Of a stretch of DNA of 64,000 nucleotides, positions 1-64,000 are shown piece by piece (positions within the stretch are counted from its first letter, which is position 1; each line of letters begins with the position of its first letter). A program made the translations under genes and the position numbers. Source of the stretch: Maridesulfovibrio sp. (GTDB taxonomy: Bacteria > Desulfobacterota > Desulfovibrionia > Desulfovibrionales > Desulfovibrionaceae). Below the pieces are notes generated by a model. That model did not search any database and was not told the DNA's origin. It saw only the letters and a list, made by a program, of their open reading frames with translations. The stretch is taken from NCBI RefSeq assembly GCF_963676065.1, contig NZ_OY780933.1:744001-808000 (forward strand). Direction: 5' to 3'.

Positions 1-2
1 TC

Positions 3-95
3 TACCAGCTTACACATTTCGTAGACTGCCTTAATGAAATGGCACATCAGGCCGAAACCTGCGCCGACATGCTGCGGGCTATGATTGCAAGGTAA
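3..95 (+). CDS. C-terminal end of a protein cut by the window edge (possibly DUF47/PhoU-like)
   Basis: Reading frame 3 is open from the window edge to a TAA at 93-95 and gives 30 residues ending in ADMLRAMIAR. The other two forward frames stop early, so this is the best candidate for the end of an upstream gene, and a clean terminator follows. The spacing of hydrophobic and acidic residues (VDCLNEMAHQAETCADML) resembles the last helix of DUF47/PhoU-like phosphate-transport accessory proteins, but 30 residues are too few to be sure of the family. Confidence 0.5.
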   Translation, partial: YQLTHFVDCLNEMAHQAETCADMLRAMIAR

Positions 96-138
96 TATTT
101 CCCTAGCGGAAGACCTTAGCGACAGGATTTCAGAATAT

Positions 139-189
139 AAAAGCCCCGTCCGTTCCTTATCAGGCACCGGCGGGGCTTTCTTTTTTTAA
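139..189 (+). terminator. Rho-independent terminator
   Basis: AAAGCCCCG pairs with CGGGGCTTT across a 22-nt loop, followed by a run of T. It ends the gene entering from the left edge. On the opposite strand it also lies just past the end of the acetyl-CoA synthetase gene. Confidence 0.8.
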
Positions 190-212
190 TTTATATAGAA
201 CTGGGAACGTGA

Positions 213-2081
213 TCAGCCCAGCTCAGTCCTCTTGATCTTACCGCTGGAAGTCTTGGGTAATTCGTCTCTGAATTCCACACTGCGCACTATCACGATGGGT
301 CCAAGCTCATTGCGGATATGCTCCTTTAATTCACGGTGAAGGTCATCGGACTCGACCACGCCATGATTCAAGGTCACATAACCTTTGACGACCTGTCCCT
401 TGATCTTATCCGCAACTCCGACCACAACCGCTTCCGCAACATGCGGATGACGAGTCAACGCGCATTCAACCTCAGCTGTTCCGATGCGGTGTCCTGAAAT
501 ATTTAGAACATCATCAGCGCGGCCCTGAATCCAGAAATACCCGTCTTCATCCTTGCGGGCCACATCCCCGGCGTAGAACATACCCGGCATGCGCTTCCAA
601 TAATGGGCCATCACCTCTTCACGATCCCCGAGTACATCGCTGAACATGGCCGGCCATGGTTTTTTGATGACCAGATATCCGCCCTTGCCCTCAGGTACTG
701 GATTACCTTCGGCATCGACCACATCGGCATCAATACCGGGTAGAGGACGGGTTACGGAGCCGGGCTTGAGTACGGAAACGGGCATAGGGCTGATCATGAT
801 CATTCCGGTCTCGGTCTGCCACCACGTATCCAGAACCGGACACTGGCCCTTGCCGATATTCTCGTACATCCAAAGCCATGCTTCGGGATTGAAAGGCTCG
901 CCCACCGCCCCGAGGATACGCAGTGAAGAAAGATCATGCTGGTCCGGATAACGGTGCCCGAAACGCATAAGCGTCCTGATCTGCGTTGGCGAGGTATAAA
1001 AAATGGTAACACCATATTTGGAAACAATATTCCAGAGACGGTCAGCCTGCGGGTAAAGGGAATGCCCCTCGTACATAACAGTAGTTGTCCCGGCCAGCAG
1101 CGGTCCGTAGACAAGATAGCTGTGCCCTGTAATCCAGCCGGGATCTGCGGAACACCAGAAAATATCTGTAGGCTTGAGATCAAAAACCCATTTAAAGGTC
1201 CGGTGAACCCCGACCATATATCCGCCATGGGAATGAACCAGCCCTTTGGGTTTACCGGTGGTTCCCGAAGTATGCAGAATAAAAAGGGGATCATCCGCGG
1301 CCATAATTTCAGCAGGAGCGTGTGGGCGTTCATGCCGTACAAGGTCTTCGTACCAGTAGTCACGGGCGGAATCCATATTCACGTCCACATTGGCCCGGTG
1401 GACCACAACCACAGACTCAAGGGCCTCCGCCGGATTATCCAGCAACGCACGGTCAACTTCTTCCTTGAGCCGGATAACCTGCCCGTTGCGATAAAAACCA
1501 TCTACCGTAACCACCACACGAGGGTTGATCTCACGGACCCGCTCCCGCAGCAAGCGGGCGGAAAACCCCGAAAAGACCAGAGAATGCACGGCCCCGATCC
1601 GGGCACAGGCCAGCATGGCTATGACAGTTTCCGGGAGCTGGGGCATATAAAGGACAACCCGGTCCCCTCTGCCTACTCCCAGTGCCTTGAGTCCGTTGGC
1701 TAAACGGTTTACGGCCCGGTAAAGCTCAAAATATGTGTATTGACGGGAATCCCCCGGTTCACCTTCCCAGATCAAAGCCAGCCGGTTCTTGTTGACGGTC
1801 TCGATATGGCGGTCAAGGGCGTTGTAGACAATGTTGCAGCGTGCCCCCTTGAACCAATGGTAATTGGGGGCATCGGAAATATCGCAGACCTGTTCCCATT
1901 TGGTGAACCAATCCAGCTCTTCAGCGGCTTCTTCCCAATAAGAACAGAGATCAACATCAGCCAGTTCCCGCGCGGCACGCAGGTCCTGCGGGTTAACCGT
2001 AGCTTCGATAAGCATCTGGGGCAGAGGGCGAAAAACCCTTTCCTCGTGCAATAGGCTGTCCAGTGTTTCCTTATGATCCAT
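213..2081 (-). CDS. acs: Acetyl-CoA synthetase (AMP-forming)
   Basis: Activates acetate with ATP and CoA to acetyl-CoA through acetyl-AMP in the cytoplasm. The 622-residue length fits the family (about 620-660). Visible motifs are the P-loop-like TSGTTGKPKG near residue 270, the acyl/adenylate motif DTWWQTETG near 415, the hinge GRADDVLNISGHRIG near 510-525, and PKTSSGKIKR near 608-617 with the catalytic lysine that can be acetylated. The N-terminal YHWFKGARCN block is typical of ACS. The ATG is preceded by GGAGGC and AGAT; that Shine-Dalgarno sequence is the end of a dispersed repeat. It is monocistronic, with the repeat upstream and a terminator downstream. Confidence 0.95.
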   Translation of the reverse strand: MDHKETLDSLLHEERVFRPLPQMLIEATVNPQDLRAARELADVDLCSYWEEAAEELDWFTKWEQVCDISDAPNYHWFKGARCNIVYNALDRHIETVNKNRLALIWEGEPGDSRQYTYFELYRAVNRLANGLKALGVGRGDRVVLYMPQLPETVIAMLACARIGAVHSLVFSGFSARLLRERVREINPRVVVTVDGFYRNGQVIRLKEEVDRALLDNPAEALESVVVVHRANVDVNMDSARDYWYEDLVRHERPHAPAEIMAADDPLFILHTSGTTGKPKGLVHSHGGYMVGVHRTFKWVFDLKPTDIFWCSADPGWITGHSYLVYGPLLAGTTTVMYEGHSLYPQADRLWNIVSKYGVTIFYTSPTQIRTLMRFGHRYPDQHDLSSLRILGAVGEPFNPEAWLWMYENIGKGQCPVLDTWWQTETGMIMISPMPVSVLKPGSVTRPLPGIDADVVDAEGNPVPEGKGGYLVIKKPWPAMFSDVLGDREEVMAHYWKRMPGMFYAGDVARKDEDGYFWIQGRADDVLNISGHRIGTAEVECALTRHPHVAEAVVVGVADKIKGQVVKGYVTLNHGVVESDDLHRELKEHIRNELGPIVIVRSVEFRDELPKTSSGKIKRTELG

Positions 2082-2084
2082 ATC

Positions 2085-2180
2085 TGCCTCCGGAGGCCTC
2101 GCGGGGGCGCCCTGCCGGGGGCCTTAAACCTTTTTTGAAAAAGAGTTTAAGAATCCCAAAACTTTTTAATAATTTTAATT
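2085..2180 (-). repeat. Dispersed intergenic repeat that supplies the acs ribosome binding site
   Basis: Read on the minus strand it has AAAAAGTTTTGGGATTCTT, then an inverted repeat of the form TTAAACTC...GGTTTAAG, then a GC-rich stretch ending GCCTCCGGAGGC four bases before the acs ATG. The same module recurs at about 30.5, 33.3, 34.15 and 35.8 kb. It looks like a REP or small MITE family. Confidence 0.7.
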
Positions 2181-2243
2181 TGTCGATTAACTCAACGAAA
2201 TATTTTTCACTCTTCAGCATCGCCCGGAACCTTGGCCCCTTAT

Positions 2244-2282
2244 GGATTCCAAAGAGGATAATCCTCTTTGGCCGTCGGAGGT
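2244..2282 (+). repeat. Second short palindromic repeat module
   Basis: An 11-bp perfect inverted repeat (CCAAAGAGGAT / ATCCTCTTTGG, one-base loop, 2249-2271) is followed directly by CGTCGGAGG. This is the same architecture (palindrome plus CGGAGG) as the other dispersed repeats, facing the opposite way to the acs copy. Confidence 0.55.
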
Positions 2283-2366
2283 CTACATGGTACAAGCTAA
2301 GCAATCGCTTTGGTTTATGCAGCCCATATTCGGCAAACGGCATATGTGTATCGGTAAACGGCATGG

Positions 2367-3233
2367 TCACATCCCCAATATCTGCTTGAGTTTGCTGATC
2401 CGTCTCCGGCTGATAGGCAGCTCGATCCTTGTACGTCCGGCGGTACGGAGCATAAAATTACTGCCCGGCAGAGAAGCTATTTCTGTGACCATTTCCAAAT
2501 TAACCAGATATTTGCGGTGAACGCGAAAAAAACGGTGCGGGCCAAGTCGTTCCTCAAGATTTTTAAGTCTGTGGGAAGTGAGAAATTTCTGATTGGCTGT
2601 ATGAACGTATGAATAGTCTTCATAAGCCTCCACAAAAATGATCTGGGTATACGGTATAAGCATCATTCGCCCGTCCTGATTAACCGGAAGCTTTTCTATT
2701 TCCGGCTGGCGGGTCTGAGAAAAATCCCATGCATTCTTGAGAGCGGAAAGAAATCTATCCTGTTCATCCTCACCGAGGGAAAGTTGCAGGGTTTCCTCTC
2801 CTGTTTCCACTCCGGTACCGGATTCTTTCCAGTTTGAAGGTTCGGGGATTTCGCGGAAATGACTTTTGAAACGGGCAATGCGCTCAAGGGTTTTCTGCAT
2901 GCGTTCATTTTCCGGCGGCCAGATCAGGTAATCCACAGCACCCAGCTCAAAAGCCTCATAAGCCCTTGTCTCGTCACCGGCAATAAAAATCAGTCCGGGC
3001 TTATGTTTATTGGCACCTAAAGCCTGAGCGAATTCAACTCCGCTCATCCCGTGTTCAAAATCAAAGCCCATGATGATAATTCCGTATCCCACGGCCTTGT
3101 GCAGCTCCAACGCTTCATCCGCACTTACCGTCTCACCCAGGACGCGCACAAGCTTATCCCCGCGAAGCGATTCGCGGATGGTGGCACGGACCTCGGCATC
3201 CGAGTGTAGGATTAAAGTCTTAAGGCTAGGCAC
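2367..3233 (-). CDS. LytTR-family response regulator
   Basis: A cytoplasmic two-domain regulator. Residues about 5-115 form a receiver-like domain (LKTLILHSDAEV at the start, IIIMGFDFEHGMSG around the expected phospho-acceptor, a switch lysine not obvious). Residues about 190-288 form a LytTR DNA-binding domain with IIFVEAYEDYSYVHT and FFRVHRKYLVNLEMV. In the receiver the usual D-x-M acceptor motif reads GFDFEHGMSG, so the aspartate is present in altered surroundings. I chose the GTG at 3233 because CCGGAG lies seven bases upstream. An ATG at 3275 would add 14 residues but has no good ribosome site. No partner histidine kinase is adjacent. Confidence 0.8.
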   Translation of the reverse strand: MPSLKTLILHSDAEVRATIRESLRGDKLVRVLGETVSADEALELHKAVGYGIIIMGFDFEHGMSGVEFAQALGANKHKPGLIFIAGDETRAYEAFELGAVDYLIWPPENERMQKTLERIARFKSHFREIPEPSNWKESGTGVETGEETLQLSLGEDEQDRFLSALKNAWDFSQTRQPEIEKLPVNQDGRMMLIPYTQIIFVEAYEDYSYVHTANQKFLTSHRLKNLEERLGPHRFFRVHRKYLVNLEMVTEIASLPGSNFMLRTAGRTRIELPISRRRISKLKQILGM

Positions 3234-3397
3234 GACAACTCCGGAAATAGGAATTAATTCAATTATTAAAGCCATAGCTTGAATCTTATACGACTGCAAG
3301 CATCTATTTCATTAGATTCAGCGCTCTCTTATCTCTCCATAAAGTTGGCTATCAGCCTTCAATCATTTTTCATTCTTAACCAATTTTAAAAATATCC

Positions 3398-3426
3398 TTG
3401 ACTCAAACAGGAACTATTACTATTAA
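3398..3426 (+). promoter_or_regulatory. Sigma-70-type promoter of the perR-like gene
   Basis: TTGACT (3398-3403), 17-base spacer, TATTAA (3421-3426), 18 bases before the ATG at 3445. The spacing and hexamers are close to consensus. No clear Per-box palindrome could be made out here. Confidence 0.6.
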
Positions 3427-3444
3427 AAGAAATGAGAGGTGCAT

Positions 3445-3834
3445 ATGAAAATAGGACAGAGAAGATCAAAACAAAGAGAGCTTATACTCGAAGAGTTAAA
3501 AGGACTGACCTGCCACCCTACAGCAGATGAACTTTATGAAAGGGTGCGGAAAAGACTACCAAACATCAGTCTGGGAACAGTATACCGTAATCTAGAGCTA
3601 CTTGCGGATAACGGATTCATACTTAAAATAGAAACCGGCGGCAAAAACAGATTTGACGGGAATGCAGAACCGCACCCGCATATCAGGTGTTTACAATGCG
3701 GCAAGGTCGATGATGTTATGAGCAAAGTAACCACTCCCGAAATCACTGAAAAACAGGCCCGAGGATACGATGTAAAGGGGTGTTCCATAGAATTTTTTGG
3801 AATCTGCCCTGATTGTAACAGAAACATACATTGA
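3445..3834 (+). CDS. perR: Fur-family regulator, PerR-like peroxide sensor
   Basis: A 129-residue Fur-family repressor. The N-terminal winged helix carries HPTADELYERVRKRLP and ISLGTVYRNLELLADNG. The dimerisation half has HPHIRC and two CxxC pairs (about C82/C85 and C121/C124) for structural zinc. Its position directly ahead of rubrerythrin, desulfoferrodoxin and rubredoxin genes, its small size and the Fur-type motifs favour PerR over Fur or Zur. The start is the ATG at 3445 with GAGAGG upstream; a GTG two codons earlier is in frame but poorly placed. It probably controls the following block and peroxiredoxin at 46.9 kb (inference). Confidence 0.85.
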   Translation: MKIGQRRSKQRELILEELKGLTCHPTADELYERVRKRLPNISLGTVYRNLELLADNGFILKIETGGKNRFDGNAEPHPHIRCLQCGKVDDVMSKVTTPEITEKQARGYDVKGCSIEFFGICPDCNRNIH

Positions 3835-3842
3835 TTTTTTTA

Positions 3843-3895
3843 AATAACATCTCCATTTAATACCCATAGTTAAATATGGAGTTGTTATTTTTTTA
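3843..3895 (+). terminator. Rho-independent terminator after perR
   Basis: AATAACATCTCCAT pairs with ATGGAGTTGTTATT with one internal mismatch and a 19-nt loop, then a run of T. It separates perR from the rubrerythrin transcript. Confidence 0.75.
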
Positions 3896-3962
3896 TCTAA
3901 AAGCCCTGACAGCGACGTTATTAACTGCTAAATACTGATCAGGCAATTCCACAATAAAGATA

Positions 3963-3978
3963 CGCTGTGATTACAGCG
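3963..3978 (+). promoter_or_regulatory. Short perfect palindrome in the rubrerythrin leader
   Basis: CGCTGT GATT ACAGCG lies eight bases before the AAGGAG of the rubrerythrin gene. It could be a small 5'-UTR hairpin or an operator. Its function is unknown. Confidence 0.35.
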
Positions 3979-3995
3979 AAGATAAGGAGAAGCTA

Positions 3996-4571
3996 ATGCC
4001 CGAACTCAAAGGTTCTAAAACAGAAAAAAATATTTTAACCGCATTCGCCGGTGAATCTCAGGCCCGCAACCGTTACACCTACTTTGCCTCCAAGGCTAAG
4101 AAAGAGGGCTACGTTCAAATTTCCAAGATATTTGAGGAAACCGCAAATCAGGAAAAAGAACACGCTAAAAGACTGTTCAAACTTCTTGAAGGCGGCGAAG
4201 TTGAAATTTCTGCATCTTTCCCGGCAGGTGTTATCGGTTCTACCGTTGAGAACCTCAAGGAAGCAGCCGGTGGCGAAAGTTACGAATGGAACGAAATGTA
4301 TCCGGAATTCGCTGAAACTGCGGAAGAAGAAGGTTTCACAACTATTGCCGCAATATTCAGATCGATTGCTGTTGCCGAAAAGTTTCACGAAAAAAGATAT
4401 CTTGCACTTGCCAAAAATATCGAAGACGATAGAGTATTTAAGAAGGACACCGGGATTGTCTGGCAGTGCCAGAATTGCGGATACACCCACGAGGGAGATT
4501 CAGCTCCTCACAAATGTCCTGCATGTGACCATCCTCAGGCACATTTTCAGGTAATCTGTGAGAACTGGTAA
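3996..4571 (+). CDS. rbr: Rubrerythrin
   Basis: A cytoplasmic peroxidase that reduces H2O2 with electrons from rubredoxin. The 191 residues comprise an N-terminal ferritin-like four-helix domain with diiron ligands in [30 protein letters not shown] and [11 protein letters not shown], and a C-terminal rubredoxin-like Fe(SCys)4 site at about C158/C161 and C174/C177. The length matches classical Desulfovibrio rubrerythrin. AAGGAGA precedes the ATG. It is followed after 30 bases by desulfoferrodoxin, which makes it the likely first gene of an oxidative-stress operon running to the terminator at 5.4 kb. Confidence 0.96.
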
Positions 4572-4601
4572 CCAATAACCCTAACCCAGTGGAGAAAGAA
4601 A

Positions 4602-4985
4602 ATGGCTGAATTATACGAAGTTTACAAATGCGAAGCTTGCGGCAACATTACTATGGTCCTTCACGCCGGCCCAGGCAACCTCGCCTGCTGCGGCGAAGAT
4701 ATGAAACTCATGTCTGAAAATACCGTCGATGCTGCTAAAGAAAAACATGTTCCCGTCATTGAAAAGACTGCAGACGGCTATACCGTTAAAGTCGGTGATG
4801 TGGCACATCCCATGGAAGAAAAGCATTATATTGAATGGATTGAACTTTCCTGTGGTAATGCCCGTATGATCAAGCAGCTCAAACCCGGTGAAGCACCTGA
4901 AGCAAAATTCTGTTGCTGCAAGGAAAGCACCGAGCCTGTTGTTGCACGTGCATACTGTAACCTGCATGGCCTCTGGAAAGCATAA
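4602..4985 (+). CDS. dfx: Desulfoferrodoxin (two-iron superoxide reductase)
   Basis: Reduces superoxide to H2O2 without forming O2. The N-terminal desulforedoxin-like centre I has C10, C13, C29 and C30. The catalytic centre II ligands are H49, H69, H75, C119 and H122, with the conserved E-K-H motif at 47-49. All metal ligands of both centres are visible, so this is the two-iron class. The 127-residue length is standard. It lies between rubrerythrin and rubredoxin genes, its peroxide-disposal partner and electron donor. Confidence 0.97.
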
Positions 4986-4993
4986 AACGAGAT

Positions 4994-5179
4994 ATGGCAA
5001 TGGCCGAACCTAAAGACATATACCAATGCCAAATGAGTAATTGCGGTTTTATTTACAACCCAGATAAAGGGGACCGCAAAGGTAAAATAGCTAAGGGAAC
5101 TGCCTTTGCAGACCTGCCCGAAGATTGGAAATGCCCGGTTTGCGGCGCAAGCAAAAAAGCATTCAAGCCGCTGGGTTAA
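4994..5179 (+). CDS. Rubredoxin with a widened CX4C first loop
   Basis: A 61-residue cytoplasmic one-electron carrier. The second iron knuckle is the usual CPVCG (C47/C50), but the first is C12-Q-M-S-N-C17: four residues separate the cysteines instead of two. This matches the Rd2 type known from Desulfovibrio desulfuricans. Y, F and W core residues ([16 protein letters not shown]) are kept. It starts eight bases after desulfoferrodoxin. The ATG at 4994 and the one at 5000 are both possible, and neither has a strong ribosome site, so translation may be coupled to dfx. Confidence 0.92.
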
Positions 5180-5204
5180 CTTAAATTAATACGGAGATGA
5201 TAAG

Positions 5205-5363
5205 ATGAAATACGTATGCACAGTTTGTGGATGGGTTTATGATCCTGCAGAAGGAGATCCGGATGGCGGAATCGCTCCCGGTACAAAATTTGAAGATATC
5301 CCCGACGATTGGGAATGTCCTGTCTGCGGAGCAGGCAAAGATGACTTTGAACCTGAAGATTAG
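5205..5363 (+). CDS. rub: Rubredoxin, canonical type
   Basis: A 52-residue ORF with both standard knuckles, C5-TV-C8-G and C38-PV-C41-G, and the aromatic core [11 protein letters not shown] and DDWECP. It is the conventional electron donor for rubrerythrin, desulfoferrodoxin and Roo. ACGGAGATGATAAG precedes the ATG. It sits 25 bases after the CX4C rubredoxin, so two different rubredoxin types are encoded side by side. A terminator follows. Confidence 0.95.
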
Positions 5364-5417
5364 ACTCAAAGCATCTATGCACTATCCGGCGCTGCCGGAG
5401 ATATAAAGTCTATGAAG

Positions 5418-5443
5418 GAAAGCCGGGAATAATCCCGGCTTTC
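5418..5443 (+). terminator. Rho-independent terminator after the rubredoxins
   Basis: GAAAGCCGGG and CCCGGCTTTC form a 10-bp stem with a six-base loop. The T-run is short (TTTC), so read-through into roo is possible. Confidence 0.6.
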
Positions 5444-5485
5444 TGCGCATCAACAATAAAAAGATACTATAATAGGAATACGCAA

Positions 5486-6691
5486 GTGAGACCTGTTGAA
5501 ATTAAAGAAGGCGTACATTGGATCGGAGTCGTGGACTGGAACTGCCGTAACTTTCACGGTTATGCCCGTTCCGCAAACGGAACCACATACAACGCTTTTT
5601 ACATTGAAGATGAAAAAAAAGTTCTGGTAGATACTGTCTCTAAAAGTTGTGAAGGCCAGTTTATCTGCAACCTCACACACCTGACCAAACCGGAAGAAAT
5701 CGACTACATCGTTGTCAACCATCTCGAGCCGGACCACGCAGGTTGCCTCGAAACAATGGTCAAGATGTGCAAGCCGGAAAAGATCTTTGTCTCCGTCATG
5801 GGCGGAAAGGCTCTGAAAACATTCTTTGACTGCGAAGAATGGCCCATCCACGTTGTCAAACCCGGCGAAGAAGTTTCCATCGGTAAACGCACATTGCGTT
5901 TTTACGAAACCCGCATGCTGCACTGGCCGGACAACATGTACACCTTTGTACCTGAAGAAAAAATGCTCTTCACAAGTGATTCCTTCGGACAGAACATCGC
6001 CGCCAGTGAACGCTGGGCTGATGAAATGAGCAAAGAAGTGGTCGAAGACCATATGCAGCAGTACTATGCGAACATCATCACCCCTTACTCTTCCAAGGTA
6101 ATCAAGACCCTCGAAACCTTCGCGGGCCTCAACCTTGATGTCGAAATGATCCTGCCTGACCACGGACTCATGTTCCGCGGTGATGATTGCGCTTTCGCAC
6201 TTGAAAAATACATGGAATACGCAAAACAGGAACCCAAAAACAAGGCAACCCTGTTTTACGACACCATGTGGAGCTCCACCGAGCGCATGATCAACGCTGT
6301 TGCTTCCGGTCTCGTTTCCGAAGGCATTTCCGTTAAAATCATGTCCGTTAAGGCCAACCACCACAGCGACATCATGAGCGAAGTCTTCGACTCCGCCGCC
6401 ATTGTCGTCGGTTCTCCGACTCATAACAACGGCATCCTGCCCGGCATGGCCGATGCACTGACCTACGTTAAGGGACTGCGTCCCAAAAACAAAATCGGTG
6501 CTGCTGTCGGTTCCTTCGGCTGGTCAGGAGAATGCGTAAACATTCTGAACGAATGGCTTGAAAAAATGGGCTGCGATATCATCGAACCCCAGATCAAAGC
6601 CAAAAACCGTCCCAGCCACGACACTCTTAAAGAGTGCTTTCAGCTTGGTGTTTCCATTGCAGCCGCAATCAAGGAAAAAACCGGTAAATAA
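5486..6691 (+). CDS. roo: Rubredoxin:oxygen oxidoreductase (flavodiiron protein)
   Basis: A soluble flavodiiron enzyme that reduces O2 to water with electrons from rubredoxin. Of its 401 residues, the first 250 form a metallo-beta-lactamase-like diiron domain with H79-x-E81-x-D83-H84 (NHLEPDHAG), HWPDNMY and ILPDHGLMFR. The rest is a flavodoxin domain with the FMN loop YDTMWSSTERM and SPTHNNGILPG, GSFGWSGE. The start is GTG with AGGA nine bases upstream. The gene lies directly after its rubredoxin donors. The family can also reduce NO, and sequence alone does not decide the substrate. Confidence 0.95.
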   Translation: MRPVEIKEGVHWIGVVDWNCRNFHGYARSANGTTYNAFYIEDEKKVLVDTVSKSCEGQFICNLTHLTKPEEIDYIVVNHLEPDHAGCLETMVKMCKPEKIFVSVMGGKALKTFFDCEEWPIHVVKPGEEVSIGKRTLRFYETRMLHWPDNMYTFVPEEKMLFTSDSFGQNIAASERWADEMSKEVVEDHMQQYYANIITPYSSKVIKTLETFAGLNLDVEMILPDHGLMFRGDDCAFALEKYMEYAKQEPKNKATLFYDTMWSSTERMINAVASGLVSEGISVKIMSVKANHHSDIMSEVFDSAAIVVGSPTHNNGILPGMADALTYVKGLRPKNKIGAAVGSFGWSGECVNILNEWLEKMGCDIIEPQIKAKNRPSHDTLKECFQLGVSIAAAIKEKTGK

Positions 6692-6698
6692 TTATCAG

Positions 6699-6729
6699 CC
6701 CCGGACGGGTTCGCACCTGTCCGGGGTTC
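6699..6729 (+). terminator. Rho-independent terminator after roo
   Basis: CCCCGGACGGG pairs with CCTGTCCGGGG (11 bp with one wobble), followed by TTCT. The stem is strong and the T-run weak. Confidence 0.6.
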
Positions 6730-6868
6730 TCCCCCGGTAAATAAAAAGTAATTCACAAAGCCTTTCTTTTTGTGTTATCACGTAAATGAAAATGCAAAAA
6801 TAGAAAGCTGTTACACTGTTATCAATAATAGTTTTTTTTAGCTTCTTCAGTTTTAAGGAGAACAAAAG

Positions 6869-7567
6869 ATGGCTACCGGACGTAAAATCAAAAAAGAAGT
6901 CATGGACGTTCTGGCTAACGAAAACTGGGAAAGCGATTTCGAGGGTTTGATGGAAAAATACACCATGCAAAACCTCGTGGCCCCTCTTTTCGCATCACTT
7001 TGCGCAAGTACTGTTATCGTTCGCTGGCACGGAGTAACCTGCTTCGGCAAGGTGATTTCCCGTATGGCGCAGGAGGACGCAGCCAAGGCACGAATTGTCA
7101 TGCGCAGAATTATGTGGATGCTTAATGAAGAGTCAGGTGGTTGCGCCTGGGGTGTTCCTGAAACAATGGGTGAAATCGCTGCTGTAAACTCCCTTATGGC
7201 TAAAGAGTACGGCAAAATTCTGCTTAGCTACAGCCATGAAGACGAAGAAGGACCGGAAAACTATCTGGAATTTCCGATTCTGCTCCGCGGCGCAGTATGG
7301 GGCGTAGCCCGCATGGCGCAGACACGGCCGGAAATAGCAGCGCAAGCCACAAATGATATGATCCGCTTTCTTTCATACGCCGACCCGGTAATACAGGGGA
7401 CAGCCTGTTGGGCTCTGGGTGGATTGAAAGCTTCTGAGTCCGTTAAAACGCTTGAAGATTTGACGGATAATGATACTGTTATTGATATTTACAGGGACTC
7501 GTTATTGCAGTCTGTAACGGTGGGAAGGCTGGCTCAGGATGCCCTGGAAAGAATTTTAGGGCATTAA
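6869..7567 (+). CDS. HEAT-like repeat protein linked to cytochrome bd
   Basis: A 232-residue soluble, mostly helical protein with no signal peptide or membrane segment. The helical pairs such as ILLRGAVWGVARMAQTRPE and VIQGTACWALGGLKA look like PBS-lyase/HEAT repeats, which usually act as protein-docking scaffolds. Distinctive conserved-looking pieces are ESGGCAWGVPETMGEIA and VRWHGVTCFG. AAGGAG precedes the ATG. It lies 25 bases ahead of cydA and has its own leader, so it probably heads the cyd operon and may help to assemble or regulate the oxidase (inference). No catalytic motif was recognised. Confidence 0.75.
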   Translation: MATGRKIKKEVMDVLANENWESDFEGLMEKYTMQNLVAPLFASLCASTVIVRWHGVTCFGKVISRMAQEDAAKARIVMRRIMWMLNEESGGCAWGVPETMGEIAAVNSLMAKEYGKILLSYSHEDEEGPENYLEFPILLRGAVWGVARMAQTRPEIAAQATNDMIRFLSYADPVIQGTACWALGGLKASESVKTLEDLTDNDTVIDIYRDSLLQSVTVGRLAQDALERILGH

Positions 7568-7592
7568 ATCAACAATTTGAACAAGGAGAGGA

Positions 7593-8909
7593 ATGATGGA
7601 TGTTCTAATGCTGTCAAGGCTGCAATTTGCCATGGCAACAATGTTCCACTTCATTTTCGTACCACTCACACTGGGGCTTTCCGTACTGGTTGCCATCATG
7701 GAAACCATGTACGTGCGCACAAATAAAGATATTTATCTGCGCATGACCAAATTCTGGGGAAAGCTATTCGTCATCAACTTTGTTCTTGGTGTCGTAACTG
7801 GAATCACCCTTGAATTCCAGTTCGGTACCAACTGGTCCCGCTATTCTGAATATGTTGGAGACATCTTTGGATCGCTGCTGGCAGTCGAAGCAACAGTTGC
7901 ATTTTTTATGGAATCAACTTTTCTGGCCGCATGGATTTTCGGCTGGAAAAAACTCTCCCCCAAAATGCACGCCGCATCCATCTGGATTGTCGCAATTGCT
8001 TCCAACATTTCCGCCATCTGGATCATCCTTGCCAATGGCTGGATGCAGCATCCAGTCGGTTATGTGATGCGTAACGGTCGCGCGGAACTGGAAAATTTCG
8101 GAGAAGTACTCAGCAACACCTTTGCATGGGGACAGTTTCTCCATAACGCTTTCGGTTCTTTTATTGTGGCTAGCTTCTTTATCATGAGCATCAGTGCTTA
8201 CCACCTGCTCAAAAAGAATGAAGTGGAATTCTTCAACAAGTCTTTTAAACTTGGCCTCGCCACAGCATTCATTTTCTCAATCCTCGTAGCAGTACAGGGC
8301 CACAGCCACGCACAGGACGTAGCCGTACACCAGCCGGAAAAGCTCGCGGCGATGGAGTCCCTTTGGGACACCGCTCCTGACGGCGCACCTATGTACCTGC
8401 TTAGTATGCCTGACGAAAAAAACGAAAAAAACGCTGTTGAATTCCTCGGAATTCCCGGCGGCCTGAGTTTTCTCGCTTTCAACAGCTTTGATGCTCCGGT
8501 CAAAGGACTCAAGGAATGGCCCAAGGAAGACCGTCCTCCCGTACTGGTAACATTCCTTTCCTTCAGACTTATGGTCGGTCTTGGCACCCTCTTCCCGATA
8601 CTCTGTATCTGGGGCTGGAGAAACCGCAAGAATCTGGTCGAAAACAAGCTCTACTTGCGGATAATGCTCCTGGCTCTCCCGCTGCCTTACGTCTCCATGT
8701 GGGCAGGTTGGGCGGTTGCCGAGGTTGGACGCCAGCCATGGATTGTTTACGGCATGATGAAGACTACTGACGCAGTTTCGCCCATTGCGACAGGTCAGGT
8801 GGCTTTCTCCTTCATAGCCCTGACCTCCCTCTACACCCTGCTGGGTGCGGCTGAAATCTTCCTGCTGGCCAAGTTCGCCCGCAGGGGTCCTCAACCCGAA
8901 AAGGCCTAG
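7593..8909 (+). CDS. cydA: Cytochrome bd ubiquinol/menaquinol oxidase subunit I
   Basis: The quinol-oxidising, haem-carrying subunit of cytochrome bd in the cytoplasmic membrane. The sequence is 438 residues with about nine hydrophobic segments. H19 in MFHFIFVPL is the expected haem b595 ligand, and GWAVAEVGRQPW near residue 372-383 is the signature. The Q-loop between is short, as in the S-type oxidases. Two consecutive ATGs occur; AAGGAG is better spaced for the second, at 7596. cydB follows 23 bases downstream. The likely role is O2 scavenging at the membrane. Confidence 0.96.
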   Translation: MMDVLMLSRLQFAMATMFHFIFVPLTLGLSVLVAIMETMYVRTNKDIYLRMTKFWGKLFVINFVLGVVTGITLEFQFGTNWSRYSEYVGDIFGSLLAVEATVAFFMESTFLAAWIFGWKKLSPKMHAASIWIVAIASNISAIWIILANGWMQHPVGYVMRNGRAELENFGEVLSNTFAWGQFLHNAFGSFIVASFFIMSISAYHLLKKNEVEFFNKSFKLGLATAFIFSILVAVQGHSHAQDVAVHQPEKLAAMESLWDTAPDGAPMYLLSMPDEKNEKNAVEFLGIPGGLSFLAFNSFDAPVKGLKEWPKEDRPPVLVTFLSFRLMVGLGTLFPILCIWGWRNRKNLVENKLYLRIMLLALPLPYVSMWAGWAVAEVGRQPWIVYGMMKTTDAVSPIATGQVAFSFIALTSLYTLLGAAEIFLLAKFARRGPQPEKA

Positions 8910-8932
8910 TTAGCCTGTAAGTCAAGGAGATT

Positions 8933-9952
8933 ATGATGCTTGAATCAATCTGGTTCTTACTATGGGGACTGCTTTGGGCCATTTATTTCATGCTCGACGG
9001 GTATGATCTGGGTCTCGGAGCAATGATGCCTTTTATTGCTAAAACGGAAAAAGACCGTAAAGTTATCCATAACGCCATTGGTCCCTTCTGGGACGGTAAC
9101 GAAGTATGGCTGATTACCGCTGGTGGTGTAACCTTTGCCGCATTTCCAAAAGCCTACGCTGTAATGTTCAGCGGACTCTATACCGCGCTGATGCTGCTGC
9201 TTATCGCCCTCATTGTTCGCGGTGTGGCTTTTGAATTCCGCGCACTGATGGAAAGCGACCGCGGACGTAAGTTCTGGGACGCCTGCTTTGTAGTCGGCAG
9301 TTTCCTGCCCGCCCTCCTGCTCGGTGTTGCATTTGCCAACATCTTCATGGGAATACCCATTGACGGCGAAGGCGTATTCCAGGGCAACATCTTCACACTG
9401 CTCAATCCTTACGGACTCGGCGGCGGTATTCTTTTCGTGCTCCTCTTTGCGCAGCACGGACTGCTCTGGCTTGCTGCGCGTACCGAGGATGGCGAACTCA
9501 ACCAGCGCGCCGCAGACCTTGCTTCAACACTCTGGCCGGTACTGGCAACAGTTTTTATTGCCTTTCTGGCACTTACCGGAGTATATACACATCTTCTCGG
9601 TAACTTCCTCGCCTACCCGGCACTGTTACTGATTCTTCTGATTCCGATCTTTGCTCTTGTTAAGGTCCGCACTCTTATATCAGCACGCAAGTGGTGGAAG
9701 GCATGGATCAGCTCCGCTGTACTCATTGTGTCCACTACCTTGTTCGGTGTGATCGGATTGTTCCCGGCCCTGCTGCCTTCCAGCATTAACCCGGCATACT
9801 CGATCACTATTCACAATGCTGCTTCAAGTCAGCTGACCCTTAAGATAATGCTGACGGTCGCATTAATCATGGTCCCCATCGTCATCGCTTACCAATTCTG
9901 GATGCATAAGATGTTTGCAACCAAGATTACTGATGAAGATCTGGGCTATTAA
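8933..9952 (+). CDS. cydB: Cytochrome bd oxidase subunit II
   Basis: The second membrane subunit of cytochrome bd, 339 residues with about eight hydrophobic segments. Conserved family blocks include YFMLDGYDLGLGAMMP at the N-terminus, GPFWDGNEVWLI and the C-terminal helices. Two consecutive ATGs occur again, and the second (8936) has the better Shine-Dalgarno spacing. It is co-transcribed with cydA, and the ferritin gene follows 26 bases later. Confidence 0.96.
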   Translation: MMLESIWFLLWGLLWAIYFMLDGYDLGLGAMMPFIAKTEKDRKVIHNAIGPFWDGNEVWLITAGGVTFAAFPKAYAVMFSGLYTALMLLLIALIVRGVAFEFRALMESDRGRKFWDACFVVGSFLPALLLGVAFANIFMGIPIDGEGVFQGNIFTLLNPYGLGGGILFVLLFAQHGLLWLAARTEDGELNQRAADLASTLWPVLATVFIAFLALTGVYTHLLGNFLAYPALLLILLIPIFALVKVRTLISARKWWKAWISSAVLIVSTTLFGVIGLFPALLPSSINPAYSITIHNAASSQLTLKIMLTVALIMVPIVIAYQFWMHKMFATKITDEDLGY

Positions 9953-9978
9953 AAATCCCATTACGGAGAAACCCAACA

Positions 9979-10485
9979 ATGTCTAATAAGGTTCTTGAAA
10001 AAGCTCTTAACGAGCAGCTCAATGCTGAAATGTACTCTGCTTACCTTTACCTTTCCATGTCCGCTTACTTCAGCGATCTCGGATTGGACGGTTTTGCCAA
10101 CTGGATGCGGGTACAGGCACAGGAAGAACAATTCCACGCCATGAAGTTCTACGATTACATCAATGAACGCGGCGGACGCGTATTGTTATCCACCATCGAA
10201 GGTCCCAAAACTGAATGGGAATCCCCGCTGGACTGCGTTAAAGCCGTTCTTGAACACGAAAAACATGTAACCTCCCTTGTTAACAACCTCGTGGACCTCG
10301 CCATCACTGAAAAGGACCACGCCACCAACATCTTCCTGCAGTGGTTCGTAACCGAACAGGTTGAAGAGGAAGATAACGTAAACGCAGTGCTGAACAAACT
10401 GCGTCTGCTGGAAGGGGAAGGCAACGGTATGTTCATTCTCGATAAGGAACTGTCCACCCGCGTATTCAACGCACCCGCTGAATAG
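9979..10485 (+). CDS. ftnA: Bacterial non-haem ferritin
   Basis: A 168-residue ferritin that oxidises and stores iron in a 24-mer shell. The ferroxidase-site residues E17, E50 and H53 (QAQEEQFHAMKFYD) and the later EVEEED-type glutamates (VTEQVEEEDNV) are visible. It has no haem-ligand methionine context as in bacterioferritin. CGGAGA lies before the ATG. It is the last gene of the oxygen block and ends in a strong terminator that is duplicated 2 kb downstream. It limits free iron and so Fenton chemistry. Confidence 0.95.
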   Translation: MSNKVLEKALNEQLNAEMYSAYLYLSMSAYFSDLGLDGFANWMRVQAQEEQFHAMKFYDYINERGGRVLLSTIEGPKTEWESPLDCVKAVLEHEKHVTSLVNNLVDLAITEKDHATNIFLQWFVTEQVEEEDNVNAVLNKLRLLEGEGNGMFILDKELSTRVFNAPAE

Positions 10486-10509
10486 TTCCCGTATCGCAAG
10501 GCACAAAAG

Positions 10510-10554
10510 AAGTCCCCCGAAGCGCCGCTTCGGGGGACTTTGTTTTGGAAATAT
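10510..10554 (+). repeat. 45-bp direct repeat, copy 1, containing the ferritin terminator
   Basis: This copy is identical to 12486-12530 over all 45 bases. It contains a 14-bp perfect hairpin (AGTCCCCCGAAGCG / CGCTTCGGGGGACT) with TTTGTTTT after it, so it is a Rho-independent terminator. It also contains a further GGAAATAT tail that is not needed for termination but is identical in both copies. Confidence 0.9.
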
Positions 10555-10579
10555 CCCTATGTAACAGGCAGAGGCACAA

Positions 10580-10606
10580 CGTAAATATCGATTAACAATA
10601 TTTACG
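10580..10606 (+). promoter_or_regulatory. Perfect 9-bp inverted repeat upstream of the deaminase gene
   Basis: CGTAAATAT and ATATTTACG are separated by nine bases and end 59 bases before the ATG. It could be an operator, or the hairpin of a leader or small RNA. AvcD genes of Vibrio have an inhibitory small RNA just upstream; only about 110 bases are available for one here. Confidence 0.5.
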
Positions 10607-10665
10607 AACTCCAATCTATGCATGATGCTTTTTTTTTGATACATAACCCCTCAAAAGGAGGGTCT

Positions 10666-12201
10666 ATGAACAAAGAAAATACCGCAAAAGAACTCACAAA
10701 GGTTTCAACTCACAAAGGCAAAGAAAATATAACCAAGAGGATTAATTCAAGGAAAAGAACAGATTTAGTTGTTGCTATATGTGGACAACTTGGGAGTGGA
10801 ACGTCAACAGTCAGCAAAGAGATTAAGTCTATCTTTGAAAGCTTCAACTATACTGTATACACTGTAAAATTAAGCAAAATTATACAGGAAGAACGGTCTG
10901 TTACCACAAAGGGATTAAGTAAGTTACAACGCATTAAAGAATTACAAGAAAATGGTAATTATATGCGGCTCAATTATAGTCATAGTGTCCTTGCTGAATT
11001 TGCTGTAAAACAAGTGCATACCTATAGAGCAGGAGCAGATACAGATAGAGACATTGATGATGAACGCTTCGTTGTTCTCATAGACAGCATCAAACATCCT
11101 GAAGAATACGATCTTCTCAATCTTGTTTATGGAAATTCTTTCTTCCAAATAGGTGTATTATGCCCTGAAAATCAACGAAAACAAAGATTAATTGTTAATG
11201 CAGACGCTACACCTGAAATTGCAACAAAATTAATCGAAAAAGACAAAAAAGAAAACAAACCTCATGGGCAAAAAACTATTAACGCTTTGTATCAGTCCGA
11301 CTTCTTCCTTTACAATGAAAAAGACAATATTTCTAACATTCGTACTAAATTGAACAGATTCATAAGCCTGATAATGTCTGATATTACTATCACACCAACA
11401 GTAGAAGAATATGCAATGTTTCTTGCCCAAGGGTCAGCTCTTCGGTCAGGATGCCTTTCACGGCAAGTAGGGGCGGCTATCCTTGATGAACATAATGAAA
11501 TCATTGCTACCGGGCGTAATGATGTTCCAAAATTTGGTGGCGGTCTTTACTGCGAAAATGATTTAACAAACGATAACAGATGCATTCATAGGTACAACTC
11601 AGGATGTAAGAACACAGAGTATAAAAATGCTATCAAAGATGAAATTATAAGCACAATTTCTGATTATATAAAAACTGGTTTAAACATAGAAGAAATAGCA
11701 GATAATTTATTTAAAATTGATAAGATAAAAAATCTGACTGAATTTTCACGATCTATACATGCCGAAATGGATGCAATCACAACAGCTGCAAGGACTGGCA
11801 ACAAGTCGTTAAAAAACGCAAAACTATTTTGCACCACATACCCGTGCCATAACTGCGCTAGACATATTGTTGCAAGCGGCATAAGTACCGTTTACTATAT
11901 TGAACCATATGAAAAAAGCTTAGCTTTAAAACTCCACGACGACTCTATTGAATTTGATGCTGCATATTCATATAATGGGAAAAAGCTCAAAATTATTCCT
12001 TTTGAAGGAGTCTCTCCTAAAAAGTATATAGATCTTTTCGTTGCTGAAGATAGAAAAAAGAAACAAAAGGAACCAATCGATAGAACTGAAGTTTCCCCCG
12101 CTATTGCCAACCTAAAGGAAAGCGTTGAACTCTATGAAAAAGTTGTGATTGACAATATGGTTGATCGCGAAATTATCCCTGCCCCTCAAAAGCCTAAATA
12201 A
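10666..12201 (+). CDS. AvcD-type deoxycytidine nucleotide deaminase (anti-phage family)
   Basis: This 511-residue protein has an N-terminal P-loop kinase-like domain (C39-GQLGSGTST, residues about 35-230) and a C-terminal cytidine/deoxycytidylate deaminase domain with the zinc motif HAE (H365, E367) and PCHNC (C394, C397). This two-domain layout is that of AvcD and related anti-phage dCTP deaminases, which deplete dCTP/dCMP during infection. It is longer than housekeeping dCMP deaminases (about 150-200). The start is the ATG at 10666 behind AAAGGAGGG. The gene is clearly AT-richer than its neighbours and rich in AGA, ATA and TTA codons. It lies between two copies of a 45-bp repeat, which suggests acquisition. 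Confidence 0.88.
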   Translation: MNKENTAKELTKVSTHKGKENITKRINSRKRTDLVVAICGQLGSGTSTVSKEIKSIFESFNYTVYTVKLSKIIQEERSVTTKGLSKLQRIKELQENGNYMRLNYSHSVLAEFAVKQVHTYRAGADTDRDIDDERFVVLIDSIKHPEEYDLLNLVYGNSFFQIGVLCPENQRKQRLIVNADATPEIATKLIEKDKKENKPHGQKTINALYQSDFFLYNEKDNISNIRTKLNRFISLIMSDITITPTVEEYAMFLAQGSALRSGCLSRQVGAAILDEHNEIIATGRNDVPKFGGGLYCENDLTNDNRCIHRYNSGCKNTEYKNAIKDEIISTISDYIKTGLNIEEIADNLFKIDKIKNLTEFSRSIHAEMDAITTAARTGNKSLKNAKLFCTTYPCHNCARHIVASGISTVYYIEPYEKSLALKLHDDSIEFDAAYSYNGKKLKIIPFEGVSPKKYIDLFVAEDRKKKQKEPIDRTEVSPAIANLKESVELYEKVVIDNMVDREIIPAPQKPK

Positions 12202-12299
12202 AAACATTTCAGCTTCAAACAACCATTTTATTATGATACTTTGAAGTTGAAATTTATTGAAAGCCAAGGTAAGGCTTATAAAAATTTGCGGGGTAAACG
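12202..12299 (+). other. Structured spacer between the deaminase gene and the small ORF
   Basis: It holds a 14-position stem, ATTTCAGCTTCAAA (12206-12219) with TTTGAAGTTGAAAT (12240-12253), with one G-U pair and a 20-base loop. A smaller AAGCC/GGCTT hairpin follows. No T-run follows the large stem, so it is a poor terminator and may be a functional RNA element or mRNA-stabilising hairpin. Confidence 0.45.
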
Positions 12300-12470
12300 A
12301 TGCCACAACTAAGATCAAATTCGGATATTACTAAAAGATCGCAAAAAGAGAAGAATGGAAAAATTCTTTACCTAAACAAAAATATCCGTGACCAAGAAGA
12401 AGCAAATAAACGCCACAAAGAAATGATACTATACCGCGCAGTCCAAGATGCCAAAAAGCTCAATTGGTAA
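12300..12470 (+). CDS. Small basic ORF beside the deaminase gene
   Basis: The ATG at 12300 opens 56 codons ending in TAA, with GGGGT about five bases upstream. The product is rich in Lys, Arg, Asn and Gln (starting MPQLRSNSDI, ending DAKKLNW), with no membrane segment or signal peptide. It shares the AT-rich composition of the deaminase gene and lies inside the same repeat-bounded islet. I do not recognise a family. A small regulator or antitoxin-like partner is possible, but this rests only on position. Confidence 0.5.
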   Translation: MPQLRSNSDITKRSQKEKNGKILYLNKNIRDQEEANKRHKEMILYRAVQDAKKLNW

Positions 12471-12485
12471 AAGCTATTACGTACA

Positions 12486-12530
12486 AAGTCCCCCGAAGCG
12501 CCGCTTCGGGGGACTTTGTTTTGGAAATAT
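12486..12530 (+). repeat. 45-bp direct repeat, copy 2
   Basis: This copy is identical to 10510-10554, including the 14-bp terminator hairpin and the GGAAATAT tail. Together the two copies bound a 1.93-kb segment. The flanks outside the repeats (ferritin end at left, EF-hand gene at right) have normal composition. On the minus strand this copy can also terminate the EF-hand gene. Confidence 0.9.
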
Positions 12531-12559
12531 AAAAGTAGGCTCTGTAAAAATCAGCGAAT

Positions 12560-13354
12560 TTAATATTCAAATTCTACGGTCGACTGTGCGGCTGAGGCGA
12601 AAAATCCGGCAGCCTGTTCCTGATAAGCCCGGACTCCGGCCATATGCCTGGCGGAGGGGCCCTTCATCTTTTCGCTCTCTTCGGAGTCTTTATTCTGCTC
12701 AGCTTTAATACCTGCAGTTTTTTCGCTCTGCCTCAGCTCTTCCTCGGTAACAGTGCCGTCATTGTTTAAGTCATTGTTTAAGTCATTGTCCTCTTCATCA
12801 TCCTTTTTCCGGCTGAAAAAACGTTTATCGTACTCTTCTACGGCCTCAGAAAAAGTTTTATCACCACTCAGCCCCTGATCCTCTGTTTCTGATGCTGTTG
12901 CAGCGTTTATATCAGCCTGCGAGACCTTACCATCTCCGTCCGAATCAAGCATATTGAATGTATCTTCATCCAAACCGCTTTCTTCAAAACCCAGAAGACT
13001 CTGAGAGTTGTTCTTTTGGACGTTTGCGGCAAAATGTTCCGCCTGCTGCATATGTACATCAAGCTTGCCCAGCTCACTTTTCTGCTTCTGAATCCGTTCA
13101 ATCTCAGCCTGAACCTCATCAGCGGAGATTTTGCCGTTTCCGTCTATGTCATACTTATCAAATTTCTTTTTACGGAGGCCGGATTCATCAAGGTCAAGGA
13201 TACCATCACCATCCGTATCCTTTGATATCATTAATGAATCTATAAAATCAGCATCCTGACTATTCGGTGATATTTTTGATTCCTCAGGTACATTAGGAAC
13301 ACTATCTATATAAGACTGTGCACTCTCAGAACCGTCGATTCCAGAAATACTCAT
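12560..13354 (-). CDS. EF-hand calcium-binding protein
   Basis: A 264-residue, very acidic protein without a signal peptide. Three clear EF-hand loops are visible (DTDGDGILDLDE, DIDGNGKISADE, DSDGDGKVSQAD) and a fourth likely one (DLNNDGTVTEEE). The region before the fourth contains a 12-bp tandem duplication that gives LNNDLNND. The C-terminus is hydrophobic-aromatic (VEFEY). The start is the ATG at 13354 with AGGAG seven bases upstream. It may be a calcium buffer or a protein exported without a Sec signal. The role is unknown. Confidence 0.8.
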   Translation of the reverse strand: MSISGIDGSESAQSYIDSVPNVPEESKISPNSQDADFIDSLMISKDTDGDGILDLDESGLRKKKFDKYDIDGNGKISADEVQAEIERIQKQKSELGKLDVHMQQAEHFAANVQKNNSQSLLGFEESGLDEDTFNMLDSDGDGKVSQADINAATASETEDQGLSGDKTFSEAVEEYDKRFFSRKKDDEEDNDLNNDLNNDGTVTEEELRQSEKTAGIKAEQNKDSEESEKMKGPSARHMAGVRAYQEQAAGFFASAAQSTVEFEY

Positions 13355-13539
13355 CAAACTACTCCTAGCTGGGTTGGACTGGAAGAATGGAAAAAATTAC
13401 CTACTTAACATACGCTCGTATATGTATAGCAAATATCATTCCAGATATGAGGTGAGAAATCTGTAGTACCGGAATGCTACCACTGAAGTTCTTTTTTCTG
13501 CTAGACTGCCTCAATATAACTTTCAAAAGGAGACAGACA

Positions 13540-14097
13540 ATGGCTAAGAAAATTCTGATGATCGTCGGTGACTTTGTGGAAGACTACGAAGTAATGGTTC
13601 CTTTTCAGGCACTTCAGGCTATGGGCTTTGAGGTGGACGCCATATGCCCGGACAAAAAAGCAGGAGAACAGGTTGCCACTGCGGTCCATGATTTTGAATC
13701 CCAGCAGACCTACCTTGAACGCCCAGGTCACAACTTCACCATCAACGCTGACTTTGACAGTGTTAAAACCGGAGATTATGCTGCTCTTGTAGTTCCCGGA
13801 GGCAGAGCTCCCGAATATCTGCGCCTGAATGAAAAAGTGCTCGATATCGTCCGTGATTTTTCCGACCGGCCCATTGCTTCCATATGCCACGGACCGCAAC
13901 TTCTTGCGACAGCAGGAATGCTGAAGGGTAAAAAAGTCTCTGCCTATCCGGCATGCGCCCCAGAAGTAAAAATGGCCGGAGGGGAATATGTTGAAATAGG
14001 CATGGACGATGCCATTAGCGATGGTAATCTCATAACAGCTCCCGCATGGCCCGCCCATCCTAAATGGCTGCGCCTGCTGGCAGACCGCATCGGTTAA
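13540..14097 (+). CDS. DJ-1/PfpI-family protein
   Basis: A 185-residue cytoplasmic class-I glutamine-amidotransferase-like protein. The nucleophile elbow is [10 protein letters not shown] with C116, and the conserved acidic residue lies in [13 protein letters not shown] near residue 16. [11 protein letters not shown] is typical of the PfpI/YhbO branch, which has been tied to glyoxal or protein-repair activity and to stress survival. The start is the ATG at 13540 behind AAAGGAGA; the upstream in-frame extension has no ribosome site. It is not obviously in an operon. Confidence 0.88.
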
Positions 14098-14151
14098 TAC
14101 GGTTTTAACGGACCTTACCGTCAGCGGGGGCTAAGCATGCAAGGAATTCCC

Positions 14152-14418
14152 ATGTGTGAAATTTACGCATCCACCCCGCCGACGGAATATGAACAGATAA
14201 CCCGTTCTATCCGCATTAACGGCGCTGTAACCAGCATCCGTATTGAAAGACGGTTCTGGACAATTCTCGATGAACTGGCTGAGGAAGAGCAAAACAGCAC
14301 TGCTAAGTTCATCACCAAGCTTCACAATGAAGCCTACAACCTGAATGGTGAAATATCCAATTTCGCCTCTCTTCTACGTGTGGTCTGCACCACCTATCTG
14401 GTGAATAAAACTGCCTGA
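14152..14418 (+). CDS. Ribbon-helix-helix domain protein
   Basis: An 88-residue protein starting MCEIYASTPPTEYE. It matches the RHH_4 type: a short beta strand (RSIRINGAVTSIRIERRFW) followed by two helices (ILDELAEEEQNSTAKFITKLHNEA). Members are presumed DNA-binding regulators of unknown targets. I prefer the ATG at 14152 (AAGGAATTCCC upstream, family-typical N-terminus) over the one at 14137. A terminator follows at once. Confidence 0.8.
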   Translation: MCEIYASTPPTEYEQITRSIRINGAVTSIRIERRFWTILDELAEEEQNSTAKFITKLHNEAYNLNGEISNFASLLRVVCTTYLVNKTA

Positions 14419-14443
14419 CAGCTCGCACTAAATAAATCACTAC

Positions 14444-14475
14444 AAGCCCGCTTTCTTACAGCGGGCTTTTTTTTC
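14444..14475 (+). terminator. Rho-independent terminator
   Basis: AAGCCCGCT and AGCGGGCTT form a 9-bp stem with a seven-base loop, followed by eight T. Confidence 0.85.
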
Positions 14476-14569
14476 AGCTCATATTGACACGATTTTTCCA
14501 TACGTATACATCAAATACATATCGATTTTAAATAACATCTCAACTTAAAATGGCGACAATGAGGTCAAA

Positions 14570-15679
14570 ATGAACAAGCTCGTTTCCTCTTTCCTTTCTC
14601 TGATGATCATACTTTGCTTCTCCTTACCAGCCATAGGTGGGCCCAGAACCATTACAGATATGGCAGGACGCAAGGTGGAAATTCCCGCAAAAGTGGAAAG
14701 GGTGATCTGTTCCGGTCCGGGCTGCCTTAGGTACCTGACCTATCTGCAAGGCCAGAATATGGTTGTAGGCGTGGATTCTATCGAACGCCGTAAAACCAGA
14801 TTCGATGCCCGACCCTATGCCATCGCCAATCCGCAATTCAAAAACAAACCGCTGATCGGAGAATTCCGTGGTCACGACAATCCGGAGCTAATTCTCGGAC
14901 TAGAGCCACAGCCGCAGGTTATCTTCAAGACATACAAGGATATGGGGTATGATCCCGACGAGCTTCAAGCCAAAACCGGAATACCGGTAGTATGCTTATC
15001 CTACTGTAGTCTCGCGACCAAACGGGAAGCTATCTACAACTCGCTACAACTCATGGGTGAAATCATAGGCAGACAGGCGCGGGCCAAAGAGATCTGCGCT
15101 TTCATGGAAAATGAAATCAATGATCTAAAAAAGAGAACCGAAGATATCCCAAAAGAAAAACGCAGCACCTGCTATGTTGGCGGCATTGCCCAGAAAGGTC
15201 CGCACGGTTTGCAGTCCACCGAACCTGCATACCCACCCTTCCGCTTTGTAAATGCGCGTAACGTCGCCTGCCCGGCAAAAGGCAAAGGCAAACCGCTACA
15301 GCATACCAATGTATCCAAGGAACAAATCGTAGCCTGGAATCCGGAAATTCTCTTTGTGGATATATCCACTTCACAACTGGGTGAAAATGCAGGAGCCATT
15401 TATGAATTAACGACTGATCCGGCCTACATGTCCCTTGATGCGGTTTCTTCAGGTAATGTATACACCGTGCTCCCCTATAACTGGTATTCCCGCAACTACG
15501 GTTCCATCATTGCCGATGCATTTTACGTAGGTAAGGTGCTCTACCCGGAAAGATTCAAGGATATTGATCCGGAGATTAAAGCAAATGAAATATACTCCTT
15601 TATGGTCGGTAAACCGGTGCTGCAAACCATGGAAAAGGCATTTAGCGTTAAGGGCTTCCAGAAACTGGAGCTGTACTAG
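14570..15679 (+). CDS. ABC transporter periplasmic substrate-binding protein (FecB/BtuF-like)
   Basis: The binding protein of a metal or metallo-chelate importer. The N-terminus (residues 1-23, MNKLVSSFLSLMIILCFSLP, then AIGG) is a signal peptide. The body opens with TITDMAGRKVEIPAKVERVI, the standard TroA/FecB start. It is 369 residues, longer than many FecB proteins, and contains several cysteines (GPGCLRYL, SYCSLA, NVACPAKG). It is followed after three bases by the permease and then by the ATPase. The substrate cannot be read from sequence; iron chelate, corrinoid, molybdate and tungstate are all possible given the FmdE-like neighbour. Confidence 0.88.
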   Translation: MNKLVSSFLSLMIILCFSLPAIGGPRTITDMAGRKVEIPAKVERVICSGPGCLRYLTYLQGQNMVVGVDSIERRKTRFDARPYAIANPQFKNKPLIGEFRGHDNPELILGLEPQPQVIFKTYKDMGYDPDELQAKTGIPVVCLSYCSLATKREAIYNSLQLMGEIIGRQARAKEICAFMENEINDLKKRTEDIPKEKRSTCYVGGIAQKGPHGLQSTEPAYPPFRFVNARNVACPAKGKGKPLQHTNVSKEQIVAWNPEILFVDISTSQLGENAGAIYELTTDPAYMSLDAVSSGNVYTVLPYNWYSRNYGSIIADAFYVGKVLYPERFKDIDPEIKANEIYSFMVGKPVLQTMEKAFSVKGFQKLELY

Positions 15680-15682
15680 CCT

Positions 15683-16750
15683 ATGCATTTTGATGACGGA
15701 CAAATTCCTGCTGAATATTCCCGACACATCAGGCAGAAATCTTTCTTTCTCGGAGCAGGGCTGCTACTGGCCGGAACAATGCTGATCGCCTCCATCGGCA
15801 TGGGACCGGTTTCGATTTCAGCCCCTGAAGCGTTGCTGACCCTGCTTGGAGATACAGTTTCCAAAAGATTCGACCTGATCATCTGGAATATCCGACTTCC
15901 GCAGGCCCTGACAGCCCTTGCCGCGGGAGCGGGACTCTCCGTGGCAGGGGCAGTCATGCAGGCAATCCTGCGAAACCCGCTGGGATCACCTTTTACACTT
16001 GGGATTTCCCATGCCGCAGCATTCGGGGCCGCCGTATCGGTCATGCTGCTTGATCTCGGAACCATGGCCAGCTCCAACGTGGGCGCAGTAACCATCAACT
16101 CACCCTACCTGACCACCTTAACTGCTTTCGGATTCAGCCTGGTCGCGACTTTTGCCATCATAGCTATATCCCGCAGCCGACGGGCCACCCCGGAGGTAAT
16201 GGTGCTTACCGGAGTCGCACTTGGAGCGCTTTTCACCGCTGGCACCATGTTCCTGCAATATTTTGCTGATGACGTGCAACTGGCGGCCATGGTGTTCTGG
16301 ACCTTCGGGGACGTAGCCCGGACAACATGGACCGAACTGGGCATCATCTGCGCGGTAACAGCCGCAGCCTACATCTGGTTCACGGCAAACCGCTGGAATT
16401 TCAATGCCATTGAAGCCGGCGACGAAACTGCCAAGGGACTTGGTGTAAAGGTTGAACGGGTCCGCTTGACCGGGATGCTGCTGGCCTCGCTTGTTACCGC
16501 GGTGATTGTATCCTTTCTGGGCATAATCGGATTCGTAGGGCTGGTCTGCCCGCATATGGTCAGGCGTTTGATAGGTGATGATTACCGCTTTCTGCTTCCG
16601 GCCTCCTGTCTGGTCGGCGCAATCCTTCTGCTGGCAGCTGACACCGCGGCAAGGCTCATGCTCGCCCCGAACGTACTTCCGGTCTCGGTGCTTACCGCCT
16701 TTCTCGGAGCTCCGGTCTTCATCTGGCTGATCATCAGGGGTAACAAATGA
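15683..16750 (+). CDS. FecCD-family ABC transporter permease
   Basis: A 355-residue polytopic inner-membrane permease with about ten hydrophobic segments. Family blocks seen include IRLPQALTALAAGAGLSVAG, MQAILRNPLGSPFTLG and the cytoplasmic GIIGFVGLVCPHMVRRLIG, which docks the ATPase. It starts three bases after the binding-protein stop and overlaps the ATPase start by four bases (ATGA), so translation is coupled. Confidence 0.93.
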   Translation: MHFDDGQIPAEYSRHIRQKSFFLGAGLLLAGTMLIASIGMGPVSISAPEALLTLLGDTVSKRFDLIIWNIRLPQALTALAAGAGLSVAGAVMQAILRNPLGSPFTLGISHAAAFGAAVSVMLLDLGTMASSNVGAVTINSPYLTTLTAFGFSLVATFAIIAISRSRRATPEVMVLTGVALGALFTAGTMFLQYFADDVQLAAMVFWTFGDVARTTWTELGIICAVTAAAYIWFTANRWNFNAIEAGDETAKGLGVKVERVRLTGMLLASLVTAVIVSFLGIIGFVGLVCPHMVRRLIGDDYRFLLPASCLVGAILLLAADTAARLMLAPNVLPVSVLTAFLGAPVFIWLIIRGNK

Positions 16751-17565
16751 ATATTAATGTGAAGGGCATCAATTTCAGCTACAACGCAACTGCAATTCTT
16801 AAGGATGTCAATTTCCATGTGCATCAAGGAGAGCTGCTGGCCATACTTGGCCCCAACGGCGCCGGCAAAACAACCCTGCTCAAATGCATGAACGCCATAC
16901 ACAGGCCTGCACAGGGCTCCGTTCTGGTCAAGGATAAAGATGTTTTCAAACTTGCTTCCGACGACATTGCCCGTTTGATAGGTTATGTTCCGCAACGGGT
17001 GGACCCGGCCCGGCTGACCGTCTTTGACGCTGTCCTCATGGGCCGCAAACCGCATATCAAATGGAGGGTCCGCGACCATGACATTAAAATCGTTGACGCG
17101 GCTCTAAAACGACTCTCCCTGAACCATCTTTCCCTGCGCTACATAGATCTACTCAGCGGAGGAGAACTGCAAAAGGTCAGCATCGCCCGCGCCCTTGTGC
17201 AGGAACCGGATGTGCTTCTGCTGGATGAACCTACCAGTTCCCTTGATCTCAAAAACCAGCTTGAGATACTGCGCACGGTGCGAGCGGTGGTGAAAGGACA
17301 CCGGGTCTCAGCCATCATGACCATGCATGACCTGAATACCGCCCTGCGCTACGCGGACAAATTCATTTTCCTCAAGGATGGAACGGTCTGCGGTTGCGGT
17401 GGCAAAGAGTGTGTCAGTCCGGAAATTATAGAACAGGTATACGGCGTGGAAGTTGAAATCGAGATGCGCAAAGGCTGTCCGGTCATCCATCCCGTTGAAG
17501 ACCTCGAAGCACAGGACTACGAACACGAACATTCTCACGAATACAATCATGAGATAAGACAATAA
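16747..17565 (+). CDS. FecE-type ABC transporter ATPase with His-rich tail
   Basis: A 272-residue ATPase that powers the importer. Walker A is GPNGAGKTT (about 36-44), the signature LSGGELQKV (about 136), Walker B LLLDEPTSSLD (about 158), and the H-loop is MTMHDLN. Unusual is the C-terminal tail (about residues 257-271), which alternates Glu and His (EHEHSHEYNHE). Such a tail can bind soft or transition metals and may sense the transported metal (inference). The start overlaps the permease stop. Confidence 0.93.
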   Translation: MNINVKGINFSYNATAILKDVNFHVHQGELLAILGPNGAGKTTLLKCMNAIHRPAQGSVLVKDKDVFKLASDDIARLIGYVPQRVDPARLTVFDAVLMGRKPHIKWRVRDHDIKIVDAALKRLSLNHLSLRYIDLLSGGELQKVSIARALVQEPDVLLLDEPTSSLDLKNQLEILRTVRAVVKGHRVSAIMTMHDLNTALRYADKFIFLKDGTVCGCGGKECVSPEIIEQVYGVEVEIEMRKGCPVIHPVEDLEAQDYEHEHSHEYNHEIRQ

Positions 17566-17605
17566 TTTTATGTAACTTTGCAAAAACATACCTGAGGTGA
17601 AGATA

Positions 17606-18208
17606 ATGACTGCGTATTTCTCTCAAGAACAGCTCGAACGAACCATTGAATTCCACGGTCACCAGTGCCCTGGACTAGCCATCGGAGTACGTGCCGCAGA
17701 ATTATGTCTGAGCGAGCTGGGACATAACTCCGAATCCCCTATCGTAGCCATCTGCGAAACCGACATGTGCGGAGTGGACGCCATCCAGTTCCTCACAGGA
17801 TGCTCCATAGGTAAAGGCAATCTTATCCTTAAAGATCACGGCAAGATGTCCTTCACATTTTACAGGCGTAAAGATGGAAAAGGGTTGCGGGCTTTGCTCA
17901 ATCCCGATTACATTGCTGAGCTGCGGGCTGAAATGAGTCGACTTATGGGGCTGAATGACCCCACTGCTGAAGAAAAGGAAAAATGCACCCGGCTGCGCGC
18001 TGAATGTGAAAAGAAATATTACGAAGCTGATCTTACAGAGATGTTTATAAAACAGGAACCGCAGATAAGAATGCCCCGTCCTGCGGCTATACTGCAATCA
18101 CTCACCTGTGAAGATTGCGGAGAGATGCACATGGAATCGCGTTCGCGGAGATTCGCGGGCCGAACCCTGTGTTTAGACTGCTTTGAAAAAGTTGAGCAGA
18201 AAATATAA
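17606..18208 (+). CDS. FmdE-family protein with C-terminal zinc ribbon
   Basis: A 200-residue protein whose N-terminal domain carries the FmdE motif FHGHQCPG (H17, H19, C21), CETDMCGVDAIQ and GCSIGKGN. FmdE is named after a subunit linked to formylmethanofuran dehydrogenase; stand-alone copies in sulfate reducers often sit beside metal transporters. The C-terminus has a four-cysteine zinc ribbon (C168/C171, C189/C192). The start is the ATG at 17606 with GAGGTGA upstream, not the GTG at 17597. It lies 40 bases after the ATPase, so it is probably part of the same operon and may help to handle the imported metal or molybdopterin-enzyme cofactor (inference). Confidence 0.85.
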   Translation: MTAYFSQEQLERTIEFHGHQCPGLAIGVRAAELCLSELGHNSESPIVAICETDMCGVDAIQFLTGCSIGKGNLILKDHGKMSFTFYRRKDGKGLRALLNPDYIAELRAEMSRLMGLNDPTAEEKEKCTRLRAECEKKYYEADLTEMFIKQEPQIRMPRPAAILQSLTCEDCGEMHMESRSRRFAGRTLCLDCFEKVEQKI

Positions 18209-18242
18209 AAAATCCGGCCTCTATCATCGCGATAGAGGCCGG
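18207..18242 (-). terminator. Bidirectional-type hairpin between convergent genes
   Basis: CCGGCCTCTATC and GATAGAGGCCGG form a perfect 12-bp stem with a five-base loop. On the minus strand it is followed by ATTTTTTATATTTT, so it terminates the OmpA-like gene; on the plus strand the T-run is missing. Confidence 0.75.
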
Positions 18243-18282
18243 TTGGCTAACGTATTCCATCATAATAAATCTACAATCAAGC

Positions 18283-18801
18283 CTACCAGAGATTTTTGGT
18301 GTCCAGCTCTTTATACATCTTGGGAGCTTCTTCCTTTTTAGTGATGTTGATAACTTCAACCCTGCGATTTTGGGCCCGGCCCTTAGCGCTATCGTTGGAA
18401 GCGATGGGTTGATCCTCGCCCATGCCGTCAATCTCGATCCGGTCAGGATCAATACCGAAATGAACCGCAAGATAATTCTTAACTGCTTCGGCGCGCTTAA
18501 GGCTCAAGGAGCGGTTATATTCTTCGGCCCCGACTGAATCGGTATGGCCCACCAGCTTAACCTGCATGGATGAACCGGGTCCGGAAGTAAGTGCCGTACC
18601 CAGCGAATCCACCACCGGATAAGTTTTTTTACTGATTTTTGATGAATTGACTTTAAACTCGATTTTCAGGAACGCCCTGCCGCCGGGATTGGTAATCATA
18701 GTCAGGATATCATCAGAATTTGCAGCAAAACCATCCTGCCCTGCGTAAGAAAAAGACGCGCAGCCAAGGATAAGTATAATCAGGAAAGCTAATTTTTTCA
18801 T
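18283..18801 (-). CDS. OmpA-family peptidoglycan-associated protein
   Basis: A 172-residue exported protein. Residues 1-20 form a signal peptide (MKKLAFLIILILGCASFSYA). The cysteine at 14 is followed by ASFSYA, so a Sec-type cleavage at SYA is more likely than lipidation. An OmpA C-terminal domain follows with VGHTDSVGAEEYNRSLSLKRAEAV and the closing GRAQNRRVEV, which binds diaminopimelate in peptidoglycan. GGAGGT precedes the ATG. The short C-terminal extension (KMYKELDTKNLW) is not typical. Confidence 0.88.
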   Translation of the reverse strand: MKKLAFLIILILGCASFSYAGQDGFAANSDDILTMITNPGGRAFLKIEFKVNSSKISKKTYPVVDSLGTALTSGPGSSMQVKLVGHTDSVGAEEYNRSLSLKRAEAVKNYLAVHFGIDPDRIEIDGMGEDQPIASNDSAKGRAQNRRVEVINITKKEEAPKMYKELDTKNLW

Positions 18802-18879
18802 AGGACCTCCAGACAGATTTTGATGACTATAAATTAACCTGTCTGGAGCTTCGGAGCAAGTTTTTACAGCTGATAAGAC

Positions 18880-19296
18880 TTAGTACGATGGTTTTGAGCG
18901 GCCCTGCTTAATTTGAGAGCGTTTTTTCTTGTTATCAAGGCGTCTTCGCTTTGCAGCATATGGCATTTTGGTCTTACGTCTTTTGCGTACGGGCTTCAAT
19001 GCATCGGCAACTATTTTCGCGAACCGGGCAACCGCTTCTTCCTTATTTCGGAACTGGCTGCGGTGTTCCTCACAGGAAAGCTGCAGTTCTCCCCGGGCAT
19101 TTATGCGCCCGCTCAGACGGGTACTGAGCAGATGCTTCTGGTGGTCACTCAAGCTTTCGGATTCCTGAATGTTAAACACCAGAGTGACCTTGGAGGAAGT
19201 CTTATTCACATGTTGACCGCCGGGACCGGAACTGCGGCTGGCAAAAAAACTAATTTCATTGTCAGGTATGGACAATGTGGAAGTGATACTTATCAT
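18880..19296 (-). CDS. arfB: ArfB/YaeJ-type peptidyl-tRNA hydrolase (ribosome rescue)
   Basis: A 138-residue release-factor-like protein that frees stalled ribosomes. It has the GGQ motif at 26-28 (SSGPGGQHVNKTSS) and the basic C-terminal tail (KRRRLDNKKKRSQIKQGR) that enters the empty mRNA channel. It lacks the codon-recognition domains of RF1/RF2. I start it at the ATG at 19296, which gives the family-typical beginning MISIT...IPDNEI; the upstream TTG has no support. The ribosome site is weak. Confidence 0.92.
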   Translation of the reverse strand: MISITSTLSIPDNEISFFASRSSGPGGQHVNKTSSKVTLVFNIQESESLSDHQKHLLSTRLSGRINARGELQLSCEEHRSQFRNKEEAVARFAKIVADALKPVRKRRKTKMPYAAKRRRLDNKKKRSQIKQGRSKPSY

Positions 19297-19406
19297 AGCT
19301 TTCGGCTGGATGTTTTGTTTTATGCGCAAAATGGCGTGCGCAGTCTTTTTTTAGTTCGCTGCTACGGGTCTTGCACCGATCTTACTTTTTTTCAAGGAGA
19401 TTTATT

Positions 19407-19766
19407 ATGAAAATCGCACTTCCTTCCAGAAACGGAATGGTTGACGGACACTTTGGTCATTGTGAAGCTTTCACCATTTTCACTCTGGATGATGCAAAAA
19501 ACATCATCGAAGAAGAAACACTCACACCTCCCCCGGGCTGCGGATGTAAATCCAACATCGTGCCCCAACTTTCCGAAAAAGGTGTAGAACTCCTGCTGGC
19601 TGGCAACATGGGACAGGGAGCAGTCAACCTCTTGCAGAACAGCGGCATTCAGGTTATCCGCGGTTGCGATGGAGACCTCAAGGAAACTGTAGCCAAATGG
19701 GCAGCCGGCTCCCTGACCGACTCCGCTATCGTCTGCGACGATCACGAATCCTGCGGAAACCACTAA
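19407..19766 (+). CDS. NifX/NafY-type dinitrogenase iron-molybdenum cofactor domain protein
   Basis: A 119-residue single-domain protein of the NifB/NifX/NafY superfamily. It begins MKIALPSRNGMVDGHFGHCE, has PPPGCGCKSN and ends CDDHESCGNH. The family binds iron-sulfur or FeMo-cofactor precursors, and many anaerobes carry stand-alone copies of unknown function. The start is the ATG at 19407 behind CAAGGAGA. No nif genes are visible in the window, so a general metal-cluster role is more likely than nitrogen fixation. Confidence 0.85.
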   Translation: MKIALPSRNGMVDGHFGHCEAFTIFTLDDAKNIIEEETLTPPPGCGCKSNIVPQLSEKGVELLLAGNMGQGAVNLLQNSGIQVIRGCDGDLKETVAKWAAGSLTDSAIVCDDHESCGNH

Positions 19767-19804
19767 AATAGTATCCATCAAATTAATAGCTTGGAGATAG
19801 AAAC

Positions 19805-20287
<483 letters not shown>

Positions 20288-20316
20288 ATATAGCCTTTTA
20301 CTGCTCCGAACAAAAC

Positions 20317-20350
20317 AAAACCCCCGAAGCTATGCTCCGGGGGTTTTCTC
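20317..20350 (+). terminator. Rho-independent terminator after the YchJ-like gene
   Basis: AACCCCCGAAGC pairs with GCTCCGGGGGTT with one internal mismatch and a four-base loop, then TTCTC. On the minus strand an A-rich stretch gives AACAAAACAA reversed to TTGTTTTG, so it can also serve the CBS gene. Confidence 0.65.
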
Positions 20351-20371
20351 ATTCTTATTGAATCTTAAAAA

Positions 20372-21049
20372 TTATGAAGTCAGTCCGTTTACGGAATCTC
20401 TGGTCCAATAAAGCAGATTGAAATTATCGGAAAGCCCCTGCTTGATCTTGTTCAGGGTGGCTTTGTCCATGTCATGGATACGGATGAAGACATGGCGCAT
20501 ATTTTCCTGCTCCGGCTCATAAGAGGTAAGGATGGACATAACCCGTCCACCGTTATCCTTCAGATAGTCAAGCACTCCGTTAAGTGACCCGGGAGCATTG
20601 GAAAGGGCGAGGCCAACCTGTACGCCGCCGTCGAAAACACCGGTGATGCTGGTCAGGACCTTGAAAACATCGGTGGTGGTGATGATGCCCACACACTTGT
20701 TCTCAGCATCAACAACCGGAACACCGCCGATTTTATTCTTTTCCATGATAACAGCGGCTTTTTCCACAGTATCATCGATAGAAACAGTAAAAACCTTGCG
20801 GGACATGATGTCCTTGATCTTGATTTCCGAGAGCAGATAGTAAAGCTCATGCATATCAAGTGTGGTCGCTTTGGAGGGAGAAGCTTCCTTGATGTCACGG
20901 TCTGAGATTATACCGACAAGTACTCCGTCCTCGTCAACAATAGGCAACCTGCTGATGTTGTTATCCTTCAACAATTTCGCAGCCTTCATCATTGAACGGT
21001 CGGGGGTGATAGTAATTACTTCTTTAGTCATCCAGTTCTCAACCAGCAT
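20372..21049 (-). CDS. CBS-pair protein with ACT-like domain
   Basis: A 225-residue cytoplasmic protein. Two CBS domains (about 1-60 and 78-135; SRLPIVDEDGVLVGIISDRDI and IGGVPVVDAENKCVGIITTTDV) form a Bateman module that binds adenylates. The last third (VQVGLALSNAPGSLNGVLDYL onward) looks like an ACT domain. This AcuB-like layout suggests energy- or metabolite-sensing control of an enzyme or transporter. AAGGAGG precedes the ATG. Confidence 0.88.
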   Translation of the reverse strand: MLVENWMTKEVITITPDRSMMKAAKLLKDNNISRLPIVDEDGVLVGIISDRDIKEASPSKATTLDMHELYYLLSEIKIKDIMSRKVFTVSIDDTVEKAAVIMEKNKIGGVPVVDAENKCVGIITTTDVFKVLTSITGVFDGGVQVGLALSNAPGSLNGVLDYLKDNGGRVMSILTSYEPEQENMRHVFIRIHDMDKATLNKIKQGLSDNFNLLYWTRDSVNGLTS

Positions 21050-21156
21050 ATGGAACCTCCTTGGGGCCGATGGCTTATGATGTTTCTATAAGATGATCAG
21101 GTGAACAATGCAGTTCAACTCCGCTTGATGCTAAACTTTTCAATTTTCCTACTATA

Positions 21157-21185
21157 TGAATATATAAACAAAGGTCTTCGGTCAA
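21157..21185 (-). promoter_or_regulatory. Candidate promoter of the CBS-ACT gene
   Basis: On the minus strand TTGACC (21185-21180) is followed after 17 bases by TATTCA, or after 15 by TATATT. It lies about 110 bases upstream of the start. Confidence 0.4.
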
Positions 21186-21244
21186 TCTTTGCATAACTAA
21201 AAAGCGGAAGCCCTACATTTTTGTAGCCGAATTTAATTCGCGGC

Positions 21245-22522
21245 TCACCCTTTACGGAAAAACAGGCCCGGCGCAACAGCAGGATGATCGCAACGCAGGA
21301 TTGCCTGTGTGCCGGAATGAATCACATCCTTAGGTTCACCATTGGTTGCTTCAAAAGAATAACTCCCGGAATCAATCAGCGGCCTTTCCAATCCGGGAAC
21401 AAGAATTTCCACATCGCAATCCTCTTCCCAGCGGGCTTTCACGGAAAGCAGCCATGATCCGTCTTCCCGGCGTTCAAGCACTCTGGCCACTACGGGCTTA
21501 CGCTCTTCCTTGGAAGGAGGCTCGGCAATTCTGCTGGGACCGGATTTCTTGAAGAATGCAGTAGTCAGCGGACGGGTGGCGGCATTTATCAATTCCGGCA
21601 TGGCGCTAGCGGGTAGAGGGGCGCCCTCTTTCGCCCTGTCGATCACCGTGCGGTAAACATCCACCACCTGAGCAAGGTAGGAAGAACTCTTGGTGCGTCC
21701 CTCAATTTTCAGGGAAGCTATGCCCAGCCGGGCCAGCATGCGCACATAATTAACAAGGCAAAGATCCTCAGCCGCAAAAAACTCTGTGTAACCGTCATGC
21801 TCAACCGCTTCCCAGACATCCTGACCGGGACGGGTTTTCTCTTCCACCCGCAGACCGGTGGCTTTATATTCAAAACGGCAGGGATGAGTGCAGCGTCCCA
21901 TATTCGCAGAACGTTCATTAAGCCATGCACTAAGGAAGCAGCGCCCGGAAATTGCCATGCACATGGCTCCATGCACGAACATCTCCAGCTCCATGTCAGG
22001 ACACTTTCCGGCAATATCGCTTACGTCGGAGGCGGAAAGTTCACGGGCCAGATTGACCCTCGCAGCTCCGAATTTTTTCCAGAACTTTGCGGCCTCGCTA
22101 TTCCCTGTATTCGCCTGAGTACTGATGTGCACCGGTATATCCGGCAGTATTTCGGATGCAAGCATGAGCACACCGGGGTCTGCTATGATCAGCCCGTCCG
22201 GCGGACAGACGGATAATTTCTCAAGATCTGCGCGAACTTTGGCCAGATCTTTTTCCTTAGGATAGGCATTAACGCAAAAATAGGCCTGCACGTTATTATT
22301 ACGGCATAATTCAAAAGCGGCAGGCAGTTCATCCCACTTAAACCCGGCACCGGCGGAACGCAGATTAAGGTCACCCGCTCCTAGGTAGACTGCGTCTGCC
22401 CCATAAGTAACCGCGGTTTCCAATTTTTCCATGTTTCCGGCCGGACACAGCAGTTCCGGCATATCGTTAAGGATAGGGCGAGCAAAGTCGGGAGTATCGG
22501 ATTTATCTTCTGTGTAAGTCAT
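21245..22522 (-). CDS. Peptidase U32 family protein (YegQ/TrhP-like)
   Basis: A 425-residue protein of the U32 family, now linked mainly to tRNA 5-hydroxyuridine formation rather than proteolysis. Core motifs are ELLCPAGNMEKLETAVTYGAD at the N-terminus, FVHGAMCMAISGRC, and later CTHPCRF and LKIEGRTKSSSYLAQ, with cysteines that fit the iron-sulfur site of these enzymes. The C-terminal region (about 330-425) is a beta-rich accessory domain. I use the ATG at 22522; the upstream TTG has no ribosome site. It lies 24 bases after the PHP gene, so it is probably co-transcribed. Confidence 0.88.
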   Translation of the reverse strand: MTYTEDKSDTPDFARPILNDMPELLCPAGNMEKLETAVTYGADAVYLGAGDLNLRSAGAGFKWDELPAAFELCRNNNVQAYFCVNAYPKEKDLAKVRADLEKLSVCPPDGLIIADPGVLMLASEILPDIPVHISTQANTGNSEAAKFWKKFGAARVNLARELSASDVSDIAGKCPDMELEMFVHGAMCMAISGRCFLSAWLNERSANMGRCTHPCRFEYKATGLRVEEKTRPGQDVWEAVEHDGYTEFFAAEDLCLVNYVRMLARLGIASLKIEGRTKSSSYLAQVVDVYRTVIDRAKEGAPLPASAMPELINAATRPLTTAFFKKSGPSRIAEPPSKEERKPVVARVLERREDGSWLLSVKARWEEDCDVEILVPGLERPLIDSGSYSFEATNGEPKDVIHSGTQAILRCDHPAVAPGLFFRKG

Positions 22523-22546
22523 AATCGTCAATATTTATAATGGTTA

Positions 22547-23404
22547 CTAAATTTTCAGCCCTCTGGACTGTCTAAAGGCTTTAAGTCCATCAAGCACACT
22601 GTGATGCACAAACAAATTTCCGGTTCCCTTGCCGAGCTTGATATCCGGCTTTACATAGCCATGAAAATCAGAGCCGCCACTGGGTTGCAGACCGTATTTG
22701 CGGGCAAGACGCTTAATCCTGTCGGTCATCTCAATGGTGTGGGAACTGTAGTAGACTTCAATCCCCTGCAAACCCATTTCTCTTAACCGGGCCACCTCGC
22801 GGTCCAAAATTTCATCATCTGAACTGAGCAGAAAAGGATGGGCCAGAACTGGAGTAGCATCACTGGACCTCAATAACTCGAACGCATCTTCAGCCGAGAT
22901 ATTATTCTTGGGGCTGTAGGCTTTACCCTTTTTGCCCAGATATTCATTGAAGACCTCGTCGAAACTCTTCGCATATCCCTTCTGAATCATAACCCGGGCC
23001 ATGTGCGGCCGGCCTATTGTTCCGGCGGCCTGACCCTGCACTTCTTCCATGGTTATGTCAAAGCCGAGCCCTTGTAATTTATTGATAACAGCTTCATTAC
23101 GCTCCACTCGTCTGGCGCGTATGTCTTCAAAAACTCGCTTTAAACGTTCGGAATACGGATCTACCCAAAGGCCGACAACATGCAGAACACCTACATCGCT
23201 ATGCACGCTGAGCTCACAGCCCGGAATCACTTCCAGACCGGTTTTTACGCCTACTTCAAGGGCTTCCGGGAGTCCTTCCATGGTGTCGTGGTCAGTCAGG
23301 GCTATGGCTGTAAGTCCGGATTCTTTTGCTGCCCTTACAAGCTCCGCAGGGCTGAATGTTCCGTCTGAAGCGGTGGAATGGGTATGCAGGTCAATGGCAC
23401 TCAT
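22547..23404 (-). CDS. PHP-domain phosphoesterase (RNase AM/YciV-like)
   Basis: A 285-residue PHP-domain enzyme. Metal ligands are evident in IDLHTHSTASDGT (H7, H9, D14), LTDHDTMEG, GCELSV, ARVM, LAHPF and GGSDFHGYVKP. This set matches the 3',5'-nucleoside bisphosphate phosphatase/RNase AM group, which removes 5'-end nucleotides from small RNAs or degrades pAp. CGGAGAT precedes the ATG. The divergent plus-strand gene begins 99 bases upstream. Confidence 0.88.
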   Translation of the reverse strand: MSAIDLHTHSTASDGTFSPAELVRAAKESGLTAIALTDHDTMEGLPEALEVGVKTGLEVIPGCELSVHSDVGVLHVVGLWVDPYSERLKRVFEDIRARRVERNEAVINKLQGLGFDITMEEVQGQAAGTIGRPHMARVMIQKGYAKSFDEVFNEYLGKKGKAYSPKNNISAEDAFELLRSSDATPVLAHPFLLSSDDEILDREVARLREMGLQGIEVYYSSHTIEMTDRIKRLARKYGLQPSGGSDFHGYVKPDIKLGKGTGNLFVHHSVLDGLKAFRQSRGLKI

Positions 23405-23502
23405 AAACTATCTCCGATAACAGTGCTGAAAAATGCGGGGTTGAGGAATTCTTTTTCTATAGTTATAGGGTAGGGATCAAACAATGTGCAAGGAGTACCT
23501 TT

Positions 23503-23688
23503 ATGACTCTTAACAAAGAACTGATCGACATACTTGTTTGCCCCAAATGCAAGGGCGAACTGAATCTTCTGGAAGGGGAAACCGGACTTGAATGTGAAAA
23601 CTGCAAAGTCGTCTATCCCGTAAAAGATGAAATTCCGATCATGCTAGCAGACGATGCTGTTCCCGCTGACAAGTGGGAAAAGAAATAA
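23503..23688 (+). CDS. Trm112-like zinc protein (UPF0434 family)
   Basis: A 61-residue protein with two CxxC zinc knuckles (LVCPKCKGELN and LECENCKVVYPV) and the closing DEIPIMLADDA typical of the family. Bacterial members resemble eukaryotic Trm112, an activator subunit of methyltransferases. CAAGGAG precedes the ATG. It is 63 bases ahead of the FKBP gene and probably co-transcribed. Confidence 0.9.
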   Translation: MTLNKELIDILVCPKCKGELNLLEGETGLECENCKVVYPVKDEIPIMLADDAVPADKWEKK

Positions 23689-23751
23689 TTAAAAAAATAA
23701 ACAATGCGGTGTGCGGTCCACTCGGCTGCCCGCGAACAACAAGGAGTATCC

Positions 23752-24183
23752 ATGTCCCAAGCCAAAGACGGCGACAAAATCCGCGTCCACTATGCCGGTT
23801 CTCTTGAAGACGGAACCGAATTTGATTCCTCATACAAAAGAGGAGAACCTCTTGAGATAGTTCTCGGTCAAGGCATGCTGATCAAGGGTTTTGAAGACGC
23901 TGTCAAAGGCCTCTCTGCTGGCGAAAAGGTAAAAGCTACCATCAGCCCCGAAGAAGGCTACGGCCCTTACCACGAAGAACACACCTTCGAAGTGGACCGC
24001 AACCAGATTCCGCCGGAAATCAACCCCGAAGTGGGCATGATGCTCCAGGTTAACACCGATCAGGGTGTTACCAACGTGACCATAAAATCCGTATCCGATG
24101 AAAAAGTCGTTCTTGACGGCAACCATCCTCTCGCTGGTCAGACCATGATTTTCGAGATTGAACTGCTTGAAATTCTGGCTTAG
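23752..24183 (+). CDS. FKBP-type peptidyl-prolyl isomerase, SlyD-like
   Basis: A 143-residue cytoplasmic folding catalyst and chaperone. The FKBP half has VHYAGSLEDGTEFDSSYKR and EIVLGQGMLIKGFEDAV; an IF (insert-in-flap) chaperone domain lies between, with SPEEGYGPYHEEHTFEV. It lacks the long metal-binding His-rich tail of Escherichia coli SlyD. The start is the ATG at 23752 behind CAAGGAG; the longer frame has no ribosome site. Confidence 0.93.
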   Translation: MSQAKDGDKIRVHYAGSLEDGTEFDSSYKRGEPLEIVLGQGMLIKGFEDAVKGLSAGEKVKATISPEEGYGPYHEEHTFEVDRNQIPPEINPEVGMMLQVNTDQGVTNVTIKSVSDEKVVLDGNHPLAGQTMIFEIELLEILA

Positions 24184-24217
24184 TTCCCCGCAAGGCTGCG
24201 GCCTTATTCAGGAATAT

Positions 24218-24261
24218 AAATCCCTTTCACGATTCATCGTGGGAGGGATTTTATTTTTTTA
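24218..24261 (+). terminator. Rho-independent terminator
   Basis: AAATCCCT..CACGAT and ATCGTG..AGGGATTT form a long stem with an internal TT/GG bulge, followed by a T-rich run. Confidence 0.75.
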
Positions 24262-24343
24262 TACATTTTTTTCCTTTCATAATGTTGACAAGATATTATG
24301 AATGCATATTTGTAATTCAGACGAACAAGACAGGAGGTTATTT

Positions 24344-24757
24344 ATGGTTATCGACTTTGGTTCATTCTATAACTTTCCGTATGAGTTTGATAAAATCTTT
24401 CATGACGTATTCAATCCACATCATCAGAACAGGAGAAAAGCGTCATACCCTCCTCTCAACATAAGTGAGAGTGAAAAAAACATATACATTCGTGCGGAGA
24501 TACCGGGAATTTCCATTGAAGATATGGAAATTACTATCACGGCCAAGAATATGGTTCTTAAAGGGGAACGAAAACTACCTGAAGGAAGATACTTTAGACA
24601 GGAAAGACCATCCGGGGTATTTCAAAGAATTATATCTATAAATACTACTGTTGATGTGGATAATGTTAAAGCATCAATTAAGGATGGAATACTGAATATT
24701 GTACTTCCCAAAACAGAAGCTTCCGTTCCCAAAAAAGTTGACATTGCAATAGAATAA
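24344..24757 (+). CDS. Small heat-shock protein (Hsp20), first copy
   Basis: A 137-residue ATP-independent holdase. The alpha-crystallin core runs from PPLNISESEKNIYIRAEIPG to the closing IKDGILNIVLPK, followed by a C-terminal tail without a clear I-x-I. The start is the ATG at 24344 with CAGGAGG upstream. It is AT-richer than its neighbour and lies 12 bases ahead of a second Hsp20, with which it likely forms mixed oligomers. A TTGACA at 24285 is a possible -35 element. Confidence 0.92.
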   Translation: MVIDFGSFYNFPYEFDKIFHDVFNPHHQNRRKASYPPLNISESEKNIYIRAEIPGISIEDMEITITAKNMVLKGERKLPEGRYFRQERPSGVFQRIISINTTVDVDNVKASIKDGILNIVLPKTEASVPKKVDIAIE

Positions 24758-24769
24758 GGGGGTAATATT

Positions 24770-25120
24770 ATGAGTACTGAAATGAATATTGAAAAATTCA
24801 GCCCCGCAACCGACATCATTGAAAATGAACAGGGCTTTTACATGTATGTGGATCTTCCCGGTGTAAGCAAAGAAGCCCTTGATATAGACCTTGATGAAAA
24901 CACCCTCATCGTATCAGGCAAAGCAGCAGCCGCACTCGGCGAAGATGAAAAATTCCTCGATCAGGAATTCTGCGAAGGCCAGTACACCCGCAGATTCACA
25001 ATCGCGGATGTTGTAGACCGCGAAAACATCAAGGCCAACCTTAAAAACGGAGTTCTGGAACTCTTCCTGCCTAAAATGCCGGAAGTCCAGCCCCGAAAAA
25101 TACAAATTACGAGTGAATAG
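24770..25120 (+). CDS. Small heat-shock protein (Hsp20), second copy
   Basis: A 116-residue Hsp20 with the core DIIENEQGFYMYVDLPGVSK to LKNGVLELFLPK and a short tail containing RKIQITS, which carries an I-x-I-like anchor. It is clearly diverged from the first copy. AAGGGGG precedes the ATG. The pair is co-transcribed and ends in a strong terminator. Confidence 0.93.
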   Translation: MSTEMNIEKFSPATDIIENEQGFYMYVDLPGVSKEALDIDLDENTLIVSGKAAAALGEDEKFLDQEFCEGQYTRRFTIADVVDRENIKANLKNGVLELFLPKMPEVQPRKIQITSE

Positions 25121-25151
25121 TTTTACGCTCCTTCACACCATGTCCCCCTCT

Positions 25152-25186
25152 AAAAAGGCTCCCTCTGCCACCGGGAGCCTTTTTAC
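25152..25186 (+). terminator. Rho-independent terminator after the Hsp20 pair
   Basis: AAAAAGGCTCCC and GGGAGCCTTTTT form a 12-bp stem with a nine-base loop and a T-run. Confidence 0.9.
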
Positions 25187-25305
25187 TTTGAAATTCCAGC
25201 CGCTATTAATTCCCGGCAGAAACATCGCCCCACGTCAGCTTAAGTTTGCCCGCAAAGAGCGTTTCTGGTAAACCGCTATAAAACCTTCCAAGGAGGAAAC
25301 ACAAA

Positions 25306-25890
25306 ATGAAACTATTCAAAATATTATTTATCAGCGCCCTCTTCTGTGCAGCCCTTTTCGCGGGAACCGCCAATGCGGCCGGCAAATCCGTTTTCGTAAA
25401 AATCCAGACCAATATGGGCAACATTGTCATGGAACTGGATCAGGAGAAAGCTCCTGCTACCGTGGAGAACTTCCTGCGCTATGTTAACGAAGGCCATTAT
25501 GACGGAACAATCTTTCATCGCGTAATCGACGGATTCATGATTCAGGGTGGTAACTTCGATAAAAATATGCAGAAACGCCCCACCCACGCCCCCATTCAAA
25601 ATGAAGCCCGCAACGGACTCTACAACGACAAATACACCGTAGCCATGGCCCGGACTAATGACCCCCACTCCGCCACAGACCAGTTCTTCATCAACGTTGC
25701 AAACAACAATTTTCTCAACTTTAAATCCGAATCCGGGTCAGGATGGGGTTACGCTGTTTTCGGCAAAGTCATCGGCGGTAAGAAAGTTGTCGATAAAATC
25801 GCTAAAGCAGTGACCTTCCGCAAGGGAGCCTACGATGATGTCCCGGTTAAACCCATTACCATAATCAAGGCTGAAGAACTTAAACAATAG
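25306..25890 (+). CDS. Exported cyclophilin-type peptidyl-prolyl isomerase
   Basis: A 194-residue protein with a Sec signal peptide ending ANA (about residue 24), so a periplasmic folding catalyst. Cyclophilin motifs are GNIVMELDQEKAPATVENFL, GTIFHRVIDGFMIQGG (catalytic Arg), ATDQFFINVANNNFL and WGYAVFGKVIGG. The layout matches PpiA. CAAGGAGG precedes the ATG. It is monocistronic with a terminator. Confidence 0.94.
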   Translation: MKLFKILFISALFCAALFAGTANAAGKSVFVKIQTNMGNIVMELDQEKAPATVENFLRYVNEGHYDGTIFHRVIDGFMIQGGNFDKNMQKRPTHAPIQNEARNGLYNDKYTVAMARTNDPHSATDQFFINVANNNFLNFKSESGSGWGYAVFGKVIGGKKVVDKIAKAVTFRKGAYDDVPVKPITIIKAEELKQ

Positions 25891-25914
25891 CGATCATTTT
25901 CACTCGCCAGAATA

Positions 25915-25945
25915 CCCCCGGCACCATGTGCCGGGGGATTTTTTT
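25915..25945 (+). terminator. Rho-independent terminator after the cyclophilin gene
   Basis: CCCCCGGCAC and GTGCCGGGGG form a perfect 10-bp stem with a three-base loop, followed by ATTTTTTT. The T-run runs into a TTGACA (25944-25949) that may be the -35 of the next gene. Confidence 0.92.
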
Positions 25946-26009
25946 GACAACCGCAATCCGAACTTTTATGTATGGGCAAAATTTGAAAATTGTTCCCGGA
26001 GGAAATCTC

Positions 26010-26666
26010 ATGCACATAAAAAATAAACTCTCTGTAGCCATCATCCTTGCCCTTACGCTGGGTTTGGCCGGATGCCAGTCCGCATATTACAAAACCATGG
26101 AAAGCTTTGGCTACCACAAGCGTGACATTCTGGTTTCCAACGTGGAAAAAGCCCGTGAATCTCAGGAAGAAGCAAGTGAACAATTCAAAAGCGCACTTGA
26201 TAAATTCAGCGCACTGACCGGTTTTCACGGCGGAGATCTTGAGGATACTTACGAACGCCTCAACGATGAGTATGAAAGCAGTGAAGCTGCGGCAGCCGAT
26301 GTCCGCAAAAGGATTGATGCGGTGGCAGAAGTCGGGAATGACCTTTTTGATGAATGGAAAACCGAACTTTCCCAGTACACCAGCAGCAAGCTGCGCAATG
26401 ACAGCCGGGTCAAACTCTCCAAGACAAAAAGCAAATTTAAAAAGATGCTCTCAGCCATGCGCAAGGCGGAAAAGAAAATCGCCCCTGTGTTGAATGTTTT
26501 TCACGATCAGGTACTTTACCTGAAGCACAACCTGAACGCACAGGCCATCGCTTCGCTTAAATCAGAGCTAAGCAATCTTGAAACCGACATAGGCAAACTT
26601 ATCGCGGAAATGCAGCGTTCCATCGATGAAGCCAACGCCTTTATCAAGGATCTTAAAAAACAATAG
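26010..26666 (+). CDS. DUF2959-family lipoprotein
   Basis: A 218-residue predicted lipoprotein. The signal peptide ends LGLAGC, a good lipobox. The rest is almost all helix with long coiled-coil segments (VEKARESQEEASEQFKSALD; LKSELSNLETDIGKLIAEMQ). The YYKTMESFGYHKRDILV start of the mature part is typical of DUF2959. The function is unknown and an envelope role is likely. The start is the ATG at 26010 behind CGGAGGA. The longer frame would run back into the terminator. Confidence 0.85.
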   Translation: MHIKNKLSVAIILALTLGLAGCQSAYYKTMESFGYHKRDILVSNVEKARESQEEASEQFKSALDKFSALTGFHGGDLEDTYERLNDEYESSEAAAADVRKRIDAVAEVGNDLFDEWKTELSQYTSSKLRNDSRVKLSKTKSKFKKMLSAMRKAEKKIAPVLNVFHDQVLYLKHNLNAQAIASLKSELSNLETDIGKLIAEMQRSIDEANAFIKDLKKQ

Positions 26667-26693
26667 ATTTTCAATCTCTGCCCATTAAACATG

Positions 26694-26731
26694 AAAAATC
26701 CCCGGTACATTCAAGTTCCGGGGATTTTTTT
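26694..26731 (+). terminator. Rho-independent terminator
   Basis: AAAAATCCCCGG and CCGGGGATTTTT form a 12-bp stem with a 12-base loop. It has T on both sides, so it can also serve the minus-strand gene at 26764. Confidence 0.85.
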
Positions 26732-26763
26732 AGCTTGTTAATCTGTTGCGATGCGAAATCGGT

Positions 26764-27147
26764 CTAGCCGTTTACCACCTGCAACTGTTTTTTTACAAAT
26801 TCCAATTCATCTTCAGAGCGATTCTCTGCAAGTTCAGCCAAGGCCTGAGCGCAGAATGTAAGCATTACATCTGTATTCAACCCCAACAAAATGGAGCCGT
26901 TTGAAACGATACAGGTTTCACCCTGATCTTCCATGAGATATGCTCTCTTCTCGCGTTCTTCACCTTTTCTGAATGCAATGGAATAGCCCGTGCGCCCCTT
27001 CTCGGTACTGAAAATTTTTTCAGATACCAACTCCCCACTATCCTCGTTGTAATTGAGGGATTCATTTTCAAGCTTTCCGATAAAGGAAATCTGGCCACCA
27101 AAATCATTTTCCAGAGTCACCCTTTTCAGGGCAGCTGACTTTTTCAT
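26764..27147 (-). CDS. Hypothetical protein
   Basis: A 127-residue soluble, acidic protein that I do not recognise. The first two thirds are beta-rich (QISFIGKLENESLNYNED, TGYSIAFRKGEE, GETCIVSNGSILLGL), and the end is helical (LTFCAQALAELAENRSEDEL). It has no signal peptide. AAGGA lies close to the ATG. The excisionase-like gene lies 22 bases upstream on the same strand, so the two are probably co-transcribed. Confidence 0.6.
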   Translation of the reverse strand: MKKSAALKRVTLENDFGGQISFIGKLENESLNYNEDSGELVSEKIFSTEKGRTGYSIAFRKGEEREKRAYLMEDQGETCIVSNGSILLGLNTDVMLTFCAQALAELAENRSEDELEFVKKQLQVVNG

Positions 27148-27169
27148 GATCCTTGTCCACCGATGTTTC

Positions 27170-27427
27170 TCAAATGGGCAGTTTCAGTTGCTCAGGACCG
27201 TCTTTATTCTCCTTTCCTTTCCTGGGAGCCGCCTGCAAACCGGATTCAATATATTCCAGCAGGGAACTTTCCGGCACACGCCACTGGCTGCCGACCTTAA
27301 TACCCCGAATCTTTCCCTCCTGAATAAGCCTGTAGGCCGTTCTGGAGTGAATTCTCAGCGTTTCGGCAATCTCTCGTACCGTGTATAGCGTAGGCGAGGG
27401 AGTCAAAGCCTTGTCCTGATTTTTCAA
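27170..27427 (-). CDS. Excisionase-type helix-turn-helix DNA-binding protein
   Basis: An 85-residue MerR/Xis-like winged helix. LYTVREIAETLRIHSRTAYRLIQEG is the recognition helix pair and IRGIKVGSQWRVPESSLLEYIESG the wing and third helix. No integrase or other phage gene is nearby, so it is more likely a small regulator than an excisionase. No ATG is available ahead of the domain; the TTG at 27427 has no Shine-Dalgarno sequence and lies only about 12 bases after the candidate -10, so a nearly leaderless mRNA is possible. Confidence 0.7.
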   Translation of the reverse strand: MKNQDKALTPSPTLYTVREIAETLRIHSRTAYRLIQEGKIRGIKVGSQWRVPESSLLEYIESGLQAAPRKGKENKDGPEQLKLPI

Positions 27428-27433
27428 AATTAC

Positions 27434-27467
27434 ACTACGATGTAGTTCTTATGACATTATTTGTCAA
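27434..27467 (-). promoter_or_regulatory. Candidate promoter with an overlapping inverted repeat
   Basis: On the minus strand TTGACA (27467-27462), 17 bases, TACATC (27444-27439). The -10 is covered by ACTAC-GAT-GTAGT (27434-27446), a possible operator for autoregulation by the HTH protein whose start lies next to it. A second TGTCAA occurs at 27472. Confidence 0.45.
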
Positions 27468-27617
27468 AAAATGTCAAAGAAATACACTCCTGCCTATTCT
27501 TTTCTGCAACAACACTCCAACAATCATGAAATTATCTGAAATTACAGATTAAATAACTGAATCCCCCCTCAATTAAATGATGTCTGCAATCAATGGCTTC
27601 ACTTAAAAAAAATTTAA

Positions 27618-27668
27618 TTCATAAAAAAAAGTCCCTCAGGCAGGTGCCTAAGGGACTTTTTTTATGAA
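27618..27668 (-). terminator. Bidirectional terminator
   Basis: A long stem (TTCATAAAAAAAAGTCCCT..AGGCA with TGCCTAAGGGACTTTTTTTATGAA) with A and T runs on both sides. It ends the GT39 gene on the minus strand. Confidence 0.85.
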
Positions 27669-27682
27669 TCTTGAAAGTAGCT

Positions 27683-29275
27683 TTAAAATCTCAGTCTGGG
27701 ATCTCGCGGCCAGTAGCCATTGTAATCGTAACAGAGATAGACTGTGAATTTCCGAGACGGTTTGCCGCGAAATGTCGTCTGGATATGGATGGGCGAGCTC
27801 ACCCTTTTAAACATTTTCTTCAGGTCTGGACTGGTGTCGGTATGGAATCTCTTGATCACGTAGACAGAATCCCAACCGATCTTATCTAACGGTCCGGGCC
27901 AGAGGTCATACTGGTTCATGCGCCTGCTGGTCCATGCACAGTAGGTTCGCGGTTGCCCCGGCACATAAAAAGCCAGTGCAGCGGTCATATCATACTCGTC
28001 ACTCATGACAAAAACTTTGGATGGATCTTTGAACTGGCTCTTTTCCAAAGCCACTACCTGCTGACCGAGATCGGTCCATCCTTTTAAGCGATGTGTGGGG
28101 TTCAGATTATCCGGCAGGGGAACTAGATTCTGAAAATGGAGAACAACAAATATAATAATACTTAAAGTTATCCACAGGGTGCGCAATTTTCCTCTACGTC
28201 TCCAGAAGCTTTCAAAAGCAAATCCGGCAATCATTACCCCGCTGACATAAGAAATAACCGCCCAGTTACCCAGTACCTTGGCGTGAAAACTCCAGGCAAA
28301 AAAGAACAACCAGACCGGCAGAAAAAAAACGGAGAGCAGCGCACTTTGCCGATAGCTCAGATCCATGAGATTACGGCCCTTCCCTCTAAGTACGAAGAGC
28401 AAGGCCGCAAAACCGGCTATGAACATAAACAGCAGCCACCACGGAGTGGCCATGCCGACCTGCTCACCCAAAAAGGGCAGAAAACGATCGAAACGCACCA
28501 GATGAGAGGCTTTCTCCCCGGATGCACCGATCAGATAAAGCACATGCTTGTAGCCCACAAAATCATTCTGCATATTCCAGATCAGTGTGGGCAGGAAACC
28601 GAGAAAAAGTCCCCCGCAAAGCGACAGGAACAACTTGCGCCAGAAGCCGCGCGGCAACCTTTCACGGCGGCTGAGCAGCAGCCCGTAAATAACGGAAAGT
28701 CCGGCAAAGCCCAGCATGGTATATTTCGCCAGAATCCCCAGCCCGAAAAAGAAAGTCATCACCAGAAACGGTTTGGTCCGGGATTCGTTGGAATCACGCT
28801 CCAGCCCCGGAGAATGAGGGATCGAAGCCTTATATAATGCGAAGAATGCGCAGCTCCAGCAAAGGATGAAAGGATTATCCGTGGTCATCAGAATTCCGAG
28901 AGCCAGATAAACCGGCATGGAATTGTAGATAATCAGGGTCCAGATAGCCGCAGCAGGCCTTTTCCACATTTTGGCCATGCCCCAGTAAATCACTATCTGG
29001 GTCAGAAACGAACCTACTACCGATCCGAACCGCACCCCGAATTCAGTATTACCGAAAACCGTGGTCCACAGCTTGATTATCCATGCGATCAGCGGGCCTT
29101 TGGAGTAATAGGTAAGCTGCATGTGCCTTGTCCAATCCCAGTACTGGGATTCATCCTGCACAAGATTAAGCTGCCCGGTGCCCAAAAACCAGAGCCTTGC
29201 AAAGGTGCTTATACAAATTATTGCTACAGCCCAGATCATGGGCTTGCTTTTAAACGAATCATTCAACGACAACAC
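27683..29275 (-). CDS. GT39-family membrane glycosyltransferase (ArnT-like)
   Basis: A 530-residue polytopic enzyme of the PMT/ArnT superfamily. It transfers a sugar from a polyprenyl-phosphate donor on the periplasmic side. The first periplasmic loop has the expected acidic pair in LNLVQDESQYWDW, followed by TYYSKGPLIAWIIKLW. About ten to twelve hydrophobic segments precede a soluble C-terminal part (about 410-530). I start it at the GTG at 29275, because AAGGAGGT lies eight bases upstream; the longer frame to 29362 has no such site. The acceptor could be lipid A or another glycan; see the GT2/YdjC pair at 51-53 kb. Confidence 0.85.
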   Translation of the reverse strand: MLSLNDSFKSKPMIWAVAIICISTFARLWFLGTGQLNLVQDESQYWDWTRHMQLTYYSKGPLIAWIIKLWTTVFGNTEFGVRFGSVVGSFLTQIVIYWGMAKMWKRPAAAIWTLIIYNSMPVYLALGILMTTDNPFILCWSCAFFALYKASIPHSPGLERDSNESRTKPFLVMTFFFGLGILAKYTMLGFAGLSVIYGLLLSRRERLPRGFWRKLFLSLCGGLFLGFLPTLIWNMQNDFVGYKHVLYLIGASGEKASHLVRFDRFLPFLGEQVGMATPWWLLFMFIAGFAALLFVLRGKGRNLMDLSYRQSALLSVFFLPVWLFFFAWSFHAKVLGNWAVISYVSGVMIAGFAFESFWRRRGKLRTLWITLSIIIFVVLHFQNLVPLPDNLNPTHRLKGWTDLGQQVVALEKSQFKDPSKVFVMSDEYDMTAALAFYVPGQPRTYCAWTSRRMNQYDLWPGPLDKIGWDSVYVIKRFHTDTSPDLKKMFKRVSSPIHIQTTFRGKPSRKFTVYLCYDYNGYWPRDPRLRF

Positions 29276-29351
29276 TTTATGTGACCTCCTTGCGAGGAAA
29301 CTCATATCCAAGGCTGGTGTATAAAACAACAGCCCGTTTAACTTCTGGTAA

Positions 29352-29382
29352 TAACAAAACAAAGCCCCCGTTAGCAGGGGGC
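29352..29382 (-). terminator. Rho-independent terminator after fliN
   Basis: On the minus strand GCCCCC and GGGGGC pair across a seven-base loop, followed by TTTGTTTTG. Confidence 0.75.
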
Positions 29383-29424
29383 GGATAATTCAGAAAAATT
29401 TTCCCTGATTCCGGTGGGGCCGCT

Positions 29425-29694
29425 TTAAAGCCCCAGCTTTTTAATCCTGTCTTCAGGTTTGATGATCTCAGTGACCCTGAATCCGAAATTTTCATTTATA
29501 ACAACAAGCTCACCACGCGCTACCAGACGTCCTTCCACGTACATATCCAGCGGTTCCCCGGCAAGCTTGTGCAACTCGATAACAGTACCCTGACCGAACT
29601 GTATAATCTCATTAACCAAAAGCTTGGTCCGGCCCATTTCTACCTTGACTTCAAGGGGGATATCCAGAATGCGTTTCAGACTTTGCTCAGCCAT
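29425..29694 (-). CDS. fliN: Flagellar motor switch protein FliN
   Basis: An 89-residue SpoA/FliN domain protein, a component of the flagellar C-ring that controls rotation direction and export. It has the family core ILDIPLEVKVEMGRTKLLVNEI, GTVIELHKLAGEPLDMYV and LVARGELVVINENFGFRVTEI. The length is that of the minimal domain, without the N-terminal extension of Escherichia coli FliN. GGAGTT precedes the ATG. It lies apart from a main flagellar cluster, downstream of the DNA-repair-like module. Confidence 0.93.
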   Translation of the reverse strand: MAEQSLKRILDIPLEVKVEMGRTKLLVNEIIQFGQGTVIELHKLAGEPLDMYVEGRLVARGELVVINENFGFRVTEIIKPEDRIKKLGL

Positions 29695-29794
29695 TTATAT
29701 AAACTCCACTAAAAATCGTGATTAACTGAGGTAACAGGATACAGCAAAAAACCGCAAACAACCAGCTTAAGCCAAGTTGATTAATTTCAGTATG

Positions 29795-30430
29795 TTACTT
29801 GACACACTGAACTTTAGGCCCACCCTCTTTCTGCTGTTGCAGAGCAAGAATAGCATCCGCGCTTTCTGAAAACAAATCCAAAGGATGGTGACTGATAACC
29901 AGTACCTGAAAACCCAGCCGTTCGGCAATGGTACCGATAAGCTCCATGAACCGGGGAACAAGGTCCGGTCTCAGCCAGCAGTCCTGCTCATCCAGTACCA
30001 AAAAAGGACGATGTGCTTCCGGATTAAGTCTCGAAAGAGCAATCAACCGCAGTCCCACAGACAGGATATTGCAGACCGATCCGCCCTGCCCGACCATAAT
30101 ATCTTCCTCTCCGCCCTGATTCAAAATCTGAAAATCCACCTGCAATTTCTTATCACGTATGGACGCGACCGCTTTAACCTCGCGGTCCTGACCCAGAATT
30201 TCACGGATAGCATGAGTCAGATTGGTCTCAAGCTCGCTTAGGAGTTCACCGAATAAAGCAGTGGAAAGCTCTTCCAGACGCACAGCAGCTCCCGGTGCCA
30301 GCTCCAGAAATTCATCAATTCTGCTCCCCTCTTTGCGCAAAGACAGCCAATCGTCCAAACGAGATGAAGCCTTGGCGCTCAGGCGATCAGCACGACGCTC
30401 CAAAGATTCCAATGTGGGAAGATCTGTCAT
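29795..30430 (-). CDS. C-terminal half of a split SbcC/Rad50-like ATPase
   Basis: A 211-residue protein that carries only the second half of a Rad50/SMC-type nucleotide-binding domain. The N-terminal 100 residues form a helical arm. A variant signature motif GQGGSVCNILSVGLRL lies near 117-132, Walker B FLVLDEQDCWLRPD near 150-164 with the catalytic Glu, and an H-loop LVISHHPLDLF. There is no Walker A. It is the last of four minus-strand genes that include the matching Walker A/zinc-hook half (31881-33218) and an Mre11-like nuclease. The start is the ATG at 30430, because the upstream GGAGGCATTA is the end of a dispersed repeat; the longer frame would translate that repeat. Confidence 0.82.
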   Translation of the reverse strand: MTDLPTLESLERRADRLSAKASSRLDDWLSLRKEGSRIDEFLELAPGAAVRLEELSTALFGELLSELETNLTHAIREILGQDREVKAVASIRDKKLQVDFQILNQGGEEDIMVGQGGSVCNILSVGLRLIALSRLNPEAHRPFLVLDEQDCWLRPDLVPRFMELIGTIAERLGFQVLVISHHPLDLFSESADAILALQQQKEGGPKVQCVK

Positions 30431-30433
30431 TAA

Positions 30434-30520
30434 TGCCTCCGGCGGTCCTTCGGAGACCAAAGACCCCTTTGAAAAGGGTTCTCTGGACTCCCCTAAACTT
30501 TTTGATAGGGCTTCGCCATT
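30434..30520 (-). repeat. Dispersed repeat upstream of the ATPase C-half gene
   Basis: On the minus strand it begins GGCGAAGCCCTATCAAAAA, has an imperfect AACCCTTTTCAAAGGGG inverted repeat and ends GACCGCCGGAGGCA, four bases before the ATG. It is most similar to the copy before murJ. Confidence 0.65.
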
Positions 30521-30557
30521 TTTATTCGCGTAATTTTGCGTATTCATACACAATAAA

Positions 30558-30633
30558 AACCATTAAAAATTTTGAGAATTCTTAAACCCTTTTTTCAAAA
30601 AGGGGTTAAGCCCTCGGAGAGCCGCCGGAGGCA
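30558..30633 (+). repeat. Dispersed repeat, opposite orientation
   Basis: ATTAAAAATTTTGAGAATTCT, then TTAAACCC...GGGGTTAAG, then GCCGCCGGAGGCA. It begins next to the previous copy in the gap between two minus-strand genes, so the two copies form a large inverted pair. Confidence 0.65.
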
Positions 30634-30951
30634 TTAATTATTGCCTTCCAAATTATCCAGACCTTCTTTGATGGACATGATGTGTTCACGGTACTCATTG
30701 ACCAGCCGTGCGTTTTCCGCTTTTTTTTCTTCCAGAAGTTTAGCCAGTTCCTGCGGATCGCTGGTCCCATATTGAGCCTTTGCTTCTTCTTCAAGAGCGG
30801 CAAGCTGGCTGGTGGTGCTGGCAAGTTCCTGCTCAGTACGAATTTTCTTATCATGCAGCCATTTATGCTGCTCTTTGAGAAGAGCCAGTTCCTGTTCAAG
30901 ACCGTTAGCGGGCTGATTCGCGCCGTTATTCATTCCATTACCCATTGCCAT
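30634..30951 (-). CDS. Small coiled-coil protein of the Rad50/Mre11-like module
   Basis: A 105-residue protein. After a Gly/Asn-rich start (MAMGNGMNNGANQ) the rest is one long amphipathic coiled coil (LEQELALLKEQHKWLHDKK; LEEEAKAQYG; LLEEKKAENARLVNEYREH). The ATG at 30951 follows ACGGAGGTTACCG and overlaps the end of the nuclease gene by 14 bases, so translation is coupled. It could supply or stabilise the returning arm of the split ATPase coiled coil (inference). I do not recognise a named family. Confidence 0.75.
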   Translation of the reverse strand: MAMGNGMNNGANQPANGLEQELALLKEQHKWLHDKKIRTEQELASTTSQLAALEEEAKAQYGTSDPQELAKLLEEKKAENARLVNEYREHIMSIKEGLDNLEGNN

Positions 30952-31891
30952 CGGTAACCTCCGTATACAAATCCCAGATAAGTGCACTTTCAGGCTCACC
31001 GGGATCGATATTATCCGTTAAAAACTGTTTCAACCCTTCGCCTTCATGGGTCCTTTTCCATGCCAGACGTTCAAGGCCCTGTAGAAATTTTGATTCAGCC
31101 GCCGCGCTGTCTTCGGCTGCCGGCGGAAAATCCTGATCCGGGAAAACCTCATAAAAATCGCGATGCGGGATATCCCATTTTTCCAGATCTTCACAATCCG
31201 GGGTCCAGATTGATGCCCTCATCTTACGTTCAAGGGCGTAGCGGGAAAAAGTCAGCCGGGTGATGTTTCCGGGATTGGCCCAAGTGGTCATGCCTTTGGT
31301 TATCGAATCCCGCGGCCCATGAATATGACCGTTGATGATCCAGTCTATGCCCGGTTTTTCCTTGATGGCGTGTTGTTTTTTCTCACACTCGGGAAAAGAA
31401 ATATTATGATGGGTCACCCAGATAACTTTAAGATATTTTCCCTCTTCGCGATCAAATTCTTTAGGGATTGGAGTGGAATCCGGAGATGCACCGACCAGCA
31501 CCATCCCTTGCGGAGTTTCCAGCTCAAATGCCGGACCCTGTTCACTCATGAGCCTAATCACCCCGGCGGCATCAAGCACGGCCATGGAAACATCCGGTGT
31601 AAAACGGGCCTGATACTTATCGTGATTGCCAACCAGCACAAAAGGCTTGTAGGGGCCGAACACTCTGATCATATCCACCAGCAATGAATTGCCGTTATCG
31701 CGCGGCCAATGGAAAAGATCACCGAGAATAAGTGGGACCATATCCAGCTCTGCGGCACGCTTAAAGCAGGCATCAAGCTTATCCAGCACATCTGCGGCAA
31801 AATCACCCAGCCGCTGTCCCGGAGGGGTGGAAGCTATATGCGGGTCTCCGATAAAAAAAAGACCGTTACCCTGTACTTTTTCAAGACTCAT
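30938..31891 (-). CDS. SbcD/Mre11-like metallophosphoesterase
   Basis: A calcineurin-type nuclease of 317 residues. All metal motifs are present: FFIGDPHIA (D-x-H), ILGDLFHW (GD), LVGNHDKYQ (GNHD), VTHHNISF and NGHIHGPRD (GHxH). This is the Mre11/SbcD catalytic set. The C-terminal 100 residues are a separate domain that could dock to the ATPase. The start is the ATG at 31891, inside the last 11 bases of the ATPase N-half gene (ATGAGTCTTGA overlap). It is the presumed nuclease partner of the split ATPase. Confidence 0.87.
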   Translation of the reverse strand: MSLEKVQGNGLFFIGDPHIASTPPGQRLGDFAADVLDKLDACFKRAAELDMVPLILGDLFHWPRDNGNSLLVDMIRVFGPYKPFVLVGNHDKYQARFTPDVSMAVLDAAGVIRLMSEQGPAFELETPQGMVLVGASPDSTPIPKEFDREEGKYLKVIWVTHHNISFPECEKKQHAIKEKPGIDWIINGHIHGPRDSITKGMTTWANPGNITRLTFSRYALERKMRASIWTPDCEDLEKWDIPHRDFYEVFPDQDFPPAAEDSAAAESKFLQGLERLAWKRTHEGEGLKQFLTDNIDPGEPESALIWDLYTEVTDGNG

Positions 31892-33218
31892 GGCTGTCCC
31901 CAATCAATTTGTGTGCATCCAGCTCACCGCCGCAAAGCGGGCAATTACCGATCTCGGCCAGCCGTTCTTCGATCTGCTGTTTAAGTTCTGTTTCAGACTG
32001 TTCCAGCTTACTCAAATCCTTTTGCGCATCCACCTGCGCGTTGCCCAAGGAATTTAAATTGTTCATAACCTGCATAAGCGGCTTTAAATCTTGAAGCTCA
32101 GGAGGATCGACCAAAGGCTTCAGGACTTCGGATCGATGTAAAATTTTATCCCTGAGAGAACAGCTGCGGTTAACATTGCTGATGATTGTGGATAGGACCG
32201 ACAGATCTTCAATTTGCGGCGGAGAGAGAAGCGATTCCAGAATCTTACGCCTTACGGATTGATTTTTTTTCGCAAAAGATAATTGGTTTTGCCGCGCAAG
32301 GTCCGCTTCCAGCTTCTGCACCGGGAAAAGATCCGGCGGAGCTTGTAATCCACTTAAAAATTCTGCCCCTGCTTTCAAAATCTGCCCGTGCCTGCGCAGA
32401 TTTTCCAGACCGGAAAGCGCCCTCTCCAACGGACCGGAAGGAAAAAGATCCGGCGTGTCTTTCAAACTGGATAATTTTTCCGACCGCTTAGCCAGTGTCT
32501 CTTTATGGCTTCCAAGTTCATTCTTGCGGTTTATTAACCCTTCAACCACCGGAATCTCTTTATCAAGTTCATCCAGCCGGTCTTTGATTTCGCGGACATT
32601 TTCAAGCTCCAGATTCACATCCGGCAGGGCTTGCAAGCCGTCCAGCTCCAGCTTTATCTCGTCCATTTTCTGCTGCTGGAATTTCTTTTCGCGCTTGGCT
32701 GTGCGGACCCGGTTTTTAAGCTCGGTCTGCATAGCCAGTAAATGCGATGCTTCCGAAGATGACGCAAAAAACTGAGCCGCGACAGATGAAGGCTGATCGA
32801 GCAGAAAAATAGGATTACGCTGGTTGCCGATATGTACATCCAGCGACTTGCCACCCTCCAACGGGACCTGATTAAGTCTCAGAATGTTCAAAATATCTTC
32901 CGGGGTATTGCGCCCGAATTTAGCGTACACTTCCCATTCTTCTTCGCCGGGGCGCAGCACTTCGTACCATGCTGTAGCCTTCTTGCGGATCCATGCCACA
33001 CGCACACCGTCGTCCATTTCAAGCTCAACACGGGCCTTCTTGGCTCCGTGCCTGATAAAATGTTTGGGCAGCGGATTGGTAGCAATACAGCGCAACGCCT
33101 CAACAATAGAAGATTTTCCACTGTTGTTGGGACCGGTCAGCACGGTCATGCCCGGGCCGAGTTCAATCTCGGTTTCCGCATGGGCTAAAAAATTTTTTAA
33201 TAAGATTTTTTTAATCAT
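31881..33218 (-). CDS. N-terminal half of a split SbcC/Rad50-like ATPase with terminal zinc hook
   Basis: A 445-residue protein. It begins like Rad50/SMC (MIKKILLKNFLAHAETEIEL) with Walker A TGPNNSGKSS near 30-39. A coiled-coil region of about 250 residues follows, with proline-rich repeated segments (TPDLFPSGPLE, APPDLFPVQKLE, SPPQIEDL, DPPELQDL). It ends in a zinc-hook-like CPLCGGELD about 20 residues before the stop. The returning coiled coil, signature motif and Walker B are missing here; they occur in 29795-30430. The ATG follows GCCGAAGGCACCA, the end of a dispersed repeat. Confidence 0.88.
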   Translation of the reverse strand: MIKKILLKNFLAHAETEIELGPGMTVLTGPNNSGKSSIVEALRCIATNPLPKHFIRHGAKKARVELEMDDGVRVAWIRKKATAWYEVLRPGEEEWEVYAKFGRNTPEDILNILRLNQVPLEGGKSLDVHIGNQRNPIFLLDQPSSVAAQFFASSSEASHLLAMQTELKNRVRTAKREKKFQQQKMDEIKLELDGLQALPDVNLELENVREIKDRLDELDKEIPVVEGLINRKNELGSHKETLAKRSEKLSSLKDTPDLFPSGPLERALSGLENLRRHGQILKAGAEFLSGLQAPPDLFPVQKLEADLARQNQLSFAKKNQSVRRKILESLLSPPQIEDLSVLSTIISNVNRSCSLRDKILHRSEVLKPLVDPPELQDLKPLMQVMNNLNSLGNAQVDAQKDLSKLEQSETELKQQIEERLAEIGNCPLCGGELDAHKLIGDSHES

Positions 33219-33268
33219 TGGTGCCTTCGGCGACCAGAGGGGGGAAACTTTTATTAAGCTTCGCTCTG
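33219..33268 (-). repeat. Dispersed repeat that supplies the ribosome site of the ATPase N-half gene
   Basis: A shortened copy on the minus strand: AGCGAAGCTTAATAAAAGTTT, CCCCCCTCTGG, then TCGCCGAAGGCA ending four bases before the ATG. GAAGGC takes the place of GGAGGC. Confidence 0.6.
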
Positions 33269-33320
33269 TTATTTAACAAAAAGATAGCAATTCAAAATAT
33301 ACACATTGACGGGTTAACCC

Positions 33321-33392
33321 AAAATTAAAACTATTAAAAGTTTTGGGATTCTTAAACCCTTTTGACAAAAAGGCTTTAAACCGCAGGAGGCC
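33321..33392 (+). repeat. Dispersed repeat between the methyltransferase and ATPase N-half genes
   Basis: AAAACTATTAAAAGTTTTGGG, ATTCTTAAACCCTTTTGAC, AAAAAGGCTTTAAA, CCGCAGGAGGC. It is very similar to the copy at 34131. Confidence 0.7.
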
Positions 33393-33394
33393 AA

Positions 33395-34120
33395 TTACTT
33401 TGCAATGAAAGGGCAGTATTCAATTGAAGAAGAGGTTAAGGAGTTATCTTTCTCGAATAAAATTACAGGCGCTTCCATAATCAGTCCCGGCTTACCGCCT
33501 TTCACTGCTTCAATCATTACGACCTTTGACGGTGAGTCAAAACGTCCGTGGATAAATTTCATGCGCTTGGGTTCAAGCTTGTGGCTGGTGAAGGAACGTA
33601 TCAACTCGGCCAGCCGTTCGGCAAGAAAGACGAAACAGACCCGACCCCGGTTGCGAACCATGCGCGAGGCCGTGGCGACAAATGCATCAAGATCGCAATC
33701 AACCTCAAAACGAGCCTTGTTGCGGGATTCGTCAGGACAGGCTTTTCCCCGGCCCTCGCCGCGATAGGGAGGGTTGGAAATTACCAGATCATAACTCCCG
33801 GCAGGCGCAAAATCAGGTATGCAAACGTTCCCCTGCACTATGCCGACTTCCTCGTTAAAGCCCAACTTACGCACATTATCCTCAGCAGCCGCAACCATTT
33901 CCGGGTTAATTTCAAGTCCGGTTACGGTCAGTTCCTTATCTGGATGGCACAGCATAATCCCCAGTGGGATAACCCCGCAGCCGGTACCAAGATCGAGAAT
34001 TCTGGTTCTCTTAGACACGGAAACAAAACAACTGATCAGTAAAGAATCCGTGGAAAATCTAAAACCGCTTTCCGGCTGCACAAGTCCACGGGGAAAATAA
34101 TTACGGGCTTCTTCAAACAT
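33395..34120 (-). CDS. TrmN6-like tRNA/DNA adenine-N6 methyltransferase
   Basis: A 241-residue class-I SAM methyltransferase. The SAM site is ILDLGTGCGVIPLGI (near 40-54), the acidic loop GLEINPEM, and the catalytic motif ISNPPY. This matches TrmN6, which modifies A37 of tRNA-Val. EARNYFPRGLVQPESGFRFSTDS at the start is the usual substrate-side segment. A repeat with no clear Shine-Dalgarno sequence lies directly upstream. Confidence 0.85.
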   Translation of the reverse strand: MFEEARNYFPRGLVQPESGFRFSTDSLLISCFVSVSKRTRILDLGTGCGVIPLGIMLCHPDKELTVTGLEINPEMVAAAEDNVRKLGFNEEVGIVQGNVCIPDFAPAGSYDLVISNPPYRGEGRGKACPDESRNKARFEVDCDLDAFVATASRMVRNRGRVCFVFLAERLAELIRSFTSHKLEPKRMKFIHGRFDSPSKVVMIEAVKGGKPGLIMEAPVILFEKDNSLTSSSIEYCPFIAK

Positions 34121-34130
34121 AAGAATAAAC

Positions 34131-34196
34131 CAAAACTAATAAAAGGTTTTGGGATTCTTAAACCCTTTTGCAAAAGGGTTTAAGCCGCCGGAGGCA
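34131..34196 (+). repeat. Dispersed repeat with a perfect 28-bp palindrome
   Basis: The clearest copy: AACTAATAAAAGGTTTTGGG, then a perfect 28-bp palindrome at 34157-34184 (CTTAAACCCTTTTG and its complement), then CCGCCGGAGGCA. It lies between murJ and the methyltransferase gene and may terminate or process the mRNA. Confidence 0.8.
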
Positions 34197-34226
34197 AAAT
34201 TTATCCATCGAAAATCGCAAAGCGCA

Positions 34227-35747
34227 TCAAATCCGTCTTCGTAACGCACCGATTAACATCCGGGCATCCTCTGACTTCAAAAGCAGTGCCCCGAATCCAT
34301 AGACAGCAATCCAGACCGGAATAAGCGCGAACCATAAAATATCGTAGCGCGAACTGTACCACGCCCCTGCGCCGATTAACGCACTAAGCAGCACGCTTTT
34401 CATAACGCTTCCAAACGGCATCGGGAAAAGGCCCATTCTGCGTCCCATGATAATTGATAACAGAAGACAGTTAAGCATAGACGACAGGGATACAGCCAAA
34501 GCAAGACCTACATGTGCGATATACTGCATAAGCAGATATCCCGCCCCCACATTCACGAACAGGCAAAGAATCGCAACCTTGACCGGAGTCCGGGTGTCTT
34601 CCTGCGCATAAAAAGCGGAAACCAAAGGACGGGACATAGCGATAAACGGCAGACCTATGCCGTAAGCCATCAATGCCTGTGCTGTTGCCGTTACCGCTTT
34701 AACATCAAAAGCACCGCGCTCAAAAAGCAGACTGATCAAAGGTCCCGCAAGGGAAACCAAACCGGCCATAGCCGGCAGGGAAATAAACAGGATCAAGCCC
34801 ACACTCTGCTTAAGTGTCTGGGCGAAATCATCATGCCGCCCTTCCACATGAAGCTTTGCCAGACTGGGCAGGGCCGCCGTACCGACAGCGATACCGAATA
34901 CGCCTAGCGGGAACTGCACCAGCCGGTCAGCATAATATAAATATGAAACCGACCCGACAGGTAAAAATGAAGCCAGCAAAGTACCCAGAACCACATTGAT
35001 CTGGTAAACCGCCGCACCCAATACAGTGGGCAGCATCAGTTTGCCCATACGTTTTACACCGGGATTATCCAGCTCAGCCCTGCCGCGCCAGTTCAGCCCC
35101 ATACGCTTGAGGTAAGGCTGTTGCAGCAACCATTGCAGCAATCCGCCAATGAGCACTCCCCAAGCCATAAACAGAGCCACGCTGTTTCCGGTAAAATAAC
35201 CGATAAGCGCCGATCCGATCAGAGCGATATTGAGCATACAGGGAGCCAGTGCCGGAGCCAGGAAATGCCCGGTACTGTTCAGTATGCCCATGCAGAGCGC
35301 AACACCGCAAATGAAAATAACATAAGGGAAACAAACTCTTACCAGATTGACAGTAAGAGACATCAATTCCGGGTTATCCCCGAAACCGGGGGCAATGAGA
35401 AGAACCAGATATTTAGCGCCCACCATCGCCAACACGGTTAAAGCACCAAGAATGATCAGCAGCCAGAGCATGGCCGATCTTGCCATTTCAAAAGATGCTT
35501 CCTCGCCCTGTTCCTTGCGAACCCGGCTGAAAACAGGGACGAAAGCCATGGTCAAAGACCCTTCCCCGAACAGTCGGCGCAAAAGGTTCGGGATACGGAA
35601 AGCCACAAAAAAAGCGTCCGCAGGGAGCCCTGCGCCAAGCGCGAACGCAACAATAAGGTCCCTGACAAAACCAAGGACCCTTGAAAGCAACGTCGCCCCC
35701 GCCACAACAGAAGCATTGCGAACTATTTTACTGGATTCTGCGGTCAT
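34227..35747 (-). CDS. murJ: Lipid II flippase MurJ
   Basis: A 506-residue MOP-superfamily membrane protein that moves lipid II across the inner membrane for peptidoglycan synthesis. About 14 hydrophobic segments are visible. Hallmarks are NASVVAGATLLSRVLGFVRD at the N-terminus, FRIPNLLRRLFGEGSLTMAFVPVF and PLLISLLFERGAFD-like PLISLLFERGAFD. The start is the ATG at 35747, because GGAGGCATCCAAAT precedes it and the protein then has the usual N-terminus; the longer frame reads through the repeat. Confidence 0.95.
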   Translation of the reverse strand: MTAESSKIVRNASVVAGATLLSRVLGFVRDLIVAFALGAGLPADAFFVAFRIPNLLRRLFGEGSLTMAFVPVFSRVRKEQGEEASFEMARSAMLWLLIILGALTVLAMVGAKYLVLLIAPGFGDNPELMSLTVNLVRVCFPYVIFICGVALCMGILNSTGHFLAPALAPCMLNIALIGSALIGYFTGNSVALFMAWGVLIGGLLQWLLQQPYLKRMGLNWRGRAELDNPGVKRMGKLMLPTVLGAAVYQINVVLGTLLASFLPVGSVSYLYYADRLVQFPLGVFGIAVGTAALPSLAKLHVEGRHDDFAQTLKQSVGLILFISLPAMAGLVSLAGPLISLLFERGAFDVKAVTATAQALMAYGIGLPFIAMSRPLVSAFYAQEDTRTPVKVAILCLFVNVGAGYLLMQYIAHVGLALAVSLSSMLNCLLLSIIMGRRMGLFPMPFGSVMKSVLLSALIGAGAWYSSRYDILWFALIPVWIAVYGFGALLLKSEDARMLIGALRRRI

Positions 35748-35753
35748 ATTTGG

Positions 35754-35843
35754 ATGCCTCCGGCGGCTGGGGAAGGGAAATTTTTGCAAAAGTTTCCCTT
35801 CCCCAGACCCCATCCCTTCAAAACCTTTTCATAAGGCTTCGCC
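35754..35843 (-). repeat. Dispersed repeat that supplies the murJ ribosome site
   Basis: On the minus strand it has GCGAAGCCTTATGAAAAGG, a 40-nt near-perfect palindrome (35767-35806, arms CTGGGGAAGGGAAA / TTTCCCTTCCCCAG), then CCGCCGGAGGCA ending seven bases before the murJ ATG. Confidence 0.8.
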
Positions 35844-35948
35844 GCTTAAGACGAAGTTTTTCCGAAATATTAATAATTTTTCCCCTTGAAAAAAATCCCC
35901 AAACCAACTCATTTTTAGGGGGATAGAGGGAGGGGAGCCTAAGGCATA

Positions 35949-36773
35949 CTAATCATTCATTTTCTGGCAATTGCTGCAAAAAGTGGACGAACGTCCCGCT
36001 ACAGTGGCACCTTCAAATCTTTTACCGCAATCGGGACATGCTTCGCCTTTTTTGCCGTACACTTTAAAGCTGTTTTGGAATCCTCCGGCATCTCCGCCCG
36101 CGTCTACATAATCACGGATAGAGCTTCCGTTTTCCTGAATGGCCTGTTTGAGCACATTTTGCAATTCAGTGAAAAGTTTTACCAGAGATTCTTTAGAGAG
36201 ATCGGATGCTTTTGCCTTGGGATGAATACCGGAACGAAACAGGGATTCGTCAGCATAAATGTTACCGCATCCGGCCACTACAGACTGGTTGAGCAGCAGT
36301 CCTTTAATCTGGGCCTTACGACCGGAGATACGTTCGGCAAGCTCTTCTGCGCTAACTTCCAGCGGTTCGGGACCGAGGTTTTTATAAAAAGACCATTCCT
36401 GCAATTCTTCATTGTTCAGGGCACGCACTTCACCAAATTTACGGGTATCGTGAAATTCAATTGATCCTCCGTCGGTTAAGCCGAAGACAATACGTGTATG
36501 AGGCTCGGGAGTGGTCGGCCCCTCGTGCGAAAGAACACGCCCCGTCATCTTAAGATGAAAAGTAATGTGCATCTCTTCGCCGAGATCCAGAATAAGCAGT
36601 TTGGCCCGGCGGTGAACGCGGGTAATCTTCTCCCCGGCTACCCGGGATGAAAAAAGATACCATGGCATCTTAACCGAGCTATGATTAAGAATCTTCACAG
36701 ATTCAATTGTCTTGCCCTCGAGTGATGCGGCAAGTCCACGTGATATAACTTCTACTTCCGGTAATTCTGGCAT
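35949..36773 (-). CDS. mutM: Formamidopyrimidine-DNA glycosylase
   Basis: A 274-residue bifunctional glycosylase/AP lyase that removes 8-oxoguanine and other oxidised purines. The catalytic N-terminus is MPELPEVEV (P2, E3). Lysine and helix-two-turns-helix elements follow ([18 protein letters not shown]), and the C-terminal zinc finger is C246/C249/C266/C269 (CX2C-X16-CX2C). AGGAAATATAA lies before the ATG. It is a fitting partner to the oxidative-stress genes of the window and lies upstream of murJ and the Rad50-like module on the same strand. Confidence 0.96.
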
Positions 36774-36794
36774 TTATATTTCCTGAAAATATCT

Positions 36795-37973
36795 TTATTT
36801 ATCTTTTTTAGTACGGCTTAATCTGCCCATATCAAGATCAAAAATTTTACCGCGCCGTTTAATGGTGAATACCAGCGGTTTATCTTCTCTGTGTGCTTTT
36901 GATCCGGCCATATGCATTGATCTCAGGCTGGTTACGGGAATACCCTGTGCTTTGGCAATAATATCACCGGGTCTTAAGCCTTTTTTATATGCTTTACGAT
37001 CCCTTTTCACTACGGTGATCACAGCTTCTCCCCGGCGCATCTCAATAGTCATGCCCATACGGCTTTCATACGAAGACGGGCAATAAAAAAATGAATCAGC
37101 CGCCGTGGGATAAAATTCGTCACCCCGCCAGGGCATTACGGTCATAATCTTTGCCTGCGGGTCCAAAACCTTCAACCTGCGCGGAATGCCCCAGCCGTGC
37201 TCCACATGTCCGCCCCCGGCAAGAATCACTACCGGATGCCCGGAATCCCGGCGCAACTTCACGGCCTGCTCAGCCATTGCCGTATCCCATAGAGATTGTA
37301 CGAGAAAAAACTGTTCAACCTGCTTCGGGTCACCGGCATCATGCCCCTGATGCATGGCGAGAACTTCCTTCAAGCCCTCCTCCTGTTCAGGCGCGGGAGG
37401 GATTACTTTTTCAGGCAGCAACGCCCTGTCATCCGGGGATAATCCATCAAGTCCCTTTTCACCTATTTCCTGAACCAGACTGAACGGGAAATTAAGTCCC
37501 GCCACGGTCAGCCTGCGTTTAGCGGCCAATTGGAAAATTGGTTTGAACATATTGAAGTCGTAACGCCATCCGTTTTCCCAATCCAGCTTCCGGGCCAGTT
37601 CGGTTACAGGAATCTGTCCGAGATTAAAACGGTTGAGCACATCCTGCTTACCGGTCGTAACCATTTCAAGGCCGATAGCGATCTTACGGTGACCACGGCT
37701 CAACCCATCGATAATATCAAACTGGGCCTTATGATCGCATACGCTGGTATGCCCTTCCCCGATAAGCACGTAATCGGCTTTGGAAGCCTCCGCCATAAGT
37801 TTATCAAACGGCAGAGGATCGCCCACCGGATCAAGATAATCTCCGGAGCAGGTCAAAAATGAAACCGCCATTTCAGGAGGTATGTTTTTCTTCACACAAC
37901 CGCCGAGCACAAAAAAAAGTGCGCAAAGGACCAAAACAGTCCTTGCGCACTTGTTGATGGAATTATGAACCAT
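36795..37973 (-). CDS. ChaN-like lipoprotein with PDZ domain
   Basis: A 392-residue predicted lipoprotein (lipobox VLGGC after the signal segment CARTVLVLCALFF). The middle is a ChaN/Tiki-type domain with VLIGEGHTSVCDHKAQFDII, AIGLEMVTTGKQ and ILAGGGHVEHGWGIPRRL, in which conserved Glu and His residues may bind haem or metal. Near residue 290-375 a PDZ domain follows (YKKGLRPGDIIAKAQGIPV). ChaN-like proteins are linked to haem-iron handling or possible metalloprotease activity. The ATG at 37973 lies eight bases after the stop of the upstream gene, so it is coupled. Confidence 0.82.
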   Translation of the reverse strand: MVHNSINKCARTVLVLCALFFVLGGCVKKNIPPEMAVSFLTCSGDYLDPVGDPLPFDKLMAEASKADYVLIGEGHTSVCDHKAQFDIIDGLSRGHRKIAIGLEMVTTGKQDVLNRFNLGQIPVTELARKLDWENGWRYDFNMFKPIFQLAAKRRLTVAGLNFPFSLVQEIGEKGLDGLSPDDRALLPEKVIPPAPEQEEGLKEVLAMHQGHDAGDPKQVEQFFLVQSLWDTAMAEQAVKLRRDSGHPVVILAGGGHVEHGWGIPRRLKVLDPQAKIMTVMPWRGDEFYPTAADSFFYCPSSYESRMGMTIEMRRGEAVITVVKRDRKAYKKGLRPGDIIAKAQGIPVTSLRSMHMAGSKAHREDKPLVFTIKRRGKIFDLDMGRLSRTKKDK

Positions 37974-37980
37974 ACCCGGG

Positions 37981-39246
37981 TTAATCCCAGTTACGCTTAT
38001 CTTCAATAGGCCTGATCTGAGGAGGCAGTGAGCCGGGAGTCAGAACCTTGAGGATGGGACGCAGTTTGATTTTCTCGCGGAAGGTATGCAGCAGCTCTTC
38101 TTCGCGCTTGAAGTTGGAAACCTCAATATTAAGAATCATCTCATCAATACCGCCGGGGTTGGTGACTTCGATCTGCCAGCGTTTGACTTCTTCAAAGTGG
38201 GCCATGACCTGCTCAACCTGATGGGGGTAAACAAACATTCCCTTGATACGTGCGGTGGTATCTACACGGCCAACGATGTTACCGAGGCGCGGAGTTGAAC
38301 GTCCACATGGACAGGGAGTGCGGTCAATGTAGCTGAGATCACCGGTGGCAAGCCTGATCAAAGGATAGGTCTTGTTGAAAGCGGTGATGACGATTTCACC
38401 GACTTCACCGTCCTTAAGCGGAATACCGGTATCGGGATGGCAGATCTCAACAAAGGCGCGGTTGGTGATATGCAGACCGTTTTTGTGGTAGCACTCGTAA
38501 CCGATGCAGCCGACATCCGCGGTTCCATATCCCTGACGCATGATCAGATCGAATTTTTTCTCCAGATCATTACGCATCTTCTCGGAAAATTTTTCTCCGG
38601 TTACGAAGGCAACTTCAAGATAAAGATCCTTACGCAGGTTCAGACCTGCCTCTTCAGCCTTCTGGGCCAGATGCATGAGGTAGCTGGGGGTACCGACATA
38701 GCCGGTTACACGCAGCTTCTGCATGATTTCAAGCTGGCTGTTGGTAGAGCCGGGACCGGCGGGAATAACAGCGCAGTTAAGATTACGCAGGGGTTCTTCA
38801 AACATGAGCCCTGCCGGAGCGAGATGATAGTTGAAGGTAATCTGGGACACATCACCGGAACGGAATCCGGCAGCGTAGAAACCTTCGGTCCATCCCCAGT
38901 AATCCTCTGAACGGTCCTCGGGATCAAAGATGGGACCGGGAGACAAAAAGATGCGGCGCAGTTCGCCGAGGTCTTTGGTCAGAAGTCCGCCCAGACGGGG
39001 GCCCATTGACTGGAGAAAGATCAGCTCTTTCTTTTTTAATATAGGTATATGTTTAAGATCGGAAAGTTCCTTGAACTTATCAACCTGAAACTGTGCTCTG
39101 TCGAAACGTTTTTTTACGTCTTCAGAATAACGATAGGCATAGGTCAGAAGTTCTTTGAGCTGCAGGGCGCAATATTGGCGTCTTTCGCCTTCATCAAGTA
39201 CTTCACGACGGCTATAGATGCCTTCAGTACGGTCTTTACGAGTCAT
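37981..39246 (-). CDS. paaK: Phenylacetate-CoA ligase-family enzyme
   Basis: A 421-residue adenylate-forming CoA ligase. It has LKHIPILKKKELI, the GTPSYLMHLAQ segment, RQGYGTADVGCIGYEC, the A8 region LIRLATGDLSYIDRTPCPCGRSTPRLGNIVGRVD, and a C-terminal PHQVEQVMAHFEEV. The CPCGRS cysteines are typical of this family. It activates an aromatic acid such as phenylacetate; the true substrate cannot be read from sequence. ATGGAGGAATCC precedes the ATG, and a good promoter lies upstream. Confidence 0.88.
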   Translation of the reverse strand: MTRKDRTEGIYSRREVLDEGERRQYCALQLKELLTYAYRYSEDVKKRFDRAQFQVDKFKELSDLKHIPILKKKELIFLQSMGPRLGGLLTKDLGELRRIFLSPGPIFDPEDRSEDYWGWTEGFYAAGFRSGDVSQITFNYHLAPAGLMFEEPLRNLNCAVIPAGPGSTNSQLEIMQKLRVTGYVGTPSYLMHLAQKAEEAGLNLRKDLYLEVAFVTGEKFSEKMRNDLEKKFDLIMRQGYGTADVGCIGYECYHKNGLHITNRAFVEICHPDTGIPLKDGEVGEIVITAFNKTYPLIRLATGDLSYIDRTPCPCGRSTPRLGNIVGRVDTTARIKGMFVYPHQVEQVMAHFEEVKRWQIEVTNPGGIDEMILNIEVSNFKREEELLHTFREKIKLRPILKVLTPGSLPPQIRPIEDKRNWD

Positions 39247-39307
39247 TTATAGGATTCCTCCATAATTTATTGCCGAAGTGGGTGTCGGAACTCCACTTAG
39301 CTTAAGG

Positions 39308-39336
39308 AATATATGAAAACAAAACCAAATTGTCAA
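39308..39336 (-). promoter_or_regulatory. Sigma-70-type promoter of the paaK-like gene
   Basis: On the minus strand TTGACA (39336-39331), 17-base spacer, TATATT (39313-39308). This is the best consensus match in the window and lies about 60 bases upstream of the ATG. Confidence 0.75.
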
Positions 39337-39469
39337 CTTTTTTTGATTTTATCAATTTATTTTAAACGCTTAAGAGTTTTTTTCAAAAAAAAGCAACCGG
39401 CTGCAGGTATTTCTACGGCCTGAAACAATAACGCGAAACAAAAAAAAAGACATTTTTTCATTTTTTTTG

Positions 39470-39498
39470 TTGACAGGTTGACGCAGGTATGGATAAAA
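39470..39498 (+). promoter_or_regulatory. Candidate promoter of the tRNA-Lys genes
   Basis: TTGACA (39470-39475) is followed after 17 bases by ATAAAA. It lies about 20 bases ahead of the first tRNA. Confidence 0.5.
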
Positions 39499-39518
39499 GC
39501 TTCTTCGTTCGCACGGAT

Positions 39519-39594
39519 GGGTCGTTAACTCAGTCGGTAGAGTATCTGCCTTTTAAGCAGAGAGTCGCTGGTTCGAACCCAGCACGACCCACCA
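39519..39594 (+). tRNA. tRNA-Lys (anticodon UUU), copy 1
   Basis: It folds as a cloverleaf: acceptor GGGTCGT/ACGACCC, D-arm ACTCAGTCGGTAGAGT, anticodon stem CTGCC..TT TTT AA..AGCAG with anticodon TTT, T-arm GCTGGTTCGAACCCAGC, encoded CCA. It is 76 nt including CCA. Confidence 0.97.
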
Positions 39595-39731
39595 GCAAAC
39601 ACACTGGAAAATATCCTGCGAAGACATCGGAATTTTTATTTTTCAAAATGGCGGTCTATCCAACCCGCTACATAAGTCTTGACTAAATTCAGGACAGTTG
39701 ATAGTCTAGGTAGACACGCTTTTAAATATAT

Positions 39732-39807
39732 GGGTCGTTAACTCAGTCGGTAGAGTATCTGCCTTTTAAGCAGAGAGTCGCTGGTTCGAGCCCAGCACGA
39801 CCCACCA
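39732..39807 (+). tRNA. tRNA-Lys (anticodon UUU), copy 2
   Basis: It is identical to copy 1 except for one base in the T-loop (TTCGAGC instead of TTCGAAC). It lies 213 bases downstream, with different flanking sequence apart from the tRNA itself. CCA is encoded. Confidence 0.97.
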
Positions 39808-39816
39808 TTTTAAAGA

Positions 39817-39853
39817 AAAGGGCATTTCATTTTAGGATGAAATGCCCTTTTTC
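39817..39853 (+). terminator. Rho-independent terminator after the tRNA pair
   Basis: AAAGGGCATTTCAT and ATGAAATGCCCTTT form a 14-bp perfect stem with a six-base loop and a T-run. Confidence 0.92.
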
Positions 39854-39952
39854 TATTGTTGGTAACAACTAAAAAAACTTGACGGATGTAATACAAATAA
39901 TGCTATTGACGCTTCATTAATTTCCACAACTTAATAAAATGAGAGCCGCCAT

Positions 39953-40615
39953 ATGCTGGATATGAATAACGAAGAAAAACACATTGCCAACTACCTCAAA
40001 GGTAAATATCCGAACAAAGTTAGATCATTATTTAATGCTATCTTAAAAAATAAAAAAGAAAGAACCCTTGAGGTCGGATGTGGTTTTGGTTCTTCAGCTG
40101 TTTTCTTTGCCCTGAAAGGGAAAAAAGTAACCGCCACCGATCTTTCAGAAACAAATGTTAAGCAGACACAAATCCTTTCTGACAGACACAATGCAGGTGT
40201 TACCTGCCTGCCTCTTGATGCCACCAAACCTCTCAATGAAAAATTCGATATCGCATATTCCTTTGATATGTTTGAACACTTGCCCTACGAGTTACAGGGA
40301 GACCATCTCAAAGCCATGTACGAAATGCTGGAACACGGGGGAACTTTTTACATTCGCGCTCCGCACCTTTACAACGTCCGCCAGCATATCTCGGAACACA
40401 TAGGCCTGCCCACATACCGCAGCATATCAGAACTCGGCACCAAGGCCGGATTCAAGGTTCAGCCTTTCTTCGGACATACAAGCTGCACGGCTCCTATGCC
40501 CTTATATCTGAGCATTGAAAAAGCCATCGAAAATATTAGTACCCCAGAAACACGTTATCAAATGCTGAAAAAAGTAGGAATGGCCAACGTAGTTGTAAAG
40601 CTTTCCAAACAATAG
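39953..40615 (+). CDS. Class-I SAM-dependent methyltransferase
   Basis: A 220-residue methyltransferase of the Methyltransf_11/25 type. SAM motif I is TLEVGCGFGSSAVFFA near 38-53, motif II VTATDLSETNV, and motif III/IV FDIAYSFDMFEHLPYE. The substrate is unknown; the EHGGTFYIRAPHLYNVRQH segment resembles small-molecule or glycan-linked methyltransferases. ATGCTGGATATGAAT offers two starts, and the first is used. It is AT-richer than its neighbours. Confidence 0.8.
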   Translation: MLDMNNEEKHIANYLKGKYPNKVRSLFNAILKNKKERTLEVGCGFGSSAVFFALKGKKVTATDLSETNVKQTQILSDRHNAGVTCLPLDATKPLNEKFDIAYSFDMFEHLPYELQGDHLKAMYEMLEHGGTFYIRAPHLYNVRQHISEHIGLPTYRSISELGTKAGFKVQPFFGHTSCTAPMPLYLSIEKAIENISTPETRYQMLKKVGMANVVVKLSKQ

Positions 40616-40646
40616 CAGCAGAATTTAGATTCTTAATTCAAAATAA

Positions 40647-40678
40647 AAAGGGTATCAATGCGTTGATTGATACCCTTT
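40647..40678 (-). terminator. Bidirectional terminator
   Basis: AAAGGGTATCAAT and ATTGATACCCTTT form a 13-bp stem with a six-base loop. On the minus strand TTTTTATTTTG follows, so it mainly serves the chemoreceptor gene. Confidence 0.85.
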
Positions 40679-40710
40679 AACCATTTTTTAAACCGACGCG
40701 ATGTCGCTAT

Positions 40711-42657
40711 TTAGAATCTGTCGAAACCGTCATCGTCTGATGATTTTCCGGCGGGCAACATGGGTGCGGAGTAATTACCGCTCATCTTAAAAAAGGACAT
40801 GGCCTGCAGCAGGAGCTGTCCCTGACGGGAAAGTTCTTCAGATGTGGAAGCCATCTCCTCAGAAGCGGAAGCGTTTTGCTGGATAACCGTATCAAGCTCC
40901 TGGATAGCTCTGTTAATCTGATCGACCCCTGTATTCTGCTCGTTACTGGCTGCGGCTATTTCCTGTACCAGTTCAGCAGTCTTGCTGATACTGGGCACCA
41001 ATTCCTTAAGCATCTCCCCGGCCTTTTCCGCTACTACTACGGAAGAAGAGGACAGCTCGCTGATTTCAGCTGCTGCTATCCCACTGCGTTCAGCCAGCTT
41101 ACGAACTTCAGCGGCAACAACAGCGAATCCTTTGCCGTGTTCCCCTGCCCTTGCAGCTTCGATAGCCGCATTCAGGGCCAGCAGATTGGTCTGCCGGGCT
41201 ATCTCTTCAATTATCATAATCTTCTCAGCAATGCTCTTCATTGCCTGCACAGCCTCTCCTACAGCATCCGCGCTCTGGGCGGCCTGCTGCTGAGATTTCT
41301 CTGCCACGCCTTCAGTCTGAATGGCATTTTCCGCATTGTGCTTAATATTGGCTGACATTTCTTCCATGGAAGAAGAAACCTCTTCAATGGAAGCAGCCTG
41401 CTCGGTAGCTCCCTGCGAAAGACTTTCCGCGGAAGCGGAGAGCTCTTCACTACCGCTTGCTACGCTGTCAGAAGCATTATTCACATCACCGACAACATTG
41501 CGAAGTCTGTGGACCATTTTACGCATACCGTCTGCGAGCTTGCCAAGTTCATCATTACGCTGCAGATCAACATCGGCAGAGAGATCACCTTCGCTGACCT
41601 GGGAAACAAAATTCAAGCCTTTGTTAAGGGGACCGAGAATGCCCTTGGCTATGATCAAGGCCATCAAAATACCGATAACTAAGGCCACGAGACTTACAAT
41701 AATAATTACCTGTCTTGCATGGGCTGCAGAGCTGAGCATCTCCTCATCTGTCATGATGTTTCCAGCAACGACGCCGCGTACTTCACCTAAAATATTTTGA
41801 ATTGCCTCAAGTGCGGGAACAGTTACAGTAGCATATATATCAGTGGCTTCGGCAAGCAGGGCAAGCTTACGTCCGTGCCAATCCAACAGGCCATCAATTT
41901 TAGCCAAAGTTTCTTCGGCATTCTTCTCAACATGATCGGAAAAATATTGTTGTGCCCCTTCCCTATCCCCACGGAGCAGATACGCATTGAGCGTCTTTAC
42001 CGTATCATGCAGCTTTTGATGCGGTCCATAAATCTGTTCCACAAGTGTCCCGAATTCTTGATTTTCGCGGGACATCTTCTTGACTTCAGCTGAATAAAGC
42101 CATTTTCCAAGTCCGCACAGGTGGGGATTTGCCTGAACCGAAATCTCATGTGATTGCGGGTCCATAAGCTGCTTAAGAACTGCCACCATCCATGTAAGAT
42201 GATCCAGCTTCTTTTCCCTCAGAAAACTGCCCAAAGCCGGGTCGACAGCTTCATACTTTTCATCAATCGCTATGGCTGATTTATGAAGTTTGTTGTGGTA
42301 ATCCTCTATCTTCGTCAGCAAAGGCTTTATTTCGGGCACTAATTCTTCGGCTTCCTGACGTTTTTTGCTATAGAACCATTTACCGAACCCACATTTATGA
42401 GGATCAACCTGCACGTTAATCTCATTTACATTTTTATCAGTAAGAAGCTTATTAAGCTCATTAGCCCAATTAAGATGGTCCACTATTTTCTGAACAAAAT
42501 CTCCACGAAGCTTATTACCGGCAATAACCTGCTCAGCATTTCCCACGATATTACCGATTCCGGTTATTGACCAGGCTCCGAGGAGAACCAGCAGCACAAG
42601 TACTGCCCCAAAGCCAACGGTAAATTTATAAGCTAACCTCATATTCTTCCAACTCAT
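40711..42657 (-). CDS. Methyl-accepting chemotaxis protein with two extracytoplasmic zinc-binding (CZB) domains
   Basis: A 648-residue chemoreceptor. It has TM1 near 12-32, a sensor region near 35-315, TM2 near 317-340, a HAMP domain, and a signalling tip with [31 protein letters not shown]. The sensor region holds two CZB-type units: one with DHLNWANEL and [12 protein letters not shown] (near residue 89), one with DHLTWMVAV and [12 protein letters not shown] (near residue 180), each followed by a His-x3-His-like pair. CZB domains bind zinc and are usually cytoplasmic; here the topology puts them outside. The start is the ATG at 42657 behind GGAGAGAG. Confidence 0.9.
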
Positions 42658-42796
42658 AACTCTCTCCAGTAAAAAACAGCCCGGTGTGAAAAGACACCAG
42701 AACAAAACTTTAGTAATCACTCACTCATTAACATAATATATTACCAAACGGAACTTAAAATTATTCCCATACTTGTATCATATACACAAGACCGAC

Positions 42797-42834
42797 TTGA
42801 CTATTTTCGCGCCCAGTTATACTGGTAGGACCAG
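42797..42834 (+). promoter_or_regulatory. Promoter with FadR-type operator upstream of the GntR regulator
   Basis: TTGACT (42797-42802), 15-base spacer, TATACT (42818-42823). Overlapping the -10 and the likely start site is the palindrome CTGGT-AGG-ACCAG (42822-42834), which fits the TGGTNNNACCA half-site pattern of FadR-family repressors. It suggests autorepression. Confidence 0.6.
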
Positions 42835-42906
42835 CAGACAGTAAGATGTCTGACCATCGGCAAGAAGAATCCCGACATAACGCTCATAACGCTCCAGAAT
42901 CATTAT

Positions 42907-43620
42907 ATGTGTGCAAACATACTAAAACCAATTAAGAAAGTCAGGGTTTCTGAAACCGCTGCCAAGCAATTGGAAGAGCTGATTCAGAACAAGACTTTTG
43001 CTGAGGGCGAACCGCTTCCTTCCGAACGACAGCTTATGAAAGAGCTGCAAGTAGGTCGGGGGTCAATACGTGAAGCGTTGCGGATTCTCGAGATTAAGGG
43101 ATTTATTGAAACCCAGCCGGGTATCGGTGCTTTTGTAAAAAGTTACGAAGGCGATATATTCAGCCCCCTTTCCACATGGCTGACTGATAACTATGAAGCC
43201 CTGCGGCATTTTTTTGAAGTGCGCTCCCTACTGGAACCAAGCACTGCCCGTATGGCATCCGAACGAATCTCTGATGAAGACTTTGAGGAACTTTTAAGGA
43301 CCCACGAAGAATTCAAAAAAACCGTTGAAGAAAATGATCTACCCCGGGCAATTATGGTCGATGCCGATTTCCACCGGCTAATCGGCAAGGCAACCGGGAA
43401 CAAGGTTCTCGCATCAATCATGGATGCTTTATACAAATCCATGATCGAAGGCTGGAAAGCCCCCTTAAAAATTCCGGGGCAGCCGAGCAAGAGCATGAGA
43501 GAACACGAACAAATTTTAAGCGCGATCAAGAACAAAGATGGAGAACTGGCCGCACAGCTGATGACCTCGCATTTAAGTGAGGCCTTGAAAGCTCTTGGCG
43601 ATGCCGGTTTAAATAAATAG
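42907..43620 (+). CDS. GntR/FadR-family transcriptional regulator
   Basis: A 237-residue regulator. The N-terminal winged helix has LPSERQLMKELQVGRGSIREALRILEIKGFI. The C-terminal FCD domain has FFEVRSLLEPSTARMA, the metal/ligand residues in MVDADFHRLIG and the later MREHEQILSAIK. FCD proteins sense small carboxylates such as lactate, glycolate or fatty acyl-CoA. The glycerate 2-kinase gene follows 119 bases downstream, so it likely controls that gene. The ribosome site is weak. Confidence 0.9.
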   Translation: MCANILKPIKKVRVSETAAKQLEELIQNKTFAEGEPLPSERQLMKELQVGRGSIREALRILEIKGFIETQPGIGAFVKSYEGDIFSPLSTWLTDNYEALRHFFEVRSLLEPSTARMASERISDEDFEELLRTHEEFKKTVEENDLPRAIMVDADFHRLIGKATGNKVLASIMDALYKSMIEGWKAPLKIPGQPSKSMREHEQILSAIKNKDGELAAQLMTSHLSEALKALGDAGLNK

Positions 43621-43709
43621 GCAATGCGCGCTTAGCGGGCTTTCTCTGCCGGAAGGTGTTGCAACATTGCATGCGGCAAAGTTGTTTAAGGCGGAGACAC
43701 GCATTGCCT
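43619..43709 (+). other. Structured RNA-like intergenic element between regulator and kinase
   Basis: Three nested stems are visible: P1 AGGCAATGCG/CGCATTGCCT (10 bp, perfect; begins on the regulator stop codon), P2 CTCTGCC/GGCGGAG (7 bp with one wobble), and P3 CAACATTGC/GCAAAGTTG (8 pairs with one mismatch, five-base loop). The element ends about 16 bases before the GAGG of the kinase gene. It matches no riboswitch class that I know. Confidence 0.55.
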
Positions 43710-43739
43710 CCCTTGCGAAAATAAACTGAGGAATAAATT

Positions 43740-45113
43740 ATGATGACCAGCGAACAGGAACATCTCCGGCAGATTTTTGCTGAAGCATTGGACCGCGTTG
43801 ATCCATATAAAATCATCACAAACCGAGTCTCCCTTACAGGCGATACTCTGAGTGTCGCCATGGAAGAAGGCGATGTAGTGGTTGATCTTCAGGAATTTGA
43901 AAGGATCGTGGTTATAGGCGCGGGTAAAGCCACCGCAAAAATGGCTCTTGCCATTGAAAAAATTTTAGGTCCGCGCATTGATTCAGGCCTGATCTCCGTA
44001 AAATACGGGCACACTGAAAGCCTGAAATATATCAGAACTATTGAAGCAGCCCATCCGGTACCAGATGAAAACAGTACCCGCGCGGCAAAAGAAATTGAAG
44101 ATCTGGCCTGTTCAGCAACTGATAAAACTCTGGTGATCAACCTTATCTCCGGTGGCGGTTCCGCCCTGCTCTCCTGCCCCATGAATGCTGAAGTGAACGG
44201 GGAAAAAATAGAGGTCACACTTGAGGACAAGCAGAACACGACTAAAGCTCTGCTGGCATGCGGAGCAGATATCAGTGAGATCAACTGCATCCGTAAACAC
44301 CTGTCTTCCCTCAAGGGAGGACGGCTGTTACGCTGCTTGCGCCCCGCCCGCAGCCTGAATTTCATTCTTTCCGATGTAGTCGGTGATAATCTCGATACCA
44401 TCGCTTCAGGACTGACCAGCTATGACCGCTCCACCTATTGTGATGCCATGGCCATAATTGACCACTACGAGTTGCGAGAGAAAATTCCGGCCAATGTTCT
44501 CAAAGCCCTTGAACTAGGCAATACAGGTAAGCTGCTGGAGACTTTAAAAAAAGAAGAATTCGGTGAAATACGGGCCGACAACATTCTCATCGGTACCAAT
44601 CGCATCGCCCTTCTCGGCGCACGCGCCAAAGCTGAAGAGCTTGGCTACAACGTACGTATACTGACTTCCCGTTTACAGGGAGAAGCAGCAGATGCGGCAG
44701 ATATGATCTGGGCTGTAGCCCAGGATGAACGGGAATGGGAGCTTATTGAAAAAAAACCGGCCTGCATAATCGTAGGCGGTGAGACAGTCGTGACCCTTAA
44801 AGGTAAAGGCAAGGGTGGTCGTAATCAGGAAATGGCGCTGCAATTTTTGATGCGTCTGGGACAGGATGAGCAAAACGGCAAAGACATCCACTTCCTCGCC
44901 GCTTCCACTGACGGCAACGATGGTCCCACAGATGCAGCCGGCGGTTTCGCCGACAGCGCAGTACTGGAAAAATCCCGCGAAATGGGTCTTTCCATTGCCG
45001 AATATTTAAAAAACAACGACTCCTACCACTTCCTTCAAACGGTAGGAGCCTTGTATAAAACAGGCCCCACCAACACTAACGTCTGCGACGTCCAATTGCT
45101 GATCGTTAAGTAG
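43740..45113 (+). CDS. gckA: Glycerate 2-kinase (DUF4147/MOFRL type)
   Basis: A 457-residue enzyme that phosphorylates glycerate to 2-phosphoglycerate. The N-terminal DUF4147 domain has IVVIGAGKATAKMALAIE, AAHPVPDENS and NLISGGGSALL. The C-terminal MOFRL domain has IVGGETVVTLKGKGKGGRNQEMAL, AASTDGNDGPTDAAGGFAD and TGPTNTNVCD. GAGGA lies seven bases upstream of the first of two ATGs. It is probably controlled by the upstream FadR-type regulator and links glycerate or serine use to glycolysis. Confidence 0.93.
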   Translation: MMTSEQEHLRQIFAEALDRVDPYKIITNRVSLTGDTLSVAMEEGDVVVDLQEFERIVVIGAGKATAKMALAIEKILGPRIDSGLISVKYGHTESLKYIRTIEAAHPVPDENSTRAAKEIEDLACSATDKTLVINLISGGGSALLSCPMNAEVNGEKIEVTLEDKQNTTKALLACGADISEINCIRKHLSSLKGGRLLRCLRPARSLNFILSDVVGDNLDTIASGLTSYDRSTYCDAMAIIDHYELREKIPANVLKALELGNTGKLLETLKKEEFGEIRADNILIGTNRIALLGARAKAEELGYNVRILTSRLQGEAADAADMIWAVAQDEREWELIEKKPACIIVGGETVVTLKGKGKGGRNQEMALQFLMRLGQDEQNGKDIHFLAASTDGNDGPTDAAGGFADSAVLEKSREMGLSIAEYLKNNDSYHFLQTVGALYKTGPTNTNVCDVQLLIVK

Positions 45114-45135
45114 CTGGTGGGTTTCCGCAGAAAAG

Positions 45136-45181
45136 AAGACCGCTGCCATTCTTCCACTTCCCCAGGGAGCGGTCTTTTTTC
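45136..45181 (+). terminator. Rho-independent terminator after glycerate kinase
   Basis: AAGACCGCT and AGCGGTCTT form a 9-bp stem with a 23-base loop, followed by a T-run. Confidence 0.8.
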
Positions 45182-45277
45182 CTGCGAATAGGAGCAAGCA
45201 CTTCCTTTAGCTTTCATTTAATTCGAGTGCAACCTATTCTATTAATTATAATCAGTACTCACTTTTTGATTTTAATA

Positions 45278-45319
45278 AAAAAATGAGCGCGAAGCAGTCC
45301 TGCCTCGCGCTCATTTTTT
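45278..45319 (-). terminator. Terminator of the glycine-zipper lipoprotein gene
   Basis: AAAAAATGAGCGCGA and TCGCGCTCATTTTTT form a 15-bp perfect stem with a 12-base loop. T on both strands makes it bidirectional. Confidence 0.9.
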
Positions 45320-45337
45320 CATAACTAACTAAGGAAA

Positions 45338-45769
45338 TTATTCTTTTAATCTCCAAACTCCATCCTCGCCACGGCATGCTTTAGCAAGAATCTTTTCGCC
45401 GCCGTCTTCAGTAATAGTCACGTCACGGCAGACCTTGCCCTGATTAACGTAAGCGGGAGAAGGAGTTGCGCTGTATGACTTTCCGGTATCCGGATTAGTC
45501 CAGTTGGAAGTTTCTCCAGAATGATTGGCCTCAAGTGTTTTTGAAACCTGCTTTTCATCTGATTTATCCCATTCATTACCTACCACATACCCCATGAGTG
45601 CTCCGATTCCGGCACCTATCGCTGCTCCGGAAGCCTTATTATTAAAGGTCAGAGCGCCAATAGTTGCCCCGGCCAAAGCACCGATTCCGGCACCGGACTG
45701 AGCTTTATTAGCACATCCTGAAGCAACAAAAAGAATACAAACAATCAGCAGCGGAACCATTTTTTTCAT
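45338..45769 (-). CDS. Glycine-zipper outer-membrane lipoprotein
   Basis: A 143-residue lipoprotein with lipobox VASGC after a short signal peptide. The mature part begins with a glycine-zipper transmembrane stretch (GAGIGALAGATIGALTF, then AAIGAGIGALMGYVVG), as in the 17-kDa surface antigen/SlyB family. The C-terminal half is a soluble domain with two cysteines (KVCRDVTI, AKACRGEDG) that could form a disulfide. The start is the ATG at 45769 behind AAGGAGA. Confidence 0.87.
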   Translation of the reverse strand: MKKMVPLLIVCILFVASGCANKAQSGAGIGALAGATIGALTFNNKASGAAIGAGIGALMGYVVGNEWDKSDEKQVSKTLEANHSGETSNWTNPDTGKSYSATPSPAYVNQGKVCRDVTITEDGGEKILAKACRGEDGVWRLKE

Positions 45770-45789
45770 CTGAAATCTCCTTGGCGAAT

Positions 45790-46578
45790 TTACTTTGAAT
45801 CCCGGAAACATTCCGGTTTCAGGGTTTTTCTTTCAGTTGAAGACACAGCCTTAGGCATGTTCTTCCACGCATGTAACGGATTCATGGGCCTGCGGTTACT
45901 AAAATCGACACGGCAACCGGTGAATGCCCCGAAATATGGAGGATAAATAATCCCATTGAGTTGTTTCAGCGGGGTTTTCTTTTTCCAGCTCCACATGGGT
46001 CCGGGCAAAACCGAGCGGATCATAGCCGGTTTAAAATCGGTAGTTTTCTTCACCGTCAGACGCATTTCCGATGGTGAAAACCAATGTGCCTCACGCAGGG
46101 TTGACGGGGAGGCCCAGGGCCACATCCTGCCGTGGGTAAAAAAATAAATTGAATGGCGATTGAGAAATCCTATCAGAATTCCTCCAGCGGAAACCCTTGC
46201 GGCCTCGCGCAGCATTTCCGCAGGATCTGTGCAGAATTCGAGCACGGTCCAGAGCACGGTGAAGTCAAATTCATTATCCGTAAAAGGTAGATGCTCCCCA
46301 TTACAGAGATAAAGCGAAGCACGATTGCCAAGCCTTTTTTGAGCCGCAGATAACATCACCGGAGAATGATCCACACCGCTCACATCAAACCCACAACGAT
46401 ATAGATGATCAAGAAGCAGCCCGGTTCCGCAGCCGATTTCCAACATCTTCCGTTTGCGACGGGGCCAGCCGGAAATCAGATAATCCATCAGTCTTACCTC
46501 CTGCTCAAGCGCAAATTTCCCGGCAGAGGTTTTATACCATGTATCATACTTTTCCGCGTCAAAGCCGTCCCAGACCAT
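45790..46578 (-). CDS. Class-I SAM-dependent methyltransferase
   Basis: A 262-residue methyltransferase (Methyltransf_11). Motif I is MLEIGCGTGLLLDHL near 45-59, then GVDHSPVML, LPFTDNEFDFTVLWTVLEF and ARVSAGGILIGFLNRHS. The acceptor is unknown. WDGFDAEKYDTWY at the start is common in this subgroup. I use the ATG at 46578 with GAGGTAAAT upstream. It lies 20 bases upstream of the lipoprotein gene on the same strand. Confidence 0.82.
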   Translation of the reverse strand: MVWDGFDAEKYDTWYKTSAGKFALEQEVRLMDYLISGWPRRKRKMLEIGCGTGLLLDHLYRCGFDVSGVDHSPVMLSAAQKRLGNRASLYLCNGEHLPFTDNEFDFTVLWTVLEFCTDPAEMLREAARVSAGGILIGFLNRHSIYFFTHGRMWPWASPSTLREAHWFSPSEMRLTVKKTTDFKPAMIRSVLPGPMWSWKKKTPLKQLNGIIYPPYFGAFTGCRVDFSNRRPMNPLHAWKNMPKAVSSTERKTLKPECFRDSK

Positions 46579-46893
46579 ATTTACCTCAATTTTTAACGAA
46601 CAATTCAACCATATGGTTCAGGATAAACGGCAAGTATAGTACGGTCAAACCTTTCCGTGCATAAAAAACACGTGTGGTCATTTCCCGCAAATTAATTTCC
46701 ATTAATTTGATTTAAAAATTTTCTTCGGCGTCATGGATTTTTTGCACAAAACAAGTGCGCCCGGAACATAGGGGGATTCCGGGCGCACTGCTTTGGTTTG
46801 GAGGAGAGGAGATGAGGCGTAGTGTTTATATTGAGTTAACCACGGTAGACTGTAATTGGTTAACGCTTAATATTTAAGTGATTTTGGGAACGG
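46579..46893. other. Intergenic region between methyltransferase and peroxiredoxin genes
   Basis: It contains the peroxiredoxin terminator (46754-46789) and otherwise AT-rich sequence in which a promoter for the methyltransferase gene is expected. No further gene was seen. Confidence 0.5.
46746..46789 (-). terminator. Terminator of the peroxiredoxin gene
   Basis: AGTGCGCCCGGAA and TTCCGGGCGCACT form a perfect 13-bp stem with a 10-base loop. On the minus strand it is followed by TGTTTTGTG. Confidence 0.75.
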
Positions 46894-47526
46894 CTATTCG
46901 CCATTCAACTCTTCATACACTTTACCGACCAGCTTTTCGCTGGGAGTCAGAGTCTGTTCACCGGGAGTCCAGCGTGCCGGGCAGGCTTCTGCCGGGTGAT
47001 CCTTGAGGTAAACGTTGGCTTCAATTTTACGAACCAGCTCTTCTGCATTGCGGCCTACGTTGTAGAAGTTGATTTCAGATGAAACCAGCTCGCCATCGGG
47101 GTTGATTACGAATGTTCCGCGCAGAGCCAAGCCGGTGTTGTGGTCGTATACTCCGAAAAAGTCAGAGACTTCCCCGGTGGGATCTGCTGCCATTTTAAAC
47201 TTTACATTCTGAAGCAGCCTTTCATCATTCTTCCATGCCAAATGGGTGAACTTGGTGTCAGTTGAGACGGAGACTACTTCGCAACCCAGTTTTTTAAGCT
47301 CAGCATGCTTTTCGGCGAGATCAGCAAGCTCAGTCGGGCATACAAATGTGAAATCAGCTGGGTAGAAAAACAGAACCAGCCATTTACCTGCTTTACGAAT
47401 TTCTTCAAAATTAACTTCTGTGAACCCATAGTCTTCGGCATCATAGGCTTCCATTACAAATTCAGGAACGATTTCACCGATTGACGCTGTGGAAAGAACT
47501 TCTTCAAAAACTTCAGTGCAACTCAT
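46894..47526 (-). CDS. Typical 2-Cys peroxiredoxin (AhpC/Prx1 type)
   Basis: A 210-residue peroxidase. The peroxidatic cysteine lies in FYPADFTFVCPTEL near residue 63, with the conserved Pro, Thr and later Arg. The resolving cysteine is in EACPARWTPG near 182. The N-terminus is about 20 residues longer than in AhpC. AAGGAGAT precedes the ATG. The promoter carries a PerR-box-like site, so peroxide control by the PerR-like protein is likely. No AhpF gene is adjacent, so the reductant could be rubredoxin- or thioredoxin-linked. Confidence 0.93.
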   Translation of the reverse strand: MSCTEVFEEVLSTASIGEIVPEFVMEAYDAEDYGFTEVNFEEIRKAGKWLVLFFYPADFTFVCPTELADLAEKHAELKKLGCEVVSVSTDTKFTHLAWKNDERLLQNVKFKMAADPTGEVSDFFGVYDHNTGLALRGTFVINPDGELVSSEINFYNVGRNAEELVRKIEANVYLKDHPAEACPARWTPGEQTLTPSEKLVGKVYEELNGE

Positions 47527-47598
47527 TTTATATCTCCTTTTAGGATCAGTATTAAAGATTTGTATATTTATAACAAAATTTTCTCTCTGTTGAAATAA

Positions 47599-47648
47599 AG
47601 CCTATGGAATTCCTTTTTGTTTGTCAACAGTAATCGTAATAATTACTA
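47599..47648 (-). promoter_or_regulatory. Peroxiredoxin promoter with PerR-box-like palindrome
   Basis: On the minus strand TTGACA (47627-47622), 17 bases, TAGGCT (47604-47599). Seven bases upstream of the -35 is TAGTAATTATTACGA (47634-47648), whose core GTAAT-T-ATTAC is a perfect palindrome. It agrees with the classical PerR box (TTATAATNATTATAA) at 10 of 14 informative positions. Confidence 0.55.
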
Positions 47649-47767
47649 ATAAGTTTTTAAATAGCTGATTTTAGGAGAATAAGAGTTATAAAAAATAGTG
47701 TTTAGTACATTGCAAAGTAAAATTTTTTTAGGTAATTTCCGATGATCATAAACATATGGAGTAATAA

Positions 47768-50653
47768 ATGACCAAGTTACATGGCTTTAAAGAAATATCA
47801 CGCGAGCATCTTAATGAACTTAACGGGGAAGCCGTTATATATGAACATGAAAAAACCGGCGGACGGGTTCTGTCCGTAATTAATAACGATGAGAACAAGA
47901 CCTTCGGTATCAGCTTCCGTACTCCCCCGGAAAACAGCACCGGGCTGCCCCACATTCTCGAACATTCGGTACTGTGCGGATCGAAAAAATATCCGGTAAA
48001 GGAACCTTTTGTGGAGCTGCTGAAATGCTCCCTGCAAACTTTCCTCAATGCCATGACCTACCCGGATAAAACCGTTTACCCTGTGGCAAGCCCTAATGAG
48101 CAGGATTTCCGTAACCTTGTAGGAGTTTACCTTGACGCGGTCTTTTTCCCCAACCTGACCCCCAATACTCTTATGCAGGAAGGCTGGCATTACGTTCCTG
48201 AAGAGGACGGCACACTGAGCTACAAAGGGGTCGTGTTCAACGAAATGAAGGGGGCGTATTCCTCCCCGGACAGCCTGCTTTACGAAGCCATCCAGCATTC
48301 CCTGTTCCCGGACACCACCTACGGTCTTGATTCCGGCGGTGATCCTGAAGTTATCCCGGAACTGACCTTTGATGAGTTTATGGCGTTTCATGCCAAGTAC
48401 TACCACCCTTCCAACGCATACGCTTTTTTCTACGGCGATGATGATCCGCAGCACCGCCTGGCCATGCTGGATGAATACTTCAGCCAGTTTGATAAAATCG
48501 ACCCCAAATCCGAAATTGGTGTACAGACTCCCTTCGAGGCTCCCGTAACAGTGGAAAAGAAATACTCCGCTTCCGATGACGGAAACCAGAAAGCCATGTT
48601 TACGGTCAACTTCGGAATCAACAAGGACCGCGATTCAATGACCGATCTCGAGCTGAGCGTATTGGAGCAGATTCTGATCGGACTGCCCTCCTCGCCTTTG
48701 CGTAAGGCGCTCAATGATTCCGGGATTGGTGAAGATATGGCTGGAGTCGGACTGGAAAACGAACTTCGCCAGCTTTACTTCTCCACCGGACTCAAAGGAA
48801 TAAAGACCGAAGATGGACCCAAAGTTGAAGAGCTGATCTTCTCCACCCTCAAAGATCTTGCAGCAAAAGGCATCGCCCGCGAGGATATTGAAGCGGCCTT
48901 GAACACTATTGAATTTCAGCTTCGTGAGAATAATACCGGGGCGTATCCGCGCGGTCTTTCCGTGATGATCACCGCCATGACTTCATGGTTGTATGATGAA
49001 CATCCCCTTGAGTACGTACGCTACGAAGAGCCTCTTGCAGAACTCAAGGCACGCATTGAAAAAGGCGAGAAGATCTTTGAACCGCTCATTGAAGAGATTT
49101 TCCTGAACAATAATTACCGTTCATCCGTACTTCTGGTTCCGGACAGCAAGGTCGGTCTTGAGCGCGAAGAACGTGAAAAATCCAAGCTTGCCGCTATCCG
49201 TGCAGATATGGATGAAGATGAATATAAAAATGTGGTCGCCATAGCCGAAGAACTTCAGAAGGAACAGGAAGCCCACGATGAGCCGGAAGCGCTTGCCACC
49301 ATCCCCCGGCTGAAGGTTAGCGATCTGGACAAGGAAGGTAAGGAGATTGTTTGCGAGCAAAAAGATGAAATGCTCTTTCACGATCTTGATACCAACGGCA
49401 TCATCTACCTTGATCTCGCTTTCGATTTCTCCGGACTTGAAGACAGGCTCATCCCCTACCTGCCCATTTTCGGACGGGCGCTGGTTCAGACCGGGACTAA
49501 ATCAACCGACTTTGTGAGCATGACCCGACGCATGGCCGCCAAAACAGGCGGAATATCCCCCACTTCCATAGTCAATTCCAAACACGGCGTGGACGAAAGC
49601 TACACCCGTTTTGTACTGCGGGGTAAAGCCACCGCCGAACGCAGCGCGGACCTGCTTTCCATCATGGGTGAGCTGCTCAGCGAAGCTTCATTTGATAACA
49701 AGGATCGAGTCCGCCAGCTGGTACTGGAATCAAAAGCCCGCAAGGAACAGGCTCTAGTACCTTCCGGCCATATAATGGCCGCCACACGCATGAAGGCCCG
49801 GTTCAACGAGGCCGGCTACATAAACGAACTAATGAACGGAATTTCCGGTCTTGAGTTCCTGCGCGAATTGGCCAAACGGGTCGATGATGATTTCGATTCC
49901 GTGGTTGCAGATCTTGAGGAAATCCGCTCCGCCATCCTCAATCAGGCCAATCTTCTCACTAACGTGACTCTCGATGGAAATACTTTTAACTCGGTCAGCA
50001 ATTCCATCGCCGATATGGTTGGTAATCTGCCCGGTGGCAGCAAATCCGTTGCCGTACGCAATCGCGCTTCCTTCTCCAGAGCGGAAGGTCTGTGCATTCC
50101 CGCACAGGTCAACTATGTTGCCAAGGGTGCCAATGTCTACGAGCATGGTTATGAATACTCCGGGGCAGCGCAGGTGGTCAGCCGCTATCTGCGTACTGGG
50201 TATCTCTGGGACAAAGTCCGCGTGCAGGGCGGCGCTTACGGATCATTCTCCATGTTCGACCGTTCTGCCGGAAGCCTGAGTTTTGTTTCGTACCGCGACC
50301 CCAACCTGACCCGCACTCTCGATACCTATGATGGAGTTGCCGAATATCTGGACTCGGTAGCAATAAACAGCGATGAACTGGAAAAAGCCATTCTCGGTGG
50401 AATCGGTGAAATCGACAACTACATGCTGCCGGACACCAAGGGATACACCTCCATGGTGCGTCATCTCAGCGGAGAAGATGCTGCATTCAGGCAGACCATC
50501 CGTGAACAGGTACTCGGTTGCAGTGAACAGGATTTCCGCAATTTCGGTTCTGCCGCCAAATCAGTAGCCAAGCACGGAGATGTCGTAATACTGGGCAGCA
50601 GAAAAGCCATGGAAGATTCCGGTCTGGAACTTGATCTGGTAGATGTTTTGTAA
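47768..50653 (+). CDS. M16C-family zinc metalloprotease (presequence protease-like)
   Basis: A 961-residue two-lobed peptidasome of the PreP/Cym1 type. The inverted zinc motif is H62-I-L-E65-H66 (GLPHILEHSVLCGS), with the distal glutamate expected in GVVFNEMKGAYS. The M16C-associated middle region and the C-terminal inactive lobe are present, and the length fits the family. In bacteria such enzymes degrade peptides of about 10-60 residues. There is no signal peptide, so it is cytoplasmic. ATGGAGTAATAA precedes the ATG. Confidence 0.93.
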   Translation: MTKLHGFKEISREHLNELNGEAVIYEHEKTGGRVLSVINNDENKTFGISFRTPPENSTGLPHILEHSVLCGSKKYPVKEPFVELLKCSLQTFLNAMTYPDKTVYPVASPNEQDFRNLVGVYLDAVFFPNLTPNTLMQEGWHYVPEEDGTLSYKGVVFNEMKGAYSSPDSLLYEAIQHSLFPDTTYGLDSGGDPEVIPELTFDEFMAFHAKYYHPSNAYAFFYGDDDPQHRLAMLDEYFSQFDKIDPKSEIGVQTPFEAPVTVEKKYSASDDGNQKAMFTVNFGINKDRDSMTDLELSVLEQILIGLPSSPLRKALNDSGIGEDMAGVGLENELRQLYFSTGLKGIKTEDGPKVEELIFSTLKDLAAKGIAREDIEAALNTIEFQLRENNTGAYPRGLSVMITAMTSWLYDEHPLEYVRYEEPLAELKARIEKGEKIFEPLIEEIFLNNNYRSSVLLVPDSKVGLEREEREKSKLAAIRADMDEDEYKNVVAIAEELQKEQEAHDEPEALATIPRLKVSDLDKEGKEIVCEQKDEMLFHDLDTNGIIYLDLAFDFSGLEDRLIPYLPIFGRALVQTGTKSTDFVSMTRRMAAKTGGISPTSIVNSKHGVDESYTRFVLRGKATAERSADLLSIMGELLSEASFDNKDRVRQLVLESKARKEQALVPSGHIMAATRMKARFNEAGYINELMNGISGLEFLRELAKRVDDDFDSVVADLEEIRSAILNQANLLTNVTLDGNTFNSVSNSIADMVGNLPGGSKSVAVRNRASFSRAEGLCIPAQVNYVAKGANVYEHGYEYSGAAQVVSRYLRTGYLWDKVRVQGGAYGSFSMFDRSAGSLSFVSYRDPNLTRTLDTYDGVAEYLDSVAINSDELEKAILGGIGEIDNYMLPDTKGYTSMVRHLSGEDAAFRQTIREQVLGCSEQDFRNFGSAAKSVAKHGDVVILGSRKAMEDSGLELDLVDVL

Positions 50654-50768
50654 TTTAAACTTCCGCAACCGGCGATTTGAACCGTAATTAAAAACGGGCT
50701 GAAAAATCCCGAAAACACTTAATTGTTTTAAGCGGTTGCACTTAAACACACCCCAACAACTTCACCAA

Positions 50769-50816
50769 TAAAAAGAGCTAATCCAACCACTTATGGATTA
50801 GCTCTTTTTATTTTTT
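50769..50816 (+). terminator. Rho-independent terminator after the M16C protease
   Basis: TAAAAAGAGCTAATCCA and TGGATTAGCTCTTTTTA form a 17-bp perfect stem with an eight-base loop, then a T-run. Confidence 0.95.
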
Positions 50817-50910
50817 AAACACTAAATATCCCCGGTAAACGGACGATAGGGTTATTAACCACATAAAAAATCATACACAAAGTAGTTGAAAAACCGCTCC
50901 GGGAGGGGAG

Positions 50911-51129
50911 ATGACTTTCGACAAAAACGACAAAGACGGTTTCCGACCGTCCTATAAACTTTCGTCCGACGGGTATGAAACTTCATTGGATGAAGAGAAT
51001 CCGCCCGAAAGACAAGAAGAACTCCGCAAACTCCGTGAACAGATCCGGACAGGAACTTATCGGCCTGCCATAGGCGAAATCGCCATAAATCTAGTGCGCT
51101 CTGATGCTAAAATCAGGGGTTTTAATTGA
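50911..51129 (+). CDS. FlgM-like anti-sigma factor (tentative)
   Basis: A 72-residue soluble, charged protein. The C-terminal half (LREQIRTGTYRPAIGEIAINLV) fits the FlgM pattern of a helix, GTY, then a last helix with alanine and valine that binds sigma-28. The N-terminal half is polar and probably disordered, as in FlgM. GGGAGGGGAG precedes the ATG. The FlgM call rests on a short motif, so it is moderate. It stands alone between two terminators. Confidence 0.55.
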   Translation: MTFDKNDKDGFRPSYKLSSDGYETSLDEENPPERQEELRKLREQIRTGTYRPAIGEIAINLVRSDAKIRGFN

Positions 51130-51204
51130 TCTGACACACTTACCACCATTTTACTTTACCTTCACGCCACATGCATTTAAACTGCCGGGTCTGAAACCGG
51201 AGGT

Positions 51205-52074
51205 ATGATGCTAGTTGTAATAAATGTGGATGATTTAGGATTGCATCCGGCGGTTCGCCGCGCTGTGGACCAGCTTGCGGGGATCGGAGTTGTAACTTCG
51301 TCCACCACCCTTGCCAACGGACCTGATTTATCAGAATCAGTTCTTCTGCAGGAAAAGCATAAGGGACTGGGCCTTGGTGCGCATCTAAATCTGCTCCGCG
51401 GCAAACCTATCTCCAACCCTGATCACATCCCCTCCCTCGTGGACGACGACGGGCTGCTTTTCGGTAACTACACATCCCTGCTCCTGCGCTACATGAGCGG
51501 ACGCATCAAACTTTCTGAAGTGGAGAAGGAATGGTCCGCTCAAGTGGAATACCTGCTCGACCACAAAATACACCTGACTCACTTCGACAGTGAAAAACAT
51601 ATCCACGCCTGGCCCGGCTTATACAACCTGGCCGGAAGAATAGCCAAAAAATACGGGATCAGATGGATACGTCGTCCTTTTGAACACGTCCCCCTTTCCC
51701 GCTTTGATAAAGGAATGCTGCGCGTCCGTTTTTTACAGCTTTGCCTCGGGACTAGTTTTCCCGGCAAAGAACCGCGCACGGCAGATTGTGTCTGGGGGAT
51801 CGGCGACCAGAAGGAAAATCTGGACCCGCATCTTTTTAAAAAATACGTTGAGATTTATAGGCCGGAACTAGTAGAAATAGTATGCCATCCCGGATTGCCT
51901 GAAGATGGAGACGGCCCTTTGCCGTCTGAATTCGGACCCATGCGGGTCGCGGCGCAGTGGGCAGAGGAATCCAATTCCCTGCTGCACAAAGATTGGCTCA
52001 AAATTTTCAAAGAACTGGGGGCTACCCCCATCAACTACGGACAGATAGATCACCGTAGCGGAGAGATTAAATAA
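51205..52074 (+). CDS. YdjC/ChbG-family carbohydrate deacetylase
   Basis: A 289-residue N-acetyl-sugar deacetylase. Metal-site motifs are VINVDDLGLHPAVRRA (D-D near residue 9), GAHLNLLRGKPI (H near 61) and HFDSEKHIHAWPGLY (HxxxH type near 130). The family acts on acetylated amino sugars; members include ChbG, HpnK and NaxD. Of two ATGs, the second (51208) is better spaced from GGAGG. It overlaps the GT2 gene by one base (TAATG), so the two act together, probably on a lipid-linked amino sugar (inference). Confidence 0.88.
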   Translation: MMLVVINVDDLGLHPAVRRAVDQLAGIGVVTSSTTLANGPDLSESVLLQEKHKGLGLGAHLNLLRGKPISNPDHIPSLVDDDGLLFGNYTSLLLRYMSGRIKLSEVEKEWSAQVEYLLDHKIHLTHFDSEKHIHAWPGLYNLAGRIAKKYGIRWIRRPFEHVPLSRFDKGMLRVRFLQLCLGTSFPGKEPRTADCVWGIGDQKENLDPHLFKKYVEIYRPELVEIVCHPGLPEDGDGPLPSEFGPMRVAAQWAEESNSLLHKDWLKIFKELGATPINYGQIDHRSGEIK

Positions 52075-53045
52075 TGCCGGAAATTGAAAAATGTAACCGT
52101 GAGATAGAAGTCAGCATTGTCACTCCCATGCATAATGAAGAAGGCTGCGTGCGTGAATTCCACAAGCGAATTACCGCAGCTTTGCAGGGAATGAATACCA
52201 CCTATGAAATTCTGCTGGTTAATGACGGCTCCACAGACAGCACCGAATCCATCATTCGTGAGCTTTCAGCAAGCGACCCGCACATTAAGGGAGTAATGCT
52301 CGCCCGCAACCGTGGACAATGTACCGCAATCTACGCCGGAATCCAGGAAAGCGAAGGATGCTACGTAGTTATTATGGACGGAGATCTACAACATAAACCA
52401 GAAGAAGTTCCGTCCCTAATTGAGGAAATCCGCAAAGGATACGATCTTGTTTCCGGGTGCCGGACCAACCGCGGCGAGTCCATGATCAAACGCAAGCTGC
52501 CCAGCAAAATAGCCAACTATCTCATGCGGGCAACCAGCGGTTGTCAGGTAAAAGACATGGGCGGACTTTCCGTACTTAAAGGCAAGCTGGCCCGCTCAAT
52601 GACTCTGCGTGAAGGACAGCACAGGCTCATTCCCGCGCTGGTTTACGGCATGGGCGGTTCCACATCCGAAGTGCCTATCTCCGCGCCTCCCCGTTTTGCT
52701 GGTGAAAGCCATTACGGCCTGTCACGATCCATTGATGTTCTTTTCGATATCGTGATGCTCTGGTTCCAGTCATCCTTCAAGCAACGCCCCATCTATCTTT
52801 TCGGGCGCATCAGCCTTGCCCTGTTTATGATTGCCTCGCTCATTATGGTCTGGCTGCTTTACGAAAAAGTTTTCTTCGGTGTCCACATGGGCACCCGCCC
52901 TCCATTCATAGGCTGCATCCTGCTCTACCTCAGCTCGCTGGGCTTCATGTCAACGGGATTTATTCTGGAATCTCTTGCAAACACCTACGACGCGGTCATG
53001 GGAACCAAGACCTACCAGATAAGAGAAATTGTTAAAAAAGAATAA
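52074..53045 (+). CDS. DPM1/ArnC-like GT2 glycosyltransferase
   Basis: A 323-residue enzyme with an N-terminal GT2 domain and two C-terminal transmembrane segments (about 232-260 and 275-300). Motifs are SIVTPMHNEEGCV, LLVNDGSTDST, the metal site IMDGDLQHKPEE and PPRFAGESHYGLSRSI, as in polyprenyl-phosphate sugar transferases (DPM1, ArnC, FlmF). It likely loads a sugar onto undecaprenyl phosphate. Its start overlaps the deacetylase stop by one base. Confidence 0.9.
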   Translation: MPEIEKCNREIEVSIVTPMHNEEGCVREFHKRITAALQGMNTTYEILLVNDGSTDSTESIIRELSASDPHIKGVMLARNRGQCTAIYAGIQESEGCYVVIMDGDLQHKPEEVPSLIEEIRKGYDLVSGCRTNRGESMIKRKLPSKIANYLMRATSGCQVKDMGGLSVLKGKLARSMTLREGQHRLIPALVYGMGGSTSEVPISAPPRFAGESHYGLSRSIDVLFDIVMLWFQSSFKQRPIYLFGRISLALFMIASLIMVWLLYEKVFFGVHMGTRPPFIGCILLYLSSLGFMSTGFILESLANTYDAVMGTKTYQIREIVKKE

Positions 53046-53068
53046 GACATCGTGATTATTTAATTCAA

Positions 53069-53106
53069 AAAGCCCGGTTGTATTTTCAACCGGGCTTTCT
53101 TTTTTA
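53069..53106 (+). terminator. Bidirectional terminator between GT2 and motB
   Basis: AAAGCCCGGTTG and CAACCGGGCTTT form a 12-bp perfect stem with a six-base loop, with T on both sides. Confidence 0.92.
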
Positions 53107-53162
53107 CGCAATTATCCCCAAGTATCCATTTTAATAAACCATGATTTTCAAGGGAATAATAT

Positions 53163-53888
53163 TTACTTCTTCTTAACCGGATAAACCAGCAAAACAACTC
53201 TGCGGTTACGCTTCTGGTTTTCAGGGAGAGCTTTGCCGTTCTTATCTTCGTTGGGATATGCGGGAGCTGTATCAGCCATGCCGAGAACCTTGATGTGTGA
53301 CTTGCTGAATCCGTTATCAAGCAGGTAACGGGCAACAGCACTGGCCCGTGCAGAGGATAGTTCCCAATTGGACGGAAACTGTTCAGAATGAATCGGGATG
53401 TTGTCGGAATGACCTTCAACCACAACATTATATGGAGATTTTGCGAGAGTAGGAGCGATTTTTGCCAGTATTCTTTTGGCACCGGTGGTCAGGTCTGCTT
53501 TACCGCTGGGAAAAAAGAAACCGCCCTTAAGCACAATGGCGACAGAATCCGGCCGCATCTTGATCTTCAAGGCTTTGGATTCACGCCCTACCAGCCGGGC
53601 CATTTCAAGCTGCATTTCAAATATATTGCGCTGCTTCTTGCTGATAACCCTCCGGGCGACAGGAGCACCTTCAAAGGTATCGTATTGTCCCTTTGGAGGG
53701 ACAGGCACGCCCATGGCCGAAGCCAGTGAATCCGAGACGTCCTTATACTTCTTTTGATCCACATCGGCGATTGCCAGCAAAAGCACAAAAAAGCAAAGCA
53801 GCAGAGTCATCATATCTGCAAGAGTCAGGGCCCAGCCGCCCTCTTCGCCGCCTTGAGCAGGCTTTTTCAGGCTTAAATCATCCGACAT
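53163..53888 (-). CDS. motB: Flagellar motor stator protein MotB
   Basis: A 241-residue inner-membrane stator subunit. One transmembrane helix holds the proton/sodium-carrying D25 (WALTLADMMTLLLCFFVLL). After a linker comes an OmpA-like peptidoglycan-binding domain (VEGHSDNIPIHSEQFPSNWELSSARA, ENQKRNRRVVLLV). It follows motA by 12 bases. It is slightly short for MotB because the plug-linker is compact. It is the last gene of a three-gene operon headed by the cNMP-FliG hybrid. Confidence 0.94.
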   Translation of the reverse strand: MSDDLSLKKPAQGGEEGGWALTLADMMTLLLCFFVLLLAIADVDQKKYKDVSDSLASAMGVPVPPKGQYDTFEGAPVARRVISKKQRNIFEMQLEMARLVGRESKALKIKMRPDSVAIVLKGGFFFPSGKADLTTGAKRILAKIAPTLAKSPYNVVVEGHSDNIPIHSEQFPSNWELSSARASAVARYLLDNGFSKSHIKVLGMADTAPAYPNEDKNGKALPENQKRNRRVVLLVYPVKKK

Positions 53889-53900
53889 ATAATTCTCCGC

Positions 53901-54677
53901 TTACTTCTTGGCCTTGACTGTGGCCCATTTGCGCGGGGGCAGATAGCCTTTAAGCTTATCCATTACAATTGCGGACGGGGTTTTATCCTTGATAAAAAGA
54001 ATGCCGTCTCGAATAACCCTCATGAGCAAAGTGATCTCATCAATCCGCTTTTCCACTTTAATAGCGATAGGCATAAAAAGCATATTCGCGAAAAGAGCAC
54101 CATAAAGAGTGGTGGTCAATGCCGTAGCCATGGCTGGTCCGATAGCCGCAATGTCGCTGCCCATGCCCTGCATCATGGCAATCAGGCCGATCAGAGTACC
54201 GATAATTCCGAAAGCCGGAGACAGGGTGGACATGGTTCGGTAGATTCCGGCGGCGCTGTATTCCTGCTCGTGATACTGCTGAATGCGGTTATCGAGAATC
54301 TCCTTGATCTCTTCCTTTGAATAACCATCCACAAGCATCTGCAAGCCTTCACGCAGAAAATCGTTTTCAATATTCTTGAGACTGCCTTCAAGGTGTTCCT
54401 CACCTTTTGCAGCTACATCCTTTGAAAGATTAACAATCACATTAATGTAGTTTTCAAGGGGCAGTTCATCTGCGCCCATGGCCATCATGAAGACACCGAG
54501 TACACGCATTACTTCACGCAACGGATAGCAGATAAAGGTGGAGGCGATGGTTCCACCGCCAACGATTGCGATCCCGGGCAGGTTGATGAAAACCCCGACC
54601 GAATCAGTGGAAGTGTAGGTCGCGACCATAAGGATGGCTATACCGCAAAATATACCGATTATGGTGGCTATATTCAC
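53901..54677 (-). CDS. motA: Flagellar motor stator protein MotA
   Basis: A 258-residue stator subunit with four transmembrane segments. Typical pieces are GIFCGIAILMVATY, PGIAIVGGGTIASTFICYPL, the cytoplasmic loop with EHLEGSLKNIENDFLREGLQM that meets FliG, and STLSPAFGIIGTLIGLIAMMQ with the proline of TM3. The ATG overlaps the stop of the upstream cNMP-FliG hybrid gene (54674-54677), so stator synthesis is coupled to that protein. Confidence 0.94.
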   Translation of the reverse strand: MNIATIIGIFCGIAILMVATYTSTDSVGVFINLPGIAIVGGGTIASTFICYPLREVMRVLGVFMMAMGADELPLENYINVIVNLSKDVAAKGEEHLEGSLKNIENDFLREGLQMLVDGYSKEEIKEILDNRIQQYHEQEYSAAGIYRTMSTLSPAFGIIGTLIGLIAMMQGMGSDIAAIGPAMATALTTTLYGALFANMLFMPIAIKVEKRIDEITLLMRVIRDGILFIKDKTPSAIVMDKLKGYLPPRKWATVKAKK

Positions 54678-55840
54678 TTTTTATCCCCCCCTTTAATCTC
54701 CCTGACCATTTCAAAAAGTTCGACGAGAACATCCTCAGCTTCGGTCTCATCCACATTATCACGCACTTCATCCTGCACGATCTTGGCGATCTTTTTGGCA
54801 AGGTTGGCCAGAATTTTCTTGCGGGCATCGTCTTCGGCAATGCTCATTAGCACGCCAAGCTTGTGGTAACCGAGACGGGAAAAGATTTCTTTTAAAGTCG
54901 CATTATCAACGTAGACAATATCTTCAATATCTTCCAGATCATCAATGGACTTCTTCTTTTTCTTGACCTTGCTGAAGTAGTCCGGTTCCTTCTCGGAAGC
55001 CCATTCACTGACCTTGTTGCGGTCGAACATAAACATGGTTTCCGGAAAATCTTCCTGTGCTATCTTCTTGTATATGATTTTGGGGTCACTCTCCAGCATC
55101 CGCGAAATTTCGTAGATATCCACAATCTGTAACTCTGAGGTGGGAGTATATGCATTCTGTTGCAATTCCTTGAACAGGTTATTTGCAACCTCCAGAAAAT
55201 TATCAGGATCAGATATCTGAATAAAGCGGTCGGGAAAAGCCTTACCGGTGCGCAGATCAATGGCATCAATAATTTTCAGACTTTTGAGCTTGCTTATCAC
55301 CGCGTCGATATCGCTTTGAGAGATAAGAATAATACTGCGGATAGTCTTACAGAGCTTGTTATAGTCAAGACCGAGATCATAATTGCGTTCTTTGCGGGCC
55401 TGTTCGCGGTCCATGCTGATATGTGTACGATACGCCAGATCAAGAATATTACAGACACTTATAAAATTGCTGCGATGTCCCTTGGAGGAAATCATGTCAC
55501 CTGTACGGGCCAGACGTTTGACCAGCAGACGGGTCATATATTGGATGGTCCGTGGACACTGATCAAGCAACTTGAGAATAATCTGATCAGTAAGGATTAC
55601 GAGGTCACAATACTCGGCGGCTTCGGCATTGGCAGAACGGACACCTTTGGAAATGATGCCCATTTCACCGAAAATTTCGCCTTCGCCGAGACGGGCAAGA
55701 ACAATTTTTTCGTTATTCTGAACCTTGTAAATATTTACCGCGCCCTTTTTAATCATATAGGCTACGGAACTCTCCTGTCCTTCCTTGAATATTTCCTGTC
55801 CCTTAAAAAAGGACTTAATGTTAGGACTGCTGGACCCCAT
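54674..55840 (-). CDS. Cyclic-nucleotide-binding protein with FliG-C-like domain
   Basis: A 388-residue soluble hybrid. Residues about 5-120 are a cNMP-binding domain (IFKEGQESSVAYMIKKGAVNIY, LGEGEIFGEMGII, RSANAEAAEYCDL). A winged-helix-like part follows (LCKTIRSIILISQSDIDAVI), then an excisionase-like helix set (VDIYEISRMLESDPKIIYKK). The last 85 residues resemble the torque domain of FliG: ATLKEIFSRLGYHKLGVLM, then ARKKILANLAKKIAKIVQDE. At the FliG torque-charge positions, Lys in LAKK and Asp-Glu in VQDEV are kept. The start is the ATG at 55840 behind GAGGGAG. It is translationally coupled to motA and motB. Confidence 0.82.
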   Translation of the reverse strand: MGSSSPNIKSFFKGQEIFKEGQESSVAYMIKKGAVNIYKVQNNEKIVLARLGEGEIFGEMGIISKGVRSANAEAAEYCDLVILTDQIILKLLDQCPRTIQYMTRLLVKRLARTGDMISSKGHRSNFISVCNILDLAYRTHISMDREQARKERNYDLGLDYNKLCKTIRSIILISQSDIDAVISKLKSLKIIDAIDLRTGKAFPDRFIQISDPDNFLEVANNLFKELQQNAYTPTSELQIVDIYEISRMLESDPKIIYKKIAQEDFPETMFMFDRNKVSEWASEKEPDYFSKVKKKKKSIDDLEDIEDIVYVDNATLKEIFSRLGYHKLGVLMSIAEDDARKKILANLAKKIAKIVQDEVRDNVDETEAEDVLVELFEMVREIKGGDKK

Positions 55841-56186
55841 TAAAAACTCCCTCAAGATAGCCCGTATAAGGGCGAAATAAGTAGACTCGTATGCGACTCG
55901 GCTAGAACAGACGGCAAGATAAGATAGCAAATCAACCGATTCTGTGACAATAAAATTAACTGCTTCAGTTGTTAACATATATTAGATCACTATAAAGAAC
56001 AACTTAACTAAAATTTATGACAAAAAGTTATAGAAATAAAGCACTGAAAATATCCCTTGAATCATGCCGCAATTCACCGCTGTTTTACACAGCCATAAAG
56101 AACTTACTGTGCGGGCCAAATACTGCTACCCTGCTTCAACGCGGAAGAAAATTTTAAAACAATCGAACCACTCTTCAGGAACTGAC
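55841..56186. other. Divergent intergenic region
   Basis: It separates the minus-strand motor operon from the plus-strand cardiolipin synthase gene and must hold both promoters. It is AT-rich from about 55920 to 56060, with no clear consensus promoter or sigma-28 site. An in-frame extension of the synthase up to 56064 is open but has no ribosome site. Confidence 0.4.
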
Positions 56187-57572
56187 ATGGAATGGAATCT
56201 CTTATTCGGCCACCTCGCGATTGTCGGCGGCTTTTTATTGGCGGCAATTCTGGTAATGTCCATCCTACGCAAGCAGCGTACTTCATCAGCGGCCTTCGCA
56301 TGGCTGCTGGCTATCTTTTTTGTACCGTATGTAGGCGTGCCTTTATACCTTATTTTCGGTGGTCGTAAGCTTAAACGCGATGCCCACACCAAAGCGGATA
56401 TCCATCTTGAAGTTCAGGAAACCATTCCTCTGGCCGAGGCCGATCCCATCGATGTAATGCTCAGGGAATACGATATTCCCGGTGCCACCACGGGAAATCA
56501 AGTCCGGCTCTGCCCAACAGGAATAGACATATACAATGAACTGGTGAATCTTATTGAGAATGCCGAGCATCAGATCCTGATCACCACCTTCATTCTTTCA
56601 CGCGATCCCGTCGGCAAAGACATTGTGGAAAGATTATCCCGCAAAGCCGCCTCCGGGGTTACTGTGCGCTTATTGCTCGATGACATCGGTTCACTGTTCA
56701 CATCTCGGAGATTCTTGAAAAAGCTGATTGATAACGGAGGCAAGGTCGCCTACTTCATGCCTCTTTTCCACGCCCCTTTTCACGGCAACAGCAACCTGCG
56801 TAATCACCGCAAAATAGCTATCGCCGACCAGACCTATGTTCTTGCCGGGGGAACCAACATCGCCAATGAATACATTGGCCCTGAACCGTGCGAAGACCGC
56901 TGGACCGACCTTTCCTTTGTGCTTAAAGGCCCTGCGGTGCGACATTATCTTGAAGTTTTCCAATCCGACTGGCTCTTTGCAAATGGCGAAAAGGTAAACA
57001 TCATTCCACCCTGCAAAAATGGCGGCGCCATCAGTGGAGACGGGGTGATGCAGGTTGTTCCTTCCGGCCCGGACGTCCCGCGTGACCCGGTGCACGATGC
57101 CCTGCTTACCGCAGCCTTCACAGCAGAAAAAAGACTCTGGATTGTAACCCCTTACTACGTCCCGGACGAAGCACTGGCGCAGGCCCTGCGTCTTGCTGCA
57201 TTTCGCGGAGTGGATCTGCGGGTGCTGGTGCCTGAAAAATCCAACCACGCGCTGGCGGACTTAGCCAGAGGCACACATCTGCGTGAACTGGAAGAATGCG
57301 GAGGAAGGGTAGTCAAATATCCACACATGGTTCACGCCAAAGTTGTTGTAGTCGATGACCGGCTGGCGGTTGTGGGATCTGCCAATATGGACATGCGCAG
57401 CCTGTTCCTGAACTATGAAATAGTCATGTTCAGTTATTCAGAAACGGATATAAAACCCGTCAGCGACTGGGTGCAGAAACTTATCGATCAAAGCACTGAA
57501 GGTACGGATAAGGTGGGCGTGGTCCGTGATACTTTTGAAGGAGTGGCAAGGCTTGTGGCTCCGCTGCTCTAA
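56187..57572 (+). CDS. cls: Cardiolipin synthase (PLD family)
   Basis: A 461-residue membrane-bound phospholipase-D-type enzyme that joins two phosphatidylglycerols into cardiolipin. Two N-terminal hydrophobic segments (LAIVGGFLLAAILVMSIL; FAWLLAIFFVPYVGVPLYL) are followed by two HKD sites, NHRKIAIAD near 206 and VHAKVVVVDD near 382, each with the downstream GGTNIANEY or GSANMDMRS. The start is the ATG at 56187 (AGGA upstream); earlier in-frame codons give an atypical N-terminus. The zinc phospholipase gene follows 24 bases later. Confidence 0.92.
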   Translation: MEWNLLFGHLAIVGGFLLAAILVMSILRKQRTSSAAFAWLLAIFFVPYVGVPLYLIFGGRKLKRDAHTKADIHLEVQETIPLAEADPIDVMLREYDIPGATTGNQVRLCPTGIDIYNELVNLIENAEHQILITTFILSRDPVGKDIVERLSRKAASGVTVRLLLDDIGSLFTSRRFLKKLIDNGGKVAYFMPLFHAPFHGNSNLRNHRKIAIADQTYVLAGGTNIANEYIGPEPCEDRWTDLSFVLKGPAVRHYLEVFQSDWLFANGEKVNIIPPCKNGGAISGDGVMQVVPSGPDVPRDPVHDALLTAAFTAEKRLWIVTPYYVPDEALAQALRLAAFRGVDLRVLVPEKSNHALADLARGTHLRELEECGGRVVKYPHMVHAKVVVVDDRLAVVGSANMDMRSLFLNYEIVMFSYSETDIKPVSDWVQKLIDQSTEGTDKVGVVRDTFEGVARLVAPLL

Positions 57573-57596
57573 CCTAATTCATTGACCTAACGCACG

Positions 57597-58544
57597 GTGA
57601 AGCTTACCTTAAGAGGTATGGTAAAATTTATTCTGTTTCTAGCCTTCAGCGTTCTTCCGGTTCTCGGTTTTGCAGCCAACTGCTATGCCTGGGGGCCGGG
57701 AGTGCATATGGCTATCGGAAATGCCGTTCTCTCAAACACCTCGCTGCTTTCCGATGCTCTGGCAAAACTTCTGCTCTCCAATTCAGCCGTATTTCTTTAT
57801 GGATGCCTTAGTGCAGATATCTTCATAGGCAAAGGCAGCAAGGCCAAAAGACTGCACAGCCACAATTGGGAAACCGGATTCAACCTGCTGGACGACTCTG
57901 ATGATGAGCATATGCGGGCTTTCTCCCTCGGCTACCTTTCCCATCTAGCAGCGGACATCGTCGCCCATAATTACTATGTACCAAATCTTATGCAGCAGAC
58001 CCGCTCTGGAAGCAAGCTAAGTCATGTTTACATAGAGATGCTGGCGGATGCCCAAGTTGAATGGTCCTCCCAAGAGGCGGAACGTCTTTTTCGCGAGGCC
58101 AATAAGGACGTGGACTTCAATCTCCGCAAACATATGGACGCCAAAAAATACAGCTTCCTTTTCAAAAAGAAAGTCTTCCACCAGACCATCGCCCTGCTTG
58201 AATACAAGGCAGTGAGTCAATCGTTGAAAATTTCAAAAAAAGTAGTCCCGGCTTTTCGACAGGCATATCTGCATTCCGTCGTGGATTACTCATACCGTCT
58301 GGTTATTGATATGCTCAACTCCCCGCGTAATGCCGTGGCCCTTAATTTCGATCCTATCGGAGCCGCAAACATCAAGCTTGCCAAGGACGGAAATTACTGG
58401 AAGACCGCCCTTAAACGCAGCATTCCTTTCACCCCCCGCTTCGAGATTGATAAGCGAATCACCAGCTTGCCCAGAATTATCGGGCTGAAAGGAATGTTTA
58501 AGTCAGGACCTGCTATGGACACTCCTGTAGCAATTGATTTTTGA
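57597..58544 (+). CDS. Zinc-dependent phospholipase C-family exported protein
   Basis: A 315-residue protein with a signal peptide (hydrophobic MVKFILFLAFSVLPVLGFAA). Cleavage after NCYA would leave a new N-terminal Trp (W32), followed by GPGVH. In this family the mature N-terminal Trp helps to bind zinc, so the fit is good. Further His/Asp ligands appear in LSADIFIGKGS, LHSHNWETGF and GYLSHLAADIVAHNYYVP. It probably cleaves phospholipids at the envelope. The start is GTG 57597 (weak) or the ATG at 57618. It is likely co-transcribed with cls, which suggests a lipid-remodelling pair. Confidence 0.82.
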   Translation: MKLTLRGMVKFILFLAFSVLPVLGFAANCYAWGPGVHMAIGNAVLSNTSLLSDALAKLLLSNSAVFLYGCLSADIFIGKGSKAKRLHSHNWETGFNLLDDSDDEHMRAFSLGYLSHLAADIVAHNYYVPNLMQQTRSGSKLSHVYIEMLADAQVEWSSQEAERLFREANKDVDFNLRKHMDAKKYSFLFKKKVFHQTIALLEYKAVSQSLKISKKVVPAFRQAYLHSVVDYSYRLVIDMLNSPRNAVALNFDPIGAANIKLAKDGNYWKTALKRSIPFTPRFEIDKRITSLPRIIGLKGMFKSGPAMDTPVAIDF

Positions 58545-59214
58545 CTTTATAAAACTCACACCAGAGAATAGCCGAGAATATTATTCAGTTTAATTTCTAT
58601 TTTTCGCTCGAAAATGCCCATTTCAATTTAATAGCAAGAACTTAGTTCTCCATTACTAGTTTTATATTCTAATGCACGTATCATCTATGTATATCCAATG
58701 CATTTTTTAATTAATCAATGTTGTACTGAATGGAACAACATAAATACTACATTAGTACTGCATTGACATATACACACCAACACTAGAACAAACAGAACCG
58801 GACAAGAGATACCCTCATATCCCGACCATGTGCAACCCTATCCATATTTTTACAAAATTGATAACAATTACATCTGATAAAAAATTATCTTTTTAATTTC
58901 GGTTATATACAAATTCAATTCTTATTCCAATATTGTAAAAGCGTGTACCCACGAGAGACACTCAAAAGCTCTTTCGGCAACGCATTGATTTAAAAATCAA
59001 CACCGTCTGAATTCCGACACATGAGTTGAAACCAAGCTCCCACCCTCTTATAATGCACTGATATTAAACGACTAAAAGCAACAGGACACTAATGAATAAT
59101 ATTTGCCATGTATTTTTATTTTTTACATTGCCAGCTGTTGACTTGCATTGAACTGGGGCATAGGTGGGAATTGTGAACAACGCAAATTAAACCAATTTTT
59201 TGGAGGAATATAAT
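58545..59214. other. Long AT-rich gene-free region
   Basis: These 670 bases are markedly AT-rich, with no ORF that has a credible start and ribosome site, no tRNA and no recognisable RNA family. A TTGACT near 59141 may be the -35 of the small membrane-protein gene. A short frame from 59091 (19 codons) was seen but is not supported. Confidence 0.5.
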
Positions 59215-59466
59215 ATGTACGCAATCGGAACCATCAAGGCTTGGGCAGCTACCCGCGCAGCACGCAACGGCAGCGAAGTAAACCACAGCCTGCACGCAGT
59301 TCTTACTATAGCATCTCTCGGTCTCTGGCTCCCGGTCTGGACTGTTGCTGCTATCCGTGAAACCAGCCGCACACAGATGAGAAGCTCTCTCGTTGACCTG
59401 CGCAATATTGAACGTCTCGAAATTTCCCCCGAATACCGCAGACAGCTTGCACGCATGTCTCGCTAA
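59215..59466 (+). CDS. Small single-span membrane protein
   Basis: An 83-residue protein that I do not recognise. A basic N-terminus (IKAWAATRAARNGSE) is followed by one hydrophobic helix (AVLTIASLGLWLPVWTVAAI) and a basic, helical C-terminus (RNIERLEISPEYRRQLARM). This suggests a single inner-membrane span with both ends charged. GGAGG lies eight bases before the ATG. It stands alone behind a 670-base AT-rich leader, with GC-rich codons, and is followed by a terminator. Confidence 0.7.
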   Translation: MYAIGTIKAWAATRAARNGSEVNHSLHAVLTIASLGLWLPVWTVAAIRETSRTQMRSSLVDLRNIERLEISPEYRRQLARMSR

Positions 59467-59519
59467 TTTTCGGGCAATAACTTTTGCCGCTTTAGCTGAC
59501 AAAAGCGGCTCGTCTTTGC

Positions 59520-59562
59520 AAACCCGGTCCCTTGCATAAATTGTGAGGGCCGGGTTTTATTT
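59520..59562 (+). terminator. Rho-independent terminator
   Basis: AACCCGGTCCCT pairs with AGGGCCGGGTT (one bulged base), then TTTATTTTA. Confidence 0.75.
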
Positions 59563-59740
59563 TAACGAAAACTTGTCCGGGGTTTTCTTTTCCAGATATT
59601 TTTAATATCATCTTACTTGCCTCTCAGCCGTTTCACCTGAAACGGTAACTGTTTCCCGCGCCAAAACAGAACCTTGCATGCTACTCGACACATTAATTTG
59701 TGACGTGGTTCTCTGACTTTTAACTTACCGAGGTTCAATC

Positions 59741-60376
59741 ATGTTTGACTACAATTTTGCCCACTGGACAACTTTTCTTATAGCCGCCCTGCTGCTCAAT
59801 ATCGCACCGGGACCGGATATGGCCTACATCCTCAGCCACACCATAACAGGTGGCAAAAAAGCGGGATTCGCCGCCATGTTCGGGATCTGGTCCGGGGCAT
59901 TTCTCTATGTATCGCTTACCGCTCTAGGACTGGCAGCAATTGTCGCAGCCTCAGCCACCGCATTCAGCATCGTAAAATGGGTAGGAGTAATTTATCTTTT
60001 CTGGCTGGCCTTCGGTGCCTTCAGATCCAAAGGCAGCCTCTTGGATATCAATAAAGAATCGACCTCCCCGAACACAGGTGCTATATTTAAACAAGGCGTT
60101 CTTATTCACCTCCTAAATCCCAAGGTAGCTACTTTCTTTATTGCATTTCTGCCGCAATTCGTTGTGAAAGGGGCTGGACCGGTCTGGGCCCAGCTCATGC
60201 TTCACGGCACCCTGATCATCGTAACAGCCGCCTTTGTAGAGCCGCCTCTGATCTATGCCGGGGACCGCATAACCGGGAGATTGCGCGAAAGCCAGAAATT
60301 GCAGAGATGGCTGGATCGCGCATTAGGATCGGTATTTGTGGCTTTCGGAATCAAGCTGGCACTGTACGAGAGATAA
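59741..60376 (+). CDS. LysE/RhtB-family exporter
   Basis: A 211-residue inner-membrane exporter with about six hydrophobic segments. The family start is present (ALLLNIAPGPDMAYILSHTITGGKKAGFAAMFGIWSG), as are the central NPKVATFFIAFLPQFV and C-terminal RLRESQKLQRWLDRALGSVFVAFGIKLAL. Members export amino acids such as homoserine, threonine or lysine. The substrate cannot be read here. Its end lies 68 bases before the sppA gene. Confidence 0.9.
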   Translation: MFDYNFAHWTTFLIAALLLNIAPGPDMAYILSHTITGGKKAGFAAMFGIWSGAFLYVSLTALGLAAIVAASATAFSIVKWVGVIYLFWLAFGAFRSKGSLLDINKESTSPNTGAIFKQGVLIHLLNPKVATFFIAFLPQFVVKGAGPVWAQLMLHGTLIIVTAAFVEPPLIYAGDRITGRLRESQKLQRWLDRALGSVFVAFGIKLALYER

Positions 60377-60444
60377 TCGCCTTACTCACTTTATTTAAGT
60401 ATCTCCATCTGCTACTTTCTTGGTATCCAAGGAGCCAATTATCC

Positions 60445-61413
60445 ATGAAAAAGACATCACTGATCATACTCATAATCGTTACAATCGCCCTTTGCGGATG
60501 TCAGCCCCGGGTTAATTTTTTCCCGGACGGCACCGATCCCCTGCTGGAAACAAAACTTGAGGGCGACGGACCGCAAAAAGTTCTCGTAATCTCCGTAGAC
60601 GGAACCATATCCGATGAAAGCAAGCGCGGACTGCTGGGCAGCTATCCCAGCCTTGTACAGGAGGTTTCCTCCCGTCTGAAAAAAGCCGCAAGCGATGAGG
60701 ACATCAAGGCAGTGGTGATCAAGGTGAATTCTCCCGGAGGCGGAGTTACCGCCAGCGATATTTTATATAATGAAATAATGCGCTTTAAGAAAAAGACCGG
60801 CGCTAAAGTAGTTGTATCCATGATGGATGTGGCTGCTTCCGGCGGGTATTACATAAGCCTCCCCGCAGATCACATCATGGCCCACCCGACAACTCTGACC
60901 GGTTCCATAGGGGTAATCTTTATCCGGCCCAAGGTTGCGGGACTGCTGGACAAGATAGGTGTATCCGTTGAGGTTTCCAAGTCAGGCCGCAACAAGGATA
61001 TGGGATTTCCCTTCAAACCTGACACTGCTGAGCAGAAACAAATCATCGATAAAATAATCAAAGACTACGCGGACCGTTTTCAGGGACTGGTCAAAAAACA
61101 CCGCCCCATTTCCGATGAAAACTTGAAAACAGTCTTCACCGCGCAGGTTTTCAGTGCTGTCGGCGCGAAAAGAGCAGGACTTGTGGACAGTCTCGGCTAC
61201 CTGCCCGACGCGGTAAAAAAAGCGTGTGAACTGGCCGGCATTTCTGAAAATTCGGAAGTCATCACTTACAAACGTAAGAACTATCCCGACGATACTCTTT
61301 ACAACTCCGCATCATCTCAGGCTTTAAGCCCGGCGCTGATCAATATTGACGCAGGAAACCTCCTGCCGCCCAAGGCCGGATTTCATTATCTCTGGCTTCC
61401 CGCGGCGGAATGA
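60445..61413 (+). CDS. sppA: Signal peptide peptidase SppA, lipoprotein form
   Basis: A 322-residue S49 serine protease that cuts leftover signal peptides in the membrane. The catalytic Ser lies in MDVAASGGYYIS near 132, and the Lys is expected in EVSKSGRNKDMGF near 180. NSPGGGVTASDILYNEI is the substrate strand. The N-terminus ends in LCGC, a lipobox, so it is probably anchored as a lipoprotein rather than by a transmembrane helix. The start is the ATG at 60445 behind AAGGAG; the longer frame overlaps the exporter gene. Confidence 0.92.
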   Translation: MKKTSLIILIIVTIALCGCQPRVNFFPDGTDPLLETKLEGDGPQKVLVISVDGTISDESKRGLLGSYPSLVQEVSSRLKKAASDEDIKAVVIKVNSPGGGVTASDILYNEIMRFKKKTGAKVVVSMMDVAASGGYYISLPADHIMAHPTTLTGSIGVIFIRPKVAGLLDKIGVSVEVSKSGRNKDMGFPFKPDTAEQKQIIDKIIKDYADRFQGLVKKHRPISDENLKTVFTAQVFSAVGAKRAGLVDSLGYLPDAVKKACELAGISENSEVITYKRKNYPDDTLYNSASSQALSPALINIDAGNLLPPKAGFHYLWLPAAE

Positions 61414-61502
61414 TTATAGACTCACTGCTTTGCTTTCCAGAAAAAAACATGTATGAACTGCCCGTTTGAACTGAAGACAGTAAACCTCAGCAGGAGAACC
61501 AA

Positions 61503-61862
61503 ATGAAAAAAAACAGCTTGATTTATACACTCATCCTGATTTTTTCTCTTGCTGTTTTCAGCGCGTGTACGCAGGAAACCCAGAACCGCATCGGCCGCTC
61601 TATCCAGAACTGGACCGGCGTTAACGGTGTTCTTGAAATATATTCCGGCGGTAAACTGGTAAAGCGATTCATTAAGATCGATAAGCTATCCACTGCTTCC
61701 GGCACCAAGGAAAGAACACAGCGTCCCTACCGATTCGGTTACGGCGTTCTTGATGCCAACCTGAACGGCAAAGCTGATCCTGATGAAAATAAGGTTTACT
61801 TTGAATTCAGCGACTACTCTACTAATTACGTCTTCTTTGAAGACCCTAACACTAAAAAATAA
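61503..61862 (+). CDS. Small lipoprotein of unknown function
   Basis: A 119-residue protein with signal peptide and lipobox FSAC. The mature part is beta-rich (VNGVLEIYSGGKLVKRFIKI; YRFGYGVLDANLNGKADPDENKVYFEF). DANLNGKADPDE resembles an EF-hand-like or dockerin-like acidic loop, though it lacks a full set of ligands. CAGGAGAACCAA precedes the ATG. No family is recognised. Confidence 0.75.
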   Translation: MKKNSLIYTLILIFSLAVFSACTQETQNRIGRSIQNWTGVNGVLEIYSGGKLVKRFIKIDKLSTASGTKERTQRPYRFGYGVLDANLNGKADPDENKVYFEFSDYSTNYVFFEDPNTKK

Positions 61863-61869
61863 TTATTCC

Positions 61870-61899
61870 TGCCGGGCCTTGTTGGTCCGGCATTTTTTT
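61870..61899 (+). terminator. Terminator overlapping the leader of the amidohydrolase gene
   Basis: TGCCGGGCC and GGTCCGGCA form a 9-bp stem (one G-U pair) with a five-base loop, then seven T. The amidohydrolase ATG lies only four bases after the T-run. Confidence 0.8.
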
Positions 61900-61903
61900 G
61901 CCC

Positions 61904-63046
61904 ATGACAAAATGCATAAGAGCGGCGAGAGCCGTAACAATGACCAGCGGTGAAGAGCCGGTAATCAAAGATTTTGCGATGCTCCATGATCAGGGCCGCA
62001 TACTCGATGCTGGACCTTGGTCCGAGCTTAAAAAAGATTTTTCCGGTGATGTGGAAGACCTCGGTGATGTTACAATTGTTCCGGGACTGATCAACGCCCA
62101 CGTACATCTTGAGCTTTCCCACCTGACCGGCATGACCGTGCAGGGGCAGGGATTCACCGGCTGGATCAAATCGCTGCTCGCCAACCCTCTTTATGAACTT
62201 GAGACTGAAGCCGTCCGCAAAGCGGTTCTGGAAATGCAGGCAGAGGGAACAGCCTTTTGCGTTGATATCTCCACCCGCAACTGCGCTCAGGTCGCATCGA
62301 TCATGGATGAGCTGGGCATGGGCTTCTTCGCCTGCTGCGAAGCGATCGGGGTGCAAATTCCCAAAGAAGGAGCGAAATTCTTCCCGCAAAAACAGTATAC
62401 ACACGGCCGGGCCGCCGGATCAGGGCACTCGCTCTACTCCACCGGAGCGGAATTTCTGCAAGCCGTAAAGAAAGCCGATGATGCAGCCGGTCTGCCTTAT
62501 CCTATACATATGGCAGAGAATGCCGAAGAAGACGAAATTGTTGCGGCAGGCAGCGGAGAATTTGCGCAAATGCTCAAGGGAGTCGGGTTGCTGGCCGATT
62601 GTGGAAAGAAGGGACTGCGCCCGGTGGAATATGCAGATTCCCTCGGATTACTGGATCAATCCACCCTTGCGGTTCATTGTGTTCGAGTCTCGGAAACTGA
62701 CATCATCACCCTTAAACAACGGAAAGTAAATGTCTGCCTCTGCCCGCGCTCCAATGCATACATAGGAGAAGGCCGCGCACCGTGGGAAAAGATTCTGGAA
62801 TCTGGTATAAACACATGTCTGGGAACGGACAGCATCGCTTCCAATCATGACTTGTCCATGTGGAATGAGCTGGAATACCTGCTCAAAAATATTAAAATTT
62901 CAATGTCCCCGGTTGAAGCTCTGGCACTTGTAACCACAAACAGCGCCCGGGCGCTTAAAATCTTTGACTCATACGGATCGCTGGAAAAGGGTAAGCGCGC
63001 GGTTTACGCGTCAGTCCCTAACAAGCTTGAAGATCTTTTATTTTAA
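61904..63046 (+). CDS. Amidohydrolase-superfamily deaminase (possible aminofutalosine/SAH deaminase)
   Basis: A 380-residue metal-dependent deaminase. Ligands are visible in PGLINAHVHLELSH (HxH near 66-68), PIHMAENAEEDE (H), AVHCVRVSE (H) and CLGTDSIASNHD (D). This is the SAH/MTA deaminase fold, and PGLINAHVHLELS is also usual in aminofutalosine deaminase (MqnX) of the alternative menaquinone route, so both are open. The start is the ATG at 61904, which has no Shine-Dalgarno sequence and lies directly behind a terminator hairpin. pyrB follows 33 bases later. Confidence 0.82.
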   Translation: MTKCIRAARAVTMTSGEEPVIKDFAMLHDQGRILDAGPWSELKKDFSGDVEDLGDVTIVPGLINAHVHLELSHLTGMTVQGQGFTGWIKSLLANPLYELETEAVRKAVLEMQAEGTAFCVDISTRNCAQVASIMDELGMGFFACCEAIGVQIPKEGAKFFPQKQYTHGRAAGSGHSLYSTGAEFLQAVKKADDAAGLPYPIHMAENAEEDEIVAAGSGEFAQMLKGVGLLADCGKKGLRPVEYADSLGLLDQSTLAVHCVRVSETDIITLKQRKVNVCLCPRSNAYIGEGRAPWEKILESGINTCLGTDSIASNHDLSMWNELEYLLKNIKISMSPVEALALVTTNSARALKIFDSYGSLEKGKRAVYASVPNKLEDLLF

Positions 63047-63079
63047 TACGTTTTCGCACCACAACCAAGAGGAAGACTT

Positions 63080-64000
63080 ATGGAATGGCGACATAAGGAC
63101 CTGCTGGATGTCACCCAGCTCAGCACAGAGGAAGTGCAGCACGTTTTTGAAACTGCCACTTACTTTCAGGAAATCAACTCCCGTCCGGTAAAAAAAGTAC
63201 CTACCTTGAAAGGCCATAGCGTGGTCCTTTTTTTTGCCGAACCAAGCACCCGGACCAAAACATCATTTGATATGGCCGGTAAGCGTCTTTCCTGCGATAC
63301 CTTCTCCCTTGCCAAAAGCTCCAGCAGCCTGACCAAGGGAGAAACCCTAAAAGATACCGCCCTGACCCTGCAGGCCATGAATCCGGATGGAATCGTCATC
63401 CGCCACTGGGCCAGCGGCGCAGCGCAGTTTCTGGCCGAACGTCTTGATTGCAGTATCATCAATGCCGGTGACGGACGTCACGCCCATCCCACGCAGGCCC
63501 TGCTGGACAGCTTCACCCTTTATCAGGAATGGGGCTCCCTTGAGGGCAAGACGATACTCATACTTGGCGATATCGCCCACAGCCGCGTAGCACGGTCCAA
63601 CCTGATCCTGCTTAATAAAATGGGCGCCAAGGTCCGTTTCTGCGGTCCGCGTACCCTGCTGCCGCCTTTTATCAAGGACTGGCCGGCTGAAGTATTCACG
63701 GACATAAATGAAGCCTGTAAAGGCGTCGATGCTGTTATGTGCCTTCGTCTGCAGCTTGAACGCCAGCAGGATGGATTGCTGCCTGACCTGCGTGAATATT
63801 CCAACTATTTCGGTCTCGGTCATAAGCAGATTGAACTGGCCAATCCCGATGTGAAAATTCTGCATCCCGGCCCCATGAACCGCGGTGTTGAAATCAACTC
63901 CGAACTGGCCGATTGCGAGTCCAGTCTCGTGCTTGATCAGGTGGCATCAGGTGTCGCTACCCGCATGGCCCTGCTTTATTTATACTTAACTCGAAAGAAA
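63080..64000 (+). CDS. pyrB: Aspartate carbamoyltransferase catalytic chain (cut by the window edge)
   Basis: Joins carbamoyl phosphate and aspartate in pyrimidine synthesis. 307 codons are seen without a stop, so the end lies beyond the window, though the family length (about 305-315) says it is nearly complete. Motifs are [20 protein letters not shown] (carbamoyl-phosphate loop near 55-60), [23 protein letters not shown] and [25 protein letters not shown] precedes the ATG. The short gap suggests co-transcription with the amidohydrolase; a pyrC-like gene may follow outside the window (inference). Confidence 0.95.

Follow-up and report, generated by a model that had tools for sequence, protein, structure and literature searches.

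In this study we found that a small islet in the chromosome of a Maridesulfovibrio species is an insertion, which duplicated the transcription terminator at which it lies. The window, as we call the whole analysed stretch of 64,000 nucleotides, carries the ferritin gene ftnA at 9979-10485 on the forward strand (Pfam Ferritin, E 4e-50) and an EF-hand protein gene (Pfam EF-hand) at 12560-13357 on the reverse strand. Between these convergent genes a 45-bp sequence is present twice in direct orientation, at 10510-10554 and at 12486-12530. The two copies, spaced by 1976, are identical at 45 of 45 positions and hold a GC-rich hairpin of 14-15 bp together with the 14 bases 3' of it, TGTTTTGGAAATAT. 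An exact repeat of this length is far beyond chance. Allowing up to 3 mismatches, the 45-mer was detected at these two sites only in the 4.23-Mb single-contig genome, so it is not a common terminator. Enclosed by the copies are a deaminase gene and a 56-codon open reading frame (ORF) and nothing else. The GC content was 0.35 within the islet (1.9 kb) and approx. 0.48 in the flanks, recovering outside. A first-pass annotation of this DNA had described the identity of the copies, the two-ORF content and the AT-rich interior with a return to the composition of the neighbours, and our analysis confirmed all three. The convergent EF-hand gene shares the ftnA terminator, which is thus bidirectional; the left flank of copy 1, AAAAG, is an A-tract that gives a U-tract on the opposite strand. 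This left flank is the ancestral ftnA side, and the right flank of copy 2, which starts 15 nt past the stop codon of the 56-codon ORF, is the ancestral EF-hand side.

To compare the locus among relatives we used the genus with its 17 species including this one, one genome per species. The ftnA gene was present in all 16 other species, and in none of them was a deaminase of this type found at ftnA. Four congeneric species (G013, G015, G008 and G014) showed the empty site that an insertion predicts, with the order cydB, ftnA, one terminator and the same EF-hand neighbour; cydB thus adjoins ftnA in relatives too. The gap from ftnA to the EF-hand gene measured about 85 to 160 bp at these empty sites, and in the three of the four species that were read far enough a DJ-1 gene was confirmed past the EF-hand gene. 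The single terminator was of the same type as that of the window with a diverged sequence, and the stem sequence of the window terminator was found in none of the ftnA loci of the 16 relatives. Because of the empty sites and the native flanks, we concluded that the ancestral site had one terminator and that the second copy was either made when the islet entered or brought from a near-identical strain. As the terminator differs between species, this second copy should derive from the host or from such a strain, and since both copies are identical the insertion should be recent. The opposite reading, in which two unrelated or vertically inherited terminators happen to enclose the genes, could point to similar stems elsewhere, such as that at 20317-20361 of the window, which is 60% alike; the 45/45 identity, its uniqueness in the genome, the composition shift and the four empty-site species refute it. 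We also regard it as quite improbable that the module came with another terminator, or by homologous exchange, and that gene conversion later made the copies identical. Gene conversion is conceivable between direct copies at a distance of 2 kb, but the identity ends sharply on both sides and spans 14 bases past the hairpin. No sign of another family of terminators was seen, and two events would be needed.

The account that we favour, with moderate confidence, is that an AvcID-like module, made up of an AvcD-type dCTP/dCMP deaminase and a small partner protein, was inserted into the bidirectional terminator that ftnA shares with the EF-hand gene, duplicating 45 bp of the host's own sequence on entry; the module should now be excisable via recombination between the repeats, and the partner would regulate or target the deaminase. 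The most likely route would be a long target duplication by staggered or replicative insertion of the incoming DNA, with either repair or a recombinase supplied in trans as the agent. Each neighbour would thereby keep a terminator, and the module would use copy 2 as its own. A point against this account is that the target duplications of known DDE transposons are far shorter than 45 bp. The host-templated duplication was ranked first because the terminator is not conserved between species and a foreign attP is unlikely to match 45 bases.

Placed directly after it, because of tRNA islets in the same genome, is a possible though less probable course in which a small cassette in circular form, bearing an attP of 45 bp, was integrated at the terminator by a tyrosine recombinase acting in trans, with the dyad of the terminator as core site in the manner of tRNA 3' ends. 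The islet itself contained no integrase or transposase ORF between the repeats, and no tyrosine or serine recombinase was found within about 200 kb of it, in agreement with the earlier claim that it has no integrase of its own. The nearest PF00589 match lay about 217 kb away. In the whole genome 16 tyrosine recombinases (PF00589) scored above the family cut-off and would be available in trans; a single match to the serine recombinase family (PF00239) lay 2.8 Mb from the islet by coordinate. At the insert ends the best match for terminal inverted repeats was not above shuffles (p 0.45). A resemblance over 12 columns between the ftnA 3' UTR and the left end of the insert (p 0.0085) was one among several tests and was set aside.

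We scanned 2.06 Mb of the 4.23-Mb genome for direct repeats of at least 20 bp lying 0.3-12 kb apart. The scan yielded other small repeat-bounded islets, mostly at tRNA 3' ends and some including terminators. At 2,092,919, 2,094,289 and 2,096,200 three copies of a tRNA-Pro 3' end surround two integrase-less units of 1.4 and 1.9 kb, and their exact repeats of 87 and 57 bp hold the tRNA end, the first pair also a terminator. One of these units carries what we take to be a DUF2971-like protein. Their resemblance to attachment sites speaks against our preferred account and favours a site-specific recombinase, and the islet in the window shares their anatomy; it is also a compact cassette at a dyad target. 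The attachment-site course nevertheless demands an attP identical to a terminator for which each of the other species examined has a different sequence, so that only a donor of the same species would fit, and it leaves the first insertion unexplained. Furthermore, 37 bases of the repeat had no exact match in 2.9 million viral contigs. Foreign-looking genes between copies of a protein-gene terminator were found in the window islet only, within the 2.06 Mb scanned. Two other repeats hold a terminator or hairpin: the pair at 1,926,685/1,927,714 has the terminator and is part of a tandem gene duplication, and the 104-bp repeat at 1,867,714/1,868,096 encloses less than 0.3 kb.

Some further regions of the genome were recorded beside the scan. 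At 1,569,930-1,576,800 and 1,979,000-1,981,900 truncated Rhs-like tips are each followed by a related gene for a small, secreted-looking protein; both regions lie between repeats that include tRNA-like ends, and a tyrosine integrase is located at 1,576,994. CRISPR arrays with the repeat GTGTTCCCCGCACACGCGGGGATGATCCG and a variant of it (CACCC) lie about 7-8 kb apart at about 1,393,700-1,402,800.

With a limit of E 1e-30, deaminase homologues were detected in fifteen further genomes from the family, the best with 47% protein identity. No close DNA relatives of the cassette were found, and a scan of genome contigs with the deaminase alone gave one distant match only. Three of the fifteen loci (L057, L065 and L068) were cut by a contig end. 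In the remaining twelve at least 2 kb could be read on either side, and none had a duplicated terminator, which also stands against the attachment-site course. One of the relatives (L060) is located on an 11-kb segment flanked by two tRNA-Phe genes and an imperfect repeat of 37 nt, the anatomy of an ordinary island. Another module region (G227) starts just past a tRNA-Glu terminator, as seen relative to G226 and G252, with nothing duplicated, and a third module (G232) directly follows a conserved gene that is presumably comM-like. The suggested role of the terminator as a landing site in general is not supported so far, neither by these twelve loci nor by the scan, in which no second case of foreign cargo at a protein-gene terminator appeared in 2.06 Mb. 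Nor is the suggested exchange of cargo at the terminator, as no relative was found with different cargo between two copies.

Islands that target tRNA genes are alike in having an exact repeat with a transcript 3' end and terminator, duplicated beyond the cargo. They differ in the target, which in the window is the terminator of a protein gene and is not conserved between species, and in that the islet has no integrase. The microcin H47 island of E. coli is likewise small, misses its own recombinase and has direct repeats at its ends; these are imperfect and 144-148 bp long, in contrast to the exact 45 bp coinciding with a terminator here (PMC5426353). That island, in which excision was proven, is also a precedent for excision between repeats in which no dedicated recombinase takes part (PMC5426353); for the islet of the window excision is a prediction.

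By its sequence the cargo adds a member to an already known family of anti-phage deaminases. The protein scored 470.5 bits against NCBIfam NF041025 (anti-phage dCTP deaminase), above the equivalog cut-off of 400, and matched the PADLOC dCTPase model with 9e-160 and 531.6 bits. Its zinc site consists of H365-A-E367 (at 11758) and P393-C394-H-N-C397 (at 11842). The HAE and PCxxC motifs were invariant in 8 homologues including the protein of the ETEC plasmid p58, the N of PCHNC excepted. The likely start of the gene, as corrected here, is the ATG at 10666 with AAGGAGG just 5' of it, which gives a gene at 10666-12201 on the forward strand and 511 instead of 527 amino acids. A P-loop-like stretch, CGQLGSGTSTV (residues approx. 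39-50), is without the lysine of the gammaproteobacterial homologues (CGAVGSGIKS); this lysine was also missing in most of the aligned Desulfovibrionaceae homologues. From this family assignment we infer that the islet serves phage defence in its host.

The nearest among known systems are the AvcID systems of V. cholerae, V. parahaemolyticus and E. coli ETEC, with which the window shares the deaminase family, the full-length architecture of a P-loop-like part and a dCMP deaminase, and the zinc-site motifs; the deaminase of plasmid p58 of ETEC H10407 is 35% identical to that of the window. In AvcID the deaminase AvcD is held by AvcI, an antitoxin adjacent to avcD that is described as a non-coding RNA and of which about 171 nt suffice for function; AvcD is activated by rifampicin and not by spectinomycin, and shut-off of host transcription by a phage frees the deaminase, whereupon dC nucleotides are depleted (PMC10511110). 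These findings argue against a labile protein antitoxin and so count against our preferred account. As differences, in the window the partner gene lies downstream of the deaminase, and the published antitoxin is described as non-coding. We found no AvcI-like RNA in the Rfam search of positions 9900-13500, which gave sub-threshold matches only and none above the gathering score. The 111-nt leader of the deaminase gene (10555-10665, forward strand) folded better than shuffles, with a z of -2.45 for a single sequence without homologue alignment, and contains a 9-9-9 dyad, CGTAAATAT/ATATTTACG. No sigma-70-like promoter was found in the window at 10555-10665.

The 56-codon ORF (12300-12470, forward strand) is, judged from its conservation, a real gene of a small-protein family beside dCTP deaminases. 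Small ORFs of about 56-77 amino acids adjoin the deaminase homologues; they follow the deaminase gene in Desulfovibrionaceae and precede it in elements of E. coli, Klebsiella, Photobacterium and Vibrio. A profile was trained on 25 ORFs picked by eye and then tested leaving out each sequence with its close relatives; the picked ORF ranked first of 13-44 local ORFs in 24 of the 25 loci, and that of the window was number 1 of 42 with E 1.2e-6. Weak members, with E above 0.1, were L114, the 61-aa ORF upstream of the deaminase on the ETEC plasmid p58 (L122) and the form of E. coli EC28 (L130). When 25 additional loci, taken from viral contigs and other genera, were searched with the profile, 14 had a matching neighbour ORF with the same orientation as the deaminase. 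Several of these 14 nearly duplicate a single E. coli form on which the profile had been trained, and some of the loci without a match are on contigs that end on the side where the ORF would be expected. No partner ORF was present at the alphaproteobacterial (plasmid), mycobacterial and Zymomonas loci that were checked. In the homologue pairs with computable dS, dN/dS was 0.135/0.705, 0.397/1.38 and 0.317/2.81, which indicates that the family is under purifying selection. Ribosome-binding sites precede most of the partner ORFs, the C-termini end in ..A..L.W or ..YKIF (L054-L068, L112-L117, L119, L244-L267), and the family had no match in Pfam or NCBIfam. These profile tests bear out the earlier claim of a genuine two-gene module. 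On E. coli and Klebsiella plasmids of 4.6 kb, deaminase relatives with a small ORF are the main cargo (L112, L117, hits H34-H76).

We consider it unlikely that the ORF acts mainly as RNA, in which case the family would be identical with the AvcI RNA antitoxin and its reading frame incidental. In the gammaproteobacterial loci, of Enterobacteriaceae and Vibrionaceae, the start of the partner ORF is found 182-245 nt 5' of avcD, which we take to be the place of AvcI, and the ORF is similar in length to minimal AvcI (about 171 nt). Northern blots and the rifampicin experiments on AvcI also speak for an RNA (PMC10511110). On the other side, dN is below dS in the homologue pairs, most of the ORFs have ribosome-binding sites, a protein profile finds the partner blind in other lineages, and in the window the partner lies downstream of the deaminase. 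The rifampicin data favour control by RNA and the conservation of the frame favours a protein as well; both may hold, and the stretch of the partner ORF could double as RNA.

Many of the partners carry a motif reminiscent of sliding-clamp binding, Q-phi-x-[L/M]-x-[F/L], as in the N-termini QLSLPL of Hda and QFKLPL of HdaA (PMC11139829, PMC3836487). The pattern Q-x-x-[LFIM]-x-[LFIMV] occurred in the first 25 residues of 17 of the 21 downstream-encoded partners and of 0 of the 14 upstream-encoded ones, counts to be read knowing that the pattern was noticed before counting, is looser than the published form and was scored in related sequences. Examples are QLELPF, QYKLPL, QLDLDF and QLTLNL (among others in L060, L244 and L266), and when the downstream set was shuffled 0.9 carriers were obtained on average with a maximum of 5 in 5000. 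The 56-aa partner of the window itself lacks the motif. Its presence in many partners suggests a possible tie between nucleotide depletion and the replication machinery. Tentatively, AvcD-type deaminases of several bacterial lineages may have a so far unrecognised small subunit, encoded downstream in some and upstream in others, there within the region described as the non-coding AvcI RNA, which in one branch of the subunit family would dock to the clamp and so couple the depletion of dC nucleotides, or the release of the deaminase, to the replication fork.

What is novel here is the partner protein and the duplication of the terminator, the module itself being known in kind. In our preferred account it would act as AvcID does: the deaminase would be held inactive until a phage shuts off the host, dC nucleotides would then be depleted, and the small protein would serve the deaminase as regulator or as targeting subunit. 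The islet is a clear-cut natural example of the entry of a minimal defence module into a chromosome without a mobility gene, with the terminators of both neighbours intact and with matched empty sites. The partner protein makes it testable whether AvcD is under the control of RNA only, or also of a small protein from the same stretch.

Follow-up and report, generated by a model that had tools for sequence, protein, structure and literature searches.

The operon described here encodes a protein in which a cyclic-nucleotide-binding (CNB) domain is joined to the torque domain of FliG, followed directly by the MotA and MotB subunits of a stator. The fusion protein is probably a cyclic-nucleotide-responsive partner of this one dedicated flagellar stator, with its FliG_C head predicted to dock on MotA. 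We favour this explanation because of the identity of the FliG_C domain, the complete co-occurrence and adjacency with motAB (36/36), the monophyletic and altered MotA, the conserved CNB contacts, the cyclases encoded in the genome and the restriction of the operon to FliG-positive genomes.

The fusion gene and its operon

The fusion gene (P0001) was found where the first-pass annotation had placed it, at 54674..55840 on the minus strand, and encodes 388 amino acids. The start at 55840 is preferred over that of the longest ORF (55978), because its ATG is preceded by a GAGGGAG ribosome-binding site (55847..55853, minus) and because it fits the family alignment. The gene is the first of three and is followed on the same strand by motA (53901..54677; 258 amino acids, PomA-like) and, as had been claimed, by motB (53163..53888; 241 amino acids, with MotB_plug and OmpA domains). 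The annotation was also right that the stop codon overlaps the start of motA, but this start is a GTG and not an ATG: TGA and GTG share the sequence GTGA (54674..54677, minus). The same stop/start overlap is found in 41 of the 43 operons measured, and by this arrangement of codons the fusion gene and motA are translationally coupled in a fixed operon. In the window, that is, the whole stretch of 64,000 nucleotides that was analysed, the gene upstream of the operon is divergent and the gene downstream convergent, and the operon lies outside any flagellar cluster.

The C terminus is a FliG torque domain

Residues 300-383 (54692..54943, minus) are a FliG torque domain (C1-6), by which FliG contacts MotA. 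Pfam FliG_C (PF01706) matches residues 300-382 with 29.9 bits at a curated cut-off of 23.3 bits, and a match was found in 29 of 29 aligned orthologues (best E 3.7e-11). When the last ~105 residues were run as a profile against all PDB sequences, the top 11 matches were all FliG (best E 2.6e-10) and those below were noise. In a structure search with the whole model, CNB and CRP matches took up the list and the C terminus was not informed; the C-terminal domain was therefore predicted alone and gave six helices at a pLDDT of 86. The first 16 Foldseek matches of this model are FliG torque domains, most of which align in VIA-align with Z 11-13 and 1.6-1.9 Å; the matches include 8ucs, FliG bound to a MotAB stator (Z 11.9). 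FliG middle domains reach Z 7-8 and MgtE Z 6 or less, and an assignment of the C terminus as MgtE-like or FliG-M thus is the weaker fold match. A chance similarity to FliG is ruled out by Pfam, the PDB profile and the predicted fold. The first-pass annotation had recognised a FliG-torque-like segment here and had proposed a profile or structure comparison with FliG-C; the three approaches agree with it, and all best PDB and Foldseek matches are FliG.

Only this part of FliG is present. The whole-protein model TIGR00207 gave 22.5 bits at a cut-off of 226.7 and matched residues 304-369 only, and in Pfam no FliG N or M domain scored above threshold in the fusion protein. The N and M domains attach FliG to FliF and FliM. 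The sequence MFMF at residues 268-271 resembles the MFXF hinge motif of FliG, but it is neither conserved in the paralogues nor adjacent to the domain and is treated as chance.

Charges of the torque helix and an altered MotA branch

The torque helix (54767..54793, minus) carries K350, D357 and E358 at the positions of R281, D288 and D289 of E. coli FliG. Among the 44 motA-linked copies, position 281 is Lys/Arg in 42, position 288 Asp/Glu in 41 and position 289 Glu in 41. The earlier observation that Lys and Asp/Glu are kept at the charge positions therefore holds for these three, but not for K264, whose charge is gone (S/A), nor for R297, which is replaced by Asp and so reversed in charge in 39/44. 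D297 is common in unlinked copies, too. Overall, the torque-helix charges are best kept in the motA-linked copies; unlinked paralogues tend to lose the acid at 288.

In the known motor, MotA and FliG are in contact via R90/D288-D289 and E98/R281 (PMC12505986). The MotA of this operon scores best with PomA and has A89, E97 and R131 as equivalents of E. coli R90, E98 and E150. In a tree with 32 further MotA, taken from the same genomes and from related ones, the linked MotA form one monophyletic branch (support 100/100) that is divergent overall and sits on a long stem. Position 90 is Ser/Ala/Thr/Gly in all 43 linked MotA and Arg/Lys in all 32 others, whereas E98 is kept in every sequence. Two further positions are charge-reversed: position 92 is Lys/Arg in 39/43 linked MotA versus Glu/Asp/Gln elsewhere; at position 150, 42/43 linked MotA have Arg and 30/30 close comparators Glu. 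The FliG acids usually pair with R90; without this residue, the classical salt bridge cannot form in the way it does in E. coli. Switches between the two classes occur also outside the rotor face, and the change of the contact motif is thus part of a wider divergence.

Canonical FliG has not followed. K/R264, R281, E288, D/E289 and K/R297 are kept in 21 carriers of the operon and 20 non-carriers alike; hence, the charge changes in MotA are unmatched in canonical FliG. As a hypothesis, they may instead fit the fusion head. It is tempting to go further and to assume an orthogonal torque interface, in which the stator no longer fits rotor FliG in the normal way and has been rewired to a cyclic-nucleotide-gated FliG-C head of its own; we regard this as possible, but on the doubtful side. 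If true, a cAMP/cGMP signal would decide on the connection of stator and motor, and the cell would have a second, chemically switched gear.

That the fusion protein replaces canonical FliG, as the first-pass annotation had also considered, is rejected: it has no N and M domains with which to bind FliF and FliM, and all carriers (36/36) have canonical FliG in unaltered form. It could still be an extra rotor part that adds a torque surface to the C-ring for the altered stator, instead of canonical FliG. The altered contact motif of MotA with no matching change in canonical FliG would fit to this, as would the reversed charge at 297. However, nothing is known that would fix a protein lacking the N and M domains of FliG to the ring, and we consider this unlikely, although it is the strongest of the alternatives.

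Distribution of the operon

Full-length copies of the fusion gene are present in 37 of 119 Desulfovibrionaceae genomes sampled, and in 36 of these 37 motA-motB follows directly. The exception (G014) has no motAB-linked copy but only one of 29% identity. A search with the partner MotA (E<=1e-75) retrieved 36 genomes, exactly those with a linked fusion gene. The conserved linkage to motAB, a lack of which the first-pass annotation had named as evidence against its reading, is thereby found. The operon occurs in 36 of 103 FliG-positive and in 0 of 16 FliG-negative Desulfovibrionaceae genomes; the hypergeometric chance is ~0.002 by our own estimate, which ignores kinship. In the order sample the gene was found in no family other than Desulfovibrionaceae, and in a phylum sample of 395 genomes full-length copies outside this family were only distant ones from one other family. 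The same three-gene operon is also present on a contig labelled Nitrospirae (L064), by transfer or mis-binning.

These data bear on the idea that MotAB and the fusion protein are a separate rotary machine working outside the flagellum. The MotA branch is divergent and long-stemmed, the operon is outside a flagellar cluster in the window and further MotAB sets are encoded elsewhere in the genome, all of which would fit such a machine. On the other hand, the partner stator has not only a MotA_ExbB channel domain in MotA but also the plug and OmpA domains in MotB that are typical of flagellar stators (PMC12505986), and not a single FliG-negative genome has the operon. We therefore give a non-flagellar machine little credence, slightly less than an additional rotor part.

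Paralogues and other FliG_C proteins

Two tandem full-length paralogues without motAB (38% identity; L016:8521-10830, G000:C1:3100520-3102829) are encoded in the genome. Nearly every sampled genome of the genus has such a tandem pair, and in G603 and G611 one of the two copies contains an in-frame TAG. A 273-aa protein (L017:8389-9210) has a strong FliG_C match (75 bits) outside any flagellar cluster, and an 836-aa protein (L018:8065-10575) has a C-terminal FliG_C that keeps the torque motif SERAxxMIRED and adjoins a transposase-like ORF.

Unlinked paralogues of the same architecture count against the favoured reading in that FliG_C may serve another target. Together with the other non-flagellar proteins of the genome that carry FliG_C, they could indicate that the domain is a general helical interaction module, comparable to MgtE-like repeats, and that it is linked to motAB for a different reason. 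This seems improbable, since it is the torque domain that is matched and not FliG-M or MgtE, the torque-helix charges are best kept in precisely the motA-linked copies, and these copies co-occur with one MotA branch without exception.

The CNB domain and the middle region

The CNB domain comprises residues 7-116 (55493..55822, minus). The N-terminal cNMP-binding domain seen in the first-pass annotation is confirmed by the Pfam model cNMP_binding (E 1.1e-17, residues 9-94) and by the presence of the main cAMP-contact residues. In the structure search the best matches among solved structures are Bd1971 with cAMP or cGMP bound (Z 17, 40-42% identity). Within the phosphate-binding cassette (F-G-E...R, residues 57-68; 55637..55672, minus), E59 is conserved in 44/44 and R68 in 42/44 motA-linked copies; the equivalent of CRP Thr127 is not conserved. 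The domain looks ligand-competent, and binding of a cAMP/cGMP-type nucleotide is predicted.

Four class III cyclases are encoded in the genome. Elsewhere, a gene for a Cache-HAMP-class III cyclase is followed directly by a CNB-FliG_C homologue (L069:1587-5134), and on a Candidatus Tectomicrobia contig a CNB-only gene is located directly 5' of an ordinary motA-motB whose MotA keeps R90 (L087:1719-3989). These two arrangements are a hint, on thin evidence, that cyclic nucleotides and stators have been linked more than once. A distant CNB-FliG_C gene from another Desulfobacterota family (L134:841-2055) lies between genes for a histidine kinase and a GGDEF response regulator.

Up to about residue 221 the protein aligns with CRP-family structures, and residues 125-221 (55178..55468, minus) form a degenerate CRP-like winged helix. 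In place of the DNA-reading residues R180, E181 and R185 of CRP there are Gln and conserved acidic residues, and the recognition helix is mostly neutral to acidic compared to +2 in CRP. The whole-protein CRP model NF008732 reached 47 bits at a cut-off of 266, and Pfam returned no HTH family for the fusion protein. The segment of three small helices predicted by AF2 at residues 240-284 (54989..55123, minus) is HTH-like by eye only; no family match in Pfam supports the excisionase-like HTH suspected there. With the DNA-reading residues replaced, DNA binding is unlikely, and the transcriptional role that the first-pass annotation had left open is weakened. Least probable of all is a CRP-like regulator that acts on its own operon and uses FliG_C to sense free MotA in a feedback loop: the alignment of the first 221 residues would suit it, but the lost reading residues, the uncharged to acidic helix and the missing HTH match speak against it.

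A model for the fusion protein

The best-supported reading is a cAMP/cGMP-type signal acting at the stator, as had been suggested; it is predicted from the domain identities, the linkage to motAB and the MotA branch. The fusion protein would be produced together with its stator from the fixed, translationally coupled operon, and its torque domain (C1-6) would dock on the partner MotA at its cytoplasmic ring, replacing or beside rotor FliG. A cAMP or cGMP molecule bound by the CNB domain may then shift the exposure or the affinity of the FliG-C head, and the state of the head would decide whether the partner stator engages the rotor; the sign of this effect is itself a supposition. In short, a FliG mimic would hold or release MotA under cyclic-nucleotide control. 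The most likely form, albeit a tentative one, is a stator-specific clutch or brake; next comes a docking or activating factor, for which we see a somewhat smaller chance. Apart from the unlinked copies and their D297, the absence of R90 from the partner MotA, the overall divergence of this MotA, its switches beyond the rotor face and the lack of conservation at the CRP Thr127 equivalent count against the model.

To our knowledge, most known cases in which a second messenger controls the motor involve c-di-GMP and PilZ proteins. Literature searches in open-licence papers found no description of a CNB-FliG_C architecture. Our data suggest that the flagellar motor is under direct chemical control by a CNB-FliG_C protein, which was not described before, with cyclic mononucleotides acting directly on a stator and not via transcription. 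If true, the model would explain the several stator sets of these bacteria. The CNB-FliG_C protein and the altered stator branch are, in addition, a natural test of the charges by which MotA recognises FliG.

Comparison with known systems

The partner stator resembles PomAB-type stators in that its MotA scores best with PomA and its MotB has plug and OmpA domains, but the R90-x-E92 motif is changed to S/A-x-K/R and E150 to Arg. With CRP/FNR regulators the fusion protein shares a CNB domain and, behind it, a winged-helix-like segment; unlike these, it has lost the DNA-reading residues and continues for ~170 more residues to end in FliG_C. The closest solved CNB domain is that of Bd1971 of Bdellovibrio (CNB-EAL), which binds both cAMP and cGMP (PDB 6hq4, 6hq5, 6hq7), but the output of Bd1971 is a c-di-GMP phosphodiesterase and not a FliG_C domain. 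FliG and the fusion protein have in common the C-terminal torque domain and most charges of the torque helix; the fusion protein is without the FliF- and FliM-binding domains and has canonical FliG as a separate protein in the same genome.

In its predicted role, the fusion protein is similar to the PilZ stator effectors YcgR, FlgZ, MotI and MotL, second-messenger binders at the MotA-FliG contact (PMC10140304, PMC12713396, PMC8203827). YcgR, which may be considered the nearest functional parallel, also binds this stretch of MotA; its suppressors lie at Q91, G93 and S96 (PMC12713396). These proteins sense c-di-GMP via PilZ, a domain for which Pfam gave no match in the fusion protein, whereas the latter combines a CNB domain of the cAMP/cGMP type with a genuine FliG torque domain, in an operon with its dedicated stator.
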